Positions 1 to 36,479 of a stretch of DNA of 36,479 nucleotides are shown piece by piece; the first letter of the stretch is position 1; every line of letters begins with the position of its first letter. A program made the position numbers and the translations under genes. The stretch is from Nocardioidaceae bacterium (GTDB taxonomy: Bacteria; Actinomycetota; Actinomycetes; Propionibacteriales; Nocardioidaceae): assembly GCA_013695785.1 (NCBI GenBank), contig JACCZT010000095.1, positions 1 to 36,479 on the forward strand. The letters are read 5' to 3'. The notes under the pieces were generated by a model. It was given only the letters and a program-made list of their open reading frames with translations, was not told the DNA's origin and ran no database searches.

Positions 1-26
1 GTTTCGGCCACGGGTGTGACGCCTGC

Positions 27-984
27 GTGGCGCACGCCGATGGGACGAAGGCGGCCCAGACCCACGACGCGTGGGTGATCGTTCGCGGCCTCGACAGCGA
101 CGACAACGGCCGACCGGACCGTGTCCACATCCAGTACCGGCTGCCGGCCGACCGCAGCGGCAAGGTGGCGGCGGTCCTCGAGGCGTCGCCGTACCTGTCC
201 GGTGGCAACGAGGAGGTCCGCAACCACGATGTCGACGTGCCGCTGCACGTGCCGCAGGCGGCGGCTGGGCCGGGGATCCAATCGCCCTACGAACGGCTCC
301 TGCGACCCCACGGATACGCCTACGTCTACGCCGAGTCCATCGGCGCCGGTTCCTCCAGCGGATGCCCCACCGGGGGGCCCTGAGGAGACGAAGGCGATCG
401 CCGCGGTGGTGCGCTGGCTGACCGGCGACGCGCGGGCGGTGGAGCCGGACGCCCGGCGCATTGCGCCTGGCCCGGGCGACGTCCGGTCGAGAGCGGGTCA
501 CCGATGACGCCAGCTTCTCGGTCGAGGAGCTTGCCGACAAGTCCCGATCGGCCCATCGACTGCTGTACCGGACGCCGCCGCTGCTACGGCGGCTCACGCT
601 CTCGGGCTTCGCATCGGTGCGGCTGGAAGTGTCGTTCGACGCTCCGGCGAGCAACCTCTCGGTCGCGCTCGTCGACCTGGGGCCGAAGGGCGGTACCACT
701 GTGCTCAGCGAAGGCTGGGCCGACCCGCAGAACATCGACTCCCTCCACGAGGGCACGGCCTTGGAGCCACGAACGCGGTACGCGATCGAGGTGGACCTGG
801 ACCAGGTGCTCCAGCACCGACTGCCCAGCGGACACCGACTCGCGCTGGTCGTCGCCGCCAGCGACAGGAGTTCACCCTCCGCCCGCCGCCGGGGACGCAC
901 CTCCGGCTCACCCTCTCCGAGGCGTCGCTCGACCTCCCGGTGCTCGGAGGCGCCGACGCCCTGCGCAACGCGCTGCGGCCATGA
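27..984 (+). pseudogene. Degraded Xaa-Pro dipeptidyl-peptidase / S15-family peptidase remnant
   Basis: N-terminal-like segment (DAWVIVRGLDSDDNGRPDRVHIQYRLPADRSGKVAAVLEASPYLSGGN...YAYVYAESIGAGSSSGCPTGGP) stops at 383, continues in another frame (GPEETKAIAAVVRWLTGDARAV). A C-terminal beta-domain-like segment then appears in a third frame (SFSVEELADKSRSAHRLLYRTPPLLRRLTLSGFASVRLEVSF...HRLALVVAASD) and a last frame change gives EFTLRPPPGTHLRLTLSEASLDLPVLGGADALRNALRP*. The central catalytic region is absent. Confidence 0.8.
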
Positions 985-1000
985 GCGAGGAGCTAGTGCC

Positions 1001-1642
1001 TCACACCACGCAGCGGTGCTCGCCGTCGACGACGAGCGCCTGGCCGTCGCGCAGACCGAGGTAGGCGATGCCCTCGGCGTCGTAACGCTCCGCGACGCCG
1101 GTCAGCACGGCGCACTCGGGGTGCGAAGGTGTCGCCAGATGCGGCACGATCGCATAATTCAGCACACCGAGGCCGTCGAAGGTGGCCGGTGTCGCAGATA
1201 GCTGCTCGACCTCGGCTACCGGGTCGCAGCGTTCGAGGCCGCGCAGGCTCGGCGCGAGCACGCACGCGCCCGCGCTGTAACCGGCGTAGACGAGCGCGTC
1301 CTTCGCCAATGCCTCGCGAAGCACCCCTTCCAGGCGCGCGCGCCGCATCGCCTCGCGCAGCACGAAGGTGTTGCCGCCCCGTACCCATACGAACCCCACC
1401 TCGGCGAGAGCCGCGCGCACGGCATCGGGGCGCCCGACGTGATCCCGGAGGTCGAGCTCGCGCGCCTCCAGGCCGAGGTCGGCGAGCGCCATGATCTCGG
1501 CGGCGACCATCGACGCGCGTGCCTCCTCTGGAGCGCCGTCAACAGCGTTGGCGACCACGACGCCGGGAGCTGTTGTCCGGAGCAGTGAGACGAAGTACTC
1601 GGGGTGGTCCCCGAGGCGGAAGGAGGAGAGGTAGAGCCGCAC
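1001..1642 (-). CDS. Peptidase E-like / type 1 glutamine amidotransferase-like protein (peptidase S51 family)
   Basis: MRLYLSSFRLGDHPEYF...VWVRGGNTFVLREAMRR...VYAGYSAGACVLAPSL; GGNTF and GYSAG nucleophile motifs. Confidence 0.85.
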   Translation of the reverse strand: MRLYLSSFRLGDHPEYFVSLLRTTAPGVVVANAVDGAPEEARASMVAAEIMALADLGLEARELDLRDHVGRPDAVRAALAEVGFVWVRGGNTFVLREAMRRARLEGVLREALAKDALVYAGYSAGACVLAPSLRGLERCDPVAEVEQLSATPATFDGLGVLNYAIVPHLATPSHPECAVLTGVAERYDAEGIAYLGLRDGQALVVDGEHRCVV

Positions 1643-1645
1643 GGC

Positions 1646-2563
1646 TCAGTACAGCGCACTCGCGAGCGCGCGTCGCGTCGGCGCAACCCGCGGGTCGTCC
1701 GAGCCGACGACGACGAACAGCTCGAGGAGCCGTTCGCGGACCCGCTCGCGCTCGTCGCCGGAGGTGCGCCGCACCAGGTCGACAAGGCGCGAGAACGCGT
1801 CGTCCACGTGGCCCCCGGCGACGTCGAGGTCGGCGACCAGCAGCTGCGCGTCCACGTCGTCCGGCGCCGTCGCGGCGGCCTCCCGGGCAGCATCGAGGTC
1901 GGCACCGGCCGTACGGGCCATCAGCCGGACCCCGGCAAGGCGCTCCGCGGCTTCTGTGTCGGCGGGATTGGATGCCAGCAGCGCCTCGTAGGCAGCGACG
2001 GCGCCGTCGAGGTCGCCCGCGGCGAAAGCGTCGTCGGCGGCCTCGAACCGTGGATCGTCCGCGGTCTCGACCGGGGCCTCCGGCGCGGTGGTGCCGCGCG
2101 GCTCGGCCGTTCCGTCGAGCCCGTGGGCGATGGCGACGTTGACGAGCTCGTCGAAGAATCGGCGTACCTCCTCCTCGCCCACGATGCCCTGGAAGAGCGG
2201 GACCGGTTGCCCGCTGACCAGCCCGATGACGAAGGGGACGCCCTGCGCCTGGACCGCCTGGGCGATCTGGGGATTGGCGTCGACGTCGACGCGAGCGAGC
2301 AGGATCTTGCCGCCGTAGGAGTCCGTGACCTGTGTGAGCGTTGCGTTGAACGTCGCGGTCTCGGGCGAGCGCGGCGTCCACAGTGACATCACCACCACGT
2401 GACGGGTCGAGGCCTCGAGCACCTCGCTCTGGAATGTCTGCTCGGTCACGTCGACCGCGTAGACGCCTCCCGCCGATGATCCCGCACCTGCTCCCGCTGG
2501 CTGCGCGGCCGGCGTCTTGAAGGCGGACAGGTCGATGGCACCGGGACGCGAGAATCCACTCAT
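1646..2563 (-). CDS. Tetratricopeptide thioredoxin-like co-chaperone (YbbN/CnoX-like)
   Basis: Thioredoxin-like fold segment (VVVMSLWTPRSPETATFNATLTQVTDSYGGKILLARVDVDANPQIAQAVQAQGVPFVIGLVSGQPVPLFQG) followed by TPR-type helices; starts MSGFSRPGAIDL. No CxxC motif. Confidence 0.85.
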   Translation of the reverse strand: MSGFSRPGAIDLSAFKTPAAQPAGAGAGSSAGGVYAVDVTEQTFQSEVLEASTRHVVVMSLWTPRSPETATFNATLTQVTDSYGGKILLARVDVDANPQIAQAVQAQGVPFVIGLVSGQPVPLFQGIVGEEEVRRFFDELVNVAIAHGLDGTAEPRGTTAPEAPVETADDPRFEAADDAFAAGDLDGAVAAYEALLASNPADTEAAERLAGVRLMARTAGADLDAAREAAATAPDDVDAQLLVADLDVAGGHVDDAFSRLVDLVRRTSGDERERVRERLLELFVVVGSDDPRVAPTRRALASALY

Positions 2564-2581
2564 ACGACCATTGTGTCGCAC

Positions 2582-4291
2582 TCAGAAACTGGCGGGCTCG
2601 CGGTATTCGCCCCACTCCAGGCGAAGCGCGTCACAGATCTCCCCGAGGGTGGCCTCGGCACGGGCCGCGGCCAGCATCGGTTCGATCAGGTTGGCCTCGG
2701 TACGCGAGACCGCGACCATCTCGGCGAGGGCAGTGTCGACGGCTCCCTGGTCCCGTCGCTCGCGCCGGTCACCGAGCACGGCGACCTGGTCGGCCTCGAC
2801 CTGGTGCGAGACGCGCATGATCTCCAGGTCGTCGGTGACGCTGGGCGTGTGGCAGTTGACGCCGACGACGCGCTTGTCACCCTTCTCCAGGGCGGTCTGG
2901 TACGCGAACGCCGCGTCGGCGATCTCGGACATGAACCAGCCCTCCTCGATGCCGCGCAGGATGCCCGACGTCATCGGGCCGATCGCGTGGGCGGCCTCCT
3001 CGCCGCCGCCGAACCTCAGGATCTGGGCGAAGATCGCCTCGGCCTCGGCCTCGATCCCATCGGTGAGCTGCTCGAGGTACCACGATCCGCCGAGCGGGTC
3101 GGCGACGTTGCAGACACCGGTCTCCTCCATCAGCACCTGCTGGGTGCGCAGCGCGATCTCCGCGGCACGTTCTGACGGCAGCGCGAGGGTCTCATCGAGT
3201 GCGTTGGTGTGCAGCGAGTTGGTGCCGCCGAGGACCGCGGACAGAGCCTGCACGGCGGTGCGAACGACGTTGTTGTACGGCTGCTGGGCGGTCAGCGAGA
3301 CACCCGCGGTCTGGGTGTGGAATCGCAGCCACTGCGACTTCTCGCTCGTGGCGCCGTAGACGTCACGCATCCAGCGCGCCCAGATCCGGCGGGCGGCACG
3401 GAACTTGGCGATCTCCTCGAAGAAGTCCAGGTGCGCGTCGAAGAAGAACGACAACCCCGGAGCGAAGGCGTCGAGCTCGAGACCACGCGCAAGACCGAGC
3501 TCGACGTACGCGAAACCGTCGGCGAGGGTGTAGGCCAGCTCCTGCGCAGCGGTCGAGCCGGCCTCGCGGATGTGGTAGCCCGAGACCGACAGCGGCTTGT
3601 AGGCGGGGACCTCGGCCGAGCAGTACTCCATCAGGTCACCGATCAGCCGCAGGTGCGGTTCTGGCGCGAACAACCACTCCTTCTGTGCGATGTACTCCTT
3701 GAAGATGTCGGTCTGCAACGTGCCGTTGAGCGCACCCAGGTCGGCGCCCTGGCGCTCGGCGGCGACGAGGTACATGCAGAACACCGGAACGGCGGGCCCG
3801 GAGATCGTCATCGAGGTGGTGACCTCATCGAGCCGGATCCCGTCGAAGAGCTCATCCAGGTCGGCGGCGGAGTCGATCGCGACGCCGCAGTGGCCGACCT
3901 CGCCGAGGGCCAGGTCGTCGTCGGAGTCCCGGCCCATCAGCGTGGGCATGTCGAACGCGACCGACAGCCCGCCACCACCGGCTTGCAGGATCATCTTGTA
4001 ACGCTCGTTGGTCTGGCGGGCATTGCCGAAACCGGCGAACTGGCGGATCGTCCAGGTCCGGCCGCGATAGCCGGTGGCGTGCAGTCCGCGGGTGAACGGG
4101 AACTCGCCGGGCCAGCCGATCCGCTCGAAGCCGGGATACGCCCGCTCCGCCGCCGCGTCGGGTGGTCCGTACGCCGGGGCCACCTCGGTCCCGGACAGGG
4201 TCGTGAAGTCCTGCTCACGCACCCGCCCTCGCGCAAGGGCGTCGTCAAATCGCTGCTGCCACCGGGCTCGACCGGATGTGGAGTCGCTCAT
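2582..4291 (-). CDS. icmA: Acyl-CoA mutase large subunit, isobutyryl-CoA mutase IcmA-like (no B12-binding domain)
   Basis: 569 aa; [49 protein letters not shown]...[38 protein letters not shown]. Phe in RQFAGF where methylmalonyl-CoA mutase has Tyr; no C-terminal cobalamin domain. Confidence 0.85.
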
Positions 4292-4523
4292 GGGTCGATA
4301 CTAGGGCGTCCTACTATCCCCGCCAACCCGCTCGGCTCGACGTGACCTCGGACACACGGGGAAACATCTACAATAGGTCTAGACAATTCACCGGACGTCC
4401 CATAGGCTCCTCCTCAATCTAGCCAAGAGAAGCGCACCTCGATCGCCTGCAGGCGAGGGGCGACCAGCTCAAAGCACCCCACCACATCAGCAACGCGCGA
4501 TGAGTCGCGCTCGAAAGGACATC

Positions 4524-5120
4524 ATGCACACCCGAATCGCTCGACTGGCTCCTGCGCTGGTCGTACCGGCCCTGGCCGCTACCGTCGCCGTGGCCACCGC
4601 CGCTCCCGCCAATGCTGCCGGAGCCGAGGAGTTCACCGGCAGCACGGGCACCATTGTCAAGGCCATCCCCGACCAAGATGCGGTCTCACAAAAGCTCGTC
4701 GTCAAGAAGGCCGGCAAGATCAAGGACGTCAACGTCAGTTTCGCTGCCGAGCACAACGTGATCGCGGACCTTTCCTTCTTCCTGGAGTCCCCGACCGGGC
4801 GCCTCGTCCACCTGACCTCCGGCAACGGCGGCATCGGGGACGGCTACGGCAGCCAGAACGTTGACGGTTGTGGCTCGACGACGACCTTCAACGACGAGGC
4901 CGACGTCAACGTCAGGGACTTCGAAGGCGTGAACACGACGTTCTCCGGCCCCTACCAGCCCGAGTCCCGACAACTGAACCAACCGACCACGGGTCTTAGC
5001 AAGCTCGACGGAACCAAGACGAAGGGCGCCTGGAAGCTCATCGCGGCCGACACCGACGAGCTCGCCGGAGGCAAGCTGGAGTGCTTCAAGCTCAACTTCA
5101 AGTACAACCCGGCAAACTGA
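4524..5120 (+). CDS. Secreted protein with freestanding P/Homo-B (proprotein convertase P) domain
   Basis: Signal peptide MHTRIARLAPALVVPALAATVAVATAAPANAAGA; P-domain-like VKKAGKIKDVNVSFAAEHNVIADLSFFLESPTGRLVHLTS...GAWKLIAADTDELAGGKLECFKLNFKY. GAAAGGA upstream of the ATG at 4524. Confidence 0.75.
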   Translation: MHTRIARLAPALVVPALAATVAVATAAPANAAGAEEFTGSTGTIVKAIPDQDAVSQKLVVKKAGKIKDVNVSFAAEHNVIADLSFFLESPTGRLVHLTSGNGGIGDGYGSQNVDGCGSTTTFNDEADVNVRDFEGVNTTFSGPYQPESRQLNQPTTGLSKLDGTKTKGAWKLIAADTDELAGGKLECFKLNFKYNPAN

Positions 5121-5128
5121 GGCATCAG

Positions 5129-5171
5129 CACAGGACTGCCCCTCGACCCTCGGTGGGGGGGCGGTCCTGTG
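5129..5171 (+). terminator. Hairpin terminator after P-domain gene
   Basis: CACAGGACTGCCCC...GGGGCGGTCCTGTG: 14-bp stem with one G-T pair, just after the stop codon at 5120. Confidence 0.7.
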
Positions 5172-5205
5172 TTCAGATGTCTCACTGGCGACCACCCATC
5201 GCGCG

Positions 5206-5285
5206 GCACTTCACCGAGCGCGGCGTCGCTGCACCGAGGCTGCGCCCTAGGTGCAGTGACGCCGTACCAGGAGAACCTGGTGCAG
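5206..5285 (+). repeat. ~80-bp intergenic repeat, copy A
   Basis: Gapless ~79% match (63/80) to the reverse complement of 16003-16082; shared 19-bp core GTACCAGGAGAACCTGGTG. Confidence 0.8.
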
Positions 5286-5312
5286 CTGTAACGGATGTTG
5301 CGGAGGCGGCTG

Positions 5313-5828
5313 TCAGAAGTCGCCCGCGCCGCGGCGTACCGGTTCGAGCAGGTCGAAAAGCTGGTCCAGCTCCGCGACGTCGAGCGCGTCGAACCCGAAC
5401 CGCGCAGCAGTCACGTCCGCGGTCGCGGTCTCGACCACAGCGCGGCCGGTCTCGGTGATCTGCGCGAGCACCGCCCTTCCATCAGCGGGGTGACGGCGAC
5501 GCTCGATGAAACCGCTGCCCTCCAGCCGCGCGGCGATCGAGGTGATCGACGTCGGATGCACCTGCAGACGTTCACCCATCTTGCCCAGCGGCAGGGCGCC
5601 GGTACGGCTGAAGGTCAGCAGGACCAGCGCCTCGTACCTCGCGAAGGTGAGTCCGTGTGGCTTGAGCAGGTCGTCGAGCAGCGCGATCACCAGCTGCTGG
5701 ACCCGCATCACCGAGGTCACCGCCCGCATGTGCGGCGTAGCGTCCCAGCGTTGCGCCCACTGTCGCGCCGCCTCCTCGATCGGGTCGAAGGGAAGGGGCC
5801 TAGGCACGGCCACCGCGACCGTCAGCAC
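5313..5828 (-). CDS. MarR-family transcriptional regulator
   Basis: LTFARYEALVLLTFSRTGALPLGKMGERLQVHPTSITSIAARLEGSGFIERRRHPADGRAVLAQITETGRAV; winged-helix MarR pattern. Confidence 0.9.
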   Translation of the reverse strand: MLTVAVAVPRPLPFDPIEEAARQWAQRWDATPHMRAVTSVMRVQQLVIALLDDLLKPHGLTFARYEALVLLTFSRTGALPLGKMGERLQVHPTSITSIAARLEGSGFIERRRHPADGRAVLAQITETGRAVVETATADVTAARFGFDALDVAELDQLFDLLEPVRRGAGDF

Positions 5829-6369
5829 GACCGATCGGCTGCCGGGGGCCGCGGAGCCCGGACTGCTGCACGACCCGCTGGATCGTCAGGTCACGGCCGT
5901 CCGGGTCCCCGATGTAACGGATGTCGCGCAGCCCCTGCGCCTGGGCCGCGGACTCGAAGACGAAGTGCCCGTACCCCAGGAGCCGCCCCACCAGCGGTTT
6001 TTCGACGGTGATGTCGAGAATGCGCGAGATCGGCATCGTGGCGATCCGTACCGAGAAGACGCCTCTAGCGCGGAAGACCCGCATGTTGGTCACCACGAAC
6101 ACATCCATGTGCTCGCTCAGCGACCGCCACGCGGCGTGTCCGATGAGCGCCACGCCGGCCAGGATGAAGAACCAGCCGAGGTCGATCGGCCCGACGACGG
6201 CGACGACCCACAGCAGGACCGCGAGCACCACCTCGAGCACCGGTCGCAGGTACACGATCGGGTGGTGACGCACGACATCGATCACGTGCTCGCCCTCGGT
6301 GACGAGCAGGTGAGAGTCGATCTCCTGCTGCGGGATCAACCGCATCCACTGGCGCAGGACGCCGAACAT
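5800..6369 (-). CDS. PH (bPH2-type) domain membrane protein
   Basis: MFGVLRQWMRLIPQQEIDSHLLVTEGEHVIDVVRHHPIVYLRPVLEVVLAVLLWVVAVVGPIDLGWFFILAGVAL...VVTNMRVFRARGVFSVRIATMPISRILDITVEKPLVGRLLGYGHFVFESA. Confidence 0.8.
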   Translation of the reverse strand: MFGVLRQWMRLIPQQEIDSHLLVTEGEHVIDVVRHHPIVYLRPVLEVVLAVLLWVVAVVGPIDLGWFFILAGVALIGHAAWRSLSEHMDVFVVTNMRVFRARGVFSVRIATMPISRILDITVEKPLVGRLLGYGHFVFESAAQAQGLRDIRYIGDPDGRDLTIQRVVQQSGLRGPRQPIGRADGRGGRA

Positions 6370-6371
6370 GG

Positions 6372-6575
6372 CTAGGAGACGAGACGGTTGAAGAAGCGGC
6401 CGATCTGGCCGAAGGCCTCGATCACCGCTTCGCCGGCGCCCTTGACCGCATCGGCTGCTCCTGCCGGCGACTTGAGCAGGTAGTAGACGATGAAGGCGAC
6501 CACCAACACCCAGAAGATCTTCTTGATCACGTCCACCACTTCTCTCGCTGCCTCGGCCACCCTGATTATCACCAA
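6372..6575 (-). CDS. Small single-pass membrane protein of unknown function
   Basis: 67 aa: MVIIRVAEAAREVVDVIKKIFWVLVVAFIVYYLLKSPAGAADAVKGAGEAVIEAFGQIGRFFNRLVS; immediately upstream of the PH-domain gene. Confidence 0.65.
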   Translation of the reverse strand: MVIIRVAEAAREVVDVIKKIFWVLVVAFIVYYLLKSPAGAADAVKGAGEAVIEAFGQIGRFFNRLVS

Positions 6576-6641
6576 GTGCAGTAGTTCCAGAGGTCAGGCG
6601 CGCCGCCGTAGGCGGGATGACCTGGCGCGCTGTCGAGCCGG

Positions 6642-7616
6642 TCAGACCGCGTCGATGAGGGTGTCCGCCGCAGCGAACGGGTCGGTCTCCCCGGCCAGGA
6701 CGGCCGCCGCCAACAGATCGAGGCGCGCGTCGCCGGACACGTCGGCGAACTTCTCCCGCAACGCGGTCACGGCGATCGTCTCGATCTCGTCGCGGATCCG
6801 GTGGGTACGGCGGCGCGCGAGCTCGCCCGAACCGTCCATCCACTCACGGTGCGCATCGACCTGACGCACGATCTCGTCGATCCCCTCGGACCGGGACGCG
6901 ACTGCCTTGATGATCGGTTGTCGCCACGACCCTTCCTCCCGTGTGCCCAAGGAAAGCATGGACCGCAGGTCTCGGGTCACCTGCGACGCCCCGTCCCGGT
7001 CGGCCTTGTTGACCACGTAGATGTCGCCGATCTCCAAGATGCCGGCCTTGGCAGCCTGCACCCCGTCTCCCATCCCCGGCGCAAGCAGTATGACGGTGGT
7101 GTCGGCGAGGCCCGCGATGTCCACCTCGGACTGGCCGACGCCGACCGTCTCGATGACGACGACGTCGCAACCACCCGCATCGAGCACCCGCAGGGCCTGT
7201 GGTGTCGCCCACGCCAGCCCACCGAGATGTCCACGGGTCGCCATCGAGCGGATGTAGACACCGTCGTCCGTCGCGTGGTCCTGCATGCGGACCCGGTCAC
7301 CGAGCAACGCACCGCCGGAGAACGGTGACGACGGGTCTACGGCGAGCACCCCGACGCGTTTGCCGGTACGACGCAGCTCCGTCACCAGCGCCGACGTCGT
7401 CGTCGACTTCCCGACGCCCGGCGGGCCGGTGATGCCGACGATGTGCGCGTGCCCCGTCAGCGGCGCGAGGGCGGCGCTGACCTCGCGTACCAAAGGCGAT
7501 GCGTCCTCGACCAGGGAGATCAGCCGAGCGATGGCGCGCGGATCGCCGTCGCGGGCACGCTCGACCAGCTCGGGCACGGCGACGGCGCCGCGTCCGAGGG
7601 GCGGCGAAGGCACCAC
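6642..7616 (-). CDS. meaB: Methylmalonyl-CoA mutase-associated GTPase MeaB
   Basis: VGITGPPGVGKSTTTSALVTELRRTGKRVGVLAVDPSSPFSGGALLGDRVRMQDHATDDGVYIRSMATRGHLGGLAWAT...VIETVGVGQSEVDIA. Confidence 0.95.
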   Translation of the reverse strand: MVPSPPLGRGAVAVPELVERARDGDPRAIARLISLVEDASPLVREVSAALAPLTGHAHIVGITGPPGVGKSTTTSALVTELRRTGKRVGVLAVDPSSPFSGGALLGDRVRMQDHATDDGVYIRSMATRGHLGGLAWATPQALRVLDAGGCDVVVIETVGVGQSEVDIAGLADTTVILLAPGMGDGVQAAKAGILEIGDIYVVNKADRDGASQVTRDLRSMLSLGTREEGSWRQPIIKAVASRSEGIDEIVRQVDAHREWMDGSGELARRRTHRIRDEIETIAVTALREKFADVSGDARLDLLAAAVLAGETDPFAAADTLIDAV

Positions 7617-7633
7617 GACAGGGACCCGGATGC

Positions 7634-8824
7634 TCAGCGCCGCGGAACGCGCACGATGAGGGCGTCACCCTGGCCGCCGCCGCCGCAGAGGGCCGCGGCG
7701 CCGACACCGCCACCACGACGACCGAGCTCGAGCGCAAGGTGCAGCACCAACCGTGCGCCGCTCGCGCCGATGGGGTGGCCGAGCGCGATAGCGCCCCCGT
7801 TGACATTGACCTTGTCCTCGTCCAGCCCGAGCTCGCGGGTGCTGGCGATACCCACGGCCGCGAAGGCCTCGTTGATCTCGACCAGGTCGAGATCATGTGG
7901 CTCGATGCCCTCCTTGGCGCAAGCCTTGGCGATGGCCATGGCCGGCTGCATCTGCAGCGTCGAGTCCGGTCCAGCGACGACCGCCGCAGCGCCGATCTCG
8001 GCGATCCACGGCAGGCCCAGCTCCTCGGCCTTGGCCTTGCTCATCACGACGACGGCGCACCCACCGTCCGATATCTGGCTGGCCGATCCCGCTGTGATGG
8101 TCCCGTCCGTGTCGAAAGCCGGGCGCAGTCTGGCCAGGGTCTTCGCCGTGGTGTCGCCGCGTACGCCCTCGTCGTCGCTGACCACCGAGACCTCACCGCG
8201 ACGGCCGGCGATCTCGACCGGAACGATCTCGTCGACGAAGGCGCCGTTCTTCTGCGCCAGGGCCGCCAGCTGGTGCGAACGCGCGCTGAACGCGTCCTGC
8301 TCCTCGCGTGACAGCGCCAGCCCGTTGGCGTTGCACTGCTCGGTCAGGCTGCCCATCGGCTGGGCTGTCTGGGCGTCCCAGAGCCCGTCGTAAGCCATGT
8401 GGTCGACGAGCGTGGCGTTGCCGTACTTCGTGCCCTCGCGCGAGGCGGGCAGCAGGTGGGGTGCCTGGCTCATCGACTCCTGGCCGCCGGCGACGACGAT
8501 GTCGTACTCCCCCGCACGGATCAGCTGGTCGGCCAGCGCTATCGCGTTGATGCCCGAGAGGCACACCTTGTTGACGGTGATCGAGGGGACGTCGAGCGGG
8601 ATCCCGCCCTTGGCCGCTGCCTGGCGTGCGGGGACCTGGCCCGCCCCCGCCCCGAGCACCTGGCCCATGATGACGTACTCGACCTGGTTGCCCGAGATCC
8701 CGGCGCGCGACAGTGCGGCCTTGATCGCGGCACCGCCGAGGTCCGAGCCGGACAGACTCTTCAGCCCTCCGAGGAGACGGCCGATCGGGGTACGCGCTCC
8801 GGCGACGATGACGGTCTCGGGCAT
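7634..8824 (-). CDS. Acetyl-CoA C-acetyltransferase (thiolase)
   Basis: [30 protein letters not shown]...INKVCLSG-type active site ([13 protein letters not shown]), [33 protein letters not shown]. Confidence 0.93.
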
Positions 8825-8848
8825 GGCGTCCTCCTCGGACATGGGCTG

Positions 8849-8876
8849 AAAAATGGTAGGCACTGGCACCATACCT
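8849..8876. promoter_or_regulatory. Candidate operator/promoter between divergent thiolase and MmcQ-like genes
   Basis: GGTAGGCACTGGCACCATACC: interrupted dyad GGTA-N-G...C-N-TACC in the divergent intergenic region. Confidence 0.35.
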
Positions 8877-8948
8877 ACTTGACCCGTGGTGTCCGTGGCG
8901 GCACCTAGCCTGTACGTATGCGGGCAGCGCGATCCATGGTGGACCTCG

Positions 8949-9353
8949 ATGGCTGATGCCGACGACGTACGCCGCCTGGCGTTGGCCCTGCCTCAGGTGG
9001 CGGAGAACGAGAGCGACGGGTTCGACTTCCGGGTTGCCGGCAAGGGGTTCGTCTGGTCCTACCCCGAGCGCAGACCGGGCGAACGGCGGCTGATCCGGAC
9101 CGACATCGCGGTGCTTTTCGTCGGTGACGAGGCCGAGAAGCAGGCTCTCCTGCTGGGCGAGCCGGATGTCTTCTTCACGACGCCCGGCTACGACGGCTGG
9201 CCGTTGGTGATGCTGCGGCTGACGGAGGTGGACGTCGACCGCCTCGGGGAGCTCGTGACCGACGCATGGCGGATGCGCGCCCCGGGCACGGTCGTCGGCG
9301 ACGGAGTCGATGATCCGGGCCAGGCAACCGAAATCGTTACACCTCCGTGCTGA
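8949..9353 (+). CDS. MmcQ/YjbR family protein
   Basis: [41 protein letters not shown]...[38 protein letters not shown]. Confidence 0.8.
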
Positions 9354-9453
9354 GCGGGACCGCACCAAAGTTCTCCGTCAGCACGCTTAGCCCGCACGAC
9401 CAAACCTCTGGGCTGCGCCTGAGTGAGGGAGTTGAACGCCTAGGGTGCTCCTC

Positions 9454-9879
9454 ATGGTCCCCACCCACCTGTTGCTAGGTATCGACCACGTCGGGATCGC
9501 CGTACCCGATCTCGACGAGGCCATCGAGTTCTACGCGACCACCTTCGGGCTTCGTTGCGTCCACGAGGAGGTCAACGAGGAACAGGGTGTACGCGAAGCA
9601 ATGCTCGCCGTCGGCGACTCCGACCACCGCATCCAGCTCCTCGCGCCGCTGACGCCGGAGTCCACCATCGCCACCTTCCTGGAGCACAAGGGCCAAGGAA
9701 TCCAGCAGCTCGCCTACCGGGTCAGTGACATCGTGGAAGTCTCTGCCGTCCTGCGCGATCGCGGCGTGCGCCTGCTGTACGACGCCCCTCGCCGCGGAAC
9801 GGCCAACAGCCTGGTCAACTTCATCCACCCCAAGGACGCCGGCGGCATCCTCGTCGAGCTGGTCGAGCCCGCCATCTGA
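9454..9879 (+). CDS. mce: Methylmalonyl-CoA epimerase
   Basis: LLGIDHVGIAVPDLDEAIEFYATTFGLRCVHEEVNEEQGVREAMLAVGDSDHRIQLLAPLTPESTIATFLEHKGQGIQQLAYRV...GGILVELVEP. Confidence 0.92.
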   Translation: MVPTHLLLGIDHVGIAVPDLDEAIEFYATTFGLRCVHEEVNEEQGVREAMLAVGDSDHRIQLLAPLTPESTIATFLEHKGQGIQQLAYRVSDIVEVSAVLRDRGVRLLYDAPRRGTANSLVNFIHPKDAGGILVELVEPAI

Positions 9880-9901
9880 GCCCACCGGTCGCCCGCGGCT
9901 C

Positions 9902-10780
9902 TCACGGCCGAACCCATCGAAACCCGACCTCTTCCCCTGGTCTGGCCTGTGCGGCCACGTCGACGTCCGCATCGACGACAACGGCGACGACTGGGTAGCC
10001 GCCGGTCACGGGGTGGTCGGCGAGGAAGACGACCGGCTCTCCGCCGGGTGGCACCTGGACGGCACCGCGGTATGCCCCCTCGCTGGGCAGCTGTTGGTCC
10101 GCACGCGCGGTAGCGGGCGGAAGCGACCCGCCGTCGAGGCGCATCCCGATCCGGTTGCTGCGGTCCGAGATCGTCCAGCTGGTCCTGACCAAGGCGTCAG
10201 CGTCCTCGACCCAGTCGTCCCTCGGGCCGCGCACCACACGCAGGACGACCGTCGCGTCACCTCGGCCCGGTGCAGGTGCATGGTCGATCGGTGGGAAGTC
10301 CGCAGCATCTGTGCCGATGTCGATCGTGTCACCTACCGACAGGGGCGCGGGCCCGAGGCCGGACAGCACGTCCGTACTTCGTGATCCGAGCACGGCCGCG
10401 GCGTCGAGCCCGCCACGTACCGCGAGGTAGGAGCGCAGCCCGTACGCCGGGGTGCCCAGGCAGAGACTCTGGCCGTCACGGAGCCGTTCGAGGGTGCGCG
10501 GCGCCCCCTGGCGTCCCCCCATCGTCACGGGGGCGGGTGCGCCGGTGAGTGCGAACCAGAGGTCTCCACCGCGTGCGACCGCCTCGAACCCACCAAGCGT
10601 GATCTCCACAGCCGCTGCTGTCTCGCGGTTGCCCACGAGTCGGTTGCCGAGCGCGAACGCTCCCCGGTCGGCCGCGCCGGACCGCCCGACGCCGATGCCG
10701 GCCTGCCCCGGGCGGCCCAGGTCCTCGACCAGGGCGAGCGGTCCGGCTTGTACGACCTCGAGCGCCACGGGAACGGTCAC
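9902..10780 (-). CDS. pxpC: 5-oxoprolinase subunit C / biotin-dependent carboxyltransferase family
   Basis: VALEVVQAGPLALVEDLGRPGQAGIGVGRSGAADRGAFALGNRLVGN...; GTG start overlaps the pxpB stop by 4 bp. Confidence 0.9.
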   Translation of the reverse strand: MTVPVALEVVQAGPLALVEDLGRPGQAGIGVGRSGAADRGAFALGNRLVGNRETAAAVEITLGGFEAVARGGDLWFALTGAPAPVTMGGRQGAPRTLERLRDGQSLCLGTPAYGLRSYLAVRGGLDAAAVLGSRSTDVLSGLGPAPLSVGDTIDIGTDAADFPPIDHAPAPGRGDATVVLRVVRGPRDDWVEDADALVRTSWTISDRSNRIGMRLDGGSLPPATARADQQLPSEGAYRGAVQVPPGGEPVVFLADHPVTGGYPVVAVVVDADVDVAAQARPGEEVGFRWVRP

Positions 10781-11424
10781 GCGCTGGCTCCCGCGTCGAC
10801 GAAGCGCACGGCACCACCGGGTCGGAGCAGCGCCGGCGGGTCGCGCTCGAGGTCCCACATCACCTTGTCGGTCGACCCGATCAGCTGCCAGCCGCCGGGG
10901 GACTCGCGCGGGTAGATACCGCTGAACTCGCCGGCGAGCCCGACCGCGCCCGCGGGAACCTTGGTGCGGGCCGTCTCGCGGCGGGGCACCCTCAGGCGGT
11001 CATCCCCACCGACGAGGTAGGCAAAGCCCGGCGCGAACCCGCCGAAGGCAACGCGCCACGTCGCGCCAGTGTGCGTGTCGACGACCTGCTGCCGGGTCAT
11101 GCCGGTCAGCTCGGCGACGTCGTCGAGGTCCGGACCGTCGTAGCGCACCCCTATTTCGACCACCTCCGCGTCGTCGGTCGTGAAAAGGGTTCGCTCTGGT
11201 GCGACCTCGATCTCGCTCAGGCAGCGGCGCAGTGCCCCGATACCGACCGTACCGTCGCCGACGACGAGCACGGTCCGCGCGGCAGGCACCAGGTCGGCGA
11301 TGCCCTTGATCGTCGCCGCGCGCAGCGCGTCGACCCAGCCGACGGCGGCTGCGGCGTCTGACAGCTCGACGAGCACCGCCCGGTCACCGTAGGCAAGCAG
11401 CCGGGGTCCGGTGTCCTCGCTCAC
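10777..11424 (-). CDS. pxpB: 5-oxoprolinase subunit B (KipI-like)
   Basis: [21 protein letters not shown]...[87 protein letters not shown]. Confidence 0.92.
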
Positions 11425-12179
11425 GCGAATGCCACCACGGTGACCCCGGCATCGGCGAGGATCGCGCGCACCTGGAGCGCCATCTCCACGGCACCGGGTG
11501 AGTCACCGTGCACGCACACCGACTCCGCGGAGATGGCGACCCGGCTGCCATCCACGGCCTGCACCGATCCGTCGACGACCATCTGGAGCACCCGTTCGGC
11601 CACGACCTGCGGGTCCGCGATCAACGCCCCCTCCCGCGAGCGGGGGACCAAGGTCGCCTTGGGCGTGTAACCCCTGTCCGCGAACGCTTCGGGAACCGCC
11701 CGCATCCCCGCGACGTCCACGGCCCGCAGCAGCTCAGATCCCGGCAGACCGAGCACAGGGAGGGATGCGTCGTACGAGCGGACCGCTGCCACGACCGCAT
11801 CGGCCTGCGCCTGGTGGTGAACGGTGGCGTTGTAGAGCGCACCATGGGGCTTGACGTAGCGGATTGAGCCGCCGCAGGCCTTGGCGAGCGCCTCCAGCGC
11901 GCCGATCTGGTAGACCACGTCGTCGGCGAGCTCGCCTGGATCCATATCGATGAAGCGTCGGCCGAAGCCCGCGAGGTCGCGGTATCCGGGGTGGGCTCCG
12001 ATCACGACGCCGTTCGCGACCGCATGCGCACAGGTCTCGCGGATCGTGGTCGCATCGCCCGCGTGGAAGCCGCAGGCGACGTTGGCGCTGGTCACGCTCG
12101 TCAGGATGGTCGCGTCGTCCCCGAGCACCCACCGCCCGAACGACTCCCCCACGTCGCTGTTCAGATCGATCGTCGTCAT
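11421..12179 (-). CDS. pxpA: 5-oxoprolinase subunit A (LamB/YcsF family)
   Basis: [75 protein letters not shown]; overlaps the pxpB start by 4 bp. Confidence 0.93.
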
Positions 12180-12309
12180 GGTCCGACGATAGGGACTGTC
12201 GGCAGTTTGCACGAGCCTTGGCCTGCATCTGCTGCAAGGAAGGTCACAGTCGCCGGTCGTTGGCGGTTACCGGCAGTAATCTGCGAGGGAACCCCATCCA
12301 GGAGGACAT

Positions 12310-13647
12310 GTGCAGCAGATTCTCGAGGCGATCACCAGCGGCAATGCCCATGGCGAGGACTACGCCGCTCTGGAGATCCCGGACGCGTATCGCGGCGTGA
12401 CCGTGCACAAGGACGACGTCGACATGTTCGAGGGTGTCGCGACCCGCGACAAGGACCCCCGCAGGAGCCTCCACCTCGACGACGTACCCGTGCCTGAGCT
12501 GGCTCCCGGTGAGGCCCTCGTGGCGGTGATGGCCAGCGCGATCAACTACAACACTGTCTGGACGTCGATCTTCGAACCCCTGCCGACCTTCGCCTTCCTC
12601 GAGCGGTACGGTCGCTTGTCCGCCCTCACCAAGCGGCACGACCTGCCGTACCACGTCGTCGGCTCGGACCTCGCCGGTGTGGTGCTGCGCACCGGTGCCG
12701 GCGTCAACGCCTGGAAGCCGGGCGCGGACGTCGTCGCGCACTGTCTGTCGGTCGAGCTGGAGAGCCCGGACGGACACAACGACACGATGCTGGACCCCGA
12801 GCAGCGGATCTGGGGTTTCGAGACGAACTTCGGCGGCCTGGCCCAGCTCGCGATCGTCAAGGCCAACCAGCTGATGCCCAAACCCGACCACCTGACGTGG
12901 GAGGAGGCCGCGAGCCCCGGCCTGGTCAACTCGACCGCCTACCGCCAGCTGGTCTCGCGCAACGGCGCCGACGTCAAGCAAGGCGACACCGTCCTGATCT
13001 GGGGGGCATCGGGCGGGCTCGGGTCGTACGCCACTCAGCTCGCACTCAACGGTGGCGCGACGCCGGTCTGTGTCGTGTCGTCGCCGCGCAAGGCCGAGCT
13101 GGTCCGCTCGATGGGCGCCGAGTTGGTCATCGACCGGTCCGCGGAGGCGTACGCGTTCTGGAAGGACCCGCAGACGCAGGACCCGAAGGAGTGGCGGCGC
13201 TTCGGCGCCAAGATCCGCGAGCTCACCGGCGGCGAGGACCCCGACATCGTCTTCGAGCACCCCGGACGCGAGACCTTCGGGGCAAGCGTGTTCGTGGCTC
13301 GCCGTGGAGGCACCATCGTCACCTGCGCATCGACCTCGGGGTACATGCACGAGTACGACAACCGCTACCTGTGGATGAGCCTCAAGCGCATCGTGAGCTC
13401 TCATTTCGCCAACTACCGAGAGGCCTGGGAGGCCAACCGTCTCATCGCCCGGGGCCAGGTCCACCCGACCGTCTCCAAGGTCTATCCGCTCGACCAGGCC
13501 GGCCAGGCGGCGCTCGACGTCCACCAGAACGCCCACCAGGGCAAGGTCGGTGTGCTGTGCCTCGCGCCGACCGAGGGCCTCGGTGTTCGCGACCCGGAGA
13601 AGCGTGAACGGCACCTGTCCGCGATCAACCGGTTCCGCGGAGTGTGA
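12310..13647 (+). CDS. ccr: Crotonyl-CoA carboxylase/reductase
   Basis: GTG start after AGGAGG; VMASAINYNTVWTSIFEPLPTFAFLERYGRLSALTKRHDLPYHVVGSDLAGVVLRTGAGVNAWKPGADVVAHCL...WGASGGLGSYATQLALNGGATPVCVVSS; 445 aa. Confidence 0.93.
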   Translation: MQQILEAITSGNAHGEDYAALEIPDAYRGVTVHKDDVDMFEGVATRDKDPRRSLHLDDVPVPELAPGEALVAVMASAINYNTVWTSIFEPLPTFAFLERYGRLSALTKRHDLPYHVVGSDLAGVVLRTGAGVNAWKPGADVVAHCLSVELESPDGHNDTMLDPEQRIWGFETNFGGLAQLAIVKANQLMPKPDHLTWEEAASPGLVNSTAYRQLVSRNGADVKQGDTVLIWGASGGLGSYATQLALNGGATPVCVVSSPRKAELVRSMGAELVIDRSAEAYAFWKDPQTQDPKEWRRFGAKIRELTGGEDPDIVFEHPGRETFGASVFVARRGGTIVTCASTSGYMHEYDNRYLWMSLKRIVSSHFANYREAWEANRLIARGQVHPTVSKVYPLDQAGQAALDVHQNAHQGKVGVLCLAPTEGLGVRDPEKRERHLSAINRFRGV

Positions 13648-13690
13648 CCCGACCGCACCGACGGGCTAGTCTGATCAACGAGGCATATCT

Positions 13691-13705
13691 GGCCCCTGAG
13701 GGGCC
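13691..13705 (+). terminator. Short GC hairpin after ccr
   Basis: GGCCCC-TGA-GGGGCC, ~45 nt after the ccr stop codon; no long T-tract. Confidence 0.45.
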
Positions 13706-13759
13706 GATCAGCCTTCTCGCCCCGAGAACGAACCACGCTCGCACCAAAGAAGGACACCG

Positions 13760-15172
13760 ATGTCTGACAACCAGGGACTGTCCATCTTCGACTCCACCGA
13801 ACAGTCTCCCGCCCAGCAGCCCGCACCGCAGCAGTCTCAGCCGTCGGGCTTCCCGGTCGTTCGACGCGGCGGCTACGACAGGGACGCCGTCGACACGTTC
13901 ATGCGCAGCCGCGAGGCGCAGCTGGAGCAGAATCGCAGCGAGACCGACGGAGCGCGCGCACAGCTGCAGGGCGCCCAGCGCGAGATAGCCCGCCTGTCCA
14001 AGGAGCTTGACGAGCACGACAATCCCAGCTACGCCGGGCTAGGTACGCGCGCCGCCGAGCTGTTGAGCCTGGCCGAGGCCCAGGCCGACGAGGTCGTCTC
14101 GCGCGCGGACCAACACGCCGACGAGCTGCGCAAGCTTGCCGAGTCCGACGCGGCAGCGATGCGTGCAGGTGCGGCCAAGGAGGCGTCGGACGTCCGCGCC
14201 GCTGCGCTCAAGGAGGTCGAGGACCAGCGCAACCGCCTGACCGCCGAGGCCGAGCGCGAACGAGCGCTTGCCCACGCGGAGACCGAGGATCTCCTCGCCA
14301 ATGCAAAGCGGGAGGCCGAGCAGTTGCGCCTCGCGGCTGCCCAGGAGGTGAGCACCGTCCGTACCACCGCTGCGCGGGAGTCGGAAAAGTTGCGCGCCTC
14401 CGCCGACCGTGAGGTCACCGAAGCCCGGCGTGTCCTCGCCCTTGAGAAGGAGCGGCTTGCCAAGGAGGCCGCCGAGTCGCACTCGGCCGCCGCCGACCAG
14501 ACGGCCAAGCTTCTCGGAGACGCCGAGTCCCGCGCCAACGCCGCCGAGTCCCGTGCCCGCGAGGCTATCGCTGGCGCGACCAAGCATCGCGAAGACAGCC
14601 GCGCAGAGTCTGACGAGGTCGTGGCCAGGGCCAAGCGCGAAGCTGAGCAGGTCGTCGCCAGCGCGCGCACCATGGCCGACCAGACCGTCGCGAAGTCCGA
14701 AGCCGAAGCCCAGCGGCGGGTCGCGAGAGCACGTACCGAGCTCGACCACCTGAAGCGACGCCGTGATGGAATCGTGGCCCAGCTCGCCCAGCTGCGGGAG
14801 GTCGTCGTCTCCTTCGCCGATGTCCCGATCGACCCCGAGGGCGACGGCAGCGACGGATCTGAGCAGTCAGCGACACCGGCTCGCCCGGCGCCCCCGGGCC
14901 CCGGAGCCGACGAGCCCGATCGCCCAGCCGCGACGCCGCCGGTCACCGCCGCAGAGCCGGTCACCGCCGCAGAGTCCGACTCCGCCACGACCAGTCCGGC
15001 CGCCGACAGCGAGCAGACCGTCGTGCTGGAGCCGCTCAAGGCAGCCGGCCCGGCCGCACCGGCCGAGCCCAGGCCCGTCACCCGTGCCAAGCTCGGCGGG
15101 GCGAGCACTGCTGGTGACATCACCGCTGACGACCCGGAGAGCCAACCGAGCCGGAAAACCAACCCGAGCTGA
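13760..15172 (+). CDS. DivIVA-motif coiled-coil protein (Scy/FilP-like, 'cellulose-binding protein' type)
   Basis: N-terminal FPVVRRGGYDRDAVDTFMRSREAQLEQ, then long Ala/Glu/Arg heptad region (KREAEQLRLAAAQEVSTVRTTAARESEKLRASADREVTEAR...), Pro/Ala/Thr-rich tail with PVTAAEPVTAAES duplication. Confidence 0.75.
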   Translation: MSDNQGLSIFDSTEQSPAQQPAPQQSQPSGFPVVRRGGYDRDAVDTFMRSREAQLEQNRSETDGARAQLQGAQREIARLSKELDEHDNPSYAGLGTRAAELLSLAEAQADEVVSRADQHADELRKLAESDAAAMRAGAAKEASDVRAAALKEVEDQRNRLTAEAERERALAHAETEDLLANAKREAEQLRLAAAQEVSTVRTTAARESEKLRASADREVTEARRVLALEKERLAKEAAESHSAAADQTAKLLGDAESRANAAESRAREAIAGATKHREDSRAESDEVVARAKREAEQVVASARTMADQTVAKSEAEAQRRVARARTELDHLKRRRDGIVAQLAQLREVVVSFADVPIDPEGDGSDGSEQSATPARPAPPGPGADEPDRPAATPPVTAAEPVTAAESDSATTSPAADSEQTVVLEPLKAAGPAAPAEPRPVTRAKLGGASTAGDITADDPESQPSRKTNPS

Positions 15173-15178
15173 CCGGGG

Positions 15179-15940
15179 TCAGGCACCCTGGTCGTACGCC
15201 GACGGGTCCGCCGTCGCCATCGCGCCGGTCCATCTTTTCGGAAGCGGGACGTCGACGGCGGGGTTGAGCCGGGCGACGATCTCGTCCAGGACGCGCTCGC
15301 TGTCGCCGACCCACAGGTGCTTCGCACCGTCGACCGCGACGATCTCGGCGTGCGGGACCCGCGCGAACCTCTCCCGCGCCTCCGGCGGTTGCAGGTAGTC
15401 GTCATGCTCGGGCACGATCGCGACAAGCGGCGTACCGCTGTCGGCCCAGGCGTCGAGGTCTGCGTCCTGGGCGTACCGGAGCGGCGGCGACAGCAGGATC
15501 ACGCCCTGCACAGACGGGTCGAGTGCGTGCTTGAGCGCTAGGTCGGTGCCGAAGGACCAACCGACGACCCAGATCTGGGGAAGATCGTTGAAGTCGGCGA
15601 GCTCGATGGCCGCGGCCACGTCGTACCGCTCACCATCGGCTTCGTCGAACGCCCCTTCGCTGGTGCCTTGGGCGCTCGACGTACCTCGGGTGTTGAACCG
15701 CAGCACCGCCAGGTCGGCGAGCGCCGGCAGGCGATAGGCGGCCTTGCGGAAGATGTGGCTGTCCATCATGCCGCCGTGGGTGGGAAGCGGGTGCAGACAG
15801 ATCATGGTGGCGACGGCGTCGGTCCGCTCCGGGAGCGCCAGCTCGCCGACGAGACACAGGCCGTCGACGGTGTGCAGCTGCACTGGCTCGCGGCGCGCCG
15901 GCAGGATCGAGTTTCCCCGGATCTGTTGCCCGTTCGTCAC
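15179..15940 (-). CDS. Alpha/beta hydrolase
   Basis: ICLHPLPTHGGMMDSHIFRKAAYRLPALADLAVLRFNTRGTSSAQGTSEGAFDEADGERYDVAAAIELA...IWVVGWSFGTDLALKHAL; GWSFG nucleophile elbow; GTG start. Confidence 0.85.
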   Translation of the reverse strand: MTNGQQIRGNSILPARREPVQLHTVDGLCLVGELALPERTDAVATMICLHPLPTHGGMMDSHIFRKAAYRLPALADLAVLRFNTRGTSSAQGTSEGAFDEADGERYDVAAAIELADFNDLPQIWVVGWSFGTDLALKHALDPSVQGVILLSPPLRYAQDADLDAWADSGTPLVAIVPEHDDYLQPPEARERFARVPHAEIVAVDGAKHLWVGDSERVLDEIVARLNPAVDVPLPKRWTGAMATADPSAYDQGA

Positions 15941-15985
15941 CGGCTCACCCTATCCGCCGCCAGTTCCCCTCGCGCCACCACCGCC

Positions 15986-16001
15986 AGTCACACGTGTCAC
16001 T
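15986..16001. promoter_or_regulatory. Near-palindrome upstream of the alpha/beta hydrolase
   Basis: AGTCACACGTGTCACT, 16-bp dyad with one mismatched pair, ~46 bp upstream of the GTG start at 15940. Confidence 0.35.
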
Positions 16002-16002
16002 T

Positions 16003-16082
16003 CTCCACCAGGTTCTCCTGGTACCGCGACGCTTTACCATGGTCGCAACCCTGGTGCAGTGACGCTTAGCCCGGTGAAGTGC
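16003..16082 (-). repeat. ~80-bp intergenic repeat, copy B
   Basis: Reverse complement matches 5206-5285 at 63/80 positions without gaps. Confidence 0.8.
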
Positions 16083-16119
16083 AGCGAACGATGACGGTAC
16101 GACGTACCGCGGCCACGGC

Positions 16120-16401
16120 TCACCTACGACGACGCCAGCAGGGGGTGTGCCAGTGGCGGCGCTCATCGACAGCGGCGTCGCTGAGCAGCGCCTTCTGCAC
16201 CGGCCAGGCCACCACGTGGGGTGTCACTGGCGCGATCAGCTGCTGGCAGCCAGGACAGCGATAGGTCTTGGCCGACGACGAACCGCTGACCGGCCGCACC
16301 ACCCAGTCTCCGTCGGCGTGGGTCTCGACGCGTTCGGAACCGCCACCGGGCGGACGCTGGCTCCCGCGCGTACCGCGAGGCCTGACCCGCCGCTTGGACA
16401 T
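16120..16401 (-). CDS. Small conserved protein with CxxC/His zinc-finger-like motif
   Basis: MSKRRVRPRGTRGSQRPPGGGSERVETHADGDWVVRPVSGSSSAKTYRCPGCQQLIAPVTPHVVAWPVQKALLSDAAVDERRHWHTPCWRRRR. Confidence 0.65.
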   Translation of the reverse strand: MSKRRVRPRGTRGSQRPPGGGSERVETHADGDWVVRPVSGSSSAKTYRCPGCQQLIAPVTPHVVAWPVQKALLSDAAVDERRHWHTPCWRRRR

Positions 16402-16422
16402 GGTTCCGACGCTACAGGGCAC

Positions 16423-18204
16423 TCACGCGTGGTCGTACGTACGGAAGCCGCGGCCGGTCTTGCGGCCGAGGTAGCCGGCCGTCACAAGATGCTCCAGAAG
16501 CGGCGCCGGCGCCCAGCCGGGCTCGCGGAACTCCGCGAAGAGTGTCCGCTGGATGGCGAGCGAGACGTCGTTGCCGACGACGTCGAGAAGCTCGAAGGGG
16601 CCCATCGGCAGTCGGCAACCCTGTTTCATCGCGACGTCGATGTCGTCGGCGGAGGCGTAGTGGTCCTGCAGCATGCGTACGGCATCGTTGAGGTAGGGGA
16701 ACAACAGCGCGTTGACGATGAAGCCGGCACGGTCGCCGCAGGAGACGGCGTGCTTGCCGACAGCCGAGCAGAGCGCACGTACCGTCTCGGCCACAGCGGC
16801 GGACGTCGCCACCGTCGAGACGACCTCGACCAGCTTCATCACCGGTGCCGGGTTGAAGAAGTGCATGCCAACGACGTCGCCCGGCCGGCTGGTGGCTGAC
16901 GCGCACTCGATCACCGGCAGCGACGACGTCGTGGTCGCCAGGATCGCCCCGGGCTTGCAGATGGTGTCGAGGTCGGCGAAGAGCTCGCGCTTGACCGCCA
17001 GGTCTTCGGCGACCGCCTCGACGACGATGTCGACGCCAGCGAGGTCCTGCCGGCTCGTCGAGGGCCGCAACCGGCCGAGCACCGCCTCCTTGGCGGTCTC
17101 GTCCAGCCGTCCCTTGGCGACCGACCGGTCGAGAGACTTGGTGATCCGCGAGACCACGGCACCCGTCCGGTCCTCCCCCCGGCCGACGAACACGACGTCG
17201 TACCCCGCCATGGCGAACACCTCGACGATGCCGGTCGCCATCGTCCCGGTCCCGACCACACCCACCGTCGCGACGGGCCTGACCAGCTGTGCTGCGGCGT
17301 CGGTCGAAGGGGTCGTCGCGTCGTCCACTACAGCTGGCGAGCCCGGTGCGTCGTAGGTGTACAGCCCCCGCCCGGTCTTACGACCAAGCAGCCCCGCCGA
17401 GACCATCTGCTTGAGGACCGGCGCGGGAGCGTGCAGGCGGTCCCGGCTCTGGCGGTACATCGTCTCCAGGATCTCGTAGGCCGTGTCGAGCCCGATCAGG
17501 TCCAGCAACGCCAACGGACCCATCGGGTAGCCGCAGCCGAACCTCATCGACGCGTCGATGTCCTCGCGCGAGGCGTACTGGCTCTCGAACATGGACGCGG
17601 CGTGGTTGAGGTAGCCGAACAGCAAGGCGTTGGCGATGAAGCCGGCGCGGTCACCGGCGACCACGGGGTTCTTGCCCAGCCGCCGGGCCAGCTCGACCAC
17701 GTCGTCGATGACCTGCTTGTCGGTGACGACGGTACGGATCACCTCGGCGAACTCCTGGACCGGAGCGGGGTTGAAGAAGTGCAGACCGATGACGCGGTCG
17801 GCGTGCCCTGCCGCCGCCGAGAGCTCGGTCACCGACAGCGACGAGGTGTTCGTCGCGAGCACGGCGTCGGGAGCCACGATGGTGTCGAGCTCGGCGAAGA
17901 GAGCCCGCTTGACGTCCAGGTGCTCGACGACCGCCTCCACCACCAAGGAGACATCCTCCAGAGCCCGCAGGTCGGTGGCGTAGGTGATGCGGGCCAGCAG
18001 GTCCCGCCGCCCGTCTTCGTCCAGCTTGCCGTGGCTCACCGCGCGGTCGGTGGAGTGGGTGATCGTCTCGCGCCCGTGCTCCAGGAGCGCCTCGGACTTC
18101 TCGATCGCCACCACGGCGATGCCGTTGCGTGCGAACACCTCGGCGATGCCGGCCCCCATCGTTCCAAGCCCGATGACGCCAACGGTGGAGAAGTCACGTG
18201 CCAT
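16423..18204 (-). CDS. Tandem-duplicated 3-hydroxybutyryl/3-hydroxyacyl-CoA dehydrogenase
   Basis: Two full 3HCDH modules: VGVIGLGTMGAGIAEVFARNG...GLHFFNPAPVQEF...GDRAGFIANALL and VGVVGTGTMATGIVEVFAMAG...GMHFFNPAPVMKLVEV...GDRAGFIVNALLFPYLNDAVRM; each ends LGRKTGRG(L/F)xTYD. Confidence 0.93.
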   Translation of the reverse strand: MARDFSTVGVIGLGTMGAGIAEVFARNGIAVVAIEKSEALLEHGRETITHSTDRAVSHGKLDEDGRRDLLARITYATDLRALEDVSLVVEAVVEHLDVKRALFAELDTIVAPDAVLATNTSSLSVTELSAAAGHADRVIGLHFFNPAPVQEFAEVIRTVVTDKQVIDDVVELARRLGKNPVVAGDRAGFIANALLFGYLNHAASMFESQYASREDIDASMRFGCGYPMGPLALLDLIGLDTAYEILETMYRQSRDRLHAPAPVLKQMVSAGLLGRKTGRGLYTYDAPGSPAVVDDATTPSTDAAAQLVRPVATVGVVGTGTMATGIVEVFAMAGYDVVFVGRGEDRTGAVVSRITKSLDRSVAKGRLDETAKEAVLGRLRPSTSRQDLAGVDIVVEAVAEDLAVKRELFADLDTICKPGAILATTTSSLPVIECASATSRPGDVVGMHFFNPAPVMKLVEVVSTVATSAAVAETVRALCSAVGKHAVSCGDRAGFIVNALLFPYLNDAVRMLQDHYASADDIDVAMKQGCRLPMGPFELLDVVGNDVSLAIQRTLFAEFREPGWAPAPLLEHLVTAGYLGRKTGRGFRTYDHA

Positions 18205-18239
18205 GACAGCGGAGTCTGCCACGATGCCGGTCCGACACG

Positions 18240-18257
18240 CCGTGACGCTCGTCACGG
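18240..18257. promoter_or_regulatory. Perfect 8-2-8 dyad in divergent promoter region
   Basis: CCGTGACG-CT-CGTCACGG between the divergent 3HCDH (start 18204) and lipoprotein (start 18282) genes. Confidence 0.5.
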
Positions 18258-18281
18258 GGTCGGCCGCCCTATGCTGGTCGC

Positions 18282-18743
18282 ATGGCGAACCCGGTGCGAC
18301 ACCGATCCGGGGCTCGCCTGATCGCCGTGGGTAGCATCGGCGTCGCCCTGGCGTTGGCGGGATGCGGACAGCGAGACGCAGATCCCTCCGACGACCCGGC
18401 GCCTGCGACGCAACAGCGGCCGAGTGAGACCGAGACGTCGCAGAGTGCCAGCACCGAACCGCCGAAGAAGACAACCGGCACCGAGCCGCCGCAGGACAAG
18501 GCCTACACCGTTGCCAGCGTCGCCGGCACGTGGCACAACGACGACCTGCAGTGGGTCCTGCACCTCAAACCCAGCGGCGCCTTCGTCGAGGACTTCAACG
18601 GCGTCAAGAAGCTCAGAACCGGCACCTTCTCCGTCGACGGCCGGGCCTTCGGCCTCGCGGGTGGCGACGGCGAGACGATGACCGGCATGCTGCGCAACGC
18701 CAGGACCCTGGTGCTGGGCGACCTGGTCCTCAAGAAGCGCTGA
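18282..18743 (+). CDS. Putative lipoprotein
   Basis: N-terminal signal with lipobox ALALAGC: MANPVRHRSGARLIAVGSIGVALALAGCGQRDADPSDD. Confidence 0.7.
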   Translation: MANPVRHRSGARLIAVGSIGVALALAGCGQRDADPSDDPAPATQQRPSETETSQSASTEPPKKTTGTEPPQDKAYTVASVAGTWHNDDLQWVLHLKPSGAFVEDFNGVKKLRTGTFSVDGRAFGLAGGDGETMTGMLRNARTLVLGDLVLKKR

Positions 18744-18785
18744 CCGCCGCTGCTGCGGGCATGGGCGCTCGTTAGTCTGTGCAGC

Positions 18786-19463
18786 GTGCGTCTCGTCGTT
18801 GCCCGGTGCCAGGTGGACTACGCAGGCCGGCTCACCGCCCATCTGCCGATGGCCAACCGCTTGATCCTGCTCAAGTCCGACGGGTCGGTCTCGATCCACT
18901 CCGACGACCGCGCGTACAAGCCGCTGAACTGGATGAGCCCGCCGTGTTCGGTACGCGAGGCCACAAATGCCGACGGCACCACCGAGTGGACCGTCACAGC
19001 GCACAAGACCGACGACACCCTGCGCATCCTCATCGAAGACGTCGTGCACGACTCCGCGCACGAGCTGGGTCACGACCCGGGGTTGCAGAAGGACGGCGTC
19101 GAGAAGCACTTGCAGGAGCTGCTCGCGGACCACCCGGCGACGCTCGGCAACGGGGTGACCCTGGTCCGCCGCGAGTTCATGACGGCTGTCGGCCCGGTCG
19201 ACCTGCTGTGTCGCGATGCGGCCGGCGGCTCGGTGGCGGTGGAGATCAAACGCCGCGGCGACATCGACGGCGTGGAGCAGCTGGCCCGCTACCTGGAGCT
19301 GATGAACCGCGACCCCCTGTTGGCGCCCGTACGCGGGATCTTCGCCGCGCAGGAGATCAGGCCCCAGGCGCGAACGCTCGCCGCGCACCGCGGCATCGAG
19401 TGCGCCGTGGTCGACTACGACGAGCTGCGCGGACTGGAAGACCCGTCCCTGCGGCTCTTCTGA
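18786..19463 (+). CDS. nucS: Endonuclease NucS/EndoMS
   Basis: [53 protein letters not shown]...[54 protein letters not shown]-terminus DPSLRLF. GTG start. Confidence 0.95.
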
Positions 19464-19566
19464 GAACGACGCAGGGCTCCTGCGCTCAGCCGGCGACAAG
19501 GGCCGGTGCATGATGGGCACGCCGGGCCGGCGTCGGCTGGCCGTGCGGGAGAGGACGAGGACGACC

Positions 19567-20001
19567 ATGGACGACACAGGCGCTGACCAGGAAGACAGCG
19601 GTGTCTTCGAGACGCTGTCGGCGCAGGAGTGCGCCGAGATGCTGACCACGACGACGGTCGGCAGGGTCGGGTTCGCGAGCGCGAACGGGCAACAGATCCT
19701 GCCGGTGAACTTCGTCTTCCGCGACGGGTCGGTGCTGTTTCGCACGACGCCGCATGGGGTCGCCGCGGCGCTGCTCGCGGGCGCTGACGACGTGGCGTTC
19801 GAGGTCGACTATCACGACGACCTCTACCAGCTGGGGTGGAGCGTGTTGCTGGTCGGGCGCACCGAGAGGGTCACCGATCCCGAGACCGTGGCGGAACTGT
19901 CCACCCGCCGTCGGCCGAACCCGTGGGCCGCTGGCGAGCGGCCGGCGTTCGTACGACTCGTGCCACACGTGATCAGCGGGCGTAGGGTCTCAGGCCACTG
20001 A
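19567..20001 (+). CDS. Pyridoxamine 5'-phosphate oxidase family protein
   Basis: LSAQECAEMLTTTTVGRVGFASANGQQILPVNFVFRDGSVLFRTTPHGVAAALLAGADDVAFEVDYHDDLYQLGWSVLLVGRTERV. Confidence 0.85.
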   Translation: MDDTGADQEDSGVFETLSAQECAEMLTTTTVGRVGFASANGQQILPVNFVFRDGSVLFRTTPHGVAAALLAGADDVAFEVDYHDDLYQLGWSVLLVGRTERVTDPETVAELSTRRRPNPWAAGERPAFVRLVPHVISGRRVSGH

Positions 20002-20019
20002 GCACCGCGCTCGCGGCGG

Positions 20020-20949
20020 TCAGGTGAGCGAGCCGGCGAGCGCGGCGACCTCCTCGGCACACCCCCAGGACACCGTGACGCCAGCCCCACCGTGGCCGTA
20101 GCAGTGGATCACCGGGCTCATGGCATCGCGTCGTTGCAGCTCCAGGCGTACCGTCGGCCGGGCCGGACGAAGACCCACCCGGTGTCCGAACACCCGCGCG
20201 CCACGGAGCTCCGGCACGAGCGTCACCGCTCGCTCGATGATCGTCCGCGCGGTCGCGGGGTCGGGATCTCGTCGCCAGTCGTCATGCTGGTCGGTGCCGC
20301 CGAGGACGATGTCGTCGGTACGCGGGACCACGTAGACCGGCCCGCCGGGTGCCTCGGCATCGAGCCAGACGTCCTCCAGCCCGCACTGACCCATCAGCAC
20401 CACCTGGCCGCGAACAGGATGGAGGTCCCCGTCGCCGACGAGCGCCCGATTGGCCAACCCGGCCGCGTTGACCACGAGGTCGGCACCCGCGGGCAACGCC
20501 GACAGCGCCATTCGGGTGACGGAGCCGCCTGCGGCCGCCAGGCGTCGGACGAGGTACGGCAGGTAGCGGCCCATCTCGATCACCGGGCTCTGGAAGACCC
20601 AGCCGGCCGCGTACCCCGGCGGCACCCTGGTTTCGGCCTCAAGACTCGGAACCGTGTCCGCCCACCATGGCCGGGGAGCCGGTGCACGAGTCACCTCGTG
20701 CGAGGTGCGCATCTGGACGCAGTCGAGCACGTCCGCGAGCCCCGCGAACATCTCGTACGATATCTGGGACCACCGGTTGACCCGGTCCTGGGGCGCCGCA
20801 CGGTAGGGGTACCACCACGCGGCGGCGACCGCGGAGGTGGTCTCCAGCGGCAGGTCGCGGGCCAAGACGTGCACCTCGTGCTCTGCCTCGGCCAGCCGGA
20901 CCGCACATGTCAGCCCGATGACGCCGGCGCCGACCACCAGGACCCGCAT
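20020..20949 (-). CDS. FAD-dependent D-amino-acid oxidase-like oxidoreductase
   Basis: MRVLVVGAGVIGLTCAVRLAEAEHEVHVLARDLPLETTSAVAAAWWYPYRAAP...VVNAAGLANRALVGDGDLHPVRGQVVLMGQ...CYGHGGAGVTVSWGCAEEV. Confidence 0.88.
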   Translation of the reverse strand: MRVLVVGAGVIGLTCAVRLAEAEHEVHVLARDLPLETTSAVAAAWWYPYRAAPQDRVNRWSQISYEMFAGLADVLDCVQMRTSHEVTRAPAPRPWWADTVPSLEAETRVPPGYAAGWVFQSPVIEMGRYLPYLVRRLAAAGGSVTRMALSALPAGADLVVNAAGLANRALVGDGDLHPVRGQVVLMGQCGLEDVWLDAEAPGGPVYVVPRTDDIVLGGTDQHDDWRRDPDPATARTIIERAVTLVPELRGARVFGHRVGLRPARPTVRLELQRRDAMSPVIHCYGHGGAGVTVSWGCAEEVAALAGSLT

Positions 20950-20956
20950 CGGAGGG

Positions 20957-22942
20957 TCAGGCGCCTGCGACCGGGAGGCCGTTCGCGTGGCGGATGACGT
21001 CCACGATCTCGCCGATGATCTCGGTCAGGCCGAAGTCCTTCGGGGTGAAGACCGCCGCCACGCCCTGCCCGGTCAGCCTGCGCATGTCGGACTCCGGGAC
21101 GATGCCCCCCACGATCACGGGCACGTCACCCATCCCGGCCTGACGCAGGCCCTCGACGACCTCTGGCACCAGCACCATGTGTGATCCGGACAGGATGGAC
21201 AGACCCACGCAATGGACGTCCTCGGCCACCGCCGCGGCGACGATCTGCTCCGGCGTCAGACGGATGCCCTGGTAGATGACCTCGAAGCCGGCGTCCCGCG
21301 CCCTGACCGCCACCTGCTCGGCACCGTTGGAGTGCCCGTCGAGCCCCGGCTTGCCGACGAGCAGGCGCAACCGCCCACCGAGTGCTTCGCCCGTCTCGGT
21401 CACCTTGCGGCGTACGACGGTGAGGGCTGCCCCGGCTTCACCCAAGCCCACGTCGCCGGAGACGCCGGTCGGGGCGCGGTACTCGCCGAAGACCTCGCGC
21501 AGGGTGCCCGCCCACTCCCCGGTGGTCACGCCCGCACGTGCCGCCTCCAGCGTGGCATCCATCAGGTTGGTGTCGGTCTTGGCCTCGTCCCGCAGCCTAT
21601 CGATCGCTGCCTGCGCCCGCGGCTCGTCGCGCTGGGCACGCCAGGCGTTGAGACCCTCGACGGCGTTGGTCTCTGCCTGGGGGTCGGGCGTCTGGATGGC
21701 GGTCTCGAGGTCGGCGGTCAACGGGGACGGCTCGGTCTCGACGTAGGAGTTGACGCCGATCACCTTGTGCTCGCCGGACTCGACCTTGGCGCGGCGCTCG
21801 GCGTGTGACGCCACGAGCGCCTGTTTCATGTAGCCGGACTCGACCGCAACGATCGCCCCACCCATCGCCTGCACGCGGTCGATCTCGCGGGTCGCCTCGC
21901 GCACGAGCTCGGCGACCTTCGCCTCGATCACGTGCGAGCCGTCGAAGATGTCGTCGTACTCCAGCAGGTCCGACTCGTACGCCAGCACCTGCTGCAGACG
22001 AAGCGACCACTGCTGGTCCCAGGGACGCGGCAGGCCGAGCGCCTCGTTCCACGCCGGGAGCTGCACGGCTCGCGCTCGGGCGTTCTTGCTCAGCGTCACG
22101 CCGAGCATCTCCAAAACGATGCGCTGGATGTTGTTCTCCGGTTGCGCCTCGGTCAGCCCCAGGGAGTTGACCTGGACGCCGTAGCGCAACCGCCGCATCG
22201 TGGGGTCCTGCACGCCGTAGCGTTCGCGGGTGATCTGGTCCCACAGCTGGGAGAAGGCGCGCATCTTGCACGTCTCCTCGATGAACCGCACACCTGCGTT
22301 GACGAAGAACGAGATCCGCCCGACGACGTTCTCGAACTCCTCTGTCGGCACCTGCCCGGAGTCCCGTACGGCGTCGAGCACCGCGATCGCCGAGCACAGT
22401 GCGTAGGCCAGCTCCTGCACGGGCGTCGCGCCGGCCTCCTGCAGGTGGTAGCTGCAGATGTTGAGGGGATTCCACTTGGGCGTGGCCCTGACGGTGTAGG
22501 CGATCATGTCGGTGGTCAGACGCAGGGAGTGCTCGGGCGGGAACACGTAGGTGCCCCGGGAGAGGTACTCCTTGATGATGTCGTTCTGAGTGGTCCCGGC
22601 GAGCGTGGCCGGGTCGGCGCCGTGCTCCTCGGCCACCACCTGGTAGAGCGCCAGCAACCACATTGCCGTCGCGTTGATGGTCATCGACGTGTTCATCTCG
22701 CCGAGCGGTATGCCCTCGAACAGGCGGCGCATCTCGCCTAGGTGCGGCACCGGGACGCCGACCTTGCCGACCTCACCCCGGCTCAGCGGCGAGTCCGGGT
22801 CGTACCCGGTCTGCGTCGGCAGATCGAAGGCCACCGAGAGCCCGGTCTGGCCCTTGGCGAGGTTGCGCCGGTACAACGCGTTGGACTCCGCGGCTGAGCT
22901 GTGGCCAGCGTACGTCCGCATCACCCAGGGTTTGTCCGCCAT
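20957..22942 (-). CDS. ecm: Ethylmalonyl-CoA mutase-like (MeaA-type) B12-dependent mutase
   Basis: WVMRTYAGHSSAAESNALYRRNLAKGQTGLSVAFDLPTQTGYDPDSPLSRGEVGKVGVPV...NTSMTINATAMWLLALYQV; C-terminal cobalamin domain LLVGKPGLDGHSNGAEQVAVRARDAGFEVIYQGIRLTPEQ. MADKP start preferred over the longer ORF. Confidence 0.88.
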   Translation of the reverse strand: MADKPWVMRTYAGHSSAAESNALYRRNLAKGQTGLSVAFDLPTQTGYDPDSPLSRGEVGKVGVPVPHLGEMRRLFEGIPLGEMNTSMTINATAMWLLALYQVVAEEHGADPATLAGTTQNDIIKEYLSRGTYVFPPEHSLRLTTDMIAYTVRATPKWNPLNICSYHLQEAGATPVQELAYALCSAIAVLDAVRDSGQVPTEEFENVVGRISFFVNAGVRFIEETCKMRAFSQLWDQITRERYGVQDPTMRRLRYGVQVNSLGLTEAQPENNIQRIVLEMLGVTLSKNARARAVQLPAWNEALGLPRPWDQQWSLRLQQVLAYESDLLEYDDIFDGSHVIEAKVAELVREATREIDRVQAMGGAIVAVESGYMKQALVASHAERRAKVESGEHKVIGVNSYVETEPSPLTADLETAIQTPDPQAETNAVEGLNAWRAQRDEPRAQAAIDRLRDEAKTDTNLMDATLEAARAGVTTGEWAGTLREVFGEYRAPTGVSGDVGLGEAGAALTVVRRKVTETGEALGGRLRLLVGKPGLDGHSNGAEQVAVRARDAGFEVIYQGIRLTPEQIVAAAVAEDVHCVGLSILSGSHMVLVPEVVEGLRQAGMGDVPVIVGGIVPESDMRRLTGQGVAAVFTPKDFGLTEIIGEIVDVIRHANGLPVAGA

Positions 22943-22984
22943 GGCGCCAAGGTTACGGCCAACTGACTCGCTGGTAACACCTTG

Positions 22985-23000
22985 CGTGAGAGGCCTCACG
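22985..23000. promoter_or_regulatory. 6-4-6 dyad between ecm and adenosyltransferase genes
   Basis: CGTGAG-AGGC-CTCACG perfect inverted repeat, abutting repeat copy 1. Confidence 0.4.
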
Positions 23001-23039
23001 CTCATACGTGGTTGATGGCGCGCCCGTACGTGGATGGTG
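22999..23039 (+). repeat. 41-bp repeat, copy 1 (contains two ~22-bp TACGTGG units)
   Basis: CGCTCATACGTGGTTGATGGCGCGCCCGTACGTGGATGGTG; 37/41 identical to the reverse complement of 23997-24037. Confidence 0.8.
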
Positions 23040-23044
23040 ACGCG

Positions 23045-23623
23045 TCAGGAGGTGCGCTCGCCGCCGGGTGTCCAGAGGATGTCGCCATCGGCGCGGTTGG
23101 CGTACCTCGCCAGGATGAACAGCAGATCGCTGAGCCGGTTCAGATATGTCGCCGTCAAGGGATTCATCGCGGCGCCGTGCGCCTCGAGCGCTGCCCACGC
23201 TGACCGTTCGGCCCGCCGCGCCACCGTCCTCGCGACGTGCAGGGCCGCAGCCGCCGGGGTGCCGCCGGGCAGGATGAACGAACGAAGCTTCTCCAGTGAC
23301 TCCAGGTAGTGGTCACACCACCGCTCGAGGCGATCGACGTAGTCGGACTCGACCCGCAAGGGCGGATACTTCGGGTCCTCCACGACTGGGCATGACAGGT
23401 CCGCCCCGACGTCGAAGAGGTCGTTCTGGACGTGCCGCAGTACACGTACGACGTCGTCGTCGAGGCCACCGGTGGCGATCGCCACCCCGACCAGACTGTT
23501 GGCCTCGTCCACGTCGGCGTAGGACTCCAGTCGAAGGTCCAGCTTGGACACCCGGCTCATGTCACCCAGACTCGTGGTGCCGTCGTCACCGGTTCGGGTG
23601 TAGATACGCGTCAGGTTGACCAT
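23045..23623 (-). CDS. Cob(I)yrinic acid a,c-diamide adenosyltransferase, PduO/MMAB type
   Basis: MVNLTRIYTRTGDDGTTSLGDMSRVSKLDLRLESYADVDEANSLVGVAIATGG...FILPGGTPAAAALHVARTVARRAERSA...YLNRLSDLLFILARYAN. Confidence 0.95.
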   Translation of the reverse strand: MVNLTRIYTRTGDDGTTSLGDMSRVSKLDLRLESYADVDEANSLVGVAIATGGLDDDVVRVLRHVQNDLFDVGADLSCPVVEDPKYPPLRVESDYVDRLERWCDHYLESLEKLRSFILPGGTPAAAALHVARTVARRAERSAWAALEAHGAAMNPLTATYLNRLSDLLFILARYANRADGDILWTPGGERTS

Positions 23624-23647
23624 GGGCACAGACTAGGCGCTGGTCGC

Positions 23648-23986
23648 TCAGGACACGTCGCCGTGCAGCTGGGCGAGCACCTGTTCGGCTAGTGGCCGCT
23701 GCGCCGGCCAGATGAAGACGACGAACTCTGCGCCGCGGACGGCCGTCGTGGCCCTGATACCTTCGACGCGCAGCGTGTGGGCGACCGCCTCGGCCTCACG
23801 CTCGTGTGGGTAGGTCGCCAGCGGAACAAGCAGGCCGTACGGCTGGGCGATGCTGGCACGCTTCGCCGGCGAGGACGACCACCGCAGGATGAGGGCGAGC
23901 CCGCCGATGGCCGCGACCAGGACCGCGGGCAGAAGCGCGAAGTCGAGCAACGAGTCGCCGATGTGGAGCACCACCACATTGTGCAC
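23648..23986 (-). CDS. Small membrane protein of unknown function
   Basis: 112 aa: MHNVVVLHIGDSLLDFALLPAVLVAAIGGLALILRWSSSPAKRASIAQPYGLLVPLATYPHEREAEAVAHTLRVEGIRATTAVRGAEFVVFIWPAQRPLAEQVLAQLHGDVS. Confidence 0.7.
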   Translation of the reverse strand: MHNVVVLHIGDSLLDFALLPAVLVAAIGGLALILRWSSSPAKRASIAQPYGLLVPLATYPHEREAEAVAHTLRVEGIRATTAVRGAEFVVFIWPAQRPLAEQVLAQLHGDVS

Positions 23987-23996
23987 CCCCCGCCGC

Positions 23997-24037
23997 CATC
24001 AGCCACGTACGGGCGCGCCATCATCCACGTACGAGCG
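23997..24037 (-). repeat. 41-bp repeat, copy 2 (inverted relative to copy 1)
   Basis: Reverse complement CGCTCGTACGTGGATGATGGCGCGCCCGTACGTGGCTGATG. Confidence 0.8.
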
Positions 24038-24039
24038 GG

Positions 24040-24486
24040 TCAGATGACGCGGTCGGCGTTGCGGCCAGGTGGCGCGGACTCCAGCCAGGCGAGCAGACCG
24101 GTCAGCGCATCGGGGCTCAACGCGAACTGCACCGGCCCCGCGTCCGTCCTCGACTCGATGATGGTCGTCCCGGCGTGCAGCGAGAACGCTTCGGTCCCGT
24201 GCGGCTCGCGGCGGCGCAGCACCTCGACCTGGCCGCGGTCGAAGCGGTGACGCGGACGCCAGCTCAACGAGAAGACCCGGAACCACTCGAGCTGGTTGTC
24301 GGTGTAGCGGCCCACACCGAGGGTCCACCCGCGCGGCGACGGCCCGTGGCGGAAGCTGATGCTCAGGTCGAAGGTGCTACCCGCCCGGGCGATCAGCCGG
24401 CGCCGCACGACGAGCCCGAGCAGGAACAGCGCAAGAGCGGCGACGACCAGCCCGAGGGAGTCCAGGAACCACAGCCACAACGGCAT
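24040..24486 (-). CDS. DUF2550-like membrane protein
   Basis: MPLWLWFLDSLGLVVAALALFLLGLVVRRRLIARAGSTFDLSISFRHGPSPRGWTLGVGRYTDNQLEWFRVFSLSWRPRHRFDRGQVEVLRRREP; typical position next to atpC in actinobacteria. Confidence 0.8.
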   Translation of the reverse strand: MPLWLWFLDSLGLVVAALALFLLGLVVRRRLIARAGSTFDLSISFRHGPSPRGWTLGVGRYTDNQLEWFRVFSLSWRPRHRFDRGQVEVLRRREPHGTEAFSLHAGTTIIESRTDAGPVQFALSPDALTGLLAWLESAPPGRNADRVI

Positions 24487-24520
24487 GTTCCCCCACCTCC
24501 TCGCGACGTCAGCCCAAGGG

Positions 24521-24919
24521 TCAGGCCGAACGCTCCACGGCGCGGATGCGGGCCTGTGCACGACGGACGGCTTCCTGGGCTTCCTCGTCGTCCGATCCGG
24601 CCTGCTTGGCCTGTTCGAGCTCCTGCTTGGCGCGCTCGAGATCGATGTCGTGCGACATCTCGGCGTCCTCGGACAGGATAGACACACGGTTGAGCGCAAC
24701 GGACAGGAAACCGTCATCGACCGCCGCGACCCAGGTCTCCCCGTCTTCGGTCTGGACCTCGACCACGCCGTCGGCGAGCAACGACAGCATCGGGGCGTGA
24801 TCTCGCAAGATGCCGACGTCGCCCTCCACGGTGCGCGCGATCACCGACGTGGCCTCGCCGGACCACACGACCCGGTCGGCCGCCACCAGCTCCACGTGCA
24901 GGGTGGTCTCCTCAGCCAT
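24521..24919 (-). CDS. atpC: ATP synthase epsilon subunit
   Basis: LHVELVAADRVVWSGEATSVIARTVEGDVGILRDHAPMLSLLADGVVEVQTEDGETWVAAVDDGFLSV. Confidence 0.95.
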   Translation of the reverse strand: MAEETTLHVELVAADRVVWSGEATSVIARTVEGDVGILRDHAPMLSLLADGVVEVQTEDGETWVAAVDDGFLSVALNRVSILSEDAEMSHDIDLERAKQELEQAKQAGSDDEEAQEAVRRAQARIRAVERSA

Positions 24920-24922
24920 GAC

Positions 24923-26395
<1,473 letters not shown>

Positions 26396-27355
26396 TCACT
26401 CACTCGCTGCATTGGCGTCGGCCAGGGCGTTGGCCCCACCGACGATCTCGCTGATTTCCTGGGTGATACCGGCTTGGCGCGCCTGGTTGGCGACGCGGGT
26501 GTACTTCTGGATGAGGTCGTCGGCGTTGTCGGTCGCGGACTTCATGGCGCGTTGGCGGGCCGCGAGCTCTGAAGCACTGGCCTGGAGGAGGCAGAAGTAG
26601 ATGCGGCTGTTGACGTAGCGCGGCAGCAGTGCGTCGAGCACCTCGGTCGCTGACGGCTCGAACTCATAGAGCGGCAGCAGCTCGTCCTCCGCGGGCGGCT
26701 CCTCGCCTTCGACGACCTCCAACGGAAGCAGCCGGATCACCTCGGGCGTCTGGGTCAGCATCGACTTGAACCGGGTGAAGACGATGTGCAGCTCGTCGAC
26801 CGCGCGGGCGGGGTCGACCGCGTCGTCGTCGTCCGACGATCCGGACGGGGTGTCGGCGTCAGGGTCCACGTTGAACGCAGCGACGAGCGTGTTGCCGATC
26901 TCGCGGGCGTCGGAGTACTTCGGACGGTCCGAAAAGCCGGTCCACGCCTCGACGACGGGCTGCTGACGGAAGCTGAAGTAGTTGACCGCCTTGCGGCCGG
27001 CGACGTAGAGGTCGACCTCCTTGCCCTCGCCGCGCAGCTTCTCGCGGAGCCGCTCGGACTCCTTGAGCACCGAGGAGGAGTACGCCCCCGCCAGACCGCG
27101 GTCGCTGGTGATGACCAGGACCGCGGCGCGGCTGGGGTCTTCTGACTCGGTGGTCAGCGGGTGATCGACGTTGGCGAACGTCGCGACGGCGGACACCGCG
27201 CGCGTGAGCTCGCGAGCGTACGGCGCTGCGGCCGCTGCCTGCTGCTGCGCCTTGATGATGCGGGACGCAGCGATGAGCTCCATGGCACGCGTGATCTTCT
27301 TGGTCGCCTGTGTCGACTTGATCTTCGCGCGGTACTCGCGCAGCGACGCTACCAT
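26396..27355 (-). CDS. atpG: ATP synthase gamma subunit
   Basis: [34 protein letters not shown]...[17 protein letters not shown]...; C-terminal [41 protein letters not shown]. Confidence 0.97.
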
Positions 27356-27358
27356 CGT

Positions 27359-28999
27359 TCAGCCTCGCTTCTGCTTGACGATCTGCTCCTGGTCGACGTC
27401 CTCGTCCTCCAGGGCCTCGTGCTCTTCCTTGCCGGCCTTGATCGACTTGCCCTCACCGGTCTCGAACTGCTCAGTGAAGGTGTCGTAGGCCTTGCTGAGG
27501 GCTTGGTCGGACTCGTCCTCGAACGTGCCCGACTCGCGGATCGCGTCGAGGATGCCGCCCTCGGAACGTTTCAGGTAGTCCAGGAACTCGGCCTCGAAGC
27601 GGGAGACGTCCTCCACCGGCACCGGGTCGAGCTTGCCGGTCGTACCCAGCCACAGGGATGCGACCTGGTCCTCGGCAGAGTACGGCGCGTACTGGCCCTG
27701 TTTGAACAGCTCCATCAACCGCTCACCGCGGGCCAGTTGCTGCTTGGAGGCGGCATCGAGGTCCGAGGCGAACATCGCGAACGCCTCCATCGCGCGGTAC
27801 TGCGCGAGGTCGACCTTCAGCGATCCGGTGACCTTCTTCATCGACTTGAGCATCGCCGCGCCGCCGACGCGCGAGACCGAGATGCCGACGTCGACCGCAG
27901 GGCGCTGGTTGGCGTTGAAGAGGTCGGACTGCAAGAAGATCTGGCCGTCGGTGATCGAGATGACGTTGGTCGGGATGTACGCCGAGACGTCGTTGGCCTT
28001 GGTCTCGATGATCGGCAGCCCGGTCATCGAGCCGGCGCCGAGGTCGTCGGAGAGCTTGGCGCAACGCTCGAGCAGACGGCTGTGCAGGTAGAAGACGTCG
28101 CCGGGGTACGCCTCTCGGCCCGGCGGGCGCCGCAGCAACAACGACACCGCGCGGTAGGCCTCGGCCTGCTTGGACAGGTCGTCGAAGACGATGAGCACGT
28201 GCTTGCCAGCGTACATCCAGTGCTGGCCGATGGCCGACCCGGTGTACGGCGCGAGGTACTTGAACCCCGCTGAGTCCGAGGCAGGAGCGGCCACGATCGT
28301 GGTGTACTCCAGCGCACCGGCCTCCTCAAGGGCGCCGCGCACGCCGGCGATGGTCGAACCCTTCTGGCCGATGCCCACGTAGATGCAGCGGACCTGTTGC
28401 TCGGGGTCACCAGACTCCCAGGCGGCCTTCTGGTTGATGATCGTGTCGAGTGCGATGGCGCTCTTGCCGGTCTGGCGGTCGCCGATGATGAGCTCGCGCT
28501 GGCCGCGGCCGATCGGGGTCATCGAGTCGATCGCCTTGATCCCGGTCATCAGCGGCTCGTGCACCGACTTGCGGTGCATCACGCCGGGAGCCTGCAGCTC
28601 CAGTGCGCGCCTGCCGTCGGTCTCGACGTCACCGAGGCCGTCGATCGGGTTGCCCAGCGGGTCGACGACGCGCCCGAGGTAGCCATCGCCGACGGCAACG
28701 GACAGGACCTCACCGGTGCGGCGGACCTGCATGCCCTCCTCGATGCCGGAGAAGTCACCCAAGATGACGACGCCGATCTCACGCACGTCGAGGTTGAGGG
28801 CGAGGCCGAGGGTGCCGTCGTCGAACTCCAACAGCTCGTTGGCCATCGCCGAGGGCAATCCCTCGACGCGGGCGATGCCGTCGCCGGCTTCGGTGACGAT
28901 GCCGACCTCCTCGCCCCTGCTCGCCTCGGGCTCGTAGTCGGTGACGAACTGCTGGAGCGCGTCGCGAATCTCGTCCGGACGGATCGTGAGCTCCGCCAT
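27359..28999 (-). CDS. atpA: ATP synthase alpha subunit
   Basis: [49 protein letters not shown]...[18 protein letters not shown]; charged C-terminal tail [26 protein letters not shown]. Confidence 0.98.
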
Positions 29000-29077
29000 A
29001 TCAGTGCCTGCCTTCTTGTCGGTCGTACGTTGCAAGAGTCTGGGGTGGTGCAGCATGCGCTGCTGTGAGTGCCGCCG

Positions 29078-29896
29078 TCATCGACTGCCACCTGCGATCC
29101 GACGCCGGGTGTCCGCGAGGCGCCCCGCCATGGTGCCGTCGATGATCTCATCGCCGATCTGGACCGATACGCCGCCGATCACTGCGGGGTCCACGAGCGC
29201 GTTGACGTGTACCTCTCGACCGTACTGCGCGGCCAGTGCCGCGGCCAGCCGTTCCTTCTGGTCGTCCTCGAGCGGCGATGCGACCCGAACGGTCGCGACC
29301 AGCCGTTCACGGCGCTGTGCCGCGAGCTCACCGAACGTCGTCATCGTCTGCTCGAAGGACTGACCCCGTCCGACGACGGCCTGGAGCACGAGCGCGAGGG
29401 TCGCCGGACGCACCTTGTCGCCGACGAGCCGCTCGATGAGCACCTGCTTGGCCGGGACCGGTACTGACCGGTCGCTGAGCACCGACCGCAGCTCGGCGTC
29501 TCCCATGACGACCCGGCCGAAGCGGAAGAGCTCGTCCTCGACGTCGTCGAGCGCTGAGTCCTTCGCCGCTCCGGCGACCAGGGCGGTGACGCCGCTCCGC
29601 TCCAGAGCATCGGGCAGGTCGCGCGCGGAGCTCCAGCGTCCGATGACGGCGGTAGCAACGACGTCTAGGGTCTTTGCGGCGACCTTGTCGCTGAAGATCC
29701 GGCGCGCCAGGCCATCCTTGGCGGCGTCGTCGGACGACGGATCGGTCAGGACACGGCGCAGGGTCGGGGCGGAGTCGAGCGCCGCGACGACCGCGAAAAG
29801 CTCGGTGCCGAGGCGGCCGGCGTCGGTGCCGCGGGACACGGCCGCCTCGACGGCGGACTCCAGCTGTGTCAACGACTTGGCAGACGCCCCACGCAT
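29078..29896 (-). CDS. atpH: ATP synthase delta subunit (long actinobacterial form)
   Basis: 272 aa; RLVATVRVASPLEDDQKERLAAALAAQYGREVHVNALVDPAVIGGVSVQIGDEIIDGTMAGRLADTRRRI; 1-nt overlap with atpF. Confidence 0.94.
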   Translation of the reverse strand: MRGASAKSLTQLESAVEAAVSRGTDAGRLGTELFAVVAALDSAPTLRRVLTDPSSDDAAKDGLARRIFSDKVAAKTLDVVATAVIGRWSSARDLPDALERSGVTALVAGAAKDSALDDVEDELFRFGRVVMGDAELRSVLSDRSVPVPAKQVLIERLVGDKVRPATLALVLQAVVGRGQSFEQTMTTFGELAAQRRERLVATVRVASPLEDDQKERLAAALAAQYGREVHVNALVDPAVIGGVSVQIGDEIIDGTMAGRLADTRRRIAGGSR

Positions 29897-30441
29897 CAGC
29901 TTGCCGATCCGCTCGTCTGGGCTGACTCCAGGTCCTCGATGAACCTGTCGACGGTACGGCGCTGGCGCGCGTCGTCCTCCAGTGACTCACCGACGATCCG
30001 ACCAGCCAGATCGGTCGCGACCGCGCCCATCTCAGCGCGCAGCTGTTGAACCGCCGCTGTCTTCTCGGCCTCGATCTGTGTGTGTGCCGTCGAGGTGATC
30101 CGGCTGGCCTCGGCCTGGGCCTGCTCACGCATCTCAGCGACGATCTGGGCACCCTGCTCCCGCGCTTCCTCACGGATGGACGCGGCCTCGTGCCGCGCCT
30201 CGGCGAGCTGCGCCTGGTACTTCTCGAGCGCCGCCTTGGCCTCGGCCTGCGCGTCGGCCGCTTCCTTCATGCCACCTTCGATGGCGGCCGTGCGCTCGGT
30301 GAACGCCTTCTCGAAGTTGGGTGCGACGAACTTCTTGATCAGGTAGAGCAGGATCAAGAAGACGACGAGACCGAGGATGATCTCGGCGACGTGCGGGACG
30401 AGGGGGTTGATCTCCTCGGCCGCGAGCGGAGTCGTGTTCAT
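29896..30441 (-). CDS. atpF: ATP synthase b subunit
   Basis: EIILGLVVFLILLYLIKKFVAPNFEKAFTERTAAIEGGMKEAADAQAEAKAALEKYQAQLAEARHEAASIREEAREQG. Confidence 0.95.
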   Translation of the reverse strand: MNTTPLAAEEINPLVPHVAEIILGLVVFLILLYLIKKFVAPNFEKAFTERTAAIEGGMKEAADAQAEAKAALEKYQAQLAEARHEAASIREEAREQGAQIVAEMREQAQAEASRITSTAHTQIEAEKTAAVQQLRAEMGAVATDLAGRIVGESLEDDARQRRTVDRFIEDLESAQTSGSAS

Positions 30442-30481
30442 GGGCGTGACCTGTCAGTCGTCGGTCAGGTGGGGTGGGCGG

Positions 30482-30685
30482 CTAGAGCACGAACGCCAGG
30501 GCGATACCGATGATGGCGAGCGCCTCGGCGAGGGCGAAGCCCAAGATGGCGATCGCCTGTAGGCGGGCCTGCGCCTCGGGCTGACGTGCGACGCCGTTGA
30601 TGTACGCGGCGAAAATCAGACCGATACCGACGCCGGGGCCGATCGCGGCCAGACCGTAGCCGATCATGTTGAGGTTGCCTTCCAC
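30482..30685 (-). CDS. atpE: ATP synthase c subunit
   Basis: [61 protein letters not shown]. Confidence 0.97.
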
Positions 30686-30742
30686 GGCAGTTCCTTTCGT
30701 CGTAACGCGTTCTGCGTTTGATGCGGGTCTTTCGATCGTGCG

Positions 30743-31534
30743 TCAGTGCTCGTCGGCGAGGGCGCCGCCGATGTACATCGCGGTGAGTAGGGTGAAGACG
30801 TAGGCCTGCAGGAACATGATCAGCGCCTCCAGGAAGCTGATGGCCACCGCGAGGATCAGGGCGACGACGCCGACCGGCGCGTACGCGAGGTTGCCCGACT
30901 CGAGCAACAGGTACTCCCCGCCGAGCGTGAACAAGATGAGCAGCAGGTGTCCGGCGAACATGTTGGCGAACAGTCGCAGGGCGAGCGTGACCGGGCGTAC
31001 CAAGATGTTGGACATGAACTCTAGCGGCACGATCAACAGCAGGATCGCGCCACTCACACCCGCCGGGAGCGTCTGGAGCTTGAAGTATCGGATGAAGCCG
31101 TGCTTGCGGATGCCGACGGCGTTGTAGACCACCCAGGTCAGGGCGGCGAGACCGTAGACGAAGCCGGCGCGGGAGAAGGACGGGAACTGCAGCAGCGGCA
31201 CCAGCCCGTAGAAGTTGTTGATCAGGACGAAGAGGAACAAGGAGAACAGGTACGGCACGAACGGCAGGAAGCGGTCCGAGCCGATCGAGTCCCGGGCGAT
31301 GCCGTTGCGCACGAAGCTGTAGACGTACTCGCCGGCGTACTGCAGCTTGCCGGGCACGATCGCGGCCCTGCGTGAGGCGGCGTAGGTGACCGCGAAGATC
31401 AGGACGGCCGACAGCACGACCAGCACCATCGGCTTGGTGACCTCGGCGATGATCGGCGGCAGTACGAAGTCGGCCGGTCCCGGTGGCGTGAAACCGCCCT
31501 CGGCTGCCCGCACGCTCACTCCTGGGGCGCTCAC
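30743..31534 (-). CDS. atpB: ATP synthase a subunit
   Basis: PVTLALRLFANMFAGHLLLILF...FLEALIMFLQAYVFTLLTAMYIGGAL. Confidence 0.96.
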   Translation of the reverse strand: MSAPGVSVRAAEGGFTPPGPADFVLPPIIAEVTKPMVLVVLSAVLIFAVTYAASRRAAIVPGKLQYAGEYVYSFVRNGIARDSIGSDRFLPFVPYLFSLFLFVLINNFYGLVPLLQFPSFSRAGFVYGLAALTWVVYNAVGIRKHGFIRYFKLQTLPAGVSGAILLLIVPLEFMSNILVRPVTLALRLFANMFAGHLLLILFTLGGEYLLLESGNLAYAPVGVVALILAVAISFLEALIMFLQAYVFTLLTAMYIGGALADEH

Positions 31535-31539
31535 TCAGA

Positions 31540-31758
31540 TCACCTCGTCCTTGGGCCGGTCGGTGGGCGCAAGGAGGCGTACACGGTGTAGATGCCGAGC
31601 ATCGCCCCGACTACCACGCCGATCGCCACCATGAATGAGGTCCCCCACCAACGGTCGAGCCCGAACCCGATCAAGGAGTAGACGAGGACGCCGCCCGCAA
31701 TCCGCCCGAAGGCCGCCCAGGGGTCGCCCGAGCGGGAGGGAGGTGACGAGTCGCTCAT
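31540..31758 (-). CDS. AtpZ/AtpI-type F0F1 assembly protein
   Basis: 72 aa: DPWAAFGRIAGGVLVYSLIGFGLDRWWGTSFMVAIGVVVGAMLGIYTVYASLR. Confidence 0.8.
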   Translation of the reverse strand: MSDSSPPSRSGDPWAAFGRIAGGVLVYSLIGFGLDRWWGTSFMVAIGVVVGAMLGIYTVYASLRPPTGPRTR

Positions 31759-31785
31759 TGCGCAGTGAACGGTAGCAGCCGTCAG

Positions 31786-32226
31786 TCATCGGCTCTCTCC
31801 CAGGTCGTACAGCAGCTGTCGGTGCTTGACCGAGGCAACCAGCTCGAGAATCGTCCAGGTCAAGGTCGCCGCGATGACGGTCAGACCGAGGGCAGTGCGG
31901 CCCGCGGGATCTTCCAGCAGGCTGGTCCTACCGATGATGACCAGACTGACCCCGAGCGCGACCACCTTGACGGTGTAGAGGGCGAGCGCGAGCAACAGCG
32001 CAGCGGCCGGGTCGATGCCCCGGGTCAGTCCGAGCACGACCAGGGTGAGGGTGCAGAAGGCGAAGACGAGAACCGCACCCAGTGCCGCACCCCACAGGCC
32101 GGAGGTGCCCGCCAACCAGGCGCTGAGAGCGATACACCCCGCGCAGACCGCTGCGCACGGGAGCAGCGCCGCCCGCAGCATCGCATCCGCGGCCGAGCCA
32201 CGGAAGGCTTGTTCGGTCGTCGTCAT
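31786..32226 (-). CDS. ATP synthase I-like membrane protein
   Basis: Four hydrophobic segments; MTTTEQAFRGSAADAMLRAALLPCAAVCAGCIALSAWLAGTSGLWGAALGAVLVFAFCTLTLVVLGLTRG; upstream of atpB. Confidence 0.75.
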   Translation of the reverse strand: MTTTEQAFRGSAADAMLRAALLPCAAVCAGCIALSAWLAGTSGLWGAALGAVLVFAFCTLTLVVLGLTRGIDPAAALLLALALYTVKVVALGVSLVIIGRTSLLEDPAGRTALGLTVIAATLTWTILELVASVKHRQLLYDLGESR

Positions 32227-32357
32227 TGGCGGCCGTCCCTGTGCTGTTCCGCAGTCCAGAACGGGGTTTCCGGACCGAGATACTGGCAATGGTGTCTGCT
32301 TGTGAAAATTAGCACTATGTCCTCGTCGGCTTCAAATCCACGGCCGCCCCGGGCCTC

Positions 32358-33464
32358 TCACGTCGGCGTGCGGCGCCAGCGGGGCAGCCAGAACACCGCA
32401 ACCGCGGTCACCGCGGCCAGAGAGCCGAACGCGACGTACGACCACAGGCCGGCGAAGAGGCTGATCACGACGCTCCCGAAGGCGACGAGCCCGGCCAGCA
32501 TGTACATCACCAGGACGGCGCGGCGATGTGAGTGCCCGATCTCCAGGAGCCGGTGGTGCAGGTGCATCTTGTCGGGGCTGAACGGGGAGCGACCGGCACG
32601 GGTCCGGCGCACGACGGCCATCAGCAGGTCGACGAACGGTACCAGCAGCATCGTGAACGGCAGGAACAACGGCAGGTACACCGTCAGCAGGCTCGCTTGG
32701 CCGTTGATGCCCTGCGTGGAGCTGCCGGCGGCGAACTGACCGGTGAGGCTGATCGCCGAGCAGGCCAGGACGAACCCGATCAGCATCGAGCCGGAGTCGC
32801 CGATGAACATCCGTGCCGGGAAGAAGTTGTGCGGCAGGATGCCGATGCACACGCCCGCCAGGGCTGCGGTCAGGAACGCTGCCGCGACGGCATGGGTCTC
32901 GCCGTTCTTGACCGCCAGCAAGAACGCGAAGATGAAGAAGGCGACGGCGCCGATCGCCACCACCCCGGCGGCGAGCCCGTCGACGAAGTTCACCGCGTTG
33001 GCGGTCAGCACGATCATGAAGACGGTGAGCAGGACCGACTGGATCGGGTCGATGCCAAAGGTGTTGCCCGACAGCGGCAGGTAGACGATCTGGACTCCCA
33101 TCGCCACGACGATCGCGGCGGCGAGGACCTGGCCGGCCAGCTTGCTCATCGCGTCCAGCTCGAAGAGGTCGTCGACGACACCGACGATGCAGATCACGGC
33201 ACCGCCGAGGAGCACCGGGAGAGCCTCGGCGAGCACGACGTCGTACGAGCGCGCGAGGAATGGCAACCGGGTGGCGACGACGAAGGCACCGAGCAGCCCG
33301 CCGAGCATCGCCACCCCACCGAAGTACGGGATGGGGACGGCGTGGACATCACGATCGCGTACCGGCGCCACCGCGTCGAACCGCAGGGCCAGCTCGCGTG
33401 CCACGACCCCCAACAGATAGGTCACCCCGAGTGCGACGCCGAAGACCACGAGGTAGGCACGCAT
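32358..33464 (-). CDS. MraY/WecA family phospho-GlcNAc-1-P transferase
   Basis: PIPYFGGVAMLGG...VVDDLFELDAMSKLAGQVLAA...NAVNFVDGLAAGV...PARMFIGDSGSMLIGF...DKMHLHHRLLEIGHSHRRAV. Confidence 0.92.
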   Translation of the reverse strand: MRAYLVVFGVALGVTYLLGVVARELALRFDAVAPVRDRDVHAVPIPYFGGVAMLGGLLGAFVVATRLPFLARSYDVVLAEALPVLLGGAVICIVGVVDDLFELDAMSKLAGQVLAAAIVVAMGVQIVYLPLSGNTFGIDPIQSVLLTVFMIVLTANAVNFVDGLAAGVVAIGAVAFFIFAFLLAVKNGETHAVAAAFLTAALAGVCIGILPHNFFPARMFIGDSGSMLIGFVLACSAISLTGQFAAGSSTQGINGQASLLTVYLPLFLPFTMLLVPFVDLLMAVVRRTRAGRSPFSPDKMHLHHRLLEIGHSHRRAVLVMYMLAGLVAFGSVVISLFAGLWSYVAFGSLAAVTAVAVFWLPRWRRTPT

Positions 33465-33467
33465 CGC

Positions 33468-34289
33468 TCAGCCGACGCCCTTCTCGGGCGCGGGCGGCCC
33501 TGCATCGACCTCGTCGTCCTCCCGGACCTCTTCGGCCTCTGGGACCTCCTCGGCCTGCGGGACCTCCTCGGCCTCTGGGACCTCCTCGGCCTCCGGCAGC
33601 TCGTCGGCCTCCGGCAGCTCGTCGGCCTCCGGCACAGCTTTGGGAGCCAGCGCGATGTGGTACTCGGCGAGGACGCTCGCCGGGACTGCGCCCTCCCGGG
33701 CGATCCGCGGCGTGCGCCCGGTGACGTCGACGATGGTCGACGGCACAGCGCCGGCGGCCGGACCACCGTCGAGGTAGACCGCTACGGCGTCGCCGAGCAT
33801 CAGCTCGGCTGCCTCGATGTCCTCGGCGGCGGGCTCGCCGCTGGTGTTGGCGCTGCTGACCGCGAGCGGTCCGGTCTGCTTGAGCAGCGCCAACGCGTAC
33901 GGGTTGTCGGGCATGCGCACGGCAACGGTCTCGCGGGTGTCCCCGAGGTCCCACGACAATGACGGCTGCTGATGGCAGATGACGGTCAGTGGTCCGGGCC
34001 AGAGCTCGGAGATCATGTCGCGCAGGTAGGACGGGATGTCAGTTGCTAGGGCGTCCAGCGTCGTCGGGGAGGCCACCAGGACTGGCGGCGGCATGTCCCT
34101 GTCTCGGCCCTTCGCTTCCAGCAGCCGTCGCACGGCGGCCGGCTCGAACGCGTCGGCGGCGAGACCGTACACGGTGTCGGTGGGAAGGACGACGAGCTCG
34201 CCGGCCGCGAGCGCGCTCTTGGCCGCAGCGAGGCCTTCGTCGAGGGTCGCATCGTCTATGCAGGAGAACCGTGAGCTCACGGGTGCCAT
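33468..34289 (-). CDS. L-threonylcarbamoyladenylate synthase (Sua5/YciO/YrdC) with acidic repeat tail
   Basis: LAAGELVVLPTDTVYGLAADAFEPAAVRRLLEAKGRDRDMPPPVLV...TVAVRMPDNPYALALLKQTGPLAVSSANTSGEPAA; tail PEADELPEADELPEAEEVPEAEEVPQAEEVPEAEEVREDDEV. Confidence 0.93.
   Translation of the reverse strand: MAPVSSRFSCIDDATLDEGLAAAKSALAAGELVVLPTDTVYGLAADAFEPAAVRRLLEAKGRDRDMPPPVLVASPTTLDALATDIPSYLRDMISELWPGPLTVICHQQPSLSWDLGDTRETVAVRMPDNPYALALLKQTGPLAVSSANTSGEPAAEDIEAAELMLGDAVAVYLDGGPAAGAVPSTIVDVTGRTPRIAREGAVPASVLAEYHIALAPKAVPEADELPEADELPEAEEVPEAEEVPQAEEVPEAEEVREDDEVDAGPPAPEKGVG
33525..33632 (-). repeat. Six 18-bp tandem repeats encoding hexapeptide PEA(D/E)E(L/V)
   Basis: gacctcytcggcctnygg / cagctcgtcggcctccgg units at 33525, 33543, 33561, 33579, 33597, 33615. 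Confidence 0.9.
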
Positions 34290-34359
34290 CGTGCCATCTG
34301 CCTGCACGCGAGCCGACTTCGGCGTCACGACCCGTTGTTCAGTGGTACGCGCCTGCCGT

Positions 34360-34415
34360 GTGACAAGCGAAGCGGGCGGGCGGTGCGTGGATCCGCCGTC
34401 CCGTCTCGCTGTCAC
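34360..34415 (-). promoter_or_regulatory. Long imperfect hairpin in the sua5 upstream leader
   Basis: GTGACAAGCGAAGCGGGCGGGCGG-tgcgtggat-CCGCCGTCCCGTCTCGCTGTCAC, ~23-bp imperfect stem, ~70 nt upstream of the start at 34289. Confidence 0.55.
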
Positions 34416-34467
34416 TTCGCACGGCAAAGCATCGCTAAGCACGGTATATATCCCGCGGTAGGCGAGG

Positions 34468-34491
34468 GTTTACCACGCTAACGTGGTAAAC
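34468..34491. promoter_or_regulatory. Perfect 10-4-10 dyad, operator-like
   Basis: GTTTACCACG-CTAA-CGTGGTAAAC in the prmC-sua5 gap, upstream of a TATATA hexamer at ~34445-34450. Confidence 0.6.
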
Positions 34492-34528
34492 GTGTTGCTC
34501 GCGGGACGGGTTGGCGACCGACTTGCGG

Positions 34529-35377
34529 CTATGCCCCGCGGCGCACCGCGGCGACGAAGCGGGGCCGGTCGGCGAGGTCCCGGTGATCGCGTACGTCCGT
34601 CCAGCCGCCGGTGGCAGCGAACACCTTCGGCGCCGCCTCCCTCTGTGCGTCGGCGTGCTCGCATCCGACCGCACCGCCGGGCTTGAGCAGCCGTCGCGCG
34701 ACCTGCTCCACGACCCTTATGGTGTCCAGCCCGTCCTCACCCGACCACAGCGCGAGCGCCGGGTCCCAGTCGCGAACCTCCTGCTCGACGCCTTCCCACG
34801 CCGAGAGCGGGATGTACGGCGGGTTGGCGAGCACCAGGTCGACCGATGCGTCGAGCTCGGGGAACGCGTGCATGGCATCGCCGAGTCGCAGGTCAACATC
34901 GAAGGCGGCGAGGTTGCGTTCGGCGTACGCGTAGGCGCCCTCGTCCAGCTCGACCGCGTGCACGCGTGCTCCAGGCACCTGGTGCGCGATCCAGGCCGCG
35001 ATCGCACCGGAGCCGGTGCACAGGTCGACGACGACGGGCGCGGGGAGCGCCGCCCGCGAGACGGTGGCGACGCCCCACTCGGCGAGCTGCTCGGTCTCTG
35101 GACGCGGGACGAACACCCCTGTCCCCACGACCAGCTCCAAGTCGCCGAAGGGTGCCGTGCCGGTGAGGTGTTGTACCGGTTCACGCCCCGCGCGGCGCTC
35201 GAGAAGCGCATCGAACGCAGCCGCTGCCGGCTCCTCGACCTCGTCGAGGAGCATCAGCGCGGTTCGCGTACGCCCGGTCACGTGGGCCAGCAACCACTCG
35301 GCGTCGGCGCGTGCGGAGGCGACTCCGGCGAGCTCGAGGCGAGCGGTGGCATCGGCCAGCAGCCGGCGGGTGTTCAC
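34529..35377 (-). CDS. prmC: Peptide chain release factor N(5)-glutamine methyltransferase
   Basis: [33 protein letters not shown]...[14 protein letters not shown]...[18 protein letters not shown]...[14 protein letters not shown] start overlaps the prfA stop. Confidence 0.95.
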
Positions 35378-36450
35378 CCGGCTTCGACCGCGTCCAGCCG
35401 CGCCTGCAGGTCGGCGTCGACACACGCGGCGATCACGTCGTCCAGAGCGCCGTTCATCACCGCGTCGAGGTTGTAGGCCTTGTAGCCGACCCGGTGGTCG
35501 GAGATGCGGTTCTCGGGGAAGTTGTAGGTGCGGATGCGCTCTGACCGGTCGACGGTACGCACCTGCGAGCGACGTGCGTCAGAAGCCTCGGCGTCAGCGC
35601 TCTCCTGCGCGGCGGTGAGCAATCGCGAACGCAGGATCCGCAGCGCCTGCTCCTTGTTCTGCAGCTGGCTCTTCTCGTTCTGGCAGCTGACCACGATCCC
35701 ACTCGGGAGGTGGGTGATCCGCACCGCAGAGTCCGTCGTGTTGACGCTCTGACCACCGGGCCCTGAGGAGCGGAAGACGTCGATCCGAAGGTCGTTGTCA
35801 TGGACCGTGACGTCGATCGCCTCGGCCTCGGGCATCACCAGGACCCCGGCGGCAGAGGTGTGGATGCGCCCCTGGGACTCGGTCACCGGCACCCGCTGCA
35901 CGCGGTGGACACCACCCTCGAACCGCAGCAACGCGTACGGCGCCTCGCCCGGCTCGGGCGTGCCCTTGGCCTTGACCGCAAGGGTGACCGACTTGTAGCC
36001 GCCGAGACCGGACTCCGTCGCGTCGAGCAGCTCGGTACGCCAGCCGCGCCGCTCGGCGTACCGCAGGTACATCCGCAGCAGGTCACCGGCGAACAGGGCC
36101 GACTCCTCACCGCCCTCGCCGGCCTTGATCTCGAACAACGCGTCCTTGGAGTCGGCCGCGTCGCGGGGCACGAGCAGACGTTGCAGGCGCTCGGCGAGCT
36201 CGTCCCAGCGCTGCGCGAGGGAAGCTGCCTCGTCGGCGAACGTATCGGCGTCGTCGACGAGCTCGCGTGCCGCGGCCAGGTCTCCGCCGACCTGCTGCCA
36301 GTCCCGGTACGTACGCACGATGGCTCCGACCTCGGCGTAGCGCTGCCCGAGCCGCTTGGCGATGGCAGGGTCGGCGTGCACCGCAGGGTCGGCCATCTGT
36401 CGCTCGAGGTCGGCGTGCTCGGCGACGAGTGTCTCGACTGCCTCGAACAT
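35374..36450 (-). CDS. prfA: Peptide chain release factor 1
   Basis: [23 protein letters not shown] (PVT motif), [43 protein letters not shown] (GGQ). Confidence 0.97.
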
Positions 36451-36479
36451 GCCGTTCTCCTTGTGGCGTGACCGGTGGT

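Follow-up and report, generated by a model that had tools for sequence, protein, structure and literature searches.

A palindromic repeat family of a Nocardioidaceae genome and its probable relation to proposed one-gene mobile elements of actinobacteria

Among the described systems, the pairing of REP/REPIN repeats with RAYT genes bears the closest likeness to the repeats reported here. Such repeats are short, palindromic and intergenic (PMC3116915, PMC2817692), and REPs are mostly found between convergent or unidirectional genes (PMC3733652). Further shared features are a dedicated gene flanked by the same repeats, which is seen here in relatives and not for the family of the present locus (R1), and the presence of several such genes per genome, each of them distinct. 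The differences lie in the gene, which here combines an AbiEi_4 winged helix (wHTH) with a DUF559-like region, and in the unit, which is 80-90 bp long and consists of a half-site, an inner palindrome and an outer hairpin. Moreover, the Y1 transposase (Y1_Tnp, PF01797) was found in none of nine genomes tested, with 5 of 14 control genomes positive, and the system is therefore not a member of the RAYT family. The CGTC-tagged REPs are likewise palindromic, and their authors report no dedicated transposase (PMC3733652); the strings "Actinobacter-" and "Nocardio-" are absent from the text of that paper.

On the protein side, two further systems are comparable. Type IV toxin-antitoxin AbiE shares the N-terminal AbiEi_4 wHTH, the weak AbiEi_1 match in the middle and the matches to PADLOC AbiEi models, whereas the gene described here has an extra C-terminal DUF559-like motif and matched inverted ends, and stands as a single gene between those ends in two fully read units. 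The Vsr-like REases of the DUF559 / MTES_1575 type share a DF...EFDG..KY...RED-type motif and give weak profile matches (PMC3710099); however, these matches fall below the curated cut-offs and the N-terminal domains differ, MTES_1575 being a HEPN-transglutaminase-REase fusion (PMC3710099). No paper linking AbiEi or DUF559 to REP-like repeats was found in the open-access literature.

The window, that is the whole stretch of 36,479 nucleotides analysed here, corresponds to contig C14 in a MAG of 2.08 Mb and 196 contigs that is 81% complete; the proteins of this MAG have their best matches in Nocardioidaceae. A first-pass annotation had reported two copies, A and B, of an 80-bp repeat in opposite orientation, and its description of them stands up to recomputation. 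A gapless alignment of copy A (5206-5285) with segment 16003-16082 of the opposite strand has 63 identities in 80 positions, against 22.8 +/- 4.0 for gapless registers elsewhere on that strand (z about 10); the runner-up registers reach 49 and 44 identities. The shared core GTACCAGGAGAACCTGGTG and the dyad ACCAGG-AGAA-CCTGGT are found in both copies, copy A has the 15-bp inverted repeat CGGCGTCGCTGCACC / GGTGCAGTGACGCCG, and the ORFs on either side of copy A do converge. The natural repeat unit is 91 bp and slightly exceeds the length first reported. In the R1 family, a half-site M1 (ACTTCWCCGGG) is followed 20 bp on by an inner palindrome, in which M1 and its inverse enclose a GTTGCAAC-like centre, and then by the outer hairpin M2 (GTACCAGG-AGAA-CCTGGTAC), which is present at both sides in some copies. 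In copy A, the half-site word recurs 20 bp downstream in the same orientation; in other families, too, half-site and inner palindrome carry one family-specific word. As a single strand, copy A folds into two neighbouring hairpins (-51.7 kcal/mol, z -4.35). The features of the two copies are as follows.

4500-5120, forward strand: ORF upstream of copy A (start uncertain), stopping 84 bp ahead of the unit
5205-5295, forward strand: copy A, complete 91-bp unit (half-site, inner palindrome, outer hairpin); R1 covariance-model match of 94.9 bits and gapless alignment A1
5208-5218, forward strand: half-site M1 of copy A (ACTTCACCGAG); A1 columns 4-14
5223-5262, forward strand: inner palindrome of copy A, two inverted M1 words around a GTTGCAAC-like centre; its 15-bp arms are those first noted
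5264-5283, forward strand: outer hairpin M2 of copy A, GTACCAGG-AGAA-CCTGGTGC; from alignment and folding
5313-5828, reverse strand: MarR-like regulator ORF converging on copy A, with its stop 17 bp past the unit
15993-16083, reverse strand: copy B, complete 91-bp unit; R1 match of 86.3 bits
16005-16024, reverse strand: outer hairpin M2 of copy B (GTACCAGGAGAACCTGGTGG); A1 columns 60-79
16026-16065, reverse strand: inner palindrome of copy B; A1 columns 19-58
16070-16080, reverse strand: half-site M1 of copy B; A1 columns 4-14

Copies A and B belong to a multi-copy family. R1 occupies about 27 distinct places in its own MAG (E below 1e-3), as matched by a covariance model trained on 21 copies that came from a genome search with copy A; the near-palindromic unit makes many places appear twice among the matches. 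Aligned over 91 columns, the 21 copies need no gap and have a mean column identity of 81%. They are mostly intergenic, with 12 of the 20 scored lying between convergent genes, 7 between tandem genes and 1 between divergent genes. The convergent share compares with 9 of 69 background gene pairs (13%; p about 1e-6), where gene context was taken from a simple codon-based gene caller and background rates from the stretches sampled. The first-pass annotation had asked for this copy count and intergenic bias, and had named a lack of further copies and of conservation as evidence against its view; the opposite was found, with further copies in the own genome and related units in relatives. Its suggestion of a REP/MITE-like element is supported by the many dispersed, mostly intergenic copies, by their convergent bias and by relatives that flank a mobile-looking gene. 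No target-site duplication was enriched among the 21 R1 copies, which are divergent, so that old duplications could have decayed.

Among 299 Nocardioidaceae genomes, 60 (from 13 of 26 genera) have related units that the R1 model matches. Two inverted units bracket one gene in G004 and again in G090, a genome of another genus, with about 1.14 kb from unit to unit, and the interval between the ends of the two fully read units (L180, L181) holds exactly one gene. The product has an N-terminal AbiEi_4 winged helix (Pfam) and a conserved C-terminal motif, ESxGES...DFxW...EFDGxxKY...EKxRED...RxxWxDL. PADLOC AbiEi models match all 17 core proteins, and a Pfam scan of these 17 returned AbiEi_4 and no nuclease domain; the middle region gives a weak AbiEi_1 match. 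In relatives, the C-terminal region is matched by DUF559 / MTES_1575 profiles weakly and below cut-off; because of this weakness, assignment of the C-terminal domain to the Vsr-like (PD-(D/E)XK-type) nucleases is probable rather than proven. No convincing homologue of the protein was found among solved structures, and single-sequence fold prediction reached a pLDDT of only 32. The protein profile was found in 85 of 118 sampled actinobacterial-class genomes. Plasmid and phage collections gave no match, and no relative was found in viral contigs.

The inverted ends are associated with the AbiEi_4 gene well beyond these examples. A search of ten genomes showed inverted-orientation units on both sides of most full-length homologues. 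For a paired-end test, the reverse complement of the left flank of each gene was scored against its right flank, with a threshold of 36 picked after data inspection. Paired ends were present in 20 of 21 Nocardioidaceae genes (eighteen clear homologues and two more distant own-genome paralogues) at scores of 50-136, while 400 random windows of the same geometry gave a maximum of 36. Flanks of different genes compared with one another had a mean score of 25 and a maximum of 137, the high values arising because related genes share ends. Class-wide, 26 of 29 sampled homologues scored above 36 as against 0.75% of 800 controls; outside Nocardioidaceae, 20 of 23 passed, covering ten families, the remaining six of the 29 being Nocardioidaceae. 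One further homologue, met by chance in an unrelated stretch, scored 113.

The region upstream of the gene is also distinctive. Of 50 genes, 40 have the motif TGTGGA[CT], chosen after data inspection, in the 220 bp ahead of them and none has it downstream; among control windows, 4% contain it. In the Nocardioidaceae set, a DnaA-box-like GTTGTCCACAG is located near -58, and often again near -86, with nearly constant spacing to the start codon. In Mycobacterium tuberculosis and Streptomyces coelicolor, the high-affinity DnaA box has been published as TTGTCCACA (PMC4285127). As a hypothesis only, this DnaA-box-like site could link the element to replication.

Gene-less solo copies match the ends of genes in their own genomes. 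Dispersed copies in G156, G206, G150, G090, G112, G004 and part of G022 carry the gene-end sequence of the respective genome. When 18 solos were scored, 13 matched best within their own genome, one from G214 preferred G206 of the same genus, and four of the R1-like type from G022 had no partner gene ends. In the MAG itself, the AbiEi-type gene on contig C120 has dispersed relatives of its ends, one of which is a symmetric M2-palindrome-M2 solo. Different states are seen at one orthologous site, compared between species. A convergent gap adjacent to ppa contains a gene-bearing unit in G214 and a solo of the same architecture in G284 and G315. A search of 121 Nocardioides genomes with the joined flanks of the G214 unit (800-bp query) returned at least 17 genomes with both flanks within about 750-835 bp, and no such unit in the gaps shown. 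These empty, solo and full states fit insertion, with loss in other lineages as the alternative. Additionally, a gene-bearing unit is found at fba/DUF3151 in three genera (G090, G150 and G000); several gene-bearing units are shared at one site by different genomes and are thus often inherited in place.

Copies A and B are best explained, with a probability of roughly 60%, as non-autonomous, REP/MITE-like relatives of actinobacterial one-gene mobile elements. A complete element would measure about 1.1-1.3 kb and would comprise one AbiEi_4 wHTH plus DUF559/MTES_1575-like gene between inverted ends, each of 80-90 bp and with the three-part build described above. The end sequence would be private to each element, and the same sequence would be scattered in the genome as gene-less solos. 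The comparisons above show the association of ends and gene, and we infer mobility driven by the nuclease: the wHTH protein would read the element-specific word, the nuclease domain would nick or cut at or beside the hairpin ends, and copies would spread in replication or break repair, building up downstream of genes because they may do least harm there.

In the own genome, where only three homologues reach the profile cut-off (MAG 81% complete), no gene bracketed by R1-type ends came to light; 34 stretches around R1-like copies in G015, G060, G022 and G073 contained no cognate gene, and a nuclease gene is absent from the window. The link of copies A and B to such a gene therefore rests on architecture and analogy. 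The R1 family is probably old, with its gene either missing from the MAG or lost. C120-type ends were considered as its source and rejected, as their sequence differs and they have solos of their own. The whole would best be read as a REPIN/RAYT-like system with an unrelated enzyme. More tentatively, and at somewhat under even odds, the elements may constitute a widespread actinobacterial class whose sole protein is a wHTH joined to a Vsr-like PD-(D/E)XK nuclease, with element-specific palindromic ends, seeding of gene-less copies and possibly timing by the DnaA box, as an independent counterpart of REPIN/RAYT. If these are the enzymes of a REP-like system, the annotation of genes matching AbiEi models changes. 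Furthermore, one type of palindrome scattered through high-GC genomes would be explained, and a second, independent repeat-enzyme partnership would stand beside REPINs and RAYTs.

Vsr-like homing endonucleases are known in other contexts. A homing-type enzyme, which cuts unoccupied sites so that the element is copied by break repair and not by transposition, overlaps with the explanation given above, and the predicted Vsr-like nuclease as well as the recurrence of gene-bearing units at the same sites, such as fba/DUF3151 in three genera, would suit it. Strict one-site homing does not lead one to expect solos at many unrelated sites of one genome, and we consider this reading unlikely, while giving it appreciable weight.

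The AbiEi character of the protein raises another alternative, namely that the repeats are operators or landing sites of a DNA-binding protein of the AbiEi type, an orphan that would control other sites as well as its own gene, with no movement involved. The PADLOC matches of all core proteins and the family-specific word repeated within each unit agree with this, and AbiEi antitoxins are reported to bind inverted repeats in their own promoter (PMC7319586). An operator role sits poorly with ends that flank the gene on both sides, the 3' side included, with R1 copies that mostly lie downstream of genes between convergent pairs, and with an orthologous site that is full, solo-bearing or empty depending on the genome. 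It is thus judged distinctly unlikely, and the mobile-element explanation is preferred.

The hairpins and the convergent setting could also suggest bidirectional terminators or 3'-end RNA stabilisers selected between convergent genes, in keeping with the two stable hairpins of copy A and the convergent bias of the family. Several results speak against this. The window gave no Rfam match, a T-run was found near the hairpins of none of the 21 R1 copies, and terminator prediction made no call at copy A. The covariance modelling proposed in the first-pass annotation showed the 21 copies to covary no more than shuffled ones (83.5% of cells paired versus 83.9% shuffled), the palindrome arms varying independently of each other within the own genome. 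We therefore hold terminators or stabilisers to be improbable, and the RNA structure suggested earlier is unsupported for R1; some terminator-like by-product effect of the repeats may nevertheless exist. Across families, 91.1% of cells pair versus 69.0% shuffled in 30 units from many genomes (set A4, selected with a structure-aware model), and double changes number 156 versus 57 shuffled (0/500). Such covariation of the palindrome also fits shared recognition words, and the unpaired half-site switches to the palindrome's word in other families, for instance ACTTCCAATGG in G022. The paired changes would accordingly reflect a recognition word repeated in DNA and not a conserved RNA fold.

Another early suggestion, a relic of a duplicated coding end, finds no support, since the equivalent segment differs in other families while the palindrome is kept. 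The core can be read as TPYQENLVQL-stop, yet no coding sequence is common to other families there. Several copies can be read in frame as YQENLVQL-stop over the outer hairpin (window 5264-5295), which is judged coincidental because other families differ. Finally, MITEs of a conventional DDE transposase, with the AbiEi-nuclease gene as a passenger, would match short palindromic multi-copy elements and the outer hairpin on both sides of some solos, but are very improbable with no target-site duplication detected, one gene family sitting between the ends across the class and no other gene there in the two fully read units.

Apart from R1, a second repeat type is present. Own-genome paralogues on C186 and C26 have arrays of iterons on their flanks, each iteron being 20-22 bp long, with the 22-bp type flanking an MTES_1575-like (nuclease-like) gene at G000:C26. 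The C26-type iteron occurs 37 times in the own genome as against 0 for a reversed control pattern, and four of these, located by pattern search, lie in the window.

22999-23037, reverse strand: second repeat type, two 22-bp-spaced iterons of the C26 type (CATCATCCACGTACGGGCGCG)
23999-24037, forward strand: second repeat type, two more iterons in opposite orientation

Iterons of the G000:C186 type (CCTGCGGATCAAGGGGCC) are found close to several R1 copies (L009, L017, L023), which means that one intergenic gap can house repeats of different types. Other arrangements were also observed among the relatives. In L182 (G214:C7), four tandem units lie on one strand between convergent genes at 1888-2489, spaced 165-173 bp apart. 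The flanks of L195 (G112) and L205 (G206) represent a variant in which CATCCCTTGATGAA words recur at each end, apparently next to the same neighbouring gene. The gene-bearing units L203 (G214) and L197 (G206) apparently share a neighbour gene as well, and the search output shows one internal TGA in the match of L203 and one TAG in that of L197.
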